NCBI GenBank assembly: GCA_025451035.1
Contig: JANWLE010000076.1
Location: 35,415 to 99,414 of the forward strand
From: Solirubrobacteraceae bacterium
GTDB lineage: Bacteria > Actinomycetota > Thermoleophilia > Solirubrobacterales > Solirubrobacteraceae
DNA length: 64,000 nucleotides
Reading direction: 5' to 3'
Below are positions 1-64,000 of the stretch, in pieces. A program made the translations under genes and the position numbers. The notes below the pieces were generated by a model, which searched no databases, was not told the DNA's origin, and saw only the letters and a list, made by a program, of their open reading frames with translations. Every line of letters starts with the position of its first letter. Position 1 is the first letter of the stretch.

Positions 1-1497
1 CGGTGACTGCTCGGCGTAGACCCGGTCGACGCCGAGCTCGCGGCCGATGCGCTCGGCTACGGAGCGGCGGTCGCCCGAGACCATCGCCACGTGACGGATG
101 CCCTCGCCGCGCAGACGCTCGACGATGCTTTGGGCGTCGGGCCGAAGCTCATCGGCCATCACGATCACGCCGCCGATATGGCCGTCGACGCCGACCAGTA
201 CGTGCGCCTCGCCCGAGCCGCGCCCGCTCAACACCGAGGCGGCCGCGATCTCCCCGGCGGGGATGCCGGCTGTGCGCAGGAACGCCCTGCTGCCGACCGA
301 GACGTGGTGCGAGTCGATGTCTCCCTCGATGCCCTGGCCAGGCTGCTCGCGGATGCCGGTGGGCATGCTCAGCTCGAGTTCGGCGGCGTGCGCGGCATGG
401 GCGAGCGCCTCGCCGAGCACGTGTGCCGAGAGGCGGTCCACGCATGCCGCCAGCCGCAGAAGCTCGTCTGGCTGCATGCCGTTGCAGGAGCGGATTTCCA
501 TGACCTCCGCGGAGCCGACGGTCAGCGTTCCGGTCTTGTCGAACAGCACCGTGCGAGCCTGGCCAAGGGACTCGATCGCCCCGGCGCCCTTGACGATCAC
601 GCCCGCCCGCGCTGCTCTCGAGAGCCCGGAGACCAGCGCGATCGGCGCGGCGAGGATCAGCGGGCAGGGGGTCGCGACGACGACGACCGCCAGCGCCCGG
701 ATCGCGTCGCCGCTCAGGATCCACGCGAGGGCCGCGACGATGAGCGTCGCCGGCAGGAAAAAGCCCGCGTAACGGTCGGCCATGCGCACGAAAGGCGCCC
801 GTTGCGTCTGCGCTTGCTCGACCAGGCGGACCAGTGCGGCGTACGCGCTCTCGAGCGCCGGTCGCTGCGCCCGCACCTCAAACGGCGGGCCCGCGTTCGC
901 GGTGCCGCTCAACACCGGCATGCCCGCCGCGAGCGTGACCGGCAGCGGCTCGCCGCTCAGCGTGCTCGTGTCGATTACCGCCTCGTCGCTCAGCACCACG
1001 CCGTCGACCGGGATCACCTCGCCGCTGCGAACGACGAGCACATCGCCGGGGTCAACGAGCTCCACCGGAATCTCTTGCAGTCGATCGCCGCGGCGTCGCT
1101 GCGCCACCTTCGGTGCGCGCTGGACGAGCGCCGTGAGCTCGCGGCGAGCCCTAATCGAGGCGATCTCCTCGAGTGTCGAGCCGCCACTGAACATGATCCC
1201 GACGATCAGCCCCGCTAGCTCTTCGCCGAGCGCGAGCGCCCCCACCATTGCCACCAGGGCGATCGTGTCGACCCCCATGTGGCGTTCCACCAGAATCGTG
1301 TGGCCGACCTCGAAGGTGAGCTCGGCGGCGAGCATGCCGACCGCCGCCCGCCAGATGTCGTTGCCCGTCGCGCCGCCGCCGGCTAGATGCGCGACCCCAC
1401 CGGCGAGGAGCGAGCTGAGCGCGATGCTCGCCATGATCTGTGCGCGCCGGCGCAGCAAGCCGCCCAAGCGTCCACGCACACCCGTCTGCTCAGCCAT
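1..1497 (-). CDS. Heavy-metal translocating P-type ATPase (P1B), C-terminus truncated by window edge
   Basis: Own reverse translation: MAEQTGVRGRLGGLLRRR...VIDTSTLSGEPLPV...VVVVATPCPLILAAPIAL...VLFDKTGTLTVG...; TPCP transmembrane motif plus DKTGTLT. Frame stays open to base 1, so it is missing from the ORF track. Confidence 0.9.
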   Translation of the reverse strand, partial: MAEQTGVRGRLGGLLRRRAQIMASIALSSLLAGGVAHLAGGGATGNDIWRAAVGMLAAELTFEVGHTILVERHMGVDTIALVAMVGALALGEELAGLIVGIMFSGGSTLEEIASIRARRELTALVQRAPKVAQRRRGDRLQEIPVELVDPGDVLVVRSGEVIPVDGVVLSDEAVIDTSTLSGEPLPVTLAAGMPVLSGTANAGPPFEVRAQRPALESAYAALVRLVEQAQTQRAPFVRMADRYAGFFLPATLIVAALAWILSGDAIRALAVVVVATPCPLILAAPIALVSGLSRAARAGVIVKGAGAIESLGQARTVLFDKTGTLTVGSAEVMEIRSCNGMQPDELLRLAACVDRLSAHVLGEALAHAAHAAELELSMPTGIREQPGQGIEGDIDSHHVSVGSRAFLRTAGIPAGEIAAASVLSGRGSGEAHVLVGVDGHIGGVIVMADELRPDAQSIVERLRGEGIRHVAMVSGDRRSVAERIGRELGVDRVYAEQSP

Positions 1498-1532
1498 CGT
1501 CCTTGGCTTAGCCGCGGCGCCTGGAGCGGCTC

Positions 1533-3917
1533 TCATGGGGGACCGTCCGTGCTCTGTGAGACCCGCACCGTGAAGCCGCACAGCGCGAGTGCCCCGATCG
1601 ATGCGGCGCTTGCCAGCAGAGCGGTTGCGATCGTGCCGAGGTCAAGCGCTGTCAGCTCAAAGAAGCGGCGCGTAGCGGGGGTGAGCAGGGCCGCCACGTA
1701 GGCGCCCGCGAGCACGGCGCACATGCCCGCGACGAGCGTCGAGCGCCGCCAGGAGCCTTCAGCCTCGAGCGCGATGACCAGATAGAACCCACACGCCACG
1801 AGGGTGGTCACGGCGACCGTGCGCGCGTAGGGGACGCTCAGGTCGAGGTCGTGCAGCGCGAACAGGTAGCCGGCGATGACGCCGGTGCCGAGTACCACTC
1901 CAGCCGGAACCGCAAAGCGCGCGACGCTGCGCACGAAGCGCTCCGGGCGCCAGCGCCCGCTGCTGGGGGCGAGCGCGAGGAAGAACGTGGGGATCCCGAT
2001 CGTGAGGCTCGCCGCCAGCGTCAGATGCCGGGGCAGCAGCGGGTAGGCGTCGGAGCTGGTGCCGATCGTGATGATCAGAAATGCGGCGAACGCCGACTTG
2101 GTGACATACAGCTTGGTCACCCGCTGCAGGTTTCGCAACGCGCGGCGGCCTTCACCGATCAGCGTGGGAACGCTGTCGAAGTCGCCCGAGACGAGGACGA
2201 GGTCAGCGACGCTGCGGGCCATCTGCGTGCCGCTGCCCTGCGCGATGGCCAGGCGCGAGCTCTTCAGCGCCGGCACGTCGTTCACGCCGTCGCCGACCAT
2301 CGCGACGTAGCGGCCGGCGGCTTGCAGCGCCTCGACGAAGGCGCGCTTGCCCTCCGGCGAGATGCGCCCGACGATGGTCGCGCGCGTGGCGAAGTCCACG
2401 AGCTCGCTTCCCGGCGCGGGCATCGACGTTCCGTCATTGACCGACTGCAGGGGAATGCCGACGTCCCTGGCGATCGCGGCCACGGTCTCGGGCGCGTCCC
2501 CCGAGAGGACCTTCAGCTCGACGCCTTCGCGCCGCAAGAACGCGATCGTCTCGACGATACCCGGGCGCAGCTCCTCCGCGAGGACGACGAGCCCGAGCGT
2601 CGCGAGTCCCGGCGGCGGCATCTCGCCGGGCCGCTCGGGCACCGGCTCAGCCCCCACGGCGAGCGCCAGCACCCGCCGCCCTTGACGCTGGCGCTCGGCA
2701 GCCACGTCCTGCAGCGAGTCGAGCGAGAAGCGTTCGGGAGCGCCGAGGAAAACGGTCTCCGCGGACAGGCCGACCGCGCTCCAACGCCGCGCGCTGGAGA
2801 ACGGGATCTCCCCGAGCGCCGGTCTCCCCTGCGCGGGGAAGGCGCGTGCGATCGCGGCCAGCGCGGCGTTCTGCGCGGAGGCGCTCGCGGCGAGAGCTCC
2901 CAAGAGCTCCTGCAGGCGCTCCTTGCTAACGCCGGGCGCGGTCAGGACCTCGATGACGCGCGAGGCGGACTCGGTCAGGGTGCCCGTCTTATCGACGCAC
3001 AGCGTGTCCACGGATGCCAGCGACTCGATTGCGTTCAGCTGCTGGGCGAGGACCCCTCGCCTTGCCATGCGCATCGCCGCCACCGCATAGGTCAGGCTGA
3101 CCAGCACGACCAGGCCCTCCGGGATGAGGCTCACGACACCGGCGGCGGAGGTCGCAACGGCGGTGTGCAGCGGCGCGTGACGGTGATACAGCGAGTAGCC
3201 GAGCAGCGCTCCGAGCACGACCACGAGCGCCACCAGCGCATACAGCAGGCGGTTGATCGCCCGCTCGAGCGGCGAGCGGGGGTGGCGGAACGAGCGGGCC
3301 TGGCCGGTCAAGCGCGCGGCGAAGCTGTCCCGCCCGACCGCGGTCACCTCGTAGGCGCCGGTCCCCTCGACGACGAACGAGCCGGAGCGGATCTCCTCGC
3401 CGACGGTGCGCGCCTGAGGCTCGGACTCGCCGCTGAGGATCGACTCGTCCAGCCGCAGTTCGCTGCAGGCGACCAGGTGCCCGTCCGCGAGCACCTGGTT
3501 GCCCGGCTCTAGCCGCACGAGATCCCCCGGCACGATCTCCCCCACCGGCAGCGGCCTGGGCGCTCCGCCGCGCACGACCGTGGCGTTGGGGCTGATGAGC
3601 AGCGAGATCCTGTCCAGGGCGCGCTTGGCGCGGACCTCCTGGGTGATCCCGATGCCTGAGTTCGCGACGATGATCCCCAAGAACAGCGCGTCGCGCCAGT
3701 CACCGAACGCCAACGTGACCGCGCCGAAGCCGGCGAGGATTGCGTTAAAGACAGTCAGCACGTTCGCGCGGACGATGCTCGTGTAGGAGCGGCTCGGGTG
3801 CTCGCGCGGCGTTTGCGCACGCTGCGCCAGGCGCTCGGCCGCCTGGCGCTCGCTGAGGCCGCCGGACGCCGAGGGGCGGGGCGAGCCGGCCTGCTCTGGC
3901 GCCTGTCCGAGCTGCAC
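1533..3917 (-). CDS. Cation-translocating P-type ATPase (CtpE-like, no CPx motif)
   Basis: 794 aa with LDESILSGES, SLIPEGLVVLVSLTYAVAAMRMARRGVLAQ, CVDKTGTLTE, MVGDGVNDVPALK motifs. Confidence 0.88.
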   Translation of the reverse strand: MQLGQAPEQAGSPRPSASGGLSERQAAERLAQRAQTPREHPSRSYTSIVRANVLTVFNAILAGFGAVTLAFGDWRDALFLGIIVANSGIGITQEVRAKRALDRISLLISPNATVVRGGAPRPLPVGEIVPGDLVRLEPGNQVLADGHLVACSELRLDESILSGESEPQARTVGEEIRSGSFVVEGTGAYEVTAVGRDSFAARLTGQARSFRHPRSPLERAINRLLYALVALVVVLGALLGYSLYHRHAPLHTAVATSAAGVVSLIPEGLVVLVSLTYAVAAMRMARRGVLAQQLNAIESLASVDTLCVDKTGTLTESASRVIEVLTAPGVSKERLQELLGALAASASAQNAALAAIARAFPAQGRPALGEIPFSSARRWSAVGLSAETVFLGAPERFSLDSLQDVAAERQRQGRRVLALAVGAEPVPERPGEMPPPGLATLGLVVLAEELRPGIVETIAFLRREGVELKVLSGDAPETVAAIARDVGIPLQSVNDGTSMPAPGSELVDFATRATIVGRISPEGKRAFVEALQAAGRYVAMVGDGVNDVPALKSSRLAIAQGSGTQMARSVADLVLVSGDFDSVPTLIGEGRRALRNLQRVTKLYVTKSAFAAFLIITIGTSSDAYPLLPRHLTLAASLTIGIPTFFLALAPSSGRWRPERFVRSVARFAVPAGVVLGTGVIAGYLFALHDLDLSVPYARTVAVTTLVACGFYLVIALEAEGSWRRSTLVAGMCAVLAGAYVAALLTPATRRFFELTALDLGTIATALLASAASIGALALCGFTVRVSQSTDGPP

Positions 3918-4072
3918 GCCCGTCCCTCGCTCTAGGCGCCCGGCGATGCGGGAGCGCAGCCTGCCGTGATCGTCCGCTTGGCCATCAGCTTGAGGCTAGA
4001 GGGCGACAGCCGCGCGGCCATCCGCGCACCGCCGCTGGCCGCTACGTGCTTTCCCGCAGGCCCTGGCCCCCG

Positions 4073-6385
4073 TTAGGAGAGCATCTTCTTCAGCAGCATG
4101 CCGGCGCCCGTCTTTGAGAGCGGCTCGTTCAGGTTGCCGCACTTGGGCGACTGCACGCACGACGGGCAGCCGCCGCTGCAGGGGCAGCCCGTGATCAGGC
4201 GCAGGGCGTCGGTGCACAGCTCTTGGAAGCGGCTGAAGGCGATGCGCGTGATACCCACGCCGCCGGGGTGCCCGTCGTAGATGAAGATCGTCGGTCCGCC
4301 GGTCTGTGGGTGGACGCTCGTCGACAGACCACCGATGTCCCAGCGGTCGCACATCGCGATCAGCGGGAGCACCGCTATCTGCGCGTGCTCGGTGGCGTGC
4401 AGCGACCCGAGCAGCACGTCCATCGGCAGCATCGCGGTGAGCCAGTCGGTGCTCATCTCAAACCACAGCGCCTGTGTGGAGAAGCTGGTTGGTGGCAGAT
4501 CGAGCGAGACTATGTCCAGCTGCTTGTTGTCAGCCGCGGACCGTCGCTGGTAGGCCAACACAGTGTCGGTCACGTTCACGCGCCCGAAGGACAGCGTCAC
4601 GCCCAGCAGCTTGCGCTGGTCCAGCAGCTGCTCGATCATCGTCTCGGTCTCTCGCTTGGGCTGGGTGTACCAGTCGCCGTCGAACTCGCACACCAGCGCT
4701 CGCTGGTGCTCTATGTCCAGTTCGCGCACCTCGTAGGAGCGCCCCAGGTGTAGGTAGATCGCGCCCGGGTGCACGGTCGAGTAGGCGCGCTCGGCCTCGG
4801 CGGTGCCCAGCAGCTCGCCCGAGCGTGCGTCGAGGATCGCGAAGCTGTCAGGCGATGCGGAGCGAAGGGACACGCGCGTGGCGGGGTAGTCGCCCGGGTT
4901 ACGCGGGACGAAGCTCTCGGGGCTGCCGGCGCCGAACCTGCCGGCGCTGGAGCTGCTCCGCCGGCGCAGGCGCCCTTCGCCGACCAGCTGCTCCGCGTAC
5001 GCTTCCCAGCGCGGACCGAGAAACTCGGTGTCCTCCGACGAGAGCGGTCCCTCGTGCGCGGCGCACAGCATGTGCGAGCTGTGGATGTCCTGGCTTTCGT
5101 GATCGAGGATCGCCGACTCGACCGCTCGTTGCAGAAAGTCGTCGGGGTGGCGGCAGAAGAACTGGTCCAGCGCGTCGTCACCCGCCACATACATCGCCAG
5201 CCCCTGGCCGCGCCTGCCCGCCCTGCCCCACATCTGGCGCAGCGAGGCGACAGTCCCAGGGAAGCTGACCACGATCGCGACATCCAGCTCGCCGATGTCG
5301 ATGCCCAGCTCCAACGCGTCGGTCGCGATGACCGCGCGCAGCTCCCCGCGCGTGAGGCGGCGCTCGAGCTCGCGACGCTGCTGGGGCGTGTAGCCGCCCC
5401 GGTAGGGGACGACTAGGCCGGCCAGCTCGCGGTCTGTCTCCGCCAGGTCGGCGGTGACCCACTGGCTGAGCAGCTCCACGCCCTTGCGCGACTTGATGAA
5501 GCAGATCGTGCGTGCGCCGTCGCGCACCAGTCGGGAGAGTAGTTCCGCCGCCTCCGAGAGCGCCGGGCGGCGGGTGCCGAGCCGCTCGTCGGTCAACGGC
5601 GGATTCCAGATCGCGATCTGGCGGGCGGGGGTGGGCGAGCCGTCCTCGTCGATCAGCCTCACGTTGTCCAGCCCGGTCAGGCGCTCGGCCAGCTCGATCG
5701 GGTTGGCGATCGTCGCCGAAGTCAGCAGAAAGCGTGGTTCGGTGCCGTACGCCGCCGCGATCCGCCGCAGTCGCCGCAGCACGTTTGCGACATGCGAGCC
5801 GAACACCCCGCGATAGACGTGCGCCTCGTCGATGACAACGATCGCCAGGTTGGCGAAGAGCTCGGCCCACGCGGGATGATTGGGCAGGATCCCGACGTGC
5901 AGCATGTCGGGGTTGGTCAGCACTATGTTGGCGCGCTTGCGTATCTGCGCGCGCGACTCCCGCGGCGTATCGCCGTCATAGATGGCGGGGCGCACCTGCC
6001 TTGGCAGCCCGAAGCCCGCCAGTGCGCGCGCCTGGTCTTGCGCCAACGCCTTCGTCGGGTACATGTAGATAGCGCGGGCGCGTGGGTCGCGGCAAAACGT
6101 GTCGATGGTCGGCAGGTTGAAGCACATCGACTTGCCGGACGCGGTCCCTGTCGTCACGATCGTAGGGCCTTCCCAGGCTGAGTAGACCGCCTTGGCCTGA
6201 TGCGAGTAGAGCTTGGTGATGCCGATGCGCTCAAGCGCCGCGAGGACTTCGGGGTGAAGCTCCGCCGGAGGGTCAACCTTCCTGGCTTTCCCCGGCGCTT
6301 CCCGCGTCTCGCGCACAAGGCGCGAGTCCTGCCGGCCGGTCTCCAGCAGGTCGCTCCAGGGTAGCTGCGAGGCGGTCTTCGTCAT
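4073..6385 (-). CDS. DEAD/DEAH-box helicase with DUF1998 C-terminal Cys cluster (YprA/MrfA-like)
   Basis: TGTASGKSMCFNLP (Walker A), VVIDEAHVYRG (DEAH), SATIANP, GRAGRRGQG; C-terminal ITGCPCSGGCPSCVQSPKCGN. Start set at internal ATG 6385 (MTKTASQLPW), avoiding overlap with the divergent HAD gene. Confidence 0.87.
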   Translation of the reverse strand: MTKTASQLPWSDLLETGRQDSRLVRETREAPGKARKVDPPAELHPEVLAALERIGITKLYSHQAKAVYSAWEGPTIVTTGTASGKSMCFNLPTIDTFCRDPRARAIYMYPTKALAQDQARALAGFGLPRQVRPAIYDGDTPRESRAQIRKRANIVLTNPDMLHVGILPNHPAWAELFANLAIVVIDEAHVYRGVFGSHVANVLRRLRRIAAAYGTEPRFLLTSATIANPIELAERLTGLDNVRLIDEDGSPTPARQIAIWNPPLTDERLGTRRPALSEAAELLSRLVRDGARTICFIKSRKGVELLSQWVTADLAETDRELAGLVVPYRGGYTPQQRRELERRLTRGELRAVIATDALELGIDIGELDVAIVVSFPGTVASLRQMWGRAGRRGQGLAMYVAGDDALDQFFCRHPDDFLQRAVESAILDHESQDIHSSHMLCAAHEGPLSSEDTEFLGPRWEAYAEQLVGEGRLRRRSSSSAGRFGAGSPESFVPRNPGDYPATRVSLRSASPDSFAILDARSGELLGTAEAERAYSTVHPGAIYLHLGRSYEVRELDIEHQRALVCEFDGDWYTQPKRETETMIEQLLDQRKLLGVTLSFGRVNVTDTVLAYQRRSAADNKQLDIVSLDLPPTSFSTQALWFEMSTDWLTAMLPMDVLLGSLHATEHAQIAVLPLIAMCDRWDIGGLSTSVHPQTGGPTIFIYDGHPGGVGITRIAFSRFQELCTDALRLITGCPCSGGCPSCVQSPKCGNLNEPLSKTGAGMLLKKMLS

Positions 6386-6405
6386 GGCTTGCGATAGTAG
6401 AGCGG

Positions 6406-7236
6406 ATGGGTTCCCGCACACTGCGCAGTCTGTTTCTCGACCTCGACGGCACGCTGCTGGGGCGAGGCGGATCGCTGCTGCACGATGGCGAGGGGAACAT
6501 CTCGATCGACGGGGTCAGGGCGGTCCAGGCGTGCCTGAGGGCTGGGGTAGAGGTTGTGTTGATGTCCGGGCGTCGTCGTGCCCAGGTCGCCGAGGACGCT
6601 CGCCTGCTGGGGCAGAGCTCCTACATCTTCGAGGCCGGGTCCTGCATGGTGATCGCAGGCGAGGAGCACTGGCTGACCGGTCAGATGCGCCCCGGCGAGA
6701 GGACCATCGCCGAGCAGATACGGCAATCGGGTGCCCCGACGCTGCTGCTGGAGCGCTACCGCGGCAGGCTTGAGTATCACGACCCGTGGCATACCGAGCG
6801 TGAGGTGTCCCACCTCTTTCGCGGCCTGCTCGACACGAGCGAGGCCAACGGCGTGCTGACGCAGAACGGTCACGGGGATCTGCGACTGCTGGACAACGGC
6901 CTGGTCTCAAGACGCTCTGAGGCGCTCGCCGCCCTGCCGCAGGTGCGGGGCTACCATCTCGTGCCCGCGAGCGTCTCGAAGGCCGGGGCGGTCGCCTACC
7001 ACATGCGTGCGAGCGGCTGTGAGCGGGAGCAGAGCTTCGCGATCGGAGACTCGGTTGAGGATCTCGCGTGTGCCGCCGAGGTGGGGACTTTCTGGCTGGT
7101 CGCAAACGCTGTGCGACGCGATCCGGCACTCAGCGGGCTGTGCGCTCGTTACCCAAACGTGCGCGTGACCGACTCTGCCCACGGCGCGGGGGTCTATGAG
7201 GCGGTGCTGAAGAGCCTGATGAGCGAAAACGGCTAG
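6406..7236 (+). CDS. HAD-superfamily hydrolase (Cof/SPP-like)
   Basis: LFLDLDGTLLG motif near N-terminus; C-terminal FAIGDSVEDLACAAEVGTFWLV. Confidence 0.8.
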   Translation: MGSRTLRSLFLDLDGTLLGRGGSLLHDGEGNISIDGVRAVQACLRAGVEVVLMSGRRRAQVAEDARLLGQSSYIFEAGSCMVIAGEEHWLTGQMRPGERTIAEQIRQSGAPTLLLERYRGRLEYHDPWHTEREVSHLFRGLLDTSEANGVLTQNGHGDLRLLDNGLVSRRSEALAALPQVRGYHLVPASVSKAGAVAYHMRASGCEREQSFAIGDSVEDLACAAEVGTFWLVANAVRRDPALSGLCARYPNVRVTDSAHGAGVYEAVLKSLMSENG

Positions 7237-7243
7237 CGTCGCG

Positions 7244-8377
7244 TCACCGCCCGGCACGGCGCTCGGCCGAGGAGAAGGCTCGCCACAAGCGCCGCCACAA
7301 GCCGGGCTGAGGCCGGCGCCAGCGTCCGGGCGCCGGCGAGACGGCGCGCACCAACGCGACCCAGTCGGCGAGCGGCAGCTCGCCGGAGATCAAGCGCCCG
7401 AGCGCGCTCGTCACCGGTGCTTCCACGCCGGCGCGCTCGAGCGTGCTAGCCAGCAGCGGCACCGACTGCAGCGACTCCACGGCCTGACCAATGCGGGCTG
7501 GGATCTCATGGCCGGCAACGCCCGCCGCGAGCAGCTCCCCCGCGCGGCGGTTGCGGCTTTCCGGCGCCAGCGCGGTCGCCACGAGATCCCCCGCTCCGGC
7601 GAGGCCGATCATCGACTCCGGCTTTGCCCCGAGCCGCTCGGCGTAGCACCAGACCTCCGCGAAGATGTGGCCCGCCGCCGCGCCCGCGGCGTTCAGGCCC
7701 TGTGCTTCTGTCGCGCCAGCCGCCAGCGCGGCGGCGTTCTTGGCCGCACCCGCCAGCTCCACCCCGATCGGGTCTTCCGACTGCTCGCAGACGACGCCCG
7801 CGCGCTTGAAGACCTGCGCCAGCGCACGGGCGAGCTGTGGCTCACGGGAGGCGGCGACGAGCCCCGCGCCGGAGTGCACCATCTCCTGGGCGTGCGCGGG
7901 ACCACCTATGCATGCGACGCGACGGGGACCGAATGCCGCGCTCAACGCGACCGTGGGGGGCACGCCCTCGGGCGGGACGAGTCCCTTGGCCAGCGACACG
8001 ATCGCTGCACGCGAAGCGAGGCCCCCGTCGTGCAGCAGGCGGATCGCCTCGCCGATCCCGCTTGAGGGGATCGCCAGGAACACATAGTCGGCCCGTGCCA
8101 GGCCTGCTCTCACTGGCTCTATGCGCAGCTGGGAGGGCAGCTCCACGCCCGGCAGGTAGACGCTGTTTTCGCGCTCTGAGTCAAGCTTCTGCGCCTGCTC
8201 CGGGGTGCGGGCCTGAAGCGTGGTGCGCAGGCCGCCGCGCGCCAGTAGGACCGCGAGCGCTGTCCCGAACGACCCGGCCCCGATCACAACCGCGCGCTTG
8301 GCGCCCGGTGAGCTCAGTGCCCGCCCGCGCGAGGCGCGTGCCGCCGCTGCGCTTGCCGTTGAGTCAGGTTGGCTCAT
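7244..8377 (-). CDS. gpsA: NAD(P)H-dependent glycerol-3-phosphate dehydrogenase
   Basis: VIGAGSFGTALAVLLARGG Rossmann motif; VELAGAAKNAAALAAGATEAQGLN; GLAGAGDLVATALAPESRNRRAGELLAAG. Confidence 0.92.
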   Translation of the reverse strand: MSQPDSTASAAAARASRGRALSSPGAKRAVVIGAGSFGTALAVLLARGGLRTTLQARTPEQAQKLDSERENSVYLPGVELPSQLRIEPVRAGLARADYVFLAIPSSGIGEAIRLLHDGGLASRAAIVSLAKGLVPPEGVPPTVALSAAFGPRRVACIGGPAHAQEMVHSGAGLVAASREPQLARALAQVFKRAGVVCEQSEDPIGVELAGAAKNAAALAAGATEAQGLNAAGAAAGHIFAEVWCYAERLGAKPESMIGLAGAGDLVATALAPESRNRRAGELLAAGVAGHEIPARIGQAVESLQSVPLLASTLERAGVEAPVTSALGRLISGELPLADWVALVRAVSPAPGRWRRPQPGLWRRLWRAFSSAERRAGR

Positions 8378-8537
8378 CGATCTTCACGCGCGCCGCAGTG
8401 TCGCGAGCCTAGAACGGTCGATGATGCGGAGAGCTCTTGCGGCATTACGGTCTCTGTGTGCGCTGGCTCGTTGTCAAAAGCGGTGGGCGATGCGGGGGTG
8501 ATCGCGCCAGCAGCGGCATAAGCCTCAACCGGTCGCT

Positions 8538-8572
8538 GAGAGAACGTGTACGCCGAGACGTACGGTTCTCTC
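8538..8572. other. Stem-loop GAGAGAACGTGTACG-CCGAGA-CGTACGGTTCTCTC between glycerate kinase and gpsA
   Basis: 13 bp of stem (GAGAGAAC/GTTCTCTC and GTACG/CGTAC) with a small internal loop; no T-tract on either strand. Confidence 0.5.
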
Positions 8573-8644
8573 ACCATACCCGCGTGCCGGCGGATTGGTA
8601 CGCGCATTCGAGCAGCGGCTGGCGCCCTCGAGGGAAGCTCAGGG

Positions 8645-9631
8645 CTAGATCCTCGCCGCGAGCTTCTTGCCGGCGTTCACGAGCGAGCGCTCGGTGCGCG
8701 CCTCGAGGATGAGCTGCAGGTCGAGGATTCGCGCGTCGAAGCGCTCAAGCAGGTTGTGGGCCACGACTGCGTAGGCGGGCACGCCGGCCTGGCGTGCGCG
8801 GGTGGCCGCCTCGAAAGCCACCTTTCCCTCGAGCGTGGTCTGGTCTAGCGCTCCCTCGCCGACGATCACCGCATGGGCGCGGCGCATACGCGCGTCAAAC
8901 TCCAGCACGTCCAGCACATACACCGCCCCCGCCCTCAGGGGCGCGTCGTAGTGCGCCCACAGCCCGCCGGCGAGCCCGCCGGCGGCACCGCCCATCGGCC
9001 TGCCGCGAGGATCCCGCGGCAGGCGTCTGGCTAGGCGCGTCAGGCGAGCCTGCAGGCGCGCCACGGCCGCCGCGTCGGCGCCCTTCTGCGGCGCGTAGCG
9101 GGTAGCGGCCTGCTCGAACGGCGCTTGCACGTCGCACAAAACCTCAAGCTGGGCACCTCGCAGGCCACCGCCGCGCTCGATCGCCTCGATCGCGCCGGTC
9201 CCCCCGTCAGTGCTGGCGCTGCCGCCGGCTGCCAGCAGCACCCGGCGTGCGCCCGCGGCCACCGCGGCGAGCACCAGCTGGCCGGTGCCCTTCGACGAGG
9301 CCGCGACGGCGTCGCGCTCAGAGTCGCGCAGCAGCGCAAGCCCGCTCGCCTGCGCGACCTCCACGACCGCGGTCTCGCCGTCGCCGAGCAACCCGAAGCG
9401 AGCTTTCAGTGGACGGCCCAGCGGGTCGCTCACCTGGACGCTCTCAAGCGTTCCTCCCAGCGCATCAACGAGCACCTGGGTGGTGCCTTCCCCGCCGTCT
9501 GCGAGAGGGCAGAGATCGGCCTGCAGCCGCCCGTCAGTCTGCAGTCCACGGGCGATCGCTCGTGCCACCCGCGACGCGGGCAGACTGCCCTTGAAGGCGT
9601 CGGGCGCAACCAGCACGAGGTTAGAGATCAC
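8645..9631 (-). CDS. Glycerate kinase (GlxK/GarK family)
   Basis: VLVAPDAFKGSLPASRVARAIARGL; PLADGGEGTTQVLV; GGSASTDGGTGA; VIVGEGALDQTTLEGKV. Confidence 0.92.
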   Translation of the reverse strand: MISNLVLVAPDAFKGSLPASRVARAIARGLQTDGRLQADLCPLADGGEGTTQVLVDALGGTLESVQVSDPLGRPLKARFGLLGDGETAVVEVAQASGLALLRDSERDAVAASSKGTGQLVLAAVAAGARRVLLAAGGSASTDGGTGAIEAIERGGGLRGAQLEVLCDVQAPFEQAATRYAPQKGADAAAVARLQARLTRLARRLPRDPRGRPMGGAAGGLAGGLWAHYDAPLRAGAVYVLDVLEFDARMRRAHAVIVGEGALDQTTLEGKVAFEAATRARQAGVPAYAVVAHNLLERFDARILDLQLILEARTERSLVNAGKKLAARI

Positions 9632-9652
9632 AGTCAGTCATCCTTCCAGAGG

Positions 9653-10684
9653 ATGGCTCGCCAGCAGCAACACGTGGTGCTCGAGGTATGCGGGCACGAG
9701 CTGCGCGTATCGAACCCGGGCAAGGTGTTCTTTCCCGAGCGCGCTCTGACCAAGCTGGACCTCGTCAACTACTACATCGAGGTCGAGCAGGCGGCGGTAC
9801 GCCACCTCAGAGAGCGCCCCACCGTGCTCAAGCGCTGGGTAGACGGCGTGCAGGGCGAGCCGTTCTTCCAAAAGCGGGTTCCCGAAAGCGCGCCGGACTG
9901 GCTGCAGACCGCGACGGTCACGTTCCCCAGCGGGCGCCACGCGCGGGAGCTCGTCGTCAACGACGCCGCGCATTTGGCGTGGGGAGTCAACCTTGGCGTG
10001 ATCGACTGGAACCCCTGGGCCGTGCGCCGCGCAGACCTCGATCATCCGGATGAGCTGAGGATCGACCTCGATCCGGTTGATGGAGTCCCGTTCGCGCACG
10101 TGCGGGACGTGGCGCTGGGCGTCCGCGAGGCGCTCGAGGAGTACGGCCTGAGCGGCTTCCCCAAGACATCTGGTTCGCGTGGCATCCACGTGCTGGTCCG
10201 TATCGAGCCGACGCGGGACTTTCACGAGGTGCGCCGCGCGGCGCTTGCGTTGGCGCGCGAGATGGAACGGCGCATGCCGGGCAGGGCGACGAGCCGCTGG
10301 TGGAAGGAGGAGCGCGAGGGAGTGTTCGTCGACTACAACCAGAACGCCCGCGACCGCACCGTGGCCTCGGCCTATTCGGTCCGGGCGGTCAGCGACGCGC
10401 GCGTGTCCTGCCCGCTGCGCTGGGATGAGGTGGCCGACGTCGACCCGGGCGAGCTACGGCTGGACACTGTCCCCGAGCGGCTGCGCACGGTGGGGGACCC
10501 GAGTGCTGAGATCGACGAGCGCCCGGGCCAGCTCGACGCGCTGCTCGAGCTGGCCGCCCGCGACGAACGTGACGGCCTCGGCGACGCGCCTTGGCCACCT
10601 CACTTTCGCAAGCAGAAGGGTGAGCCCAAGCGTGTCCAGCCAAGCCGCTCGCGCACCAGCGCGTCTCGGGAGCGAGCACAGTGA
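9653..10684 (+). CDS. LigD-type polymerase domain protein (NHEJ primase-polymerase)
   Basis: VSNPGKVFFPERALTKLDLVNYYIEV...ELRIDLDPVDGVPF...SGSRGIHVLVRIEP...NARDRTVASAYSVRAVSDARVSCPLRWDE. Start trimmed to ATG 9653 (MARQQQHVVLEVCG). Confidence 0.9.
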   Translation: MARQQQHVVLEVCGHELRVSNPGKVFFPERALTKLDLVNYYIEVEQAAVRHLRERPTVLKRWVDGVQGEPFFQKRVPESAPDWLQTATVTFPSGRHARELVVNDAAHLAWGVNLGVIDWNPWAVRRADLDHPDELRIDLDPVDGVPFAHVRDVALGVREALEEYGLSGFPKTSGSRGIHVLVRIEPTRDFHEVRRAALALAREMERRMPGRATSRWWKEEREGVFVDYNQNARDRTVASAYSVRAVSDARVSCPLRWDEVADVDPGELRLDTVPERLRTVGDPSAEIDERPGQLDALLELAARDERDGLGDAPWPPHFRKQKGEPKRVQPSRSRTSASRERAQ

Positions 10685-11640
10685 CTTTGCCGCTCTCGCC
10701 GCCGCTGGCACCGCAGCTGGCCCTCACGCGCAGGGCGTTGCCCGAAGGACAGGACATCGCCTATGAGGTGAAGCTCGACGGCTTTCGCTGCGTCGCGTTC
10801 GTTGACGGCACGGAGGTCTTCCTGCAGTCGCGCAACGGCAAGCCGCTTCAGCGCTACTTCCCCGAGCTCCTACTGCCAGCCGGTCGCTATGTGCTCGACG
10901 GTGAGATCGTGGTCCGCGGCGAAGACGGCCGCGAGGACTTCGATGCGCTTGGGCAGCGCATCCACCCTGCAGCATCGCGCATCGAGCTGCTCTCGCGCCA
11001 GACGCCCGCCCGCTACGTCGCGTTTGACCTGCTCGCGCACCGGGACACCGTGCTGCTCGAGCTCCCTTTCTGCGAACGGCGCCGGTCCCTGGAGCAGCTG
11101 CTCGCCGGCGAGGGGTTTGGCGGGACGCCGGTGGAGATGATGGCGAGCTCGAACGATCCGGCGCAGGCGCGGCGCTGGCTTGAGAGCGCCGAGGGGGCGA
11201 TCGCCAAGGAAGTCGGTGCCCCTTACCGCCCGGGCGAGCGCAAGGGCATGTTCAAGGTCAAGCGGGTTCGTACCGTCGACGCTGTCGTCGTCGGCTGGCG
11301 TCCAGGCAAGGAGCAGGACACGGTCGGGGCGCTGATACTCGGCCTCTATGACGAGGGGCGGTTGCGCGTCGTTGGGCACTGCTCGGGCCTGAGCGCGAAG
11401 GAGAAGCGTCGCCTGGTGGGCGCGCTGGCCCCGTATGAGACCGGTGAACGCGGCGCGGGCGAGCCGAGCCGCTGGAGCGCGGGCCGTGAGCTCGAGTGGG
11501 TCACGCTGCGCCCCGAGCTGGTGGTCGAGATCGAATTCGACCATGTCAGCGCCGGGCGTATCCGCCACGGCGCGCGGCTGTTGCGCTGGCGCGAGGACAA
11601 GGATCCACTGGAGTGCACGTTCGCGCAGCTATCTGCGTGA
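10681..11640 (+). CDS. ATP-dependent DNA ligase (LigD ligase domain type)
   Basis: YEVKLDGFRCVAFVDG (KxDG nucleotidyl-lysine motif), YVLDGEIVV, GMFKVKRVRTVDAVVVGWRPGKEQDTVGALILGLYDEG; GTGA overlap with upstream polymerase gene. Confidence 0.9.
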   Translation: MTLPLSPPLAPQLALTRRALPEGQDIAYEVKLDGFRCVAFVDGTEVFLQSRNGKPLQRYFPELLLPAGRYVLDGEIVVRGEDGREDFDALGQRIHPAASRIELLSRQTPARYVAFDLLAHRDTVLLELPFCERRRSLEQLLAGEGFGGTPVEMMASSNDPAQARRWLESAEGAIAKEVGAPYRPGERKGMFKVKRVRTVDAVVVGWRPGKEQDTVGALILGLYDEGRLRVVGHCSGLSAKEKRRLVGALAPYETGERGAGEPSRWSAGRELEWVTLRPELVVEIEFDHVSAGRIRHGARLLRWREDKDPLECTFAQLSA

Positions 11641-11668
11641 GGGCCGTTGCTCTAGCATCAGCACTCTG

Positions 11669-12382
11669 ATGAGTGCCGAGAGCGTGACCGCAGCCGAGGA
11701 GGAGTACCTGCAGATCATCTTCTGGCTGCAGGAGGCGGGCCTGCCGATGACCGCGGCGAACGTCGCGCGGGCGATGCAGCTCTCGCCGCCGACGGTGCAC
11801 GAAATGGTCGGCCGGCTCGAGCGCCACGGCTACATCAAGCGTGGCGAGGACAAGGCGATCGCGTTCACCGACTCGGGGGCGCAGGAGGCGGAGGGCATCG
11901 TGCGTCGCCACCGGCTGATCGAGCGTTTCCTCACCGATGTGCTGGGGATCCCGTGGGATGAGGTCCACGAGGAGGCCGAGCGGCTCGAGCACGCGATGTC
12001 GCCGGTGCTCGAGCAGCGCATGCTGGCTGCGATCGGGGAGGCCAAGACGTGCCCCCACGGGCACCCGATTCTCGCCGGCGCGCGCTTGGCGGGGGTGCCG
12101 CTGGCCGACGTGGAGGTCGGCGCGAGCGTGCGCGTGCTGCGCTTCGAGAACGAGGCCGAGGACGTCCTGCGTTACCTCAAGAACGCGGGCCTCGAGCCTG
12201 GGCTGGAGGGCACGCTGGCAGAGCGCGACGCCGAGCAGGTCGTGCTGCAGGGCGCGGATGGCCGTCGCTGCGTGCTGACGCCATCGGTCGCCGAGACCGT
12301 CTCGGTGCTCGCCGACCCCTCTCCGCCGAGTCGCACGGCGCTGCCTGAGCAGCTGGTGCTCGGCCAGCGCTACGGCCGTTAG
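11669..12382 (+). CDS. DtxR/MntR-family metal-dependent transcriptional regulator
   Basis: MSAESVTAAEEEYLQIIFWL...AMQLSPPTVHEMVGRLERHGYIKR (wHTH)...HRLIERFLTDVLGIPWDEVHEEAERLEHAMS...CPHGHPI. Confidence 0.92.
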   Translation: MSAESVTAAEEEYLQIIFWLQEAGLPMTAANVARAMQLSPPTVHEMVGRLERHGYIKRGEDKAIAFTDSGAQEAEGIVRRHRLIERFLTDVLGIPWDEVHEEAERLEHAMSPVLEQRMLAAIGEAKTCPHGHPILAGARLAGVPLADVEVGASVRVLRFENEAEDVLRYLKNAGLEPGLEGTLAERDAEQVVLQGADGRRCVLTPSVAETVSVLADPSPPSRTALPEQLVLGQRYGR

Positions 12383-13471
12383 CTACAGCGCGCGGTAGGC
12401 CGCCGCGAGCCTCATGACGCCCTCGTCGATCTGCTCGGGAGTCACGCCGGAATAGGCCATGCGCAGCGTGTTCTCGCCGCCCTCCAAGAGAAAGTCGCTG
12501 CCCTTGACGAACGTCACGCCGCGCTCGTCGGCGGCGCTGAGGAGCCTGCTGGCGTCGGTCCCCTCGGGCAGCGTGACCCACATGAAATAGCCGCCTTCGG
12601 GTGGCGTGAACTCGGCCTCGGGAAGCTCGCGGCGCAACGCGCTCGCAAGCCGCGAGGCGCGTTCGGAGAGGGCCGCACGGACCGTCTCGACCGACCGCTC
12701 GACCGCGCCGGAGGCGCAGAACTCATACACGATCGCCTGCGAGACCATGCTGGGCGAGATGTAGGTGTTCGTCGCCAGCTGCGCGATCTGCTGGATCAGC
12801 TCGACCGGCCCGACGAGGTAGCCGACGCGGATCCCCGGGCACACCGTCTTTGAGAACGACGACGCGTACACCACCCGCTCGGGGTCGAGCGAGAGCATTG
12901 TCGGCAGCGGCTCGCCGCTGAAGCGGAGCGCCACGTACGGGTCGTCCTCGAACACGACGAAGTCGTGCTCGGCGGCGAGCTCCAACAGCGAGCGGCGCTT
13001 GGCCAGCGACAGCGTGTAGCCGGCGGGGTTCTGGAAGTTGGGGATGATGTGAGCGAGCTTCGGCCGGATCGGGCTGGCGGCGCCGAGCAGCTCGGCAAGC
13101 GCGTCGGTGTCGATCCCGTCGTCGGCCAGCGAGACCGCGTGCACGCGCGCTCCGCGCGCGCGCAGCGACAGCAGCGTGCGGTCGTAGGTCGGCCGCTCCA
13201 CCACCACCTCGTCGCCGGCATGCACGAGCTGCTCGAACAGGAACGCGTCGGCCTGCATCGAGCCGTTGGTGACGAGCACGCGCTCGGGCTCTACGCCATG
13301 CTGGTCGGCTATCCAGGCGCGCAGGCGGGGGTAGCCGACCGAGGTGCCGTAGGCGGTTGTGCCGGCCGGGTCGCTCGCGAACGCGCGTGCCGCCGCGGCG
13401 CTCAAGCCGTCGACGTCGATGATGTCGAGTGAGGGCGCCCCGCGGGCGAAGGAGATCATGGAACTTGCCAT
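12383..13471 (-). CDS. PLP-dependent class I/II aminotransferase (2-aminoadipate aminotransferase/MocR-like fold)
   Basis: VLVTNGSMQADAFLFEQL...HIIPNFQNPAGYTLSLAKR...FEDDPYVALRF...YASSFSKTVCPGIRVGYLVGP. Confidence 0.88.
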   Translation of the reverse strand: MASSMISFARGAPSLDIIDVDGLSAAAARAFASDPAGTTAYGTSVGYPRLRAWIADQHGVEPERVLVTNGSMQADAFLFEQLVHAGDEVVVERPTYDRTLLSLRARGARVHAVSLADDGIDTDALAELLGAASPIRPKLAHIIPNFQNPAGYTLSLAKRRSLLELAAEHDFVVFEDDPYVALRFSGEPLPTMLSLDPERVVYASSFSKTVCPGIRVGYLVGPVELIQQIAQLATNTYISPSMVSQAIVYEFCASGAVERSVETVRAALSERASRLASALRRELPEAEFTPPEGGYFMWVTLPEGTDASRLLSAADERGVTFVKGSDFLLEGGENTLRMAYSGVTPEQIDEGVMRLAAAYRAL

Positions 13472-13540
13472 GGCGCGGAAGCTTACGCGGTGCGGGCTCG
13501 CGGGGACTGTCAGATCGAGCGGCGGTGAGCGCTGGGGCGC

Positions 13541-14362
13541 TCAGGCTTCGTCGAACGTGAGCGCGAGGCGGTTGCCGGCGATCTGGCGCACGCGCAGCTG
13601 CCCGCCGACAATGGTCTTCAGCTCGCTCACGAGCGCGGTCGGAGCAGTGAGCTCGAGGTCGATCACGGCGTGGCTCGCCTCGAAGCGGCGCACGGCTGTG
13701 GCGGTCACGTTCGACAACTGGGCGAGGTCGCGCTCGAAGGCGCTGAGGGCAGCGATTTCAAAGAAAGGCCCGACGCCGAGCTCGACATGGCCGGTGAAAA
13801 GCTCCTCGTCCTCCGTCTGCTCGTGCTCGCCCCGTGCGGCGGGCTTGTGCGGCGGCGGGGTCGCCTCGGCGCCCAGGCCAAGACGCCCAAGCAGCTTGTC
13901 GTACTCGTCGCAGAGCGCCTGGGTGAGGCGCTGTAGGTGGCCGTGGAAGCGCAGCAGCTCGGCGGCCGCGGCCTGCTGCTCTGCTCCCTGCCCGGCGGCG
14001 GGATGCTCGGCCTGCGGGGGCGGTGTCGGCTGGGCTGGCTCGGCCTGGCCGAGCAGCGATTCGTCGATCAGGTGCGCGGCGCCTGCTGGCGCCTGGCTTT
14101 CGGGCGGTATGGACGTCTGTGCCGGCGGCTCCTCGGCGCCTGGCTCGTAGACGCTCGGTGCGTCATCTGAACGGGCGACGACGACGCTGTCCATCGCGCT
14201 CAGCTCGTGCTCGAGATCGCGCAGCTTCTGCTCCAGCGCCGCGAGTGTGCTGGACACCTCATTGCCGTTGGCGGGCTGTTCGCCGGCGTGCGGCTCCTCA
14301 GGCCCGGGCGCCGGCGGCTGGCCGGGGGACGGCTCGTTGTCGCTGATCGGTTCGTCGCTCAC
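13541..14362 (-). CDS. Hypothetical protein: long acidic/Pro-rich disordered region plus C-terminal about 90-aa alpha/beta domain
   Basis: 273 aa; N-terminal MSDEPISDNEPSPGQPPAPGPEEPHAGEQ; C-terminal GHVELGVGPFFEIAALSAFERDLAQLSNVTATAVRRFEASHAVIDLELTAPTALVSELKTIVGG. Confidence 0.7.
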   Translation of the reverse strand: MSDEPISDNEPSPGQPPAPGPEEPHAGEQPANGNEVSSTLAALEQKLRDLEHELSAMDSVVVARSDDAPSVYEPGAEEPPAQTSIPPESQAPAGAAHLIDESLLGQAEPAQPTPPPQAEHPAAGQGAEQQAAAAELLRFHGHLQRLTQALCDEYDKLLGRLGLGAEATPPPHKPAARGEHEQTEDEELFTGHVELGVGPFFEIAALSAFERDLAQLSNVTATAVRRFEASHAVIDLELTAPTALVSELKTIVGGQLRVRQIAGNRLALTFDEA

Positions 14363-14470
14363 GGGTACCTCTTCGTGGATGAGCCAGTAATGCTACTCGC
14401 GTGGCACGCGTACCAATGTCGGCCCTGGCGGCGGCTGCGCTGGCGCGGCCAGGCGAGGCCCGTTAGCGCG

Positions 14471-15367
14471 TCAAACGGCTGTGCTGTCGGTCGCGCCGAG
14501 GATCTGTACCGCGATCTGCGCGACTTCGGTGGGTGTGCGCCCGACCCGGACGCCCTTGTCTTCGAGCGCCTGGGCCTTGGCGGCGGCGGTTCCGGCTGAC
14601 CCCGACACGATCGCCCCCGCGTGGCCCATCTGCTTGCCCGGCGGGGCGGTGAAGCCGGCGATATACGCGAGCACGGGCTTTGTCACGTGCTCGGCTATGT
14701 AGTCCGCGGCCTCCTCCTCGGCGGAACCGCCGATCTCCCCGGAGAGCACGATCAGCTCGGTTTGGTCGTCCGCCTGGAACAGCTCGATGATGTCGACGAA
14801 GGACGATCCCGGCACCGGGTCTCCGCCGATGCCGACGATCGAGCTGCAGCCGAAGCCGGCCTGGGCGATCTCGTTGCCGATCTGGTAGGTGAGCGTGCCC
14901 GAGCGCGACACGACGCCGACGTTGCCCTCCCTGAAGAAGGAGGCGGGGATGATCCCCACGTTGGCCTTCCCGGGCGAGAGGATGCCGGGGCAGTTGGGGC
15001 CGATGAGTCGGGTCGCGGGATAGTCGCGCTTCAGCGTGTTATAGACGCGAAGCTCGTCGTGGGCGGGGATCCCCTCGGTGATCGCTATGACCAGCTCGAC
15101 GCCGGCCGCGGCTGCCTCCAGGATCGAGTCCGCCGCGAAGCGCGGAGGCACGAAGATCATCGCGGTGTTCGGCTGCGTCTCCTCCATCGCCTGCGCCCAG
15201 CTGTCGAAGACAGGGATCCCCTCGACATCCTGGCCGCCCTTGCCTGGTGTCACGCCCCCGACGACATTGGTGCCGTAGCGGCGGTTGTTGAGCGTATGGA
15301 AGGAGCCCTCGCGGCCGGTGATGCCCGCGACGGCTAGACGCGTGCCCTCGTCCACGAGAACCGACAT
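14471..15367 (-). CDS. sucD: Succinyl-CoA ligase alpha subunit
   Basis: GITGREGSFHTLNNRRYGTNVVGGVTPGKGG; LIGPNCPGILSPG; GHAGAIVSGSAGTAAAKAQALEDKGV. Confidence 0.95.
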   Translation of the reverse strand: MSVLVDEGTRLAVAGITGREGSFHTLNNRRYGTNVVGGVTPGKGGQDVEGIPVFDSWAQAMEETQPNTAMIFVPPRFAADSILEAAAAGVELVIAITEGIPAHDELRVYNTLKRDYPATRLIGPNCPGILSPGKANVGIIPASFFREGNVGVVSRSGTLTYQIGNEIAQAGFGCSSIVGIGGDPVPGSSFVDIIELFQADDQTELIVLSGEIGGSAEEEAADYIAEHVTKPVLAYIAGFTAPPGKQMGHAGAIVSGSAGTAAAKAQALEDKGVRVGRTPTEVAQIAVQILGATDSTAV

Positions 15368-16533
15368 CAGCTCTGCCCTCCGTTGTTGCTCTGCTCGGCG
15401 GCGAGCGCCACGACCTTTTCGGCTGCCTCGTTCATCGTCCGTGCCGCGTGCACGTTAGCCAGCGCGGCGTTCTGCAGCAGCTCGCGTCCCTGAACGTCGT
15501 TGGTACCGTCCAGGCGCACCACAAACGGAACCCGCGGTTTGATCTCGCCGAAGGCGGCGATGAGGCCGTTGGCGACCTCGTCGCAGCGGGTGATGCCGCC
15601 GAAGATGTTGAACAGCACGGCCCTGACCCTGTCGTTGGCGAGGATCAGCTCCACCGCTTGCTTGATCTTGGCAGCGTCGGAGCCGCCGCCGGCGTCCAGG
15701 AAGTTGGCCGGCGAGCCGCCCGCCTGCGCGACCACGTCAAGCGTGCTCATCACCAGGCCGGCGCCGTTGCCGAGGATGCCGATGTCGCCGTCCAGCGCGA
15801 CATACTGCAGGCCCTGTTCGCTGGCTCGCCGCTCGATCGGGTCCTGGTTCTCCTTGTCGGAGAGGTCCTGGTTCTCGGCGTGGCGGTAGAGCGCGTTGCC
15901 GTCCAGTGAGACCTTCGCGTCAAGCGCCTTGACCTTGCGCTCGGGAGTGACGATCAAGGGGTTGATCTCGGCCAGCGTGGCGTCCTCGGCGCTCCACACC
16001 TCGTAGAGCCCGAGGAGCGCATCGGCGACGCCCTCGCGTACGTCCTCGTCGGCGCCGCCGTCGGCCGCGATCCGCAGCGCCTGCTCGCGCGAGAGGCCCT
16101 CGAGCGGATCGACGTGCTGGCGCACCAGCTTCTCCGGGCTCTCCTCCGCGACCTGCTCGATCTCGACGCCCCCCTCGACGCTGAAGATCACCAGCGGCAG
16201 CTTCGCGGAGCGGTCCAGCAGCACCGACGCGTAGTACTCGCTGGCGATATCCGAGGCGTGCTCGATCCACAGCGTTCGCACCACATGACCGCGGATGTCC
16301 ATGCCGAGGATGTTGGTGGCGTGCTCGCGAACCTGCGCCTCGTTGTCGGCCAGCTTCACCCCGCCCGCCTTGCCGCGACCGCCGATCAACACCTGCGCCT
16401 TGACGACGACGGGGTAGCCGATGCGGTTCGCCGCCGCGACGGCCTCCTCGACGGTCTCGACCGCCTCCCCGGCGGAGACCTCCAGTCCGTGCCGGGCGAA
16501 CAGCTGCTTGCCTTGATACTCCAGCAGATCCAT
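15367..16533 (-). CDS. sucC: Succinyl-CoA ligase beta subunit
   Basis: MDLLEYQGKQLFARHG; VVKAQVLIGGRGKAGGVKLA; EINPLIVT; NGAGLVMSTLDVVAQAGGSPANFLDAGGG; FNIFGGITRCDEVANGL. Confidence 0.95.
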   Translation of the reverse strand: MDLLEYQGKQLFARHGLEVSAGEAVETVEEAVAAANRIGYPVVVKAQVLIGGRGKAGGVKLADNEAQVREHATNILGMDIRGHVVRTLWIEHASDIASEYYASVLLDRSAKLPLVIFSVEGGVEIEQVAEESPEKLVRQHVDPLEGLSREQALRIAADGGADEDVREGVADALLGLYEVWSAEDATLAEINPLIVTPERKVKALDAKVSLDGNALYRHAENQDLSDKENQDPIERRASEQGLQYVALDGDIGILGNGAGLVMSTLDVVAQAGGSPANFLDAGGGSDAAKIKQAVELILANDRVRAVLFNIFGGITRCDEVANGLIAAFGEIKPRVPFVVRLDGTNDVQGRELLQNAALANVHAARTMNEAAEKVVALAAEQSNNGGQS

Positions 16534-16605
16534 ATGCGGGCCGGGACTCTAACCTAAATGGGTCGCAGAGCGCGGGGAGGGGCGCGCAGGGCATAATTGG
16601 CGCCG

Positions 16606-17286
16606 ATGCCCCTGCCAAAGAACCTCAACTTCGTCACCTTCGACGTCTACGGCACCCTGATCGACTGGGAGACCGGTATCTACGAGGCGTTCGCCAAGGA
16701 GGCTGCGCGCGACGGGATTACCATCGACCGTGCCGAGCTGATCCCGATGTTCCACGAGGTCTCCCGTGGGGTGGAGGCCGGTTCCTACGAGCTGTACGCG
16801 GAGGTGCTCAGACGGACCGCGATCGAGATCGCCAAGCGTCTGGAGTGGCCGCTAGAACCGTCCCGCTCGAGCTTCCTGCCGGACTCGGTGCAGCGCTGGC
16901 AGCCGTTCAAGGAGACCAACGCGCAACTGCAGAAGCTCGCCAAGAAAAACAAGCTAGGGCTACTCTCGAACATCGACGACAAGCTGCTGGGCCAGACCCG
17001 GCGGCACCTGTCCGTGGACTTCGACCTGGTCGTGACCGCGCAGCAGGTCCGCTCCTACAAGCCAGACCTGGCTCATTTCACCGAGTGCGCGCGGCGCGTT
17101 GGCGGCAAGAAAGGCTGGGTTCACGTAGCCGCCAGCCACTACCACGACGTGGCTCCCTGCATCAAGCAGCGGGTGCCTGTGATCTGGGTCAACCGCAACA
17201 AAGAGACCCTCGAATCCTCGCAGAAGAAGCCGACCGCGGAGGTCACGAACCTGCGCGAGGTGCTCAAGCTGCTGGAAAGCTCCTAG
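16606..17286 (+). CDS. Haloacid dehalogenase type II/HAD-family hydrolase
   Basis: NFVTFDVYGTLIDWETGIYEAF; LLSNIDDKLL; VTAQQVRSYKPDLAHF; HVAASHYHDVAP. Confidence 0.85.
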   Translation: MPLPKNLNFVTFDVYGTLIDWETGIYEAFAKEAARDGITIDRAELIPMFHEVSRGVEAGSYELYAEVLRRTAIEIAKRLEWPLEPSRSSFLPDSVQRWQPFKETNAQLQKLAKKNKLGLLSNIDDKLLGQTRRHLSVDFDLVVTAQQVRSYKPDLAHFTECARRVGGKKGWVHVAASHYHDVAPCIKQRVPVIWVNRNKETLESSQKKPTAEVTNLREVLKLLESS

Positions 17287-17307
17287 CGTCGCGGGGTTCA
17301 CAGAGCG

Positions 17308-18081
17308 GTGAGAGTTCTCGCCCTGCACCCCGACGTGATCCTGCTCTCGAGCAACATCTGGCAGACCAATTGCGTGGTCATCCGCGGCGGGGATGAGTGC
17401 TTCGTCGTGGACTCGCCGGTCTTGCCGGACGAGCTCGAGGCGCTGCCGTCGTTGCTCGAGCAGTCGGGTTTCTCGCTCAGCGGCCTGCTCGCCACCCACG
17501 CCGACTGGGATCACCTGCTGGGACGCCTGGCCTTCCCCGGCGCGGCGCTCGGCTGCGCCGAGACGACCGCCGCGCGTTTGCGCGCCGAGCCCGGGCAGGC
17601 GCAGCGCGAGTTGCGCGCCTTCGACGAGGCCCATTACATCAAGCGAGCGCGCCCATTGACGCTCGGCTCAGTGCAGGCGCTGCCGGTCCCCGGGCAGTGC
17701 GAGATAGGGCCCCACGAGGTGGGCCTGCTCGCCGCCGAAGGCCACACCGCCGACGGTATGGCGATCCACGTGCCGTGGGCGCAGATACTCATCTGCGGGG
17801 ACTATCTGTCCGAGGTCGAGATCCCGGTGTTGGGCGAGGGCGGCTCGCCGGAGGCCTACGCCGCCACCTTGGAGCGCCTGCGCCCGCTGGTGGCGCAGGC
17901 GCAGTTCGTCGTGTCCGGTCACGGGCCGGTGCTCGGCTCAGAGCAGGCGCTGTCGGTGCTGGATGAGGATCTAGCCTATTTGGAAGCGCTGAGCGCGCTT
18001 GGCGCGAGCGCGGAGTTGCCTGATGGGCGCCGCAGCAAGGCTCAGCGAACGATTCACGCCGAGAACCTCGCTCGCATTTAG
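17308..18081 (+). CDS. MBL-fold metallo-hydrolase
   Basis: GLLATHADWDHLLG (THxDxDH); EGHTADGMAIHV; ILICGDYLSEVEIP; VVSGHGPVLG. Confidence 0.85.
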   Translation: MRVLALHPDVILLSSNIWQTNCVVIRGGDECFVVDSPVLPDELEALPSLLEQSGFSLSGLLATHADWDHLLGRLAFPGAALGCAETTAARLRAEPGQAQRELRAFDEAHYIKRARPLTLGSVQALPVPGQCEIGPHEVGLLAAEGHTADGMAIHVPWAQILICGDYLSEVEIPVLGEGGSPEAYAATLERLRPLVAQAQFVVSGHGPVLGSEQALSVLDEDLAYLEALSALGASAELPDGRRSKAQRTIHAENLARI

Positions 18082-18083
18082 GT

Positions 18084-18118
18084 GTGTTGCCTCAGAGATC
18101 AAGCAGGAATCGCAACAC
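18084..18118. terminator. Possible stem-loop in the convergent MBL/thioesterase intergenic region
   Basis: GTGTTGC (18084-18090) and GCAACAC (18112-18118) inverted repeat starting 3 nt after the MBL stop; long 21-nt loop, no U-tract. Confidence 0.25.
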
Positions 18119-18243
18119 GCGCTCGATCTGGTAGGTGATCTCGTCCTCTACGGCTCCAAGTCGTCTGATCAGGCGCTGCACAACAGCGCCTCGGGATTAT
18201 CTTGGCCGGAGCTGCGCCGGACTGCTCGCGCGCGCGAGCGTGA

Positions 18244-18708
18244 CTAGCCGTCGTTGCGGCGCACGTACCAGTTCACCGTCATCTCGGCGGCGACGTTCCC
18301 CTCGGCGTCGGTCATCTCCACCTCGATCGGGAAGCGGACGCGGCCCTCGTCGTTCAGCTTGACCTTCAGCGCCTCGGCGTCCTCGCCGAAGCGGGCGGTG
18401 GCGGCGATCTCGCCCTTGGCGAGCTTCTTGTAGGCGATCTGCGCAGACTCCGCAAGCGGGGTGATCTCGCCCATGACGTCCAGGAATGCCCCCACGAACG
18501 CCGCCCCCGAGGCGGCCTCCCCCGCGGAGAACAGGCCGCCCGCGTGCTGGGAGCCGACGTGGTTGAACAGCTTCTCGTCGTCAGGGAGGCGCACCGTGCC
18601 GCTGTCGGGCGCCACCGAAGTCGTCTCCAGGCCCAGATGCACGTTGAATGGGATTGCCTGGCTGAGGCCGGCGGCCACGGCGTCGTAGTCGACACTCGAC
18701 ATGCTCAT
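18244..18708 (-). CDS. Hotdog-fold thioesterase-like protein (PaaI/DUF4442 type)
   Basis: MSMSSVDYDAVAAGLSQAIPFNVHLGLE...LFNHVGSQHAGGLFSAGEAASGAAFVGAFLD; start overlaps the upstream carboxylase stop. Confidence 0.75.
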   Translation of the reverse strand: MSMSSVDYDAVAAGLSQAIPFNVHLGLETTSVAPDSGTVRLPDDEKLFNHVGSQHAGGLFSAGEAASGAAFVGAFLDVMGEITPLAESAQIAYKKLAKGEIAATARFGEDAEALKVKLNDEGRVRFPIEVEMTDAEGNVAAEMTVNWYVRRNDG

Positions 18709-20501
18709 TCCTCGGCGCTCTTGATGGTGGCGATCGGCGCGCCGGCGGCGATCGGCGATCCCTCGGAGATCGGTAGCGCCGTGATCACCCCCGCCTTGTG
18801 TGCGGTGATCTCGTTCTCCATCTTCATGGCCTCGATGATGCACAGCAGCTGACCCTCGCTGACGGCGTCGCCCTCTTTGACCAAGACCTTCCACATGTTG
18901 CCCTGCAGCGGCGACTCCAGCGTGTCGGGGCCGCCACCGGCCGCGGACTTGCGCTCCGAGCGCTTGGCGCGCGGCGCGGCAGCTGAGCCGTTCATCGCCG
19001 CGCCTTGAGCGGAGGATGCGAACGCGGCGGTGGGCGGGCCGATCACCCTGACGTCAAAGCGCTTACCGGAGACCTCCACGGTGTATGTCTGCTCGACCTT
19101 CTCGTCCTCGCCCTGCTCGCTCGCCTTGGGTGGGGTCTCGAAGGCGAGCGTCTTCAGCCACGCCTTGTCCTCGAGCAGACCCCGGCAGGTCTCGCCTTTG
19201 GCCCACTGCTCCGTGGAGAGCAGCGCCTTGTGGAACGGGATCAGTGTCTTCAGGCCCTCGATCTCGTATTCGTCGAGCGCCCTCAGCATGCGCTTGGTTG
19301 CCTGCGCTCGGTCCGCGTCCCACACGATCAGCTTCGCGACCATCGGGTCGTACATCGGCGATACTTCGCCGCCCTCACCCACGCCGGAGTCGACCCTCAC
19401 GCCGGGGCCTTTGGGCTCGGAGTAGGCGCCGATCTTGCCCGGGGCAGGCGCGAAATTCTTGGAGGCGTCCTCGGCGTTGATGCGGCACTCGATCGCGTGG
19501 CCGCGCAAATGGATGTCCTGTTGGCGGTGGGAGAGCGGCTCGCCGGCGGCCGCGCGGATTCCCTCCTTGACGATGTCCACGCCGGTCGTCATCTCGGTCA
19601 CGCAGTGCTCGACCTGCACGCGCGTGTTCATCTCCAGGAAGAAGTACTCGCCGTCCTGCAACAGGCCCTCGATCGTGCCGGCGCCGACATAGCCGACGGC
19701 ACGCGCCGCCTCCACGCCGATCTCGCCGATGCGCGCACGCATCGCCTCGTCGACGATCCACTCGGGCGCCGGGGACTCCTCGATCACCTTCTGGTGGCGG
19801 CGTTGGATCGAGCAGTCGCGCTCGCCGAGATGGATCACGTTGCCGTGGCGGTCAGCGAGAACCTGCACCTCGACGTGACGGGGGTCAGGCAGGTAGCGCT
19901 CCAGGTAGACGGTCGGGTCCGAGAAGAACTTTTCGCCCTCGCGGCTGGCGCCCTCGAACGCGCCCTCGAGGTCCGCCTCGGCCAGGGCGACCCTGAAGCC
20001 CTTGCCTCCGCCGCCACCGGCGGCCTTGACGGCAACCGGGAAGCCGATCTCGCCCTTGGCGATCTTCAACGCGTCCTTGACGGTCTTCACCGGCTCGGTC
20101 GTGCCCGGCACGATCGGAACGCCGGCGGCCTGCATCAGCTCCCGCGCCTTGGTCTTCGAGCCCATCGCCTCGATCGCGCTCGGCGGTGGCCCGATGAAGA
20201 CCAGCCCCGAGTCCTCGCACGCCTGCGCGAATGGGGCGTTCTCAGCCAGGAAGCCGTAGCCAGGATGGATCGCCTCCGCGCCCGAGCGCTTGGCCGCGTC
20301 GATGATCTTCTCGACGTTCAGGTAGTTCTCCGCGGCGGGGCCGTCGCCGAGGTTGTAGGCCTCTTCGGCGCGCCCTGCGTGCAGCGCGTCACGGTCCTGC
20401 TCGGAGTACACCGCGACAGAGGCGATGCCCATCTCCTCAAGCGCCCGGAAGATGCGTACGGCGATCTCGCCGCGGTTGGCTACAAGGACCTTCTTGAACA
20501 T
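18705..20501 (-). CDS. Acetyl/propionyl-CoA carboxylase alpha subunit (biotin carboxylase + BCCP)
   Basis: KVLVANRGEIAVRIFRALEEMGI; KAAGGGGGKGFRV; FLEMNTRVQVEHCVTEM; C-terminal LCIIEAMKMENEITAHKAG biotinyl motif. Confidence 0.95.
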   Translation of the reverse strand: MFKKVLVANRGEIAVRIFRALEEMGIASVAVYSEQDRDALHAGRAEEAYNLGDGPAAENYLNVEKIIDAAKRSGAEAIHPGYGFLAENAPFAQACEDSGLVFIGPPPSAIEAMGSKTKARELMQAAGVPIVPGTTEPVKTVKDALKIAKGEIGFPVAVKAAGGGGGKGFRVALAEADLEGAFEGASREGEKFFSDPTVYLERYLPDPRHVEVQVLADRHGNVIHLGERDCSIQRRHQKVIEESPAPEWIVDEAMRARIGEIGVEAARAVGYVGAGTIEGLLQDGEYFFLEMNTRVQVEHCVTEMTTGVDIVKEGIRAAAGEPLSHRQQDIHLRGHAIECRINAEDASKNFAPAPGKIGAYSEPKGPGVRVDSGVGEGGEVSPMYDPMVAKLIVWDADRAQATKRMLRALDEYEIEGLKTLIPFHKALLSTEQWAKGETCRGLLEDKAWLKTLAFETPPKASEQGEDEKVEQTYTVEVSGKRFDVRVIGPPTAAFASSAQGAAMNGSAAAPRAKRSERKSAAGGGPDTLESPLQGNMWKVLVKEGDAVSEGQLLCIIEAMKMENEITAHKAGVITALPISEGSPIAAGAPIATIKSAEE

Positions 20502-20618
20502 GGGCAGGGAACCTTAGTCAATGGCGTCGCCGATGGTCTCGCTGGCCGACGAGCGGGGTGGGCAAGCCGATTCGCGGCCAAGCCCGGGCGCGCCGGCCGC
20601 CGGCGCGACGCCCGAGCC

Positions 20619-21167
20619 CTACACGTCACGGTGGGCGGAATGCGTGCCGGGCGCCAGTCCGAGCTGTGCGCCTACGCGCTGAAGCGCGTCGAGCAGGCGC
20701 ACCCGCTCGGATTCCTCGAGCTGCGCGCACAGATGATTCTCCAGCTGGCTGGCGAGCCTGAACGCGGCGGCCAGCAGCTCACGGCCCTGCTCTGTCAAAT
20801 AGAGCGCGCGGGCGCGGCGGTCGGCGGGGTTTGCTCGCCGCTCGATCAGGCCGCGCTGCTCCAGTGCGTCGAGGAGGGCGACCATTCGGCTGGCGGGGAT
20901 CTGCAGGCGCTCGCCGATAGCCTGCTGGGAGGCGCCCTCGGCTGGCGCGATCGCGCGCAGCAGGGCGAAGTCGCGTGGCTCTAGGCACAGCGGTGCGAGC
21001 GTGGCATGAAACTCGCGGGCGACGGCGTGACCAAGGCTCGACAGCACGAAGCCGACCGACTGACTGGGGGAGCTCACAGCGGCGGACGCGGCCGGCGAGA
21101 CGACCGATGAGTTAACCGGCGCGGCATCGTCTACACCGGCGAGAGAGGCCGTGGGTGCGTTCTTCAT
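20619..21167 (-). CDS. MarR-family transcriptional regulator
   Basis: LCLEPRDFALLRAIAPAEGASQQAIGERLQIPASRMVALLDALEQRGLIERRANPADRRARALYLTEQGREL; start set at ATG 21167. Confidence 0.88.
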   Translation of the reverse strand: MKNAPTASLAGVDDAAPVNSSVVSPAASAAVSSPSQSVGFVLSSLGHAVAREFHATLAPLCLEPRDFALLRAIAPAEGASQQAIGERLQIPASRMVALLDALEQRGLIERRANPADRRARALYLTEQGRELLAAAFRLASQLENHLCAQLEESERVRLLDALQRVGAQLGLAPGTHSAHRDV

Positions 21168-21191
21168 CTGCAAAATAACTATACCGCCATA

Positions 21192-21230
21192 AATGATTCG
21201 TGATATAAACCATTCAGTTTTGGAATCATT
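21192..21230. promoter_or_regulatory. Candidate operator/promoter region between divergent MarR regulator and MMPL transporter
   Basis: AT-rich island in GC-rich DNA; perfect 8-bp inverted repeat AATGATTC (21192-21199)...GAATCATT (21223-21230). Confidence 0.55.
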
Positions 21231-21281
21231 GCTCGCTGTTGGGGCCGCCTGACCACGAGCAAGGACCCCAAGGAGGCTCCG

Positions 21282-23462
21282 ATGTCCGCAAGCCACAGCC
21301 AATCGACGCCCAACCGGCTCGCGCCGATAGCCACCGGGACGATCTCGCGCCTGGCGCGCTGGGTGCTCGCCCACCGACGAATCGTGATCGCTATCTGGGT
21401 CCTCGTCTTCGTCGTCGGCGGCATGGGCGCCGGCAGCGTTTCAAAACGGCTCTCGTTCAATTTCGCGCTGCCCGGACAGCCAGGCTACGAGACGGCCAAG
21501 CAGATCTCTCACACCTACGGCAACGGCGGCGAAAGCCCATCATCAGTGGTGGTCGTGACGGCTCCGGCTGGTCGCACCATCGCCGCGGAGCGGACGCAAA
21601 TCGCCGCCGCGTTCACACGCGCGCGCGTCAGCGTGCCACGCGTGCGCATCGTCGACTACGGCGCGACCGGCGACCAGCGCTTCCTCACGCGCGACGGGCG
21701 CTCGACGTACGCGATCGTGTTCACGCCGGTGGAGAAGACGTTCGGCGCGCCGAAGGTCCCGCAGCGGGTCACGCGCGCCGTCGCCTCGGCATTGCCCGGC
21801 TTGCAGGTGCAGCTCACCGGTCTCGCTCAGCTCGCCAATAGCGGCTCCGAAAAAGGACCCGGCGTGTTCGTGGAGACGCTGATCGGCGGCGCCGGCGCGC
21901 TGGTCGTCCTGGCGTTCGTGTTCGCCTCGCTACTGGCGCTCGTGCCGCTCCTGATCGCGGCGGTGTCGATCCTGACGACGCTGCTTCTCGTGCTGGCGCT
22001 GACGTATGTCGTCGAAGTTTCCTTCGTCGTGCAATTCCTCGTCTCGCTCGTGGGCCTCGGCGTGGCGATCGACTACTCGCTGCTGATCGTCACCCGTTGG
22101 CGCGAGGAGCGCGACCACGGTCGCGAGAACAGCGAGGCGGTGGTGGCGGCGATGGCGACCGCCGGGCGCGCCGTGCTGCTGTCGGGGCTGACTGTGGCGA
22201 TCGGGCTATTGGCTCTGGTTGTACTGCCGGTGCCGGGGCTGCGCAGCGTCGGCTATGGCGGCATGCTGATCCCCGTCATCTCCACCGCGGTGGCGCTGAC
22301 GCTGTTGCCGGCGATGCTGGGCGGCATCGGCCCGCGAGTGGACTGGCCAAAGCTGCGCCACGAGGCCCAGGCCAGCCGCGGTTGGACCGCCTGGACGCGG
22401 GCGATCGTACGCCGTCGCGGCGTGGCGGCCGGGGTCGCGGTGGTGGCGCTGGCGCTACTGATCGTGCCGCTGTTCAGCCTCACGACGGGGCAGACGAGCG
22501 CGAGCGCTCTGGCTAAGAACGGGACCGCGCGCGAAGCGTACGACCGGTTGCTCGCCGGCGGCGTGTCAAGCGGTGTGCTGACGCCGATGGAAGTGCTCGC
22601 CCACTCAGACGAAGTGCAAGTGGTGCGCGAACGCTTGGCCGCGGTCCCAGGGGTCATCGACGTCGCCGCCTCGCGCGCTGGCGACTCAATCCGCGACGGC
22701 ACGACCGTGCTGCTCGCGATCCCGGCCGTCCAGACCGACAACTCGACCACGCTTGCGCCGGTGCGTGCCGCACGCGGCGCCCTCAAGGGCGAGCCGGGCG
22801 CGATCGGGGTGGCCGGCGAGGGCGCCATCGAGCTCGACTATCAGCACGCGGTGTTCGGAAACTTTCCGCTGATGTTCGCGATCGTCGCGCTGCTCACGAT
22901 TGCGCTGCTCACGCGCGCCTTCCGTTCGCTAGTGCTGGCGGTCAAGGCGGTGCTGCTGAACCTGATCTCGATGGGCGCGGCCTTCGGCCTGATGACGTGG
23001 TTCTGGCAGGAAGGGCACGGCTCGAACGCCGTGTTCGGCATCCCGGCGACGGGGGCGATCGCTTTCTGGATCCCGCTGATGGTGTTCGCGTTCCTGTTCG
23101 GCCTGTCCATGGACTACGAGGTCTTCATCCTCGCCCGCGTGCGCGAGGAGTACGACCGCACCGCCAGCACCGACGGCGCCGTGGTCGAGGGGCTCGGCCG
23201 TACAGGCCGGCTGGTCACGAGCGCCGCGCTGATCCTGTTCCTGGCGTTCGCCTCGCTGGCCTCCGCGCCGAGCACCGAAATCAAGGTTCTGGCCACCGGG
23301 CTCGGCTTCGGCATCCTGCTCGACGCAACCATAATCCGCGCGCTGCTGCTGCCGGCGCTCGTGTCGTTGCTGGGCAGCTGGAACTGGTGGCTGCCGCGGC
23401 CGGTGGCGCGGGCGCTGCGTATCCCGCATGTGCCGCGGACAGTGGCGGAGGGGGCGCAGTAG
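21282..23462 (+). CDS. MMPL/RND-superfamily transporter
   Basis: 726 aa, multiple TM stretches; GLGVAIDYSLLIVTRWREE and FGLSMDYEVFILARVREEYDRT. Confidence 0.93.
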   Translation: MSASHSQSTPNRLAPIATGTISRLARWVLAHRRIVIAIWVLVFVVGGMGAGSVSKRLSFNFALPGQPGYETAKQISHTYGNGGESPSSVVVVTAPAGRTIAAERTQIAAAFTRARVSVPRVRIVDYGATGDQRFLTRDGRSTYAIVFTPVEKTFGAPKVPQRVTRAVASALPGLQVQLTGLAQLANSGSEKGPGVFVETLIGGAGALVVLAFVFASLLALVPLLIAAVSILTTLLLVLALTYVVEVSFVVQFLVSLVGLGVAIDYSLLIVTRWREERDHGRENSEAVVAAMATAGRAVLLSGLTVAIGLLALVVLPVPGLRSVGYGGMLIPVISTAVALTLLPAMLGGIGPRVDWPKLRHEAQASRGWTAWTRAIVRRRGVAAGVAVVALALLIVPLFSLTTGQTSASALAKNGTAREAYDRLLAGGVSSGVLTPMEVLAHSDEVQVVRERLAAVPGVIDVAASRAGDSIRDGTTVLLAIPAVQTDNSTTLAPVRAARGALKGEPGAIGVAGEGAIELDYQHAVFGNFPLMFAIVALLTIALLTRAFRSLVLAVKAVLLNLISMGAAFGLMTWFWQEGHGSNAVFGIPATGAIAFWIPLMVFAFLFGLSMDYEVFILARVREEYDRTASTDGAVVEGLGRTGRLVTSAALILFLAFASLASAPSTEIKVLATGLGFGILLDATIIRALLLPALVSLLGSWNWWLPRPVARALRIPHVPRTVAEGAQ

Positions 23463-23466
23463 TCGG

Positions 23467-24726
23467 CTAGACCGCGATAAGTCCGGCGCCGACCGTGCTG
23501 TTGGTCGCTTCGTCGATCAGGATGAAGCTGCCCGTACGGCGGTTGCGGCGGTAAGGGTCGATGCTCAGTGGCGTGTTCGTGCGCAGGCGCACTCGTCCGA
23601 TGTCGTTGAGCTCCAGCTCTCCCTGCGCGCTCGAGCGCTCGAGCGTGTGCACGTCGATCTTGTCGCTGATCTTGTCGATGACCGTACTGGCGGTGCGGGT
23701 GGTGTGCTTCAACGCATAGCGACCACCCGCTTTCAGCGGCTGGTCGGCGAGCCAGCAGATGTCCGCGTAGAACTCGCGCGCCACGGTCGGTGTCGCGTCT
23801 GGGCGGCAGATCATCTCTCCCCGCGAGACGTCCAGGTCGTCCTCCAGGCGCAGCGTCAGCGACATCGGCGCGAGCGCCTCGTCGAATTCGCCGTCGTAGG
23901 TGTCGATAGCCGCGATGCGCGTCTGCTGTCCGCCGGGCAGCACCACTATTTCTTCGCCGACGCGCAGCGCTCCGCTCGCCAGCTGGCCGGCGTAGCCGCG
24001 GTAGTCACTCCCGCTCGCGCTGGCGGGGCGGATCACCCACTGCACGGGGAAGCGGGCCGGGGTGTCATACGGGTGGTCGTAGGCGACCTCGACCCCCTCC
24101 AGCAGCTCGAGCAGCATCGGTCCCTCATACCAGTCCATCCGCTCGCTGCGCTCAACGACGTTGTCGCCCTGCAGTGCGGAGATCGGGAGGTAGTTGACGC
24201 TCGCGACGGGGTTCAGCTTCTCGACGAAGCCGTCGAATTCCGCGACCAGCTCCTCGAAACGCTCGCGCGAGTAGTCCACTAGGTCCATCTTGTTGATCGC
24301 CAGCACCAGGTGGGGTATGCCCAGCAGCGCGCTGATGAAGGCGTGGCGCTTTGATTGCTCGAGCACGCCCTTGCGGGCGTCCAGCAGGATCACGCTCAAA
24401 TCGGCGGTCGAGGCGCCGGTGACCATGTTGCGTGTGTACTGCTGGTGGCCGGGACAGTCGGCGATGATGAAGCGCCGCTTGGGGGTAGCGAAATAACGGT
24501 AGGCCACGTCGATCGTGATGCCCTGCTCGCGCTCGGCGCGCAGGCCGTCGGTCAAGAGCGCAAGGTCGAGCACTCCTTCGCCGCCACGTCGCCTGGACGC
24601 CTCGGCGACGTGGTCGAGCTGGTCCTGGAAGACCTGCTTGGTGTCGTAGAGCAGCCTGCCGATCAGCGTGCTCTTGCCGTCGTCGACCGAGCCGGCGGTC
24701 GTGAGGCGCAGAAGGTCCAGTGGCAT
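23467..24726 (-). CDS. cysN: Sulfate adenylyltransferase subunit 1
   Basis: LLRLTTAGSVDDGKSTLIGRLLYDTK; DCPGHQQYTRNMVTGAS; NKMDLVDY. Confidence 0.95.
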   Translation of the reverse strand: MPLDLLRLTTAGSVDDGKSTLIGRLLYDTKQVFQDQLDHVAEASRRRGGEGVLDLALLTDGLRAEREQGITIDVAYRYFATPKRRFIIADCPGHQQYTRNMVTGASTADLSVILLDARKGVLEQSKRHAFISALLGIPHLVLAINKMDLVDYSRERFEELVAEFDGFVEKLNPVASVNYLPISALQGDNVVERSERMDWYEGPMLLELLEGVEVAYDHPYDTPARFPVQWVIRPASASGSDYRGYAGQLASGALRVGEEIVVLPGGQQTRIAAIDTYDGEFDEALAPMSLTLRLEDDLDVSRGEMICRPDATPTVAREFYADICWLADQPLKAGGRYALKHTTRTASTVIDKISDKIDVHTLERSSAQGELELNDIGRVRLRTNTPLSIDPYRRNRRTGSFILIDEATNSTVGAGLIAV

Positions 24727-25643
24727 CAGAAGTAGCCCGCCTTCTTGCGGTCCTCCATCGCGGCCTCGGAAACCCTGTCATCGGCGCGCGTCTCGCCCCG
24801 CTCGGTGATCCTCGTCGCTGCGATCTCGCTGACGACTTCCTCGAGCGTCACCGCGCCGGAGCGCACCCCACCGGTGCAGCTCATGTCGCCCACGGTCCTG
24901 TAGCGGACGGTCTCGCTGAACACGCTCTCGCCATCGATCAGCTCGGTCCCCTCACGCCAGGCGTAGAGCATGCCGTCGCGTTCGAAGACCTCGCGCTCGT
25001 GCGCGAAGTAGATCGAGGGGACCTCCAGCTGCTCTGAGTCGATGTACTCCCACACGTCCAGCTCGGTCCAGTTCGAAAGCGGGAACACCCGCACATGCTC
25101 GCCCTTGCGGACACGCCCGTTGTACAGGTTCCACAGCTCGGGCCGCTGGTTCTTTGGGTCCCACTGTCCGAAGTCATCGCGGAAGGAGAACACCCGCTCC
25201 TTGGCGCGGGCGCGCTCCTCGTCGCGTCTGGCCCCGCCGAAGGCGGCGTCGAAGGAGTGCTCGGCGATCGCGTCCAGCAGCGTCACGGTTTGCAGGCGGT
25301 TGCGCGACGCCCGCGGTCCCGTCTCCTCTACGACGCGCCCGGCGTCGATCGAGTCTTGCACAGAGGCCACGATCAGCCGCTCTTTCAGCTCGGCTACCCG
25401 CCTGTCGCGGAACTCGATCACCTCCGGGAAGTTGTGGGCGGTATCCACGTGCATCAACGGGAACGGGAAGGGAGCTGGGCGGAACGCCTTCTCGGCGAGC
25501 CGCAGCAGCACGATCGAGTCCTTGCCGCCGCTGAACAGCAGCACGGGGCGCTCCAGTTCCGCGGCGACCTCGCGCATGATGTGGATCGCCTCGGACTCGA
25601 GCGCCTGTAGGTGACTTAGCCGCGGTCGCTCCACGACACTCAT
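24726..25643 (-). CDS. cysD: Sulfate adenylyltransferase subunit 2
   Basis: LSHLQALESEAIHIMREVAAELERPVLLFSGGKDSIVLLRLAEKAF; MHVDTAHNFPEVIEFRD; GVRSGAVTLEEVVSEI. Start trimmed to ATG 25643. Confidence 0.95.
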   Translation of the reverse strand: MSVVERPRLSHLQALESEAIHIMREVAAELERPVLLFSGGKDSIVLLRLAEKAFRPAPFPFPLMHVDTAHNFPEVIEFRDRRVAELKERLIVASVQDSIDAGRVVEETGPRASRNRLQTVTLLDAIAEHSFDAAFGGARRDEERARAKERVFSFRDDFGQWDPKNQRPELWNLYNGRVRKGEHVRVFPLSNWTELDVWEYIDSEQLEVPSIYFAHEREVFERDGMLYAWREGTELIDGESVFSETVRYRTVGDMSCTGGVRSGAVTLEEVVSEIAATRITERGETRADDRVSEAAMEDRKKAGYF

Positions 25644-25677
25644 GACCGTCCCCGTGTGGGTTGGCTTAGCCTGCCCA

Positions 25678-26358
25678 TCAGTTGAGCGCCTCCACATGGA
25701 TTCCGCACTCGGTCTTCTCGCTGCCGGCCCAACGTCCTTCGCGGCCGGAGCCTGGATTGGTGCAGGTGGCGCAGCCGATTGAGGCGTAGCCCTGGTCGTG
25801 CAGCGGGTGATACGGCAACTCGCGCTCGTGGATGCGCCGCCACAGATCCTTCTCGGTCCAGTACGCCAGCGGATTGTACTTGTAGATGCCGCGCGCGCGG
25901 TCTTGTTCGACCAGCTGGGCGTCAGCGCGGGTGGCGCTCTGCTCGCGCCTGAGGCCGGTGATCCAGCCCCCGGCGTCCCGCAGCGCCTCCTCCAGCGCCG
26001 CCACCTTGGCGACCGAGCAGCAGTGCTCGGGGCCCGTCCATGGAGCCTCGGCGTTGGACGCGTCGTAGACCTCCACGCTGATCGAAAACCGCTGCTCGAA
26101 TTCGCGCCACGTTTGCATCGTCTCCTGGAACAGCACACCGGTGTCGATTGTTGCGATGCGCACGTCGGTGGCGCCGCCGCCGAGACGCAAAAGCTCGTCG
26201 ATCAGCACCGACTCCTCCTTCTGGAAGGAGCACAGCAGCACGAGCCGCTCGCCGTGACGCTCGGTGGCCTCACGCAGCGTGTGGGCGAGACTGCGCGCGG
26301 GATCGGCCGCCTCCGCCGGGGGCGAGGCGTGCTGCCCGCTTGCGCTCAGACCGCGCAC
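25678..26358 (-). CDS. cysH: Phosphoadenylyl/adenylyl-sulfate reductase, 4Fe-4S (Cys-pair) type
   Basis: LVLLCSFQKEESVLIDELLRL; EHCCSVAKVAALEEAL; ...ASIGCATCTNPGSGREGRWAGSEKTECGIH; CC...CxxC pairs. Confidence 0.92.
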   Translation of the reverse strand: MRGLSASGQHASPPAEAADPARSLAHTLREATERHGERLVLLCSFQKEESVLIDELLRLGGGATDVRIATIDTGVLFQETMQTWREFEQRFSISVEVYDASNAEAPWTGPEHCCSVAKVAALEEALRDAGGWITGLRREQSATRADAQLVEQDRARGIYKYNPLAYWTEKDLWRRIHERELPYHPLHDQGYASIGCATCTNPGSGREGRWAGSEKTECGIHVEALN

Positions 26359-28184
26359 TCGCCCTCGCCACGGATCACCTGGAACGGCACGTCCTTCTTC
26401 CAGTCAATGAACATATTCATCGTCTCGAGGTTGAACTCGACCGGCATCGAGAGCTCCTTGACGAGCCCTTCGAGCTCCTCGTTGCCGACGCGCTCGACGA
26501 ACTGGCCCCACTCCTCGCCGTCGTTGCGATTGGCTTCGTAGTGGCGCACCCAGCGCTCCACCGCCTCCGGTACGCGCTTGGCGGGCAGCCGCAGCTTCAG
26601 GCGCTTGCCGAACTTCACCTCGCCGCCTTCCCAGACCCCGCCGACGTGGGGGATGTAGGCGGGGATGGTGTGCTCGCCGACCTTGATCGAGGCGCCGTAG
26701 AAGCCAATCGCTCCCAGGTGATGCTGGCCGCAGCCATTCGGGCAGCCGCTCATCTTGATGTGGATCTTGCGTGCCAGCGGGTCGGTGATGTCCATCTGCT
26801 CGATGCGCTCTTCGATCGCCTCGTTCAGGCCCATCGAGCTGGTGATGCCGAGCTTGCAGCTGTCGGTGCCCGGGCACGAGACGACATCGCCGATCTCACG
26901 GCTGCCGGCGTCACCGAGGCCAAGGTCACACAGCGCCCGCCAGACCTCGTAGGCGGCCTCCTCGCGCACCCAGCGCAGCACCAGGTTCTGCTGCACGGTC
27001 GTGCGGGCGTAGCCGCCCGAGTAGCGGCGCATGATGGCCGCCAGCCCACGGAACTGCTCTGGGCTGAGGTCGCCGCGAACGATCTTTACCTCGACCGTGA
27101 CAAAGCCCTCCTGGCGCTGAGCCTGCACGTTCGCGGAGCGGAAGCGCTCGAACTCGGAGAGATCGCCGTTGGGCGACGCGACGGTCGCCGGCGGCGCCGG
27201 TGCTTTGGCATGCTCGTCGTCGAGCAGCAGCCGCTTCTCCAGCGAGAAGTCGCGCTGCGCCACCCAGTCTCCCTTGAGTTCCTCCTCGACTTGTGCGCGC
27301 AGCTCGTCGATGCCGTACTTGTCGACGAACACCTTGATCCTGGCGCGCGCGCGGTTGACGCGCAGCCACTCCTGGCGGTCGAAGATCCTCATGACGGCCT
27401 CTGTCACCTTCAGGTATTCGCCGTTGTCGAGCTCCAGGAAGTCGTAGAGCACCGGCGCGACCCTCGGCATGATCGAGGTGCCGCCGCCGACCAGCATCTC
27501 CACGCCGCGCACCTCGCCGCGACCCTCGATCTGCTTGATGCGCGCACGGAAGGCGACGTCGTGGATGCCGGAGATCGCCCGGTCGCGGGGGCTGGCGTCG
27601 AACGACGTCTTGACCTTGCGCGGCATTCCCTGCGTGGTGGGGTGGCGCACGAAGTAGCGCACGTAGGCCGCGGCATAGGGGGTCAGATCGAACAACTCGT
27701 CGGCAGCGACGCCGGCCCACGGGTCGCCGGTGACGTTACGCATCGTGTTGCCGCAGCCCTCGCGGCTTGAGAGGCCGGTCTCGCCCAGCTCCCTGATCGC
27801 CTTCTCGGCGTCGGGCAGCGGGATGTGGTGCATCTGGATGTTCTGCCTGGTGGTGATGTGGCCCTTCTTCAGCGGCGCGTACTTTTCGACGACATCGGCG
27901 AACTTGTCCATCTGCTCTGGCGTGATACCACCGAAGGGCAGCTTGGTGCGGATCATCTGCACGTCGGGCTGGCGCTGCCCGTAGACCCCCTGCTTGAGGC
28001 GGAACTTGACGAACTCGACTTCGTCCTTCTCGCCCGCCAGGAACTTTGTCGCTTCGGTCTTGAAGTCGTCGTACTCGCGCTGCAGGATCGGGATCACGTG
28101 CCCGGGGACGTTCTGCAGGATCTCCGGGTCCTCGAGTGTGCCCCGCGGCGTGCGCTGCTCTACCGGTATCGACACTGGCTCCAT
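26346..28184 (-). CDS. Ferredoxin-dependent sulfite/nitrite reductase (siroheme, 4Fe-4S)
   Basis: Two repeats; SCPGTDSCKLGITSSMG and KMSGCPNGCGQHHLGAIGF siroheme/Fe-S ligand motifs; operon with cysHDN supports sulfite reductase. Confidence 0.9.
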   Translation of the reverse strand: MEPVSIPVEQRTPRGTLEDPEILQNVPGHVIPILQREYDDFKTEATKFLAGEKDEVEFVKFRLKQGVYGQRQPDVQMIRTKLPFGGITPEQMDKFADVVEKYAPLKKGHITTRQNIQMHHIPLPDAEKAIRELGETGLSSREGCGNTMRNVTGDPWAGVAADELFDLTPYAAAYVRYFVRHPTTQGMPRKVKTSFDASPRDRAISGIHDVAFRARIKQIEGRGEVRGVEMLVGGGTSIMPRVAPVLYDFLELDNGEYLKVTEAVMRIFDRQEWLRVNRARARIKVFVDKYGIDELRAQVEEELKGDWVAQRDFSLEKRLLLDDEHAKAPAPPATVASPNGDLSEFERFRSANVQAQRQEGFVTVEVKIVRGDLSPEQFRGLAAIMRRYSGGYARTTVQQNLVLRWVREEAAYEVWRALCDLGLGDAGSREIGDVVSCPGTDSCKLGITSSMGLNEAIEERIEQMDITDPLARKIHIKMSGCPNGCGQHHLGAIGFYGASIKVGEHTIPAYIPHVGGVWEGGEVKFGKRLKLRLPAKRVPEAVERWVRHYEANRNDGEEWGQFVERVGNEELEGLVKELSMPVEFNLETMNMFIDWKKDVPFQVIRGEGECAV

Positions 28185-28366
28185 CTAGGAAAGGCCTCCT
28201 GGTACTGGCGTGATAAGTGCGGTGGCTACGCTCGTCAAACGAACACCCTAAAGCCTAGCGATTTTTAGGTATTTATCCAGCGCGACAGGTGATGCTGTCC
28301 AGAGGACAATCCTAAAGCGCCGTATGAGCAATCGCGAGCTCCGCAAGACGCCACGCAGGAAAGGCC
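28185..28366 (-). promoter_or_regulatory. Candidate promoter/operator region of the sulfate-assimilation operon
   Basis: Minus-strand AGGAGG close to the ATG of the reductase; inverted repeat CCTAAA (28247-28252)/TTTAGG (28264-28269); TGTCC-AGA-GGACA palindrome (28296-28308); second CCTAAAGC copy at 28311. Confidence 0.45.
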
Positions 28367-28600
28367 TTAGGAGGAGCTGGCCCAAAGCGGCTGCTCGCCC
28401 CAGCTGTTGCCGGTCAAGTCACGGCTGCTGATGCCTTCGAGCATGGCCGCGCGCAGCCAGGGCTCGATGCCCTTCGGCCTCGGCGCAGGCGCGGGCGCCG
28501 TCTCGCGCATGAAGCGCTCCAGGGCCGCCACGATCGCGGCGGCTTCAGCCGGCGACGCCGACGGGACGACCAGCTCCAGCGTGGGGCGGCGGTTGGGCAT
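28367..28600 (-). CDS. Acyl-CoA carboxylase epsilon subunit
   Basis: 77 aa: LELVVPSASPAEAAAIVAALERF...WLRAAMLEGISSRDL, directly downstream of the beta subunit. Confidence 0.8.
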   Translation of the reverse strand: MPNRRPTLELVVPSASPAEAAAIVAALERFMRETAPAPAPRPKGIEPWLRAAMLEGISSRDLTGNSWGEQPLWASSS

Positions 28601-28605
28601 AGCCG

Positions 28606-30171
28606 CTACAGCGGGATGTTGCCGTGCTTGCGCTTGGGGCCCGGCTCGCGCTTGGTGTGCAGCGTGTCGAGCGCCATGATCAGCCGCGGGCGGGTCTCGT
28701 GAGGGATGATCACATCGTCGATGTACCCTCGCTCGGCGGCCGTGTAGGGGTTGGCGAAGCGCGCCTTGTAGTCGTCCATCAGCTTCTGGCGGCGCTCATC
28801 CGGTGTGGGACTCGAGGCGATGTCACGGCGGTAGATGATGTTGACCGCGCCCTCTGGGCCCATCACCGCCACCTCGGCCGTCGGCCAGGCGAAGTTGAAG
28901 TCCGCGCCCAGGTGCTTTGAGCTCATGACGTCATAGGCGCCGCCGTAAGCCTTGCGGGTGATGATCGTGATCTTCGGCACGGTCGCCTCCGCGAATGCAT
29001 ACAGCAGCTTCGCCCCGTGGCGGATGATGCCGCCCCACTCCTGCGCGGTGCCCGGCAGAAAGCCGGGGACGTCGCAGAAGGTGACGAGCGGGATGTTGAA
29101 GGCGTCACAGGTGCGTACGAAGCGGGCGCCCTTGGCGGAGGCGTCGATGTCAAGCACCCCGGCGAGCTGGTTGGGCTGGTTGCCGACGATCCCGACGGCG
29201 TGGCCGTCCAGCCGCGCGAAGCCGCAGATGATGTTCTTGGCGTGGTGCTCGTGCACCTCCAAGAACTCGCTGTCGTCAACGATGAGCTTGACGACATCGC
29301 GCATGTCGTACGGCTTGTTGGGGTTGTCCGGCACGACGTGGTCGAGCTCGGGGTCCATCCGCTGCGGGTCGTCGGTGGGCGTCACGCGGGGCGCCGTCTG
29401 CAGATTGTTGGACGGCAAGAAGGAGAGCAGATAGCGACAGTCCTCCAGACACGCGTCCTCGTCCTCGGAGGCGAAGTGCGCCACACCCGACTTGGTGTTG
29501 TGCGACATCGCTCCACCGAGCTCCTCGAACTCCACTTCCTCGCCGGTGACGGTCTTGATCACGTCGGGACCGGTGATGAACATGTGCGAGGTCTCGCGCA
29601 CCATGAAGACGAAGTCGGTGATCGCAGGGGAATACACTGCGCCGCCGGCGCAGGGGCCCATCACGAGCGAGATCTGGGGGATCACGCCCGAGCAGCGGAC
29701 ATTGCGCAGAAAGACGTCGCCGTAGGAGCCGAGTGAGACGACGCCCTCCTGGATGCGGGCGCCGCCGGAGTCGTTGATGCCGATCACGGGACACCCGATC
29801 TTGGCGGCGAGATCCATGATCTTGCACATCTTCTCGCCCATCACCTCGCCGAGCGAGCCGCCGAACACCGTGAAGTCCTGGCTGAAGACGCACACGGTGC
29901 GCCCGTCGATCGTTCCGTGCCCCGTGACGACAGCGTCGCCCCACGGCCGGTTTTTCTGCATGTCGAACTCGTACGTGCGGTGGCGCACGAACGTGTCTAG
30001 CTCCTGGAAGGAGCCCGGATCGAGCAGCTTTTCGACTCGCTCGCGCGCGGTGTACTTGCCGCGGGCGTGCTGCTTTTGCTCCGCCTCTGGCGCGGAGTGC
30101 TGGGCGGCCTCGCGCAGCTCTGTCAGCTGCGCGAGCTTCTCCTCATATGTCTCTGGTGCCCTCTGGCGCAT
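28606..30171 (-). CDS. Acyl-CoA (propionyl-CoA type) carboxylase beta subunit
   Basis: [97 protein letters not shown]. Confidence 0.95.
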
Positions 30172-30245
30172 GCGGCGCGGGATGTTATCCGCCCCGCCCC
30201 GGCGGCAGGGATCTCACGACGAGCGCACCCACGCCGCTGTGTGGC

Positions 30246-31226
30246 CTAGCCGCGCGAAAAGGGGCGGTGGTGCGCCGCCCCGAGACGGTCCAGCATGGCT
30301 GTGAGCAACTGGCCGTCCTGCTCGGCCATCTGCGCTTCGAGGGCCGCCAGGTCCGCCGCGGCGTCTGGGGCGGGCTCCTGCTGGGTCGTGGGCTGCGCCC
30401 CGGCGAGGGTGGGCTCCCCTTCTTCGCCGGCATACGACTCGTCGCTCGCGGGCTCGTGCTCTGCGGCTGCTACCGGCTCGTCGACAGCGGCGAGCTCACG
30501 CTCCAGCTCGGCCGCTGCGGTCGGCGGTTCCAGATCGACCGCGGCGGGGGGCTCGCTGGCGGCGGGCTCTGACTCGAGTGCGAAAGGCTGTGCCGCGCCA
30601 CCAGCGTCATCTGCGGGCGGCTCGGGCGGCGACTGCCCGCCGCGGCGGCGGAAAAGGCGAGCGAAAAAGCCAAGGCGCGGCTGTGTCGCAGGCGTCTCTG
30701 GGATCGACTGGGGCTGCGGCGCCTCCGGCTCTGGCTCGGGTTGCGCCTGGATGTCCTGCGACAGCGGCCCGGAGCGCTCATCAGCCACTGCCTCCTCTTC
30801 ACCCGCCGGCGAGGCCTCGGTTTGATCGGGCTGCTCGCAACACTCATCTGCGGGGACTTCATGCTCCCCGGCCTCGGGCGTCTCTGGCTGGGCTGAGACC
30901 TCGCGCTCGACCTCAGGCACGGTGGACTGCTCAGCCTCTTGCTCGGACTCTACCCCCAGCTTGATGGTCTCTGGCTCGGGCTCGTCCGATGGCAGCGCGC
31001 GAGTGACGCTCAAGAGCACCTGCGTGCCCCAGCCCGATGGCTTCATCTGCACCTTGCCGCTGGCAACGTCGGCCTCCCACTCGATGAGCTTCTCGGGCTC
31101 AGTGGAGGTGATCCGGATCTGGCCGAGCTCGCCGAGGTGGTGTTCGAGCCGCGCGGGGTCGCTGAGCTCAGCCCACAGCTCGGGCGGGGACTTCACCAGC
31201 GTGCGCTTTACCTCTGTCGAGAGCAT
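30246..31226 (-). CDS. SRPBCC-like N-terminal domain protein with long acidic Pro/Glu-rich tail
   Basis: N-terminal TLVKSPPELWAELSDPARLEHHLGELGQIRITSTEPEKLIEWEADVASGKVQMKPSGWGTQVLLSV; low-complexity E/P-rich middle; short helical C-terminus. Confidence 0.6.
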   Translation of the reverse strand: MLSTEVKRTLVKSPPELWAELSDPARLEHHLGELGQIRITSTEPEKLIEWEADVASGKVQMKPSGWGTQVLLSVTRALPSDEPEPETIKLGVESEQEAEQSTVPEVEREVSAQPETPEAGEHEVPADECCEQPDQTEASPAGEEEAVADERSGPLSQDIQAQPEPEPEAPQPQSIPETPATQPRLGFFARLFRRRGGQSPPEPPADDAGGAAQPFALESEPAASEPPAAVDLEPPTAAAELERELAAVDEPVAAAEHEPASDESYAGEEGEPTLAGAQPTTQQEPAPDAAADLAALEAQMAEQDGQLLTAMLDRLGAAHHRPFSRG

Positions 31227-31286
31227 CGTTGACGAGTTCGCGCGAAGCGGCTCGACTCCTTCAGCCGCCGTGGTTGCGTGCGCGCC

Positions 31287-32330
31287 CTACGCCAACGAGT
31301 GGGCTTGCTCGTCGGCGAGCATGCCCCGCTGGTGCAGCAGCTCCGCGATTTGCACGGCGTTCGTCGCCGCCCCCTTGCGCAGGTTGTCGGCCACGATCCA
31401 CATGTCCAGGGCCCGCTCGAGGCCCGGATCCTGGCGAATCCGTCCGACGAAGACCTCGTCGCGGCCGTCGGCCTCGATCGCGAGCGGGTAGCGCGCGGTG
31501 GCCGGCTCGTCGATCACGTGCACGCCGGGAGCTTCGCGCAGCAGCTCGCGTGCGCGCTCGGCGCTCAGCGGCTCTCGCGTCTGTACGTTCACCGCCTCGG
31601 AGTGACCGTTGATCACGGGGACCCGCACGCATGTGGCGCTGACCCGGATCTCGGGGTCTTCAAGGATCTTGCGTGTCTCGTCCATCAGCTTGCGCTCCTC
31701 GTCGGTGTGGTCGTCGCCGGGAGGGAAGCTGCCGGCGTGCGGCAGGGCGTTGAACGCGATCTGATGCGCATACGCGCTGGGCGGGTCGATCTCCCGTTCG
31801 TGCAGCAGCGCGTGCGATTGCGCCAGCAGCTCGTCGACGGCGCGCTTGCCGGTGCCGGAAACCGCCTGGTAGGTGGAGATCACGAGCCGCTCGATGCCCG
31901 CGGCAGCGTGGATCGGCTTGAGCGCGACGACCATCTGCATCGTCGAGCAGTTGGGGTTGGCGATGATCCCCTGGTGCGCCGCCAGGGCGTGCGGGTTGAC
32001 CTCGCTGACCACCAGCGGCACGTCCTCCAGCATCCTCCAACGCGAGGAGTTATCGACGACGATTGCGCCCGCCCGTGCGAAGCGGGGGGCCCATTCGCCG
32101 GAGGCCGAGCCGCCGGCTGAGAACAGCGCCAGGTCGAATCCCTGGATGGTGTCCTCGGTGAGCGGCTGCACGACGCCCACCCCGTCGATCTCCCTGCCCG
32201 CCGAGCGCTCAGAGGCGAAGGGCACGATCTCCTTCGCGGGGAACTGCCGCTCGCGCAGCAGGCGCAGCATCAGCGAGCCGACCTGTCCCGTTGCGCCGAC
32301 GACCGCGACTCGGTAGGCGATCGTGCTCAC
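31287..32330 (-). CDS. asd: Aspartate-semialdehyde dehydrogenase
   Basis: VAVVGATGQVGSLMLRLLRERQFP; NPNCSTMQMVVALKPI (active-site Cys); STYQAVSGTGKRAVDEL. Confidence 0.95.
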   Translation of the reverse strand: MSTIAYRVAVVGATGQVGSLMLRLLRERQFPAKEIVPFASERSAGREIDGVGVVQPLTEDTIQGFDLALFSAGGSASGEWAPRFARAGAIVVDNSSRWRMLEDVPLVVSEVNPHALAAHQGIIANPNCSTMQMVVALKPIHAAAGIERLVISTYQAVSGTGKRAVDELLAQSHALLHEREIDPPSAYAHQIAFNALPHAGSFPPGDDHTDEERKLMDETRKILEDPEIRVSATCVRVPVINGHSEAVNVQTREPLSAERARELLREAPGVHVIDEPATARYPLAIEADGRDEVFVGRIRQDPGLERALDMWIVADNLRKGAATNAVQIAELLHQRGMLADEQAHSLA

Positions 32331-32399
32331 TGCAGTCTTTCCCGGTCTCGACTCATGCGCTTCAGGGTACCGCGGGCGCTCGCCCGCGGCGTGCCCTTG

Positions 32400-32885
32400 C
32401 TACGGCTTGATCGCCATGAACAGGATCGTGAGGAGCACGATCAGATCCATGGTGGCGCCGATCGCGCCGATCCGCTTCACCAGCGCATCGTGCTCGCCGC
32501 TCGCCTGAAACGGCCCTTCCCCGGAGGCGGCCAGGTCCCTGTCTGCGACCTGCACCAGTCGCTTCTCGCTCGGGCTGAGGAACATACCCTCCACAGCGCC
32601 GATCACGATGGCCGCGCCCAGGCCCCACTGGACGAAGAATTCGCTCCACAGTTTGTGCTCGGACGCGAGATAGATGCCGCAGATCACGACCACGGCCAGC
32701 CCGGGCATGATCACCCTGATGGAGATTGCGTGAAGCGCTCGGTAGAGCGCCGGCAGCGCGCGTGAGTCAGCTTTGCCGATGACGCTCAGCAGCACCGGGT
32801 AGGCGAGCGTCGCGCCGAACGCGAACACCACGGCCATGATGTGCACGGCCAAGACGACGTCATATAGGGCGGCTGCTGCGATCAC
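32400..32885 (-). CDS. DUF2269-like integral membrane protein
   Basis: 161 aa, about four hydrophobic helices: YDVVLAVHIMAVVFAFGATLAYPVLL...ISIRVIMPGLAVVVICGIYLA... Confidence 0.6.
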   Translation of the reverse strand: MIAAAALYDVVLAVHIMAVVFAFGATLAYPVLLSVIGKADSRALPALYRALHAISIRVIMPGLAVVVICGIYLASEHKLWSEFFVQWGLGAAIVIGAVEGMFLSPSEKRLVQVADRDLAASGEGPFQASGEHDALVKRIGAIGATMDLIVLLTILFMAIKP

Positions 32886-32944
32886 GGGCGCAGATCCTAT
32901 TGGTTGTGCGGCGCCAGGACTGTTTCAGACGAGCGCGAGTGGTG

Positions 32945-34576
32945 CTAGAAGTCCGGCGTGTAGCGGCCGAAGACGTCGCGCATAGCCGCGCACACCTCGC
33001 CCAGGGAGCAGCGGTCCTTGAGCGCCTGGCGGATGACCGGCAGCAGGTTCTCCGAGCCGCGCGCAGTCTCGCGCAGCTGCTCCAGGCGACGCTCCACGAG
33101 CGCCTGATCGCGGGCGGCCTTGAACTGCTTCAGGCGCGCCACCTGTTCGCGCTCTGACTCGGGGTCCACGCGCAGGAGGTCCGGCACCTCGATGTCGTCC
33201 TCCTGGTACTTGTTGACGCCCACGACGATGTCTTGGCCGATGCGGTAGCGCTCCTGGTAGCCCCAGGCGGACTCGTCGATCTCCCCCGTTATGAAGCGGA
33301 TCGCCCTGACCGATCCGCCGAGCTCGTCGACCTTCGCGATCAGCTCGTTCGCGCGCCGTTCGATCTCATCGGTGAGTGCCTCCACGAAATAGGAGCCCGC
33401 GAATGGGTCGACTGTGTCGGCTGCCCCGGACTCGTGCGCGAGTATCTGCTGAGTGCGCAACGCGATCTTGGCGGCACGCTCGGTGGGCAGCGCCAGCGCC
33501 TCGTCAAAGCCGTTGGTGTGCAGCGACTGCGTGCCTCCGCAGACAGCGGCGAAGCCCTGCAAGGCGACGCGAACGATGTTGTTCTCCGGCTGCTGGGCGG
33601 TGAGCGTGACGCCGCCGGTCTGGGTATGGAAGCGCAGCATCATCGACTTGTCCTTCTTCGCTGCGAAGCGCTCGCGCATGATCTGCGCCCACATCCGTCG
33701 CGCGGCGCGGAACTTCGCGACCTCCTGGAAGACGTTGTTGTGGCCGTTGAAGAAGAACGCCAGCCGCGGGGCGAACTCATCGACATCCAGGCCCTTGTCG
33801 ATCGCCGCCTGCACGTAGGCGATCCCGGAGGAGAGCGTGAAGGCGACCTCCTGCACCGCCGAGCAGCCCTTCTCGCGGAAGTGGTACCCGGAGATCGAGA
33901 TCGTGTTCCACTTGGGGATGCGTTCGCTGCAGTACTGGAACAGATCGGTGGTCAGCCGCATCGTCGGCTCAGGCGGATAGATGTAGTTGCCGCGGGCTAT
34001 GTACTCCTTCAGGACGTCGTTCTGGGTGGTGCCGCGCAGCTTCTGAGCCGGCACGCCCTGCTCCTCGCCGACGAGCTCATACAGCGCCAGCAGGCAGGCG
34101 GCGGGCGCGTTGATCGTCATCGAGGTCGAAACCTGGTCCAGCGGGATGCCGTCGAAGGCGGTGCGCATGTCGTCGATCGTGTCGATCGCGACGCCCGTGC
34201 GGCCCACCTCGCCCAAGCAGCGCTCGTCGTCGGAGTCAAGTCCCAGCTGTGTCGGCAGGTCGAACGCCATCGACAGTCCCGTCGAACCCTTGGACAGCAG
34301 GTAGCGGTAGCGCTCGTTTGACTCCTTCGCGGAGGCATACCCCGCGTACTGGCGCATCGTCCACGTCTGTTTGCGGTACATCTCGCGGTGCACGCCGCGG
34401 GCGTACGGGAACTCGCCCGGCTCCCCGAGCCGCAGCGGATCAGGCAGGTCCTGCTCGCTGTACAGCTGCTCGATCTCGATCCCCGAGTCGGTGAAGCGAC
34501 GGGGGTCATCGGGGCCGACGATCGGCGCGATCGTGCGGTGCTCCGGCTCCTCTTGTGGTGATTCGGCGGCGCTCAT
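32945..34576 (-). CDS. Methylmalonyl-CoA mutase family, catalytic (alpha) subunit without B12-binding domain
   Basis: [97 protein letters not shown]; no C-terminal DxHxxG domain. Confidence 0.92.
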
Positions 34577-34717
34577 AAGCGCCAGATGATAGGACCTGTC
34601 AGGCGCCATCGTGGCCTTCAGCGAGCGCCGGCCCCGGTCAGGCCAGGCGGGTGGCGGGCGCGGCGAGGTCTGCTGGCCGCTGGGCGTGGGTTTCCCAGCG
34701 GAGCTATTCTGCGGCGT

Positions 34718-35659
34718 ATGCCTACGTGCCTTGTGACTGGTGGGGCGGGATTCTTGGGGTCACATCTGTGTGATGAGCTGCTCGCGCGGGGTCACCGGGT
34801 TATCTGCATCGATAACTTGGAGACGGGCTCGCTTCAGAACATCACGCACATCCGCGACTCGGAGCAGTTCAAGTTTTTGCACTGCGACATCATCGAGCCG
34901 TATTTCGTGGATGAGCCGGTTGATTTCGTGTATCACCTCGCTTCGCCGGCGTCGCCGATCGACTACTTGCGCCTGCCGTTGCACACGTTGAAGGTCGGCT
35001 CTTACGGGACGCATCACACGCTGGGGTTGGCGAAGGCCAAGCGCGCGCGCTTCCTTTTGGCGTCCACCAGCGAGGTTTACGGTGACCCGCAGCAGCACCC
35101 GCAGTCTGAGAGCTATTGGGGGCATGTCAACCCGATCGGCCCGCGTGGGGTGTATGACGAGGCCAAGCGTTACGCGGAGGCTTTGACGATGGCCTATCGC
35201 CGCCAGCAGGGGGTGGATACGGCGATCGTGCGCATCTTCAACACGTACGGGGCGCGGATGCGCCCACGCGACGGGCGGGCGATCCCGACGTTCTTGCGCC
35301 AGGCGCTACAGGACCGCCCGTTGACAGTGTTCGGGGATGGGTCGCAGACCCGCTCGTTCTGTTACGTGAGCGATCTGATCCGGGGGTTGATCGCGCTTGC
35401 GGAGTCCGGCTATCACGAACCTGTGAACATCGGCAACCCGGATGAGTTCACGCTGCTCGAGCTCGCCGAAGTGGTGCTGGAGGTGACGGACACCTCCGCG
35501 GAGATCGTCTTCGACGCGCTGCCCACCGACGACCCCAAGCAGCGCCGGCCGGACATCACGCTCGCCGGGGAGCTGCTCGGGTGGAAGCCGCAGGTCGCGC
35601 TACGCGACGGGCTCAAGCTCACCATCGAGCACTCCGGCACCGACGTCCTCGCCGGATAG
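34718..35659 (+). CDS. NAD-dependent epimerase/dehydratase, UDP-glucuronate decarboxylase (UXS)-like
   Basis: [94 protein letters not shown]. Confidence 0.9.
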
Positions 35660-35877
35660 AGGCGCAAACCAAAGACGGCAAGCCGTGGCCGAAAGCCGCG
35701 TTGCATGTCTGCCCAGGTTTTTCGGACTGGGCCGCGAACCTTTATATTTTGCAGGTCTAAGTTCAAGGGTTCGAATCGAGGTCGCTTCGGGTATCCGATT
35801 CGCAGGACCTTTTGCTTGGCCCAAAAGGTGCGTTAGCACCGCTACATCGGGGGCGCGAGCGCGTTTTGAATAGCGAG
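35660..35877 (+). ncRNA. Structured 5' leader candidate (possible riboregulator/attenuator) upstream of the sugar transferase
   Basis: CAAACC-(21 nt, hairpin)-AAAGCC motif (35665-35697), hairpins GCCCAG/CTGGGC (35711-35732) and ACCTTTTG/CAAAAGGT (35807-35829), and GGTGC/GCACC (35827-35840) sharing GGT with the previous one. Confidence 0.35.
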
Positions 35878-37449
35878 ATGGGACCTTCCAAGGCAACGCT
35901 GAGCGCTGAGCGCATGTCTACCCCCGAGCTCGGCGAGAAGCCGTTGCTGGAGGATGCGCGCGCGTCGCTGACGCCGGTGGGCGTACATGTCAGCGACCGC
36001 GATGTCCGCCGCCGCCGCCCGCCGGCTCTGTCGTTTCTGCTGCGCCTGTCGACCGCACGTCGCCTTGCCCGCGTCATCTCGCTGCTGGCGCTCGACTTCT
36101 TCGCGCTCGCCGTGGCGATCTTCGCGGCGCTCGTGCTCAAGGCGGTCGTGCTTGAAAAGGCCGAAGCGACGGGCTTGAGCGGGCAGCTGCAGGAGACCAG
36201 GCACTTCCTTCCGTTTGCGTATCTGCTGACCGTGCTCCTGTTCGCCCGCTCCGGCCTGTACGCGAGCCGCAACCAGCGACCGGGCATGCCGCGCATCGTC
36301 ACATGCCTGTTTCAGGTGATGATGGTGGCGCTCATCTTCGCCGTCGCCAGCGGCGAACACTTTCACAGCTACTACATCTTCTACGCGTCACTGGCCTTCT
36401 CGTTGCTGTATGTCTCCTCGCTGCGCTACCTGTACGAACGAGTTACCGGCGTGATCCTGCGCGCCGCCGGCTACCGCCGCCGCACGGTGTTGGTGGGCAG
36501 CGCCAAGAACGTCAGCGATCTCGCCGGCGCGCTCCGCGGCACACCCCACTCGCCGATCGAATACGTCGGCTACCTCGCCTTGCGAGAGGAGCCCGCCGGC
36601 AGCCTGCGCGCGCTGGGGTCACTGCGGGACCTCGAGCGGGTGCTGGAGCAGGAGCGGGTCGACGAGGTGATAATCGCGGACCCTGACTTTCCCCAGGAGG
36701 AGGCGGTGGAGCTGGTCGACAAATGCCATCGCGGCGGCGTACGCGTGCTCTTCGCCCCCTCCACGATGGAGATCCTGATCCAGCGCGCCGAGTTCGTGCC
36801 CGGCGAGTCGGTGCCGCTGTTCGAGCTCGGGCCGCCCGTGTTCGAGGGGATCGACTTCGCCCTGAAGCGCAGCTTCGACTTGGTCGGGTCGGTGCTGCTG
36901 TTGGCGCTGCTCAGCCCCGTGCTGCTCGCTATCTGCCTGGCTGTAAAGCTGACCTCGCGCGGGCCGGTGTTGTTCCGCTCGATGCGCCCCGGCATCGGCC
37001 AGCGGCCCTTCGCCTGTCTGAAGTTCCGCACCATGTACGTCGACGCCGAACAGCGCCAACAGGCGCTGGAAGGCCTCAACGAGGCATCGGGGGCGCTCTT
37101 TAAGATTCGCGACGACCCGCGCACCACCCCGGTCGGCAGGCTGCTGCGGCGTTTCTCGCTGGACGAGCTGCCCCAGCTGATCAACGTCCTGCGCGGCGAG
37201 ATGTCGCTCGTGGGGCCGCGCCCGCTACCGCAGCGTGACTATGACCTGCTCGCCGACTGGCACCGCAAGCGCTACCTGGTGCTCCCCGGCGTCACCGGCC
37301 TGTGGCAGGTATCGGGCCGCTCGGAGCTCGACTTCGACGACCTGGTGCACCTGGACTTCATCTACCTCGAGCGCTGGTCGCTGGCACTCGACCTCGCGAT
37401 CCTGCTGAAGACGATCCCCGCGGTGTTCACCCAGCGCGGCGCCTACTGA
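35878..37449 (+). CDS. Exopolysaccharide polyprenyl glycosylphosphotransferase (WbaP-like sugar transferase)
   Basis: N-terminal TM segments and CoA-binding-like domain; C-terminal KRSFDLVGSVLLLALLSPVLLAICLAVKLTSRGPVLFRSMRPGIGQRPFACLKFRTM...LRGEMSLVGPRPLPQRDYD...LPGVTGLWQVSGRSELDFDDLVHLDFIYLERWSLALDLAILLKTI. Confidence 0.94.
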   Translation: MGPSKATLSAERMSTPELGEKPLLEDARASLTPVGVHVSDRDVRRRRPPALSFLLRLSTARRLARVISLLALDFFALAVAIFAALVLKAVVLEKAEATGLSGQLQETRHFLPFAYLLTVLLFARSGLYASRNQRPGMPRIVTCLFQVMMVALIFAVASGEHFHSYYIFYASLAFSLLYVSSLRYLYERVTGVILRAAGYRRRTVLVGSAKNVSDLAGALRGTPHSPIEYVGYLALREEPAGSLRALGSLRDLERVLEQERVDEVIIADPDFPQEEAVELVDKCHRGGVRVLFAPSTMEILIQRAEFVPGESVPLFELGPPVFEGIDFALKRSFDLVGSVLLLALLSPVLLAICLAVKLTSRGPVLFRSMRPGIGQRPFACLKFRTMYVDAEQRQQALEGLNEASGALFKIRDDPRTTPVGRLLRRFSLDELPQLINVLRGEMSLVGPRPLPQRDYDLLADWHRKRYLVLPGVTGLWQVSGRSELDFDDLVHLDFIYLERWSLALDLAILLKTIPAVFTQRGAY

Positions 37450-38438
37450 CGGGCCCTGAGGGCCCCCGGGGAGTGGCGCCTGCGGCGCTGCGGCACGCGC
37501 GGGCGGCTGCACACGGTCCCCGTCCGGGCAAGCGCGGTCTCATACGCGCTCCAGGTCGCGCGCGCGGCGTCCGCCCACGACCAGGCGCGCGTGTCGTTGG
37601 GCGGCGGGCTCGCCGTCTGGGCTACCTGCACGAGCGCGCACAAGTCTCCCGCCCCGACGAAGTCAGCGCGTCCATCGAGAACCTCTCTCAACGTCGGGGC
37701 GTCGCACGCGGCGACCGGCGTGCCGCAGGCGAGCGCCTCGATCGCCGGCAGCCCCGAGCCTTCGTGGCTGGGGAGGACGAGCGCCTGCGCGCCGCTGTAG
37801 ATGGCGGCCAGATCCTCGTCTGAGACTCGACCGGTGAGGACCACGTTCGGCAGTTCCTGCGCCCACGGACGGGTCGGGCCGACCAGTACGAGCGGCAGCT
37901 CACGCTCCGCCTGCGCGAGCTTGACCAGGTGCTTGCGGGGCTCGGAGTGCAGCAGGCTGCCGACCCACACCAGATAGCGCTCGGGCAGGCGCAGGCGCCG
38001 GCGGACAACTTCGATCTCTTGCGCGTCGCGCCGGTACATGCTCACGGAGGGAGCCTCCGGTATCACGGTCAGACGCTCGGGGTCGATGCCCAGCCGCGAG
38101 ACCGCTTCGTTGGCGAGCGCGTACGTGGGGACAATCACCCGCATGGCTCGCTGCACCGCCAGGTCGCGCAGACGGAAACGCGCGCCCGTGCGCAGATACT
38201 CGCTCGGCCGCCTAAGTGCGACGAGGTCGTGCAGGGTCACCACCATTGGGCAGGGGCTACGCAGCATCGCCCCCTGCACCCAGGGGGAGTGAAACAGGTC
38301 AACGCCACGCGGCTGGTGCGTCTCGATGATGTGCGTTCCCGCTTTCGCGGTCTGGTGCAGCGCCCCCAACAGGTAGCGCGTGTGACGGCCCACGCCGCGC
38401 GGGTCGGTTACGGGACGGCTGTCGAATGCAACTCTCAT
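37443..38438 (-). CDS. Glycosyltransferase, GT-B (GT1/GT4 family)
   Basis: MRVAFDSRPVTDPRGVGRHTRYLLGAL; RYLVWVGSLLHSEPRKHL; ALVLPSHEGSGLPAIEALACGTPVAACDAP; start set at ATG 38438. Confidence 0.9.
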   Translation of the reverse strand: MRVAFDSRPVTDPRGVGRHTRYLLGALHQTAKAGTHIIETHQPRGVDLFHSPWVQGAMLRSPCPMVVTLHDLVALRRPSEYLRTGARFRLRDLAVQRAMRVIVPTYALANEAVSRLGIDPERLTVIPEAPSVSMYRRDAQEIEVVRRRLRLPERYLVWVGSLLHSEPRKHLVKLAQAERELPLVLVGPTRPWAQELPNVVLTGRVSDEDLAAIYSGAQALVLPSHEGSGLPAIEALACGTPVAACDAPTLREVLDGRADFVGAGDLCALVQVAQTASPPPNDTRAWSWADAARATWSAYETALARTGTVCSRPRVPQRRRRHSPGALRARQ

Positions 38439-38642
38439 CGGTGTGCAAGCAGTTTCGGCTGTCCCCCGGAAGTTGTCACAGGCAACATACCGGTTTGCGC
38501 AGACCACGCAGCATAGGTGCAGACGGTGAAGTGCTCTCGAGCCAAGGTCTTCCTCATAGCAGGAGCGTTTGGGTGCAGTCAAACGAATGTCTATCGGCGT
38601 CTTCGCCCACGGTGGGGTGCCGCTGCTCTAGCCTGGCTCGAG

Positions 38643-39272
38643 ATGCCGTCCCGCGACTACTACGAAGACCTATGGCAGCTCGTGCCGGAGGGCCACGAGC
38701 CGCCGTACTTCAAACGGCGCCTGTCGTTCTTGCTCGAGCGCTTGGGGCAGGACGCCGGGCGCGTGCTCGACGTGGGCTGCGGCGAGGGCCGTTTCACGCG
38801 CGAGCTCGCATGTGCGGGGGCGCGCGTCGTCGGCGTCGACGTTGCCGAGGAGCCGCTGCGTCGCGCCCGTGCGCAATGTCCCGGGCTCGAGCTGCGGCTC
38901 ATCGCCGAAGGAGAGCGATGGCCGTTTGACGACGCGAGCTTCGACGCCGTCTGGGCGGGCGAGGTGATCGAGCATGTCGCGGACACGGCGCGCTGGTTCT
39001 CGGAGGTACGCCGGGTGCTGCGCCCGCAAGGCAGCCTGCTGCTCAGCACACCGGCGCATGCGCCGCTCACACGTATGCGCCTGGCACTGTCCGCGCGCGC
39101 GTTCGCCGCGCATTTCGACCCCTGCGGCGAGCATCTGCGCTTCTATGACCGCCGCACGTTGACCGGCTTGTTGGAGGAGTTCGGCTTCCACGAGATCTCG
39201 ATCGCCGGCGCCGGAGGCTCGCCGCTCGCGCCGGCGGTGATGCTCGCCGGTGCGCGCCGGCGACGCTTTTGA
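38643..39272 (+). CDS. SAM-dependent class I methyltransferase
   Basis: GRVLDVGCGEGRFTRELACAGARVVGVDVAEEPL; FDAVWAGEVIEHVADTARWFSEVRRVLRPQGSLLLSTP. Confidence 0.9.
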   Translation: MPSRDYYEDLWQLVPEGHEPPYFKRRLSFLLERLGQDAGRVLDVGCGEGRFTRELACAGARVVGVDVAEEPLRRARAQCPGLELRLIAEGERWPFDDASFDAVWAGEVIEHVADTARWFSEVRRVLRPQGSLLLSTPAHAPLTRMRLALSARAFAAHFDPCGEHLRFYDRRTLTGLLEEFGFHEISIAGAGGSPLAPAVMLAGARRRRF

Positions 39273-39308
39273 GGTCAGCCGCCGGCGCAGGCGGGTCCGC
39301 CTTTCGGC

Positions 39309-41699
39309 CTAGTGGCCTGGGGTGGCCGAACGCTTGAGCGACCGCAGCAGGCTCTGGATACGCGAACGCGGCGATGAGCTCGCCCGCCCAGCCGCTTGCG
39401 CTGAGTGCAGCAGGCTCTGGATACGCAAACGCTGCGACGGGCTCGCCCGTCGTGCCGGTTTAGCCCTCGCGTGAACGGGCTTGGCGACTCGAGCCTTACG
39501 CGCCGACACCTTCCCGGCGGCGCGCAGCGCGAGCACGAAGTCGTTTTGGATTTCCACCGCTTCGGGGTTGCCCTGCGCGATTAGGCTCGGCGCGATCGAC
39601 TCGGGGTTCAGGTAGATCGCGGCACGCAGCTCCGTCAGCGCAGCGGTCGGGTCGCTCGCCAGGTCGAAGCGGCCGAGCGAGAGCCACGTCTGCGGGTTTG
39701 AGGGCTGTAGGCGGACGGCTTGTTGCAGCGTCGCGCGCGTGAGCTGCCTCTTGCCGCTGCTCTGCTGAACCGCGGCGAGGGTGAACAGTGCCGTCACCGA
39801 GAGCGGGTCACGCGATACCGCTCTTTCGGCGGCGGCACGCGCCGCGGGCAGGTGGTGGCTGGCGAGCAAGTCCAGCGCTTGGTTGGCGGCGTCGACAGAG
39901 CGCTGGGGCTGAGACTGCGCCCACACGGCCAGCCCCGTGGCGACGAGCACGCAGGCGATCAGCACGGCCCGCGTGGAACGCAGATCGGCACGGGTGGGTG
40001 CCCGCCACGCCGGCGGCTTGCGGGCGGCGTGGACGCCGCCCGGTATGACCAGCGTCGGCGCCTCAGAGCACGATGCTGAGGGCGGACCGCGGCCCGCCAG
40101 CCAGCCCGCGCAAAAGAGCGCTACGCAAGCGGTCCCCGGCACATACCACGTCCAGTCGACAAACGAGTGCACGCCGAACACGACGACCAGGCACAGCATG
40201 CTCAGCATGCCTATACGCTCAGCGCCATAGGGCTGCGACTCTCTGCTAAAGCCTCGGCGGCCGAGGCGCAGGTCGAGTGGACGGGTGGCGCGGGCGGCGG
40301 CGGCCAGCCACGCCGCCAGCAGCGCGAGCGTCACGAGGAGGCCTACGAGTCCCAGGTCGGCGAGCGTCTGCACGATGTAGCCGTGGGCGTTTTTGGCTTC
40401 GAGCGTTCCTTCCCTGTAGTGCAGCTGCGCTGTTTCGTAGCCGCGGGCGCCGACGCCGAAGACGGGATGGTCCCTAAAGATCTCAAGCGCCTGATTCCAG
40501 TAGGCGGCGCGTACGCTCGCGAGCGCCGTGAGCCGGCTCGGGCTGTTCGTGGCGACCGTCTTGTGGATGTCGGTGAGCGAGTTGAACCCGTCCGAGACGT
40601 TGCCGGCAAGGCCACGGTGCGAGGCTGCCACGACCCCCACCGCGGCCAGCACGCAGGCAACCAGCAGGCTGATGAGCAGCGCGCCGGCGCGCTGGCGGGC
40701 AGCGGGCCTCGGCGCACGACGGGCGGTTGAGAACGCGATCAGCAGTCCCGCCGCGCCAACGAGGATCAACACCACCACCACCAGCACCCCGAGCTCATGT
40801 CCGGCGGCCACGCGTTCGGCCAATGGCACGTTGTCGGCCGTGAGGGCGTGACGGGAGAAATCCCACGCCACCACGATCACCGCCCCGACGGAGCTGATGA
40901 TCAGCAGCACGGCCCCGCGCAGACGCAACGGCACCAGCACGAACCACAGGATCAGGCCGAGCGCGAGCGCCGCTAGCGCGCCACGGGAGTAAGCGAGCAT
41001 CGAGGTGACGAGCAGCAGCGTCAGCGCTGGATAGGCCAGCACACTGAGCAGCGCATGGCCCGAGCGGCGGGCGCCGAGCCACATGCAGGCGATCGCGCCC
41101 ATGCCCGCGGCGAGCCCAATCGCGTTCCAGTAGCCGATTGGTTCCTGCAGGCGCGCAAAGGTCTCGCTCGCGTCAAACGTGGCTGGGTAGATCTTCGTCA
41201 GCAGCGCGTAGCCGCAGACCGTTACGGTCGCTAGCGCGACGCCGCCGAGCACCGCTGGCCAGCGTGAGGGGGCCAGGCGGACCAGCGCCACCGCTGCCGC
41301 GAACACGCCGCAATAGGCGAGCAGCCGCGCACCGTCCTGCCAGCTGTTGTCTGGCTGTACAGACCACACCACCGAGATAGCGCTCAGCAACGCGAACGCC
41401 ACGAGCAGCCCGACCGCCCAGACGCCGTGGAGGGCTCTCCCTGCCGGCGTGAGCAGCGCCGCGACGATGACCACGATCGCTGCGCCGATCGTCAGGCGCA
41501 CCTCGAGATGGGTCATCGCTTCGAGGTCGAGCCCGCCGCGGGCGCTGAAGGTGATCCAGCACATGACCGCTGCGAGCAGCACGGTCGCCACGCTGAGCGA
41601 GGAGCTCAGCTGCAGCAGCCGCCTGTTGACCGGCTCGAGCTGAGCGCCGGCGGGACGCTCGAGCAGCGGACGTTCAGATACCGCGGCGCTTGAGGACAC
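39309..41699 (-). CDS. O-antigen ligase/polymerase family membrane protein with TPR-like C-terminal region
   Basis: 796 aa, multiple TM segments; FRDHPVFGVGARGYETAQLHYREGTLEAKNAHGYIVQTLADLGLVGLLVTLALL Wzy_C motif; TPR-like helices near the C-terminus. Confidence 0.9.
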   Translation of the reverse strand: MSSSAAVSERPLLERPAGAQLEPVNRRLLQLSSSLSVATVLLAAVMCWITFSARGGLDLEAMTHLEVRLTIGAAIVVIVAALLTPAGRALHGVWAVGLLVAFALLSAISVVWSVQPDNSWQDGARLLAYCGVFAAAVALVRLAPSRWPAVLGGVALATVTVCGYALLTKIYPATFDASETFARLQEPIGYWNAIGLAAGMGAIACMWLGARRSGHALLSVLAYPALTLLLVTSMLAYSRGALAALALGLILWFVLVPLRLRGAVLLIISSVGAVIVVAWDFSRHALTADNVPLAERVAAGHELGVLVVVVLILVGAAGLLIAFSTARRAPRPAARQRAGALLISLLVACVLAAVGVVAASHRGLAGNVSDGFNSLTDIHKTVATNSPSRLTALASVRAAYWNQALEIFRDHPVFGVGARGYETAQLHYREGTLEAKNAHGYIVQTLADLGLVGLLVTLALLAAWLAAAARATRPLDLRLGRRGFSRESQPYGAERIGMLSMLCLVVVFGVHSFVDWTWYVPGTACVALFCAGWLAGRGPPSASCSEAPTLVIPGGVHAARKPPAWRAPTRADLRSTRAVLIACVLVATGLAVWAQSQPQRSVDAANQALDLLASHHLPAARAAAERAVSRDPLSVTALFTLAAVQQSSGKRQLTRATLQQAVRLQPSNPQTWLSLGRFDLASDPTAALTELRAAIYLNPESIAPSLIAQGNPEAVEIQNDFVLALRAAGKVSARKARVAKPVHARAKPARRASPSQRLRIQSLLHSAQAAGRASSSPRSRIQSLLRSLKRSATPGH
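39344..39449. repeat. In-frame tandem repeat (63-bp period) in the C-terminus of the O-antigen ligase gene
   Basis: 43-bp units 39344-39386 and 39407-39449 differ at 4 positions by eye; encode RIQSLLHSAQAAG / RIQSLLRSLKRS. Confidence 0.85.
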
Positions 41700-42222
41700 G
41701 CTCTCGCAGGGTTTGGCCCGCGGCGCCCAGGGCGCAGGCGAGCACGAAGATGACGAGTGCCAACAGCGGCGCCGGCAGCGAACTGAAGACAGAGGCGATG
41801 TTCGCGTGCGTCACGCCGGGAACGACGAGTTTGTTGCCTACCGCGACTCTTCCTGGAGACATGTGCCCGGCGCTGTCGATCGCGTGTTGTTCGGTGGGGG
41901 TTACCGGTAGCGGCACGGCTTGGGCGGCGCCAGGCAGTCCGCCGCCGCCGCTCGAGAGACCGCCCGCGGTGGCCAGCTGGGCTTTGCGGATCAGTTCTTC
42001 GCAGTCGCTGTATTGGCGCCCCGTTTCGGCAAGTTCTTTGAGCGCCTTGCGGTATGCGGCCTGCTTGAAACCGCTGAGTGACTTCCCGTTCACGCATCTG
42101 TAGATGATCGTCGAGGCTTCGCTTGCGCAGGCGAGCGAAGGCGTCATCAGCATCGCCGTCGATACGAGCGCCAACAGCGGCGCGCGGGATCTCAGAAGCC
42201 GTCTCATCGCTGGCCGTCGCAC
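41674..42222 (-). CDS. Secreted/membrane-anchored hypothetical protein (signal peptide + C-terminal TM)
   Basis: LLALVSTAMLMTPSLACA signal; IIYRCVNGKSLSGFKQAAYRKALKELAETGRQYSDCEELIRKAQL; C-terminal PLLALVIFVLACALGAAGQTLRERVLKRRGI; overlaps the start of the downstream ligase gene. Confidence 0.75.
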   Translation of the reverse strand: MRRPAMRRLLRSRAPLLALVSTAMLMTPSLACASEASTIIYRCVNGKSLSGFKQAAYRKALKELAETGRQYSDCEELIRKAQLATAGGLSSGGGGLPGAAQAVPLPVTPTEQHAIDSAGHMSPGRVAVGNKLVVPGVTHANIASVFSSLPAPLLALVIFVLACALGAAGQTLRERVLKRRGI

Positions 42223-42223
42223 G

Positions 42224-43327
42224 CTAGCAGCCTATCCGGGAGGCGCCGAGGCTGTGCAGCGCACGCGAGAAACCACTCGCCCACGCCTCGTGGTTGTAGG
42301 CGAGCACGTCGCGCGCGCCGGCGCGTCCCAGCTGGCTGCGCAGACGCCCGTCCAGGGCGAGCTTGCGCAACGCAGCGGCGAGCGCCTGGCTGTCTGAGGC
42401 CCGCACCACCAGCCCGTTGTGGCCGTCGCGTACGAGCCCGCCTGCAACGGCCCCGACCGCGTCGCTCGCAATGATAGGAACGTGCTGATTCATCGCCTCG
42501 TTGATCACCAAGCCCCATGGCTCACGGAACGTTCTCGTGGGAATCGATGGCACTACCAAGACGTCAGCGGCTGCGTAGAAGTTGCGCAGCTGCCGGGCGT
42601 TGAGGCGGCCGACGCATCTCGTCTCGTCCGCCGCAGAGCCCACCGCGCCGTCGGCGGGGATCCCAGGGGGGGCGGATCCCACACCGACGAGGACGAGCGC
42701 GGCGGTGGGTACCGAAAGACCCGAGGCACGCCAGGCCATTAACAGAACCCGGAGTCCCTTTTCCCGGTCTGGGCGACCTACAAACAAGAAATTTGTGCGG
42801 CTCTCGGCAGGCCACGCCGGCGCGAGCTCGATCGCCTGCGCCGGGGCGCTCCAGAAGCCGTTGTCGACCGACTGGGGCGCGACGTGCACGTTGCGCGCGC
42901 CACGCGCCCGGACGTAGGCGCTGACGTGCGGGCCATAGGTCACGACTGCGTCCGCAGAGCGGTACAGGCGCCGCAGCGCCAGGTAGCTGACCGCATGCGC
43001 GGCGGTGCGCGGGTGCGCCCACAGCGAGCTCCACAAGATCAGCGGTACGCGTGCGCGTCGCGCCCCGCTCCACGCCGCCGGCAGCGCCACCCTGCCGCCG
43101 GTGGAGCAAACCACTGCCCGGTAGTCGCCGCTGGCGGCGAGCGCCGCTAGGTGGCTCTGTTTGACGCGGCTGTGAGGGAACGGCAAGTCGCCCGGCTGCT
43201 CGTCGGCGCCGTGCTTGGAGCGCCCGCCGAACAGCGCGAAATGCACGAGCTCGCGTTCATGCAGGGCGCCGACGGCGCCGATCCGCTCCGGCGGAGCGTG
43301 GGAGGTGACAAACAGGACGGGCTTCAC
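42224..43327 (-). CDS. Glycosyltransferase family 4-like
   Basis: TNFLFVGRPDREKGLRVLLMAWRAS; YAAADVLVVPSIPTRTFREPWGLVINEAMNQHVPIIASDAVGAVAGGLVRDGHNGLVV. Confidence 0.92.
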   Translation of the reverse strand: MKPVLFVTSHAPPERIGAVGALHERELVHFALFGGRSKHGADEQPGDLPFPHSRVKQSHLAALAASGDYRAVVCSTGGRVALPAAWSGARRARVPLILWSSLWAHPRTAAHAVSYLALRRLYRSADAVVTYGPHVSAYVRARGARNVHVAPQSVDNGFWSAPAQAIELAPAWPAESRTNFLFVGRPDREKGLRVLLMAWRASGLSVPTAALVLVGVGSAPPGIPADGAVGSAADETRCVGRLNARQLRNFYAAADVLVVPSIPTRTFREPWGLVINEAMNQHVPIIASDAVGAVAGGLVRDGHNGLVVRASDSQALAAALRKLALDGRLRSQLGRAGARDVLAYNHEAWASGFSRALHSLGASRIGC

Positions 43328-44508
43328 CGCAGCGCCCGTTCGTAGGCGGCTAGGGTCGTTTCACCGCAGCGCTCCCAGGTGAAGTTGCGCTCGACCGTGG
43401 CGCGCGCCCATCTGCCGGTCTCACGCAGACGGTCGGGGTCGCTGAGCAGCTCATCGATGCGCTGTGACAGACGCTCGATGTCGCCCGGCGGGACGAGCAC
43501 CAGGCCGGCGCCAGCGGCCGAGATCTCATCCGGTCCTGGCTCGCCGCGACAGCCGATGGCGGGCAGGCAGCCAGCCATCGCCTCGATGTAGGCGACGCCG
43601 AACGCCTCCTCGGTGGACGGCATCACGAACAGTGTGCAGCGCCTGGCCTGCTCGAGCGCGGCGGCCGGCTCGAGCTGCCCGCGAAACTCGACGCGCTCGG
43701 CTACGCCAAGGCGCTCGGCGAGACCTTCCAGAGGCACTCGCTCCGGCCCGTCACCCACGATCACATAGCGCAGCGTGGGGTGGCGCTCGGCCAGCACCGC
43801 AAGCGCGCGCAGCACGTCGGCGTGGCGCTTGCGGGCCACTAGGTGGGAGACGGTGACCAGCGAGGGGGGGCCCGCCAGGCGCACGCCGCCTCTCGGCGGC
43901 GGCAGGTCCGTGCCGAGGTGCACCACCGCGGTCTGGCGCGCTCCGAGCGCCTGCGAGAGCCGCGCGATCTCGTGGCTATTGGCAAGCACCAGGCTGGCGC
44001 GGCTCATCGTCCGGCGCAGGACCGCCGGCCCGCGCGCGTAGCGCGGCGCGACATACAGCACGTCACCGCCGTGGACGGAGATCACCAGCGGCTTGCCGAG
44101 GTGAGCGCGGCGAGCTGCGTCGCCGGCCGGCACTGCGTTGTGCGCATGGATCAAGTCGAACGGGAACGAGTGTCGCAGCCTGCGCAGCGCGAGCGCGAGC
44201 GGCGGGGCCGCCCAGCTGCCCCAGGCGGGGTAGAACCGCGCCCGGGGCGGGGAGACGTACGGGACGTAGCTCACCTGCAGGCCGTCGCGGACTTCAAGGC
44301 GTGGTTGGCGCGCCAGTGTGCGCCACTGCTCCAGCGCTCGGCGGGGGCCATCGGCGAGCGAGGCGCGCGGCGGGATCAGCCGGTGCAGCACCAGCACTCT
44401 GACCTCGGCGCCCGCGTCGCGCGCGGCGAGCGCCTGGCGGTGTGCCCAGATGCCGAGCACCGCGTCGGAGCGGCTGGGGTAGAACTCGGCTAGGACCGCG
44501 ACCTTCAA
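43324..44508 (-). CDS. Glycosyltransferase family 4
   Basis: TTG start at 44508 (MKVAVLAEFYPSRSDAVLGIWAHRQA); FDLIHAHNAVPAGDAARRA; SLVTVSHLVARKRHADVLRAL; VMPSTEEAFGVAYIEAMAGCLPAIG. Confidence 0.9.
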   Translation of the reverse strand: MKVAVLAEFYPSRSDAVLGIWAHRQALAARDAGAEVRVLVLHRLIPPRASLADGPRRALEQWRTLARQPRLEVRDGLQVSYVPYVSPPRARFYPAWGSWAAPPLALALRRLRHSFPFDLIHAHNAVPAGDAARRAHLGKPLVISVHGGDVLYVAPRYARGPAVLRRTMSRASLVLANSHEIARLSQALGARQTAVVHLGTDLPPPRGGVRLAGPPSLVTVSHLVARKRHADVLRALAVLAERHPTLRYVIVGDGPERVPLEGLAERLGVAERVEFRGQLEPAAALEQARRCTLFVMPSTEEAFGVAYIEAMAGCLPAIGCRGEPGPDEISAAGAGLVLVPPGDIERLSQRIDELLSDPDRLRETGRWARATVERNFTWERCGETTLAAYERALR

Positions 44509-46178
44509 AACCGTCGATACGTGGCGAGGGTTTGCTGTGCTTCGCGGGCCGTCAGGTAGCTGTGCTCGGCCAGGAACGCGCGCTCCTCGCAGACCGCCTG
44601 CTCGCGCGAGTAGGAGCTCGCGGCGGGTGCCGCGATGTGGCTGATCGCAAGCGCGTCGAGTACGCCGCAACGCCAGCCGCGTTCGCGCGCCAGCGCGGCC
44701 CAATGCAGGTCCAGGCCCCAACCCATCTGCAGCGGCGGAAAGGGCAGCAGCACATCGAACGTGCGCCGTGAGAAAGCAGTGAGCGGCCCGATCTCCACGA
44801 AAGCGGTCTGGCGGGCGACGCTCAAAAGGCGCCGGCGCGTGACCCGCCATGCCGCGTGCGAGGCGAGGCGGTGTGCGGGTTGAGCCAGGTCCAGTGAGAA
44901 GCGCTCCGCCAAAAACAGCATGCGGTCCAAAAAACCATGTGGCAGCACAATGTCGTCGTCGACGATCAGCAGCCAGTCGCGATGCTCGACCGGGTGCGCC
45001 GCGAGCAGCCTGTTCAGGTTCTCGAACTTGCCTGCCTGCCCGGGCGTCGTGAACGCCACCTCCAGCTCGTGGCGCGAGCGCTCCAGCTCGCCGCGTAGGC
45101 GCCGCGCGAGCTGCGCATGCTCGGGGCGCTCGATGCCGAGCACGAGCACGCGCCGGCGCGGCGGCGAGCGGCGGGCGGCCGCGGCGAGCGCGAGGCGCTG
45201 GCCGCTCGCCAACTGCAGCGCCGAGGCCAGCTCGTCGAGGGCCGAGCGGCCGAGGCCGTGCAGACCACCGACCGTCCCGCTCTCGCCGGAGAGGAAATCC
45301 TCGCGCTCGTCCGTCCGCGTGCCGGCGCCGCCACTCCAGGCCAGCCCCTGGCGCAGGCGCCCGGCGCTGTGGGCGACCATCGTCACCCCGGCCGGGCAGC
45401 GGTAGCGCAGCACGTGCCCGGTCGAGCCCAGGAACGTCGCCAGCTCGCGCTTGAGCGAGGGCGCCTGTCCTCGCCAGCGGTCAAAGCGCCGGCTCGCCCG
45501 GCCGCGGCGATACGCCGCTCGCACCAGCGCACGGGCGCGAGCATCCCGCGCGCAGCGGCGGTGCTCGAGCGCGGCCGCCGCCACATACAGCACCTTCGCC
45601 GGCCCCCGCCGGCGCAGCCGTTCCTGCCACTCCTGCTCGTCCCCGCCGTCGCGCAGCGACACGTCGAACGGTCCGACGGCCTGCAGCGCGGAGCGCCGCA
45701 ACGCCATGTTGGCCCCCCATGCGTAGCGCAACTGGTCGGTGTCGCGATCACCCAGGTCAAGCGAGGTGATCGGGGCTCGCTCGCGGCCACACGAACGAGG
45801 CGGGCGGCCTTCCAGCCGCGGATGGATGGGGCCCGTGAAGACATCGACGTCGGGGTGCTCGCGCGCGGCGCCGATCAGCGCTGCAAGCCAGCCCTCGCGG
45901 ACCTCAACGTCGTCGTCGACGAACACCACCAGCTCGCCGCTGGAGTGCTCGACGCCCGTGTTGCGAGCGACATTCAACCCGAGCGGGCGGGGGTGCGGCT
46001 CATAGCGCGCGCCGAAGCGCTCGGCGATCGCGCGCTGCTGCGCCGACGGGCCGGCGTCGTCGATCACGAGCACCTCGGCGGCGAGCGCCTGCGCCTGCGG
46101 CGCGATCGAGGCGAGCGCGACCTCGAGATAGTGAGGGCGGGCACGGGTTGGGATGATGATCGACGCCGGCAGGCTCAT
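44505..46178 (-). CDS. Two-domain glycosyltransferase: N-terminal GT2 plus a second GT-A-like domain
   Basis: MSLPASIIIPTRARPHYLEVALASI...ELVVFVDDDVEVREGWLAALIGAA...GANMALRRSAL; second half DWLLIVDDDIVLPHGFLDRMLFLAERFSLDLAQPAHR...GPLTAFSRRTFDVLLPFPPLQMGWGLDLHWAALARERGWRCGVLDALAISHI. Confidence 0.88.
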   Translation of the reverse strand: MSLPASIIIPTRARPHYLEVALASIAPQAQALAAEVLVIDDAGPSAQQRAIAERFGARYEPHPRPLGLNVARNTGVEHSSGELVVFVDDDVEVREGWLAALIGAAREHPDVDVFTGPIHPRLEGRPPRSCGRERAPITSLDLGDRDTDQLRYAWGANMALRRSALQAVGPFDVSLRDGGDEQEWQERLRRRGPAKVLYVAAAALEHRRCARDARARALVRAAYRRGRASRRFDRWRGQAPSLKRELATFLGSTGHVLRYRCPAGVTMVAHSAGRLRQGLAWSGGAGTRTDEREDFLSGESGTVGGLHGLGRSALDELASALQLASGQRLALAAAARRSPPRRRVLVLGIERPEHAQLARRLRGELERSRHELEVAFTTPGQAGKFENLNRLLAAHPVEHRDWLLIVDDDIVLPHGFLDRMLFLAERFSLDLAQPAHRLASHAAWRVTRRRLLSVARQTAFVEIGPLTAFSRRTFDVLLPFPPLQMGWGLDLHWAALARERGWRCGVLDALAISHIAAPAASSYSREQAVCEERAFLAEHSYLTAREAQQTLATYRRF

Positions 46179-46209
46179 GACTGGGAGAGAGTCTAGGTTT
46201 GATGGCACG

Positions 46210-47346
46210 ATGATCGTGTTCCTGCACAACCGCTACCGCACCACCGGCGGGGAGGAGCGCGTAGTCGAGGACCTGCGCTGGCTCGTCCGGGAGCGTCTGG
46301 GGGAGCCGACGGAGCTGCTCGCACGTGACTCGGTGGGCCTCTCCCGTGCCCGCGCGGCCGCCGGTCTGCTCTACGGGGGGCTGGGGGCCGGTCAGATCGC
46401 CGAGGCGGTCGAGCGCGGTAAAGCGCGCGTGCTCCACGCGCACAACCTGCACCCCACACTCGGCTGGAGGGCGCTGGCCGCCGCGCGCGCGGCGGGCGCC
46501 CGCACCGTGCTTCACCTGCACCAGTATCGGCTGGTGTGCGCGGTCGGCGTGTGCTTCACCGACGGCGAGCAATGCACGCGCTGCCACGGCCGCAACACGC
46601 TCCCGGGGGTGCTCCACAACTGCCGCGCGAACCGGGCGGAGGCGGTGAGCTACGCCGCCGCGCTGTCGCTCTGGCAGCGGCGTCTCATCGACCAAGTCGA
46701 CGCATTCATCGTCCCGAGCGTGTTCGCCAGGGAACGGTTGCGCGCGCTCGGCGCGAAGCTGCCGGAGCAACGGGTGCATGTGCTCGCCCCGCCACTGCGG
46801 GCGCTCGCCCACGCGGACGGGAGCGAGCCGCCCGCCTCGAGCGATCATCCCTACGCGCTGATCGCGGCGCGCCTCTCCCCCGAGAAGGGGGTGGACGTCG
46901 CGATCACCGCCTGTCGGATCGCCGGGATCCCGCTGATAGTCGCGGGCGAGGGCCCCCAGCTTGAGCAGCTGCGCAGACAGGCCGCGGGCAGCGACGTGCG
47001 TTTCCTCGGCCGCGTCGATGAGCCGCAGCTCGAGCGGCTGCGTCGCGGTGCCGCGATCGCGCTCGCCCCTTCCCGCTCGGCGGAGACCTTCGGTATCGCC
47101 GCGGCCGAGGCGATGGCAGCCGGCGTGCCTGTCGCCGGCAGCGACATCGGCGCGCTCGCGGAGCTGATCGACAGCGACGGCCTGGCCCCCCCGGGGGATG
47201 GCGCAGCGTTGGCTGACGCGATCAAGCGGGTGCTGGCGGCGAGCGGGGCCGGCGAGGCGGCGCGTGCGCGTGTAGCGCGGCTGTGCGCGCCGGACCGGGT
47301 CGCGAGCGAGCTCGCGGCCGTGTATGCGGGGCGGGCGAGTACATAA
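46210..47346 (+). CDS. Glycosyltransferase family 4
   Basis: MIVFLHNRYRTTGGEERVVEDL; HLHQYRLVCAVGVCFTDGEQCTRCHGRNTLPGVLHNCRANRAEA; ARLSPEKGVDVAITACRIAGIPLIVAGEGP; APSRSAETFGIAAAEAMAAGVPVAGSDIGALAELI. Confidence 0.92.
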   Translation: MIVFLHNRYRTTGGEERVVEDLRWLVRERLGEPTELLARDSVGLSRARAAAGLLYGGLGAGQIAEAVERGKARVLHAHNLHPTLGWRALAAARAAGARTVLHLHQYRLVCAVGVCFTDGEQCTRCHGRNTLPGVLHNCRANRAEAVSYAAALSLWQRRLIDQVDAFIVPSVFARERLRALGAKLPEQRVHVLAPPLRALAHADGSEPPASSDHPYALIAARLSPEKGVDVAITACRIAGIPLIVAGEGPQLEQLRRQAAGSDVRFLGRVDEPQLERLRRGAAIALAPSRSAETFGIAAAEAMAAGVPVAGSDIGALAELIDSDGLAPPGDGAALADAIKRVLAASGAGEAARARVARLCAPDRVASELAAVYAGRAST

Positions 47347-47377
47347 GCTGCGGGATGTGTCAGCCCTGACCCAGGAC

Positions 47378-48367
47378 ATGGAGGCGCAAGCGCGCGCGCA
47401 GCGGCGCAGCGCTCTCATCACCGGGATCACCGGCCAGGACGGCTCGTATCTGGCTGAGCTTCTGCTCGAGCAGGGATATGAGGTCTACGGCCTAGCGCGC
47501 GCCCCGCAGCGCACGCTCGGCTGCTCTGAGCATCTGCGTGAGCGCCTGCAGCTGGTGGGCGGAGATCTGCTCGACCACGAGAGCCTCAGCGCGGCCGTCG
47601 CGAGCAGTCGCCCGCGCGAGATCTACCATCTGGCGGCGCCCTCGTTCGTCCCCGACTCGTGGGTCAAGCCAGCCGGGAGCCTCGCCGCGATCGCCGGTTC
47701 GACCGCCGCGCTGCTCGAGGCGGTGCGGGACCTCGACAGCGGCATCCGCGTGTTCGTCGCCTCCTCCGCCGCCATGTTCGGTGACGCGCCGCACTCACCG
47801 CAACACGAGCTGACGCCTTGCCGCCCCGCTAACCCTTACGCGGCCGCCAAGCTGCTCGCACACCAGCTGACCGGCCTGCTGCGCGCCCATGACGGGCTCT
47901 ACGCATGCTCTGGGATCCTCTTCAACCACGAGTCTCCCCGCCGCCCCGAGCAGTTCGTGACACGCCGGGTCACGCGGGCGGCGGCGGCGATCGCGCGCGG
48001 TGAACGCGACGAGCTCACGCTCGGAGACCTCGATGCCGTTCGCGACTGGTCTTTCGCGGGCGACGTGATGCGGGGAGCGTGGATGATGCTCCAGCAGGAC
48101 GAGCCAGACGACTACGTCTTGGCGAGCGGGGTTGCGCACACCGTCAGGGAGCTGGTCCAGACTGCGTTCGCATGCGTGGGCCTGGACCCGGAGCGCTATC
48201 TGCGCGTCGAGCCCACGCTGGTCCGGGCGCGCGAGGCAACGGTCAGCGTGGGTGATCCGAGCAAGGCCCACAGCAAGCTGGGCTGGCAACCAGAGGTGGA
48301 CTTCCGCGAGCTCATCCAGCGCATGGTGAAGGCCGACATGCAAGCGGCTGAACAGCCGCGGGCATGA
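47378..48367 (+). CDS. GDP-mannose 4,6-dehydratase-like SDR paralog (divergent active site)
   Basis: [42 protein letters not shown] where GMD has SSSEMFG/STSELYG; NPYAAAKLLAHQLTGLLRAHDGLYACSGILFNHESPRRPEQFVTRRVTRA. Confidence 0.85.
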   Translation: MEAQARAQRRSALITGITGQDGSYLAELLLEQGYEVYGLARAPQRTLGCSEHLRERLQLVGGDLLDHESLSAAVASSRPREIYHLAAPSFVPDSWVKPAGSLAAIAGSTAALLEAVRDLDSGIRVFVASSAAMFGDAPHSPQHELTPCRPANPYAAAKLLAHQLTGLLRAHDGLYACSGILFNHESPRRPEQFVTRRVTRAAAAIARGERDELTLGDLDAVRDWSFAGDVMRGAWMMLQQDEPDDYVLASGVAHTVRELVQTAFACVGLDPERYLRVEPTLVRAREATVSVGDPSKAHSKLGWQPEVDFRELIQRMVKADMQAAEQPRA

Positions 48368-48386
48368 CATAGACTGCTGCGCCGAG

Positions 48387-49637
48387 ATGACCAGCGTGGG
48401 TGTGGTTGGGCTTGGCTATGTCGGGCTGCCGCTGGCGGTCGCGTTCGCGCGGGCCGGTTGTGATGTGGTCGCGGTGGACGTGGATGCGGAGAAGGTCCGC
48501 TTGCTTTCGGCGGGCCAGTCGTATGTGGAGGATGTCTCTTCGGCTGAGCTCGCTGGCGTGCTTGGCCGGGTCCGGGCGGGCACGAGCTATGCGCAGCTAT
48601 CGGGGGTTGACGCGGTGTTGATGTGCGTGCCGACGCCGCTGACGGCGAATCGCGAGCCGGATCTGGGTCCCCTGCTCGACTCCACCCGGGCGCTTGCCGA
48701 GGTCCTGCGGTCCGGGCAGCTGGTGGTGTTGGAGTCGACTACCTATCCGGGTACGACGCGCGAGCGCCTGTTGCCGTTGCTGGAGCGCTCGGGGCTGGTG
48801 GCCGGCAGGGATTTCAACCTAGCGTTCAGCCCGGAGCGAGTGGACCCTGGAAGGACGGATTTCACGTTGGCTGACACGCCGAAGGTGATCGGTGGTTTGA
48901 CCGAGGCGTGCGCCGATCGCGCGGAAGCGATCTACGGCCTGGTGTGCGAGAAGCTCGTACGGGTCTCCTCCCCGGAGGCGGCGGAGCTCACCAAGCTCTT
49001 GGAGAACATTTTCCGCTCGGTGAATATCGCGCTGGTGAACGAGCTGGCGATGTTGTGCGACCGGATGGGGATCGATATCTGGGAGGTCGTGGACGCCGCT
49101 GCCACGAAGCCGTACGGGTTCATGCGGTTTGACCCAGGGCCGGGTATGGGCGGGCACTGCCTGCCGGTTGACCCGTTTTACCTCTCGTGGCGGGCGCGGG
49201 AGTTCGACATGGCGGCCGAGTTCATCGAGCTGGCGGGGAAGATCAACCAGCAGATGCCGTATCACTGTGTCGCCAAGGCGCAGCGCGTGTTGAACGACGT
49301 CGGGCTAGCGGTCAAGGGCGCCAAGATCCTGGTGCTCGGCGTCAGCTACAAGCCCGGGGTGGGTGATATCCGCGAGTCACCGGCATTGAAGATCATCGCG
49401 CTGCTGGGAGACCTCGGCGCCGAGGTCTCCTACCACGACCCGCACGTACCGCAGCTGCTCGAGCAACGGCTGTCGAGCGCGCCGCTCGAGCGGGCCGTCA
49501 AGGACGCAGACCTCGTCGTGATCGTCACCGCCCACCCCAGCATCGACCACCGTCAGGTCGCCGCCCAAGCGAGCCTGCTGCTCGACCTCCGTGGCATCAC
49601 GCGGGACCACGACACGCAGGGCGTGATCAAGCTTTGA
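48387..49637 (+). CDS. UDP-glucose/UDP-N-acetyl-sugar 6-dehydrogenase family
   Basis: VGVVGLGYVGLPLAVAFARAGCDVVAVDVD; AFSPERVDPGRTDFTLADTPKVIGG; GPGMGGHCLPVDPFYLSWRARE (catalytic Cys); GVSYKPGVGDIRESPALKI. Confidence 0.92.
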   Translation: MTSVGVVGLGYVGLPLAVAFARAGCDVVAVDVDAEKVRLLSAGQSYVEDVSSAELAGVLGRVRAGTSYAQLSGVDAVLMCVPTPLTANREPDLGPLLDSTRALAEVLRSGQLVVLESTTYPGTTRERLLPLLERSGLVAGRDFNLAFSPERVDPGRTDFTLADTPKVIGGLTEACADRAEAIYGLVCEKLVRVSSPEAAELTKLLENIFRSVNIALVNELAMLCDRMGIDIWEVVDAAATKPYGFMRFDPGPGMGGHCLPVDPFYLSWRAREFDMAAEFIELAGKINQQMPYHCVAKAQRVLNDVGLAVKGAKILVLGVSYKPGVGDIRESPALKIIALLGDLGAEVSYHDPHVPQLLEQRLSSAPLERAVKDADLVVIVTAHPSIDHRQVAAQASLLLDLRGITRDHDTQGVIKL

Positions 49638-50344
49638 CGCTCAGAGAGGACCCACGCGCTCCGGGGCTCGTGATCGACGAGGACACACGGGTGGGCAGCG
49701 GGGTTTCGTTCGGCGCGCATGTGGTCGTTCACGCCGGCACCGTGATCGGCGACGGCTGCGTGATCGAGGACCACGTCGTGCTCGGCAAGTGCCCCCGGCT
49801 CGCGCGCGGCTCCTCGGCGGCGGGAGAGGTCTGCGGCCTTGAGCTCGCGGCAGCGGTCACCGTGTGCGCCGGCGCGGTCGTGTTCGCCGGCGCGCATGTC
49901 GGTGAGGGCGCGATCATCGGCGACCAGTCATACGTGCGCGAGCGCAGCTCGATCGGTGAGGGAACCGTGATAGGCCGCGGCAGCGTGGTGGACAACGACG
50001 TGCGCGTCGGCGCGCGCGTGCGGGTGCAGACCGGGGTCTACCTGACTGCGTTCACGCTCGTCGAGGACGACGTGTTCGTCGGTCCTGGCGCGAGCACCAC
50101 CAACGACGACACGATGTCTCGTCACGGACCCGAGATGCCGCTGCGGGGAGCCATCCTGCGCCGCGCCTGCCGGGTCGGCGGGGGTGTGGTGCTCACGCCC
50201 GGCGTGGAGATCGGCCAGGAGGCGTTCGTCGCCGCGGGCGCCCTCGTCACGCGCGACGTCCCCGCCCGTGCGGTCGTGATGGGTGTACCCGCTCGCGTCG
50301 TGCGCGAAGTGAGCGACGAGGATCTGCTCGAGCGCTGGCGCTAG
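49634..50344 (+). CDS. Left-handed beta-helix acyltransferase (hexapeptide repeats, WbpD-like)
   Basis: Hexapeptide-repeat spacing (GSGVSFGAHVVVHAGTVIGDGCVIEDHVVLG...); FVGPGASTTNDDTMSRHGPEMPLRGAILRRACRVGGGVVLTPGVEIGQEAFVAAGALVTRDVPA; TTG start in TTGA overlap. Confidence 0.88.
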   Translation: MTLREDPRAPGLVIDEDTRVGSGVSFGAHVVVHAGTVIGDGCVIEDHVVLGKCPRLARGSSAAGEVCGLELAAAVTVCAGAVVFAGAHVGEGAIIGDQSYVRERSSIGEGTVIGRGSVVDNDVRVGARVRVQTGVYLTAFTLVEDDVFVGPGASTTNDDTMSRHGPEMPLRGAILRRACRVGGGVVLTPGVEIGQEAFVAAGALVTRDVPARAVVMGVPARVVREVSDEDLLERWR

Positions 50345-51423
50345 AGCGCCCGGCGCGCCGCGTCCGTCACCTGGCTGATTTGCTCGGAGGTGAGGGTGGG
50401 GCTCATCGGGATCGCCAAGTGGGTGCGGGCGGCCTGGTCGGTCGCGGGTAGCTCAGCTGAAGCCGCGAAGCGAGCCATCGCCGGCTGGTGGTGCACCGGC
50501 TTGCGGTAGTAGGCCTTGTGGGCTATCTCCGCGTCGGCTAGCGCGCTTTCCAGGCGCTTTACCTGCGGGTGCGCCACGACATATAGATGCCAGGCGGGCG
50601 AGGACCCCTGCGTGGCGCGCGGCAGCCTCACCACCTCCCCCAGCCCCGCCTGCTCGTAGCGGCGGGCGACACGGCGGCGCTCGTCCGCCCAGAGATCCAG
50701 GTGCGCCAGCTGCGTCCTCAGGACGGCTGCCTGCAGCTCGTCGAGACGGCTGTTGTAGCCGACAAGCTCGTAGTCGAGCTTGTCGCGCGAGCCGTGGAAG
50801 CGCAGCATGCGGACGCGTTCGGCGATGTCGGGGTCGTTGGTGGTGATCGCTCCGCCGTCGCCGAAGCAGCCGAGGTTCTTCGACGGGAAGAAGGAGAACG
50901 TTCCGGCGAGCGCCAGCGCCCCCGGCCGCCCTGCGGCGGAGATCGAGCCCGCGGCCTGGGCAGCATCCTCCAGCACGGGCACGCCCAGAGCCTGGATCTC
51001 CGCGATCGGCGCGAGATTGCCGAACAGGTGCACGGCGATGATCGCCTTTGTTCGCGGCGAGAGCGCCGCGCGCACCGTCTCGGCGGTCACGCAGTATGTG
51101 TCCGGATCGATGTCGCAGAACACCGGGGTCGCCCCCGTCGGCGGGATCGCCTCCGCCGATGCGTAGAAGGTGAAGGACGGCACGATGACCTCGTCGCCCG
51201 GCCCGACTCCCATCGCCCGCAGCGCGATCGTGATCGCCTCGGTCCCGTTCGCGACCCCCACGGCGTGCGCGCAGCCGCAGTAGGCGGCGAACTCGCGCTC
51301 GAAGGTCCTGACCTCCTCTCCGAGGATGTAGTGCCCGGAGTCCAACACGCGCTCGATCGCCGCGCGCAGCTCCACCCGCAGCGGCTCGAGCGGACCGTGT
51401 GTGTCGAACAGCGCGATTGCCAT
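50341..51423 (-). CDS. DegT/DnrJ/EryC1/StrS-family aminotransferase
   Basis: VANGTEAITIALRAMGVGPGDEVIVPSFTFYASAEAI; VLEDAAQAAGS; GTFSFFPSKNLGCFGDGGAITTND; GYNSRLDELQAAVLRTQL. Confidence 0.93.
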   Translation of the reverse strand: MAIALFDTHGPLEPLRVELRAAIERVLDSGHYILGEEVRTFEREFAAYCGCAHAVGVANGTEAITIALRAMGVGPGDEVIVPSFTFYASAEAIPPTGATPVFCDIDPDTYCVTAETVRAALSPRTKAIIAVHLFGNLAPIAEIQALGVPVLEDAAQAAGSISAAGRPGALALAGTFSFFPSKNLGCFGDGGAITTNDPDIAERVRMLRFHGSRDKLDYELVGYNSRLDELQAAVLRTQLAHLDLWADERRRVARRYEQAGLGEVVRLPRATQGSSPAWHLYVVAHPQVKRLESALADAEIAHKAYYRKPVHHQPAMARFAASAELPATDQAARTHLAIPMSPTLTSEQISQVTDAARRAL

Positions 51424-51459
51424 CGCGGGCGCTCTAGCGGACAGGTGTGGGCCGTGGGC

Positions 51460-54709
<3,250 letters not shown>

Positions 54710-54763
54710 GACGGCAGAGGTTAGCCTGATCGCGGTTGCCTGACCGCCGCCGGGACGCCTCTC

Positions 54764-55552
54764 CTAGCGGGAGCGCCGGGCTCGCGCATACTGGCGGGCG
54801 AAGCCGACCACGAATCGCGGGTTGCCTCGCGCGTAGCGGCGCCACAGCCGCCGCGGCTCGCGCCAGAGCCGGTAGGACCACTCCAGGCCATTGCGTTGCA
54901 TCCAGCCCGGCGCCTGGGGGACCAGGCCCGCGTGAAAGTCAAACGCCGCGCCGACACCGACCAGCAACGGTGCCTGCAGATGGGGGCGCATGCGCCACAT
55001 CCATAGCTCCTGCTTGGGCTGCCCGGTGCCGACCCATACGATCTTGGCGCCCGACCCGTCGATGTCGATGATCACCTGTTCGCGCTCTAAGGCCGAGAGC
55101 TCCCGGAACGGTGGCGAGTAGCCGCCCGCTATCCGCAGCCCCGGGAACCGCTCGCGAAGGCGCTCGGCCAGCAAATCCAGTGCCTTCTGCGTGCGTCCAC
55201 CGTATAGGTAGATCGGCGTGCCGCTGCGCGCCGCGCGCTCGCAGAACAGCGCCATCAAATCCGGGCCGTATACGCGCGTCGCCCGCCGATGGCCGAGCAG
55301 CCGTAGCGCCCACACCAGCGGTTGACCGTCCGGCACCGCCAGCGTGGCGTCGAGCACCGCCCGGCGCGTGGCGGGTTCATCGTGCGCGCACATCACCAGG
55401 TTCACGGCCGCGGCGGTCAGGTAGCCCCGCTCACCGGCGGCGATCATCGCCTCCATCCAGTCGATCACCTGACCGTAGTCGGACACCGCCAGCGGGACGC
55501 CGAGAATCTCTGCGCGTTCGGGTGGCTGCGGGGATGAGGTGCTCGCGTACAA
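54764..55552 (-). CDS. WecB/TagA/CpsF family glycosyltransferase (GT26)
   Basis: EILGVPLAVSDYGQVIDWMEAMI; VPDGQPLVWALRLLGHRRATRVYGPDLMALFCERAARSGTPIYLYGG; KIVWVGTGQPKQELWMWRMRPHLQAPLLVGVGAAFDFHAGLVPQAPGWMQRNGLEWSYRLWREPRRLWRRYARGNPRF. Confidence 0.95.
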   Translation of the reverse strand: MYASTSSPQPPERAEILGVPLAVSDYGQVIDWMEAMIAAGERGYLTAAAVNLVMCAHDEPATRRAVLDATLAVPDGQPLVWALRLLGHRRATRVYGPDLMALFCERAARSGTPIYLYGGRTQKALDLLAERLRERFPGLRIAGGYSPPFRELSALEREQVIIDIDGSGAKIVWVGTGQPKQELWMWRMRPHLQAPLLVGVGAAFDFHAGLVPQAPGWMQRNGLEWSYRLWREPRRLWRRYARGNPRFVVGFARQYARARRSR

Positions 55553-55601
55553 GTCTCTCCAGAGCCTACCTGTGGGCGGTGAGTGAGTACCCTGAGCGGC
55601 C

Positions 55602-56747
55602 GTGCGAATCGACCCCGATTTTTGGGCTCATAGACGCGTCCTCGTGACCGGGCACACCGGCTTTAAGGGCGCCTGGCTGTCGCTGTGGCTGCAGGCCATG
55701 GGGGCGCACGTGAGCGGTATCGCGCCACGATCCCCCACCAGCCCGTCGCTGTTCGAGCAGGCGCGGGTCGGCGCGGAGATGACCGAGCTGGCGCTCGACG
55801 TGCGCGACGCCGAGGGCGTTCGGCTCGCGCTGGCACGCCAGCGCCCCGAGATCGTGCTGCACATGGCGGCTCAGCCGATGGTCAGACGCTCGTATCTGGA
55901 GCCGGTGCTGACCTACGAGGTCAACGTAATGGGCACCGTCAACGTGCTCGAGGCGGTACGCCACTGCGGCGACGTGCGCGCAGTGGTGGTAGTCACCTCC
56001 GATAAGTGCTATGACAACGGTGGCGATGGTGATCAGGGAGGATCATTCACCGAGAGTGATGCTATGGGTGGGAGCGACCCGTACTCGAGCTCGAAGGGAT
56101 GCGCCGAGTTGGTGACCGCCGCCTACCGCGCCTCCTACTTCTCCGGGGTTGACGCTACACGCCTCGCCAGCGCGCGGGCGGGCAACGTGATCGGCGGCGG
56201 CGACTGGGGTCAGGACCGCCTGATTCCCGACATGATCCGCGCTGCCGAGTCCGGCCAGCCGATCCGTGTTCGCAACCCCGACGCGGTACGCCCGTGGCAG
56301 CACGTGCTGAACCCCTTGAGCGGCTATCTGCGACTCGCACAGGCGCTGTGGGACTCGCACGACGCCAGCGAGGGCTGGAATTTCGGCCCCGACCCCGACG
56401 ACGCGAAGCCGGTCCGCTGGGTCGTCGGAGAGCTCGCCCGCCGCTGGCCGACGCCGTTGCGCTGGCAGCTCGATGACAGCAACAACCCGCCGGAGGCGAG
56501 CTATCTGATGCTCGACTCCAGCAAGGCGCACACGCGGCTCGGGTGGCGGCCGGCGTGGGATCTCGCCAAGGCGCTGGAGCGGATCGTCGAGTGGCACCAG
56601 GCGTATCTGCAGGGCAGGGACATGCGCGCGTTCACGCTCGCACAGATCGACCAGTTCCAGCGATGCGCGTTCCCACAGGAGCGTGCCGTGAGCTCGCCCG
56701 GCGAGCGCGGCCCGGCCAAATCCTTGCGGGGGAGACGGCTGGAGTAG
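55602..56747 (+). CDS. rfbG: CDP-glucose 4,6-dehydratase
   Basis: VLVTGHTGFKGAWLSLWLQAMGAHVSGIA; VVTSDKCYDNGGDGDQGGSFTESDAMGGSDPYSSSKGCAELVTAAYRASYF; RAGNVIGGGDWGQDRLIPDMIRA. Confidence 0.93.
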   Translation: MRIDPDFWAHRRVLVTGHTGFKGAWLSLWLQAMGAHVSGIAPRSPTSPSLFEQARVGAEMTELALDVRDAEGVRLALARQRPEIVLHMAAQPMVRRSYLEPVLTYEVNVMGTVNVLEAVRHCGDVRAVVVVTSDKCYDNGGDGDQGGSFTESDAMGGSDPYSSSKGCAELVTAAYRASYFSGVDATRLASARAGNVIGGGDWGQDRLIPDMIRAAESGQPIRVRNPDAVRPWQHVLNPLSGYLRLAQALWDSHDASEGWNFGPDPDDAKPVRWVVGELARRWPTPLRWQLDDSNNPPEASYLMLDSSKAHTRLGWRPAWDLAKALERIVEWHQAYLQGRDMRAFTLAQIDQFQRCAFPQERAVSSPGERGPAKSLRGRRLE

Positions 56748-56749
56748 AG

Positions 56750-58087
56750 ATGAGCCCGCTCTCGCTGCGCCGCTACCGTGCCGAGCGTCTCTTGCGGCAA
56801 GAGTTCGAGGGGCTGCGCACGAAGGTGCTCGCGACCGTCGGCCGGCGGCTGGCTCTGCGCGGAGTGGCGCTCGACGTCGGCGACCTGGAGGCGTGCTATG
56901 CGCAGGCATGGCAGGGCCTGTATGCGGCTGTCCTGCAGGGCCAGGAGATCGCGAACCCGACGGGCTGGCTCGTGCTGGTCACCTACCGGCGCGCGATCGA
57001 GGACTACCGTTCGAGCCACCCCGAGCGGCGGGCCGAGGACATCGAGGTTGACCAGCAGGCGCGGGAGACCGACCTGGCCAGCCAGCTCGATGATCAGCGG
57101 CGTCTGCGCGAGATATTCGAGGGCCTGCGCGAGCGTCTTTCGCCGCGCGAGTGCCAGGCGGCGAGCCTCTGCTACCTGCAGGGCCTCTCGCGCGCGGAGG
57201 CAGCGGCGCAGATGGGCATCAGCGAGGCCCGCATGCGCAAGCTGATGGAGGGCAACGGCGCAGGGCAGCCGGGGGTGGCGGGCAAGATGGGAGAGCTCTT
57301 GACGATCATCCGCACCAATGGCTGGTGCGAGGAACGCGCCTCGCTGATGCGTGCTTATGCGTTTGGCATTCTCGACCCCGAGGGGGAACGCTACAAGCTC
57401 GCGATCATGCACCAGCGCGAGTGCCCCGCTTGCCGTGCGTACGTAGCCTCGCTGCGCGGGCTCGCAGCGCTCCTGCCGCCGCTACTGCTGCGGGGGGGTC
57501 TCACCGCTGGCGTCGCCGGCGCCGGCGCCGGTGTCGGCGGTGGTGCTCTCTCGGGGGCGGGCGCGGGCGGCGTGAGCGGCGCCTCGGGCGGCTGGCTCCT
57601 CGCCGGCGGCTCACTAGGCGTGAAGTTCGCGAGCTGCCTGGCGGTGCTCGGGATCGGCGCTGGCTGTCTGGCGCTGGTCACCGTGCATAAACACGGCGCG
57701 CTGCACAAGACGCCGTCGCTGGACATCGCCGACAGGTCCGCCGCGCTAGTCAGGCAGACGCTTTTCTCCACGGTGTCGGACGCGACGCCGTTCACGATCC
57801 GCGCAAAACAGCAGGCGCATCGCTCGTCGCCTTCGCGGCGCAAGCGAAATGCCATGTCGCGGCGGGCCACGAGCTCCCACCCGCCCGGCAATCTGCTGGC
57901 TGCCGCCGCGGAGTTCGGCCCAGAGCACCCGCACAGCGAAAGCGAAGTAACCCAACCGGTCACCACCAGCGCCCCCGCGCCTTCCCCGACCACCACCGGC
58001 ACCTCGAGTACCTCCACGAGCTCCTCCCCGTCATCCTCGTCGAGCAACGCCAACTCGGAGTTCGGCTTCGAAGCTCAGGGCAAATAG
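56750..58087 (+). CDS. Sigma-70-type RNA polymerase sigma factor fused to anti-sigma-like zinc finger, TM segment and Ser/Thr-rich tail
   Basis: Region-2-like DLEACYAQAWQGLYAAVLQGQEIANPTGWLVLVTYRRAIEDYRS; region-4-like RLSPRECQAASLCYLQGLSRAEAAAQMGISEARMRKLM; C(25x)HQRECPACRAY Zn-ligand pattern; hydrophobic FASCLAVLGIGAGCLALVTV; tail TSAPAPSPTTTGTSSTSTSSSPSSSSS. Start trimmed to ATG 56750. Confidence 0.85.
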   Translation: MSPLSLRRYRAERLLRQEFEGLRTKVLATVGRRLALRGVALDVGDLEACYAQAWQGLYAAVLQGQEIANPTGWLVLVTYRRAIEDYRSSHPERRAEDIEVDQQARETDLASQLDDQRRLREIFEGLRERLSPRECQAASLCYLQGLSRAEAAAQMGISEARMRKLMEGNGAGQPGVAGKMGELLTIIRTNGWCEERASLMRAYAFGILDPEGERYKLAIMHQRECPACRAYVASLRGLAALLPPLLLRGGLTAGVAGAGAGVGGGALSGAGAGGVSGASGGWLLAGGSLGVKFASCLAVLGIGAGCLALVTVHKHGALHKTPSLDIADRSAALVRQTLFSTVSDATPFTIRAKQQAHRSSPSRRKRNAMSRRATSSHPPGNLLAAAAEFGPEHPHSESEVTQPVTTSAPAPSPTTTGTSSTSTSSSPSSSSSNANSEFGFEAQGK

Positions 58088-58114
58088 ACGACGAGGCTGT
58101 GAGACTGCACCGAG

Positions 58115-58960
58115 ATGTCCTCCCGTCCGGTGAAGGTCGCGGTCGTCGGCCACATCGAGTGGGTGCAGTTCGCGCGCGTCCCGAAAGTGCCTGCGGCGGG
58201 GACGGTGATGCATGCGCGGGAGGGCTTCGAGGAGCCGGCTGGGGGCGGCGCCGTGGCGGCTGTGCAGCTCGCGAGACTTGCGGGCTCAGCGACGCTGTTC
58301 ACCGCCCTGGGCGACGACGAGCACGGGCACCGCTCGCTGGAGCGGCTCACGCAGCTCGGGGTGAGCGTTCATCGCGTGCTGCGAGCGGCACCGACCCGGC
58401 GGGCCGTAACCCTCATCGACGACGGGGGCGAGCGGACGATCATCACATTCGGGGAGCGCCTCGAGCCGCACGCCGAGGACACGAGTCTGCCCTGGGAGCA
58501 GCTGGCCGAGATGGACGCCGTGTATTTCACGGCCGGCGACGTTGGCGCGCTGCGGGCTGCACGGGCGGCGACGGTGCTCGTCGCCAGTCCCCGCGCCAGG
58601 CACGCGCTTGGACACGACATCCCCCTTGATGCGCTTGTGCTCAGCCACGGTGACGCGACCGAGCGCGGCGAGGCTGATCGGGCAGAAAAGGACGCGCGGC
58701 TGATCGCGCTAACCGACGGCGAGCGCGGCGGCAGCTACAGCCTGCGTGACGGGAGCGGCGGGTCCTGGCAGCCCGCCGTCCTTCCCGGTGAAGCGCTCGA
58801 CAGCTACGGCTGCGGAGACTCCTTCGCGGCGGGACTGACCTTCGGTTTGGGGGCAGGCCTCGAGATCGCCGAGGCGTTCTCCCTCGCCGCGCGCTGTGGA
58901 GCCGTCTGCCTCACCGGCCGCGGCCCCTATCAGCGGCAGCTGACCGCCGCGGACCTCTAG
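58115..58960 (+). CDS. PfkB-family carbohydrate kinase
   Basis: GGGAVAAVQLARLAGSATLFTALGDDEHG; ALDSYGCGDSFAAGLTFGLGAGLEIAEAFSLAARCGAVCLTGRGPYQ. Confidence 0.88.
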   Translation: MSSRPVKVAVVGHIEWVQFARVPKVPAAGTVMHAREGFEEPAGGGAVAAVQLARLAGSATLFTALGDDEHGHRSLERLTQLGVSVHRVLRAAPTRRAVTLIDDGGERTIITFGERLEPHAEDTSLPWEQLAEMDAVYFTAGDVGALRAARAATVLVASPRARHALGHDIPLDALVLSHGDATERGEADRAEKDARLIALTDGERGGSYSLRDGSGGSWQPAVLPGEALDSYGCGDSFAAGLTFGLGAGLEIAEAFSLAARCGAVCLTGRGPYQRQLTAADL

Positions 58961-58985
58961 GCCGGCACCGGCGGTGCTAACGCGG

Positions 58986-60305
58986 CTAGGGTCGCGGGAA
59001 GACCTTCGCGAGGTACCTGAGCGCGAGCGGGTTACCACGCGGGCGCAGCCTGCCGGTCAGCATCGCCTTCATGGGATCCAGGCGCTGTCCGATGATGTCG
59101 ACCCAATCCTGATAAGAGACCCGCAGGCGCAGGTCAGCACTCGCAGCCTCGCCTTGAGCGACGGCGCTCGAGCCGTTGCTCACCGTCAGATGCCAGGTGG
59201 GAACGTCAGGGTCGGTGAACTCCCACTGAAAGACGGTCGGGCGCCCCAGGCCGTGCTCGGGGTTCACCTGACGGACGATCGTGTCGAACAGCAGCTCGAG
59301 CGTCTCTGGGTCGCGCTTGGACGGGCCCTCGCGCACGCCGATGATCCCGGCCTTGGCCAGCGCACGGCCGCGCTGGGAGATCTCGAGCGTCGACAGGCCT
59401 GGCGGCAACAGCGGCGGCCCGGGCAGCGACTCGACCGGCAGGCCCGCTGAACGCAGCTTGGTGGTCATCGAGGTCAGTCCTTCGACGCCCACCTCGTCAT
59501 AGGTGGAGCCGAACACCGTTACGTAGCGTTCATCCCAGCCCGGGGGCATCAGGACCTGGGCCGTGTAGCGGGTGACGTCGCGCAGTAGCCCGGCGACCGC
59601 CTGCGGCACGCCGCGCGGGTCTTCACGGTTCAAGTCGCACAGCAGCTTCACGCCGAAGCCGATGTGGCGCTGCTCGTCAGCCGCGATGTTCGCCATGCCC
59701 TGACGGAACGCCGGCAGCTGGTCGCGTTGCTCCAGGTAGCTGCAGATGAAGTGCTGCCCTGGCTGCGCGAGCGAGGCCTCGATGATGACGTGGTAGAGCG
59801 TGACCGCGGCGGCGAGCTTGGCGGGCGAGTGGTCGGCGCGCAGCTCTTGTGCCATCGTGTCCAGGCGATCGAAGATCTTGCGGAAGCCGGGCGTCAACTG
59901 CCCCTTGATCTCCCGCAGGCCGCTGGCTGCCGAGCCGTCGCCGATCCCGCAGACCTCCTGCATAAAGCGCTTGAAGAAGACGGCGTGACGTGCCTCATCG
60001 ACCTGCTGGGTGGTGAGGAAGTACTTCTGCTCCTCGTGCGGCGCGGCGTCTATGTACGGGGAGAGGTTGTCGGCGACGGCGTCCTCCCCCCAGAAGAACA
60101 GGCAGTAGTTCCACAGCGCGGCCTGGCGCTCGAACTCGGTGAAGTCCTCGCGCCACTGGCGGGCGTCCTCGCTGAAGTCGAGCTCCGTCGCGCTCCAGTT
60201 GCCGCGCTCCCAGCGGGCGTAGAGATCGTCATAGGAGATCGCGTCGGCGGGAAGACTGCCGAGGTTGGCGCTTGCAGCTGGGCTCGATGTGGGAGTGCTC
60301 GCCAT
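58986..60305 (-). CDS. R2-like (ribonucleotide reductase small subunit/R2lox-like) diiron protein with C-terminal SCP2 sterol-carrier-like domain
   Basis: Diiron-ligand pattern: GEDAVADN, QQVDEARHAVFFKRF, VIIEASLAQPGQ, IAADEQRHIGFG; C-terminal WHLTVSNGSSAVAQGEAASADLRLRVSYQDWVDIIGQRLDPMKAMLTGRLRPRGNPLALRYLAKVF. Confidence 0.88.
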   Translation of the reverse strand: MASTPTSSPAASANLGSLPADAISYDDLYARWERGNWSATELDFSEDARQWREDFTEFERQAALWNYCLFFWGEDAVADNLSPYIDAAPHEEQKYFLTTQQVDEARHAVFFKRFMQEVCGIGDGSAASGLREIKGQLTPGFRKIFDRLDTMAQELRADHSPAKLAAAVTLYHVIIEASLAQPGQHFICSYLEQRDQLPAFRQGMANIAADEQRHIGFGVKLLCDLNREDPRGVPQAVAGLLRDVTRYTAQVLMPPGWDERYVTVFGSTYDEVGVEGLTSMTTKLRSAGLPVESLPGPPLLPPGLSTLEISQRGRALAKAGIIGVREGPSKRDPETLELLFDTIVRQVNPEHGLGRPTVFQWEFTDPDVPTWHLTVSNGSSAVAQGEAASADLRLRVSYQDWVDIIGQRLDPMKAMLTGRLRPRGNPLALRYLAKVFPRP

Positions 60306-60313
60306 GTTCGCGT

Positions 60314-60336
60314 AGAGAGCGCGTCGCGCTCTCTAG
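60314..60336. promoter_or_regulatory. 23-bp palindrome (11-bp arms, 1-nt centre), candidate operator for the R2-like gene
   Basis: TAGAGAGCGCG-T-CGCGCTCTCTA, begins 9 bp upstream of the minus-strand start at 60305. Confidence 0.55.
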
Positions 60337-60448
60337 CGCCAATCATAGACACTCGGTGCACTGTCCAACGAAGCCCGGCTGACGCCCGCGTTTGGACCCG
60401 TTGCGTCTGCGGAGGCCCGTTGCGCCTGTGGATAAGCTTCCTGGCGCG

Positions 60449-60535
60449 ATGTCCCCTACCTGGATCTGGCTGCAGATCGCGATCGTCATATGTGTGCTGA
60501 TCGGGATGATCATCGCGATCACGAGACTCGCCTGA
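60449..60535 (+). CDS. Putative 28-aa single-TM microprotein
   Basis: ATG...TGA encodes MSPTWIWLQIAIVICVLIGMIIAITRLA; below the ORF-track size cut-off; 3' end overlaps the convergent PHP gene stop. Confidence 0.4.
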   Translation: MSPTWIWLQIAIVICVLIGMIIAITRLA

Positions 60536-61310
60536 TCCTCTTTCGCCGGAGCCATGGTAGCCATCTCGAGGAAGACTCCCGCGAGCTGGCGTGGGCTGGG
60601 CGGGGCGGGATCTCCTGGTCGTTGATGATCGCGCTGGGCACCTCTTCGGTGAGCCAGGCGGTGAGCGGGGCGAAGCCCGAGCGCTCGAGCTCCTGGGCGA
60701 TTCCGGGCGCGCGACGCAAGTGGTCGTGTGCGTCGGAGGCCACGTTGTGGACGGTGCCTTCGTGCATCAGCTCGAGCGCAAAGCGGCGCACCTCGCCGCC
60801 GAAGCGCCCGACGAGGGAGCCGGCTGTTATCGACGTCAAGATGCCGCTGTCCACCAGCGATCGCAGCATCTGCGGATCGCGGTGAAAGGCAGGGCAACGC
60901 TCCGGGTGGGCGAGGACGACGCGCAACCCAGCGCGTTGGAGGTTGACCAGCAGCAGGTCGAGGTTTCCCACGACCTGCGTGAAAGGTGGCTCTATCAGCA
61001 CCCACCGACCCCCGCCGAGCCCGAGTCGTGAGAGCTCGGCGGGCTCGGCCTCCATCGCGTAGGTCATAGCGATCTCGGCGCCGGTGAGCACGCGCAGCTC
61101 GATCGCTTCCGCGCGCAAGCGTGCGTTGAGCTCGGCGGTGAGTCGCGCGAGTGTTTGATGGTCGTTCGGGTAGCGCCAGCTGACGTGCGACGTGGCGAGA
61201 ATGGTGCGCGTGCCGCACGCTGCCGCGGCCCGAGCGAGCGCCAGCGAGTCCTCGATCGTGGCGGGGCCGTCGTCGATACCTGGGAGTATGTGGCAGTGCA
61301 GATCGATCAT
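60519..61310 (-). CDS. PHP-domain tyrosine-protein phosphatase, CpsB/CapC/YwqE type
   Basis: MIDLHCHILPGIDDGPATIEDSLALARAAAACGTRTILATSH; LRVVLAHPERCPAFHRDP; HNVASDAHDHLRRAP. Confidence 0.92.
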   Translation of the reverse strand: MIDLHCHILPGIDDGPATIEDSLALARAAAACGTRTILATSHVSWRYPNDHQTLARLTAELNARLRAEAIELRVLTGAEIAMTYAMEAEPAELSRLGLGGGRWVLIEPPFTQVVGNLDLLLVNLQRAGLRVVLAHPERCPAFHRDPQMLRSLVDSGILTSITAGSLVGRFGGEVRRFALELMHEGTVHNVASDAHDHLRRAPGIAQELERSGFAPLTAWLTEEVPSAIINDQEIPPRPAHASSRESSSRWLPWLRRKRIRRVS

Positions 61311-61435
61311 CGCTTGCTGGACCTTTCGCCTGCATAGAGGCTGACAGGCTCTTCGCTGTTGTCTTTGACGCGGATATGATCGCCGTGTGCTGACCGCGGT
61401 GGCTCAGCCTAAAGGACGCCAGCCAAGGGAGAAAC

Positions 61436-61879
61436 ATGTTCAGATCGGTCGTGGTGGGAACGGACGGCTCGGATACGGCCACGCAGGCTGTGCGTCAGGC
61501 GGTGGATCTGGCGAAGTCTGTCGGCGCGAAACTGGAGCTCGTCAGCGCCTATGAGCCGGTACCCGCTCAGCGTCTGAGTGAGGAACGTCGCGAGGCGCCC
61601 GAGGACCTGCAGTGGGCGATCAACCCGCGTGAGGATGTTGACGCGACGCTCGAGGCCGCGGCCGCGATCGCGCGGGAGGCGGGTGTCACCGTCACCACCT
61701 ACGCTCGCACCGGTGATCCCGCCGACGCGATCCTCGATGTCGCCGAGGAGCAGGACGCGGATCTGATTGTCGTGGGCAACAAGGGCATGACTGGCGCCAA
61801 GCGCTTTCTGTTGGGGTCCGTGCCGAACAAGGTGTCCCATCACGCTCCCTGCTCGGTCCTGATAATCAGGACCACCTAG
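61436..61879 (+). CDS. Universal stress protein family
   Basis: MFRSVVVGTDGSDTATQAVRQAVDLAKSVGAKLELVSAY; DLIVVGNKGMTGAKRFLLGSVPNKVSHHAPCSVLIIRT. Confidence 0.95.
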   Translation: MFRSVVVGTDGSDTATQAVRQAVDLAKSVGAKLELVSAYEPVPAQRLSEERREAPEDLQWAINPREDVDATLEAAAAIAREAGVTVTTYARTGDPADAILDVAEEQDADLIVVGNKGMTGAKRFLLGSVPNKVSHHAPCSVLIIRTT

Positions 61880-61900
61880 CTTGTGAGGGCTGTCCGGCGG

Positions 61901-63307
61901 CTAGGGCCCGGCGGGCGCTGTCGCCGCCCCGGCGTCGAGCAGTCCGGCGCCGTACATGTATCTGTCTTGCGGGCCGCCGAGCTTGCGTGCGGTGCGCTTC
62001 AGGAGCGCCGTGAGCGCCTCCGGCGTCGGGCGACGACCGAGCACCCCGCTGGCGATGACCATCGCCGCGGTCGCGGTGACGTGGGGGGCTGCCATCGACG
62101 TGCCTTCGTAATTGGAAGGTAGCCCGAACAGCCGGGGGGAGGTGCCGGCGAACGTCACCTGGTAGATGTTGCGCCCGCTTGCCAGTTCCGGGTGGCAGTC
62201 GGGGTCATCGGGGAGGTAGGCGTCGGTGCCGCCTCCGGGAGCGACGAGCGTGACCCGTCGGCCGTAGTCGGAGTAGCTGGCCAGACATCCGTGTTCGGTT
62301 GTTGCGCCAACGGCGATCACGCCCGGTGCCCGGGCGGGGTAGGGGACGGTCGCGGCGCGTTGGTTGCCGGCCGCTGCGACCACCACGACATTTCGGTGAT
62401 GCGCGTAGCGCAGCGCGTCGATCAGCTCCGGAACATCGGCCGCGGTGAGGTATGTGGGAAATTCGAGACTGAGATTGATCGCGCGCGCATCGTGGTTGAC
62501 CGCGAAGCGGATTCCTTCCGCGATCACCGATGCGTCCCCTTCGCCGGCGCTGTCGAGCACCCTCACCGGCATGATTCGTGCGCCGTAGGCCAGGCCAGTC
62601 AGGCCGTAGCCATTATTGGTGGTCTCGGCGATCGTTCCCGCCACGAAGGTCCCGTGCCCGTTGAGGTCGTTCGCGTATGGGGTGTGAGACACGAAGTCGT
62701 AGCCTTTGACGAACGTTTGCGCACTGAAGTCCGGCGAGCGCAAGAAGCGACCGCGGTTGGCGTATGCCACGCCGGTGTCGAGCACCGCCACGACGACCCC
62801 GCTGCCTCCCGGGGCGCCGGCGGCGGCGAGGTTGCTCCACGCCTGCAGGGCGTCTACGCCGAACGGCCCGACGAAGTTCCACTGCAACAGCTGCCAGTTC
62901 CCGGGGGCTTCCCCCACGGCGCCCGGATCATCCGGCGTCACGGTCGCGCTGCGCGCACGATAGTCGGGCACCGCCCAAACCACACCGGGCTTTGACCGCA
63001 GCCGGTCGAGCGCGACGGAGACGCTCACTCCATGTTTCAGGCGTATGAGCCTCGTGTAGGGATCCAGGGCCTGCCGGCCGCCGCCGCCGCCAGCGGCGCT
63101 GGCGATCCGGGCACGCGCGGCGTCTGGGGCTGTGCTCGCGTAGCGCACCAGAACCTCGCCCTGCGCGTACGCTCCTGCGCTTGCGCCCACGAGCCCCGTC
63201 GCCTGCACGGCGACCGGCGAGGCAAGCGCCGAGAGGATCAGCAGTACCGTAGTGGCACAGGTCGTACAGATCGCGCGGGCAAAGCGCTGGTCGTCGGCGG
63301 ATCGCAT
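61901..63307 (-). CDS. Secreted S8 (subtilisin-like) serine peptidase
   Basis: Signal-like N-terminus; catalytic VVAVLDTGVAY (Asp), LNGHGTFVAGTIAE (His), YEGTSMAAPHVTATAAM (Ser). Start placed at ATG 63307 (MRSADDQRFARAICTTC); upstream ATG 63394 also in frame. Confidence 0.92.
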   Translation of the reverse strand: MRSADDQRFARAICTTCATTVLLILSALASPVAVQATGLVGASAGAYAQGEVLVRYASTAPDAARARIASAAGGGGGRQALDPYTRLIRLKHGVSVSVALDRLRSKPGVVWAVPDYRARSATVTPDDPGAVGEAPGNWQLLQWNFVGPFGVDALQAWSNLAAAGAPGGSGVVVAVLDTGVAYANRGRFLRSPDFSAQTFVKGYDFVSHTPYANDLNGHGTFVAGTIAETTNNGYGLTGLAYGARIMPVRVLDSAGEGDASVIAEGIRFAVNHDARAINLSLEFPTYLTAADVPELIDALRYAHHRNVVVVAAAGNQRAATVPYPARAPGVIAVGATTEHGCLASYSDYGRRVTLVAPGGGTDAYLPDDPDCHPELASGRNIYQVTFAGTSPRLFGLPSNYEGTSMAAPHVTATAAMVIASGVLGRRPTPEALTALLKRTARKLGGPQDRYMYGAGLLDAGAATAPAGP

Positions 63308-63382
63308 GAGGATGTGCTTGAGCAATGATGTTTGGGCTGGTTGCCCCGGGCGCTTGGCGCCCAATGAGGCGACGGTGAGGAT

Positions 63383-63847
63383 ATGAGCGATCACTTCTTT
63401 CCGCGTGACGAGTACTTCATGCGCCTGGCTTTGCGTGAGGCCGAGCTAGCGTTGGAACACGAGGACGTCCCGATTGGCTCGGTCGTGGTCCACCAGGGCG
63501 AGGTGATCTCCGCCGCACACAACGAGCGCGAGGTGCGCCAGGACCCCACTGCGCACGCGGAGATCTTGGCTCTCCGCGCGGCGGCGTGCGCAGTGGGAAG
63601 CTGGAGGCTGCTCGAGACCATTTTGTATGTGACGCTTGAGCCGTGCGCGATGTGCGCGGGCGCGATCGTGCTGGCCCGGGTCCCGCGCGTGGTGTACGGA
63701 GCCGCCGACCCGAAGGCCGGCGCGTGCGGCAGCGTGCTGGACGTGCTCGGCGAGCCATGCCTGAACCACCGTCCGGAAGTGGCTGGCGGTCTGCTGGCGC
63801 CAGAATGCGGCTCTGTGCTCAGCGACTTCTTCGCTTCTCGTAGATAG
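63383..63847 (+). CDS. tadA: tRNA-specific adenosine deaminase
   Basis: FMRLALREAELALEHEDVPIGSVVVHQGEVISAAHNEREVRQDPTAHAEILALRAAA; YVTLEPCAMCAGAIVLARVPRVVYGAADPKAGACGSVLDVL. Confidence 0.95.
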   Translation: MSDHFFPRDEYFMRLALREAELALEHEDVPIGSVVVHQGEVISAAHNEREVRQDPTAHAEILALRAAACAVGSWRLLETILYVTLEPCAMCAGAIVLARVPRVVYGAADPKAGACGSVLDVLGEPCLNHRPEVAGGLLAPECGSVLSDFFASRR

Positions 63848-63905
63848 GACCGGCTGTAGGCCGCGGCTTCTGGAGGCGATCCATTAGCCTTGGAGGCGTC
63901 ATCTT

Positions 63906-63996
63906 GGAAGGGTGGCAGAGTGGTTGAATGCGGCGGTCTCGAAAACCGTTTCGGGGGTCTAAACCTCCGACGAGGGTTCGAATCCCTCCCCTTCCG
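63906..63996 (+). tRNA. tRNA-Ser (anticodon CGA)
   Basis: Acceptor GGAAGGG/CCCTTCC, anticodon arm GCGGT-CTCGAAA-ACCGT, long class II variable arm, T-arm GAGGGTTCGAATCCCTC. Confidence 0.95.
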
Positions 63997-64000
63997 TAAC

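What the first reader, a model, noticed from the sequence alone, without database searches (positions are those of the whole stretch)
56750..58087. Membrane-tethered one-protein sigma/anti-sigma fusion at the edge of a polysaccharide locus
One reading frame carries sigma region-2-like and region-4-like segments, then a C...HxxxCxxC motif typical of zinc-finger anti-sigma domains, a hydrophobic TM segment, and about 130 residues ending in a Ser/Thr/Pro-rich tail that would be extracytoplasmic. In classical ECF systems sigma and anti-sigma are separate proteins. Here the sigma would be covalently held to its inhibitor and the membrane, so activation would need proteolysis or an allosteric change. 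ECF groups with fused C-terminal extensions have been described in Actinobacteria, so the principle is not new; this architecture, its target regulon and a role in surface-polysaccharide control are inferences. The gene starts 2 nt after rfbG stops, suggesting co-expression.
Basis: partly seen in the sequence, partly recalled or inferred. Interest (0 to 1): 0.75.

Follow-up and report, generated by a model that had tools for sequence, protein, structure and literature searches.

The report
Membrane-anchored sigma factor fused to inhibitor
One gene encodes a transcription-starting (sigma) factor joined to its own zinc-binding inhibitor and a membrane anchor; the design is known from other Actinobacteria, but this one belongs to a Solirubrobacterales-only lineage whose outside tail ends in a short "EFGFE"-type motif that we also found on several unrelated membrane proteins of these bacteria.

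Summary
Observation confirmed. Window 56750-58087 (+) is one intact 445-aa gene: sigma2/sigma4 (TIGR02937 1.6e-9; Pfam Sigma70_ECF 4.2e-6), a zinc-anti-sigma motif with C193, H221, C225 and C228 near-invariant, one TM helix (294-312) and a ~133-aa disordered tail. Orthologs keep the fused frame in 20 same-genus genomes and many other Solirubrobacteraceae, so it is no frameshift or assembly join.

The principle, an ECF sigma fused to a membrane anti-sigma, is already known (ECF48/52/53; SCO4117; IutY). This is a separate clade, found only in Solirubrobacterales, without the ECF52 carbohydrate-binding domain. It sits in a polysaccharide locus in 21/21 same-genus loci but not in other genera, where it often follows a secreted Ig-like protein; polysaccharide control is genus-specific context, not shown.

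The same C-terminus ends divergent sigma fusions, the TM partner of a stand-alone sigma (18/18 complete loci) and another single-TM protein, all in Solirubrobacterales.

Best model: autoinhibited, membrane-tethered sigma released by proteolysis, with the tail motif as extracytoplasmic docking or protease signal (inferred).

The parts
56750..58087 (+). sigma-ZAS-TM-tail fusion gene, 445 aa, start ATG
   Evidence: start supported by conserved MSPLxLRRYRAERLL in same-genus orthologs
56798..57025 (+). sigma region 2 (residues about 17-92)
   Evidence: TIGR02937 17-165 E 1.6e-9; D45 L46 Y50 A53 R81 R87 invariant; AF2 helices 3-36, 43-62, 70-89
57074..57253 (+). sigma region 4 with helix-turn-helix (residues about 109-168)
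   Evidence: Pfam Sigma70_ECF 4.2e-6, Sigma70_r4_2 3.1e-5; AF2 helices
57323..57472 (+). zinc anti-sigma (ZAS-like) module, residues 192-241, C193...H221xxxC225xxC228
   Evidence: near-invariant residues in relatives; zf-HC2 in 7/31 relatives; weak RslA hit
57473..57628 (+). Pro-Pro then Gly/Ala-rich linker, variable in length among relatives
57629..57685 (+). single transmembrane helix, residues 294-312 (ASCLAVLGIGAGCLALVTV)
   Evidence: hydropathy, also in relatives
57686..58084 (+). predicted extracytoplasmic disordered tail, residues 313-445, S/T/P/A-rich
   Evidence: sequence; topology inferred from one TM and a cytoplasmic sigma
57911..57925 (+). internal EFGPE motif (residues 388-392)
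   Evidence: an internal copy of the motif occurs in most same-genus orthologs
58058..58072 (+). near-C-terminal EFGFE motif (residues 437-441)
   Evidence: EF within last 17 aa in 31/37 complete relatives, shuffle mean 0.48, max 5
55602..56747 (+). upstream rfbG-like NDP-sugar dehydratase, 2 nt before the sigma gene
   Evidence: Pfam GDP_Man_Dehyd 1.7e-34

Best explanation
It is a one-protein ECF signalling unit. The N-terminal sigma (sigma2+sigma4) is held inactive at the membrane by the zinc anti-sigma module fused behind it. A single TM helix puts a long disordered tail outside. The tail carries one or two short EFxphiE motifs that are recognised by an extracytoplasmic partner or protease. 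A signal triggers cleavage (regulated intramembrane proteolysis, then removal of the ZAS part), freeing the sigma to direct RNA polymerase. Shown by sequence: domain order, conserved zinc ligands, single TM, conserved tail motif, conserved polysaccharide-locus position in the genus. Inferred: autoinhibition, tail outside, proteolytic release, motif as docking site, and (least certain) a regulon that includes surface-polysaccharide genes.
For: Sigma profiles, sigma fold, near-invariant C..HxxxCxxC, zf-HC2 in relatives, anti-sigma hits, one TM, tail motif far above chance, the same motif on other sigma-linked membrane proteins. Precedents: IutY is released by Prc and RseP, and a truncated IutY is constitutively active; a truncated SCO4117 is consistent with the same model for ECF52 (PMC8999054, PMC5826349).
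Against: No experiment on any member. No protease gene next to it. The ZAS domain is below Pfam threshold in the query. AF2 pTM 0.52 does not fix how the ZAS packs on the sigma. In other genera the gene is not near polysaccharide genes. The tail motif also ends a single-TM protein (ssb-operon neighbour) with no sigma next to it, so it need not be a sigma-specific signal.
Confidence: 0.6

Rival explanations
1. The sigma acts without being cut: a conformational or redox/zinc switch in the ZAS module, or membrane-bound activity, turns it on in place.
For: ZAS-type modules can switch through redox or zinc (RsrA/RshA type, general knowledge). ECF41 and ECF238 extensions act by conformational change rather than cleavage (PMC8999054). 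No protease is encoded nearby.
Against: A long outside tail with a conserved end would be unnecessary for a purely cytoplasmic switch; the closest architectural relatives are expected to be proteolysed.
Confidence: 0.22
2. The EFxphiE tail is a general surface signal (anchoring, export or maturation) of single-pass membrane proteins in Solirubrobacterales and has nothing specific to do with sensing by the sigma. This bears on the tail only and can hold together with the main model for the rest.
For: The motif also ends a conserved single-TM protein beside the rpsF-ssb-rplI genes with no neighbouring sigma.
Against: Most proteins found with it are sigma fusions or partners of sigma genes; 0/492 other neighbouring genes have it. 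The pattern search was biased to EFGxE, so other carriers may be missed.
Confidence: 0.3
3. The sigma-like part is a degenerate DNA-binding or scaffold domain and does not direct transcription.
For: Scores for region 2 are weak in many relatives (Sigma70_r2 in 9/31); TIGR02937 sits just below cut-off.
Against: Strong conservation of sigma2 and sigma4 positions in 31 aligned rows; best structural matches are bona fide ECF sigmas.
Confidence: 0.08
4. The gene is an artefact: a frameshift or assembly join of a sigma gene and an anti-sigma gene.
For: None found.
Against: The same fused frame is kept in the 47 relatives examined, including isolate genomes of Solirubrobacter, Conexibacter and Patulibacter.
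Confidence: 0.01

Closest known systems
ECF52 sigma factors (SCO4117, Streptomyces coelicolor)
   Same: ECF sigma fused to zinc finger, TM region and long proline-rich outside extension; actinobacterial; membrane-tethered (PMC5826349)
   Different: No carbohydrate-binding domain; tail ends in EFxphiE; close family members found only in Solirubrobacterales; different gene context
ECF48 and ECF53 groups
   Same: C-terminal extension with ZAS-like domain and one or two TM helices, expected to be released by proteolysis (PMC8999054)
   Different: Group assignment could not be run (no ECF-group models held); no such tail motif is mentioned in the review read here
IutY (ECF243, Pseudomonas putida)
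   Same: Sigma and membrane anti-sigma in one protein, released by proteolysis (Prc, RseP) (PMC8999054)
   Different: Iron-starvation cell-surface signalling responding to aerobactin; no such partner here
Separate ECF sigma / class I (ZAS) anti-sigma pairs such as SigL-RslA
   Same: Zinc anti-sigma ligands C..HxxxCxxC; family profile weakly hits RslA
   Different: Here covalently fused in one chain

Membership tests
ECF sigma factor with fused C-terminal ZAS-TM extension (ECF48/52/53 kind) | sigma2 and sigma4 domains only | tested here: met
   TIGR02937 1.6e-9 (below curated cut-off), Sigma70_ECF above cut-off, PDB fold matches
ECF sigma factor with fused C-terminal ZAS-TM extension (ECF48/52/53 kind) | zinc-finger anti-sigma domain in the same chain | tested here: met
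   conserved C193/H221/C225/C228; zf-HC2 in 7/31 relatives, not in the query itself
ECF sigma factor with fused C-terminal ZAS-TM extension (ECF48/52/53 kind) | one to two TM helices after the zinc finger | tested here: met
   hydropathy: one TM in the query and in relatives; no dedicated TM predictor available
ECF sigma factor with fused C-terminal ZAS-TM extension (ECF48/52/53 kind) | activation by proteolytic release | not testable with these tools
   needs experiment
ECF52 | carbohydrate-binding domain at the C-terminus | tested here: not met
   Pfam scan of the full protein shows none
ECF52 | proline-rich outside region | tested here: met
   S/T/P/A-rich tail; Pro-rich in Conexibacter/Solirubrobacter members
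ECF52 | sequence membership of the ECF52 group | tested here: inconclusive
   family profile finds no hit at E<=1e-20 outside its own taxonomic family in 396 Actinomycetota genomes; best outside the class about 1e-11; ECF-group models themselves not held
Class I (ZAS) anti-sigma | HxxxCxxC plus upstream Cys/His zinc ligand | tested here: met
Class I (ZAS) anti-sigma | binds and inhibits its sigma | not testable with these tools
   inferred only

The most novel reading that the evidence does not exclude
EFxphiE is an order-wide extracytoplasmic recognition code: unrelated membrane proteins (several separate sigma-anti-sigma fusion clades, the TM partner of a stand-alone sigma, and a conserved single-TM protein) share a C-terminal peptide read by one receptor or protease, so that one outside event could release several sigma factors together.
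Probability: 0.35. Interest if true: 0.78.

Novelty: new variant of a known kind. Interest (0 to 1): 0.5.

Why it matters
It places the fused sigma/anti-sigma design in a poorly studied lineage (Solirubrobacterales) and ties it, in one genus, to surface-polysaccharide loci. The shared C-terminal motif on otherwise unrelated sigma-linked membrane proteins gives a concrete, mutable handle on an old gap: what membrane-tethered sigma systems contact outside the cell. A five-residue deletion would test it directly.

Tried and rejected
(1) Frameshift or assembly join: rejected, the fused frame is kept in 47 relatives. (2) Two TM helices (tail inside): the first hydrophobic stretch contains LPP and scores poorly; one TM preferred, crude scale only. 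(3) ECF-type promoter GGAA[CT]-N15-19-[CG]GT upstream of the sigma gene: none in 21 same-genus loci; instead a -10-like TA[AGT]NCT 12-15 nt before the start codon in about half, so no evidence for autoregulation. (4) EFGFE as a common C-terminus of any protein: 0/492 neighbouring genes; chance exceptions exist (IleRS, an antitoxin). (5) The secreted partner seen in other genera (Big/CarboxypepD_reg-like) is not next to the gene here; its best own-genome match lies on another contig. (6) The main ECF classification paper (Casas-Pastor 2021) is not held, so group numbers come from the review PMC8999054. (8) zf-HC2 search of the own genome gave no hit, so Pfam alone would miss this ZAS.

Full report
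WHAT IS THERE. The reading frame at 56750-58087 (+) starts with ATG 2 nt after the rfbG stop and encodes 445 aa. Orthologs share the start MSPLxLRRYRAERLL, which favours it over the longer in-frame GTG option. The N-terminal ~170 residues score as an ECF sigma: TIGR02937 1.6e-9 across 17-165 (just under its curated cut-off), Sigma70_ECF above its cut-off, region 4 at 3.1e-5. AlphaFold2 on 31 relatives gives pLDDT 88.5 (pTM 0.52, so domain packing is not fixed), and the best PDB matches are dominated by ECF sigmas such as BldN, SigL and SigE.

ANTI-SIGMA PART AND MEMBRANE. Residues 192-241 hold C193...H221xxxC225xxC228. In an alignment of 31 relatives H221, C225 and C228 are invariant and C193 nearly so. 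Pfam zf-HC2 does not reach the query but hits 7 of 31 relatives, an NCBIfam anti-sigma model hits one relative at this place, and the family profile weakly finds RslA, the zinc anti-sigma of Mycobacterium SigL (E 0.09). One hydrophobic helix, 294-312, qualifies as TM; the earlier hydrophobic stretch contains Pro-Pro and scores poorly in relatives too. With a cytoplasmic sigma, one TM puts the 133-residue tail outside; this is inference.

RELATIVES AND RANGE. A search of 146 same-family genomes finds the gene in 21 further same-genus genomes (one only as a fragment), mostly at 57-72% identity, and in members of other genera at about 33-49%. Named records show Solirubrobacter, Conexibacter, Patulibacter and uncultured Solirubrobacterales, among them MAG palsa_744 of the window's own genus. 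Close members (E<=1e-50) occur only in the same taxonomic family and one further family of the order. In 396 phylum-wide genomes nothing outside the family reaches 1e-20, and outside the class the best hits are generic ECFs near 1e-11. A tree gives the query family its own supported clade (98/93), apart from two fused sigmas of other Actinobacteria.

NEIGHBOURHOOD. In the genus, all 21 loci contain polysaccharide genes: nucleotide-sugar dehydrogenase, NDP-sugar dehydratase, WecG-type glycosyltransferase, DegT aminotransferase, Wzy-type ligase or sugar transferase. The immediately upstream gene varies (rfbG-like in many, divergent wecG in others). About half of these loci carry a -10-like hexamer 12-15 nt before the start codon, so the gene often seems to have its own promoter. 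In other genera no such locus was found around the gene; there it often sits directly behind, or overlapping by 4 nt, a secreted protein with Ig-like and carboxypeptidase-regulatory-like segments. The link to polysaccharides is thus a property of the genus, not of the family.

THE TAIL MOTIF. Although tails are otherwise unconserved, 31 of 37 complete relatives carry EF within the last 17 residues (EFGFE, EFGIE, EFSPG, EFELR, EFDLR...); shuffled tails give a mean of 0.48 and a maximum of 5. Many same-genus members have an additional internal copy, as here (EFGPE at 57911, EFGFE at 58058). None of 492 neighbouring predicted genes has EF[GSADE] in the last 12 residues. The same ending occurs on divergent sigma-TM fusions in separate clades of the tree (L173/L253, L174/L188/L240, L247/L268, L176); on a single-TM protein (PREVYRVYDEDEF...TM...EFxFE) encoded just downstream of a stand-alone sigma gene (18 of 18 loci where that protein is complete; these loci were chosen by the sigma, not by the motif); and on a single-TM protein beside the rpsF-ssb-rplI genes in several families (these were found by the motif, so less independent). 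The two fused sigmas from outside the order (L267, L272) lack it.

HOW IT PROBABLY WORKS. By analogy with IutY and SCO4117 (PMC8999054, PMC5826349), the fused zinc module keeps the sigma inactive at the membrane and a signal leads to cleavage and release. The tail motif is the best candidate for the outside contact, either with a sensor protein or with the first protease. Shown: architecture, conservation, context. Inferred: inhibition, topology, cleavage, regulon.

NOVELTY. The fused principle is published. New here, as far as could be checked, are the Solirubrobacterales-only clade, its genus-specific placement in polysaccharide loci, and above all the shared C-terminal motif; a limited text search combining the motif string with these taxa showed no paper on it, which is weak evidence of absence. 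ECF-group assignment could not be tested because the group models and the main classification paper are not held.

Noticed in passing
own genome G000:C8 (L145 about 4766-4935) and L192 2067-2225, L194, L198, L203, L204, L206: A ~160-nt spacer between a stand-alone sigma gene and its EFxFE-tailed TM partner looks like a structured RNA: three stems with compensatory changes, alifold -60.1 versus column-shuffled mean -6.6 (z -18), no credible Rfam match; the first stem overlaps the sigma stop codon.
   Followed up: partly
L145 4205-4783 and 4952-5773 (G000:C8): Stand-alone sigma (TIGR02937 2e-8) followed by a single-TM protein with N-terminal PREVYRVYDEDEF-like motif and C-terminal EFGFEH; the sigma gene is found in 20 of 24 same-genus genomes.
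   Followed up: partly
L048, L049, L050, L052 (cluster c18): The GDP-mannose dehydratase of the polysaccharide locus appears to carry an intein-like insertion in several genomes.
   Followed up: no
own genome G000:C96:31233-31919 (L187): A second sigma with an HxxxCxxC zinc motif in one frame but no obvious TM or EF tail, a possible soluble relative.
   Followed up: no
L239, L242, L246, L251, L252, L255, L256: A small single-TM protein (R[VI]RW..VA.. then TM, tail, EFGFE or EFGIE) lies beside the rpsF-ssb-rpsR-rplI genes in several families of the order.
   Followed up: partly
window 58986-60305: A diiron (ribonucleotide reductase small-chain-like) protein fused to an SCP2 domain lies convergent downstream of the sigma gene in most same-genus loci.
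   Followed up: no
L153 1-81 (-): Cobalamin riboswitch (Rfam RF00174, 40.4 bits), cut by the contig end.
   Followed up: no
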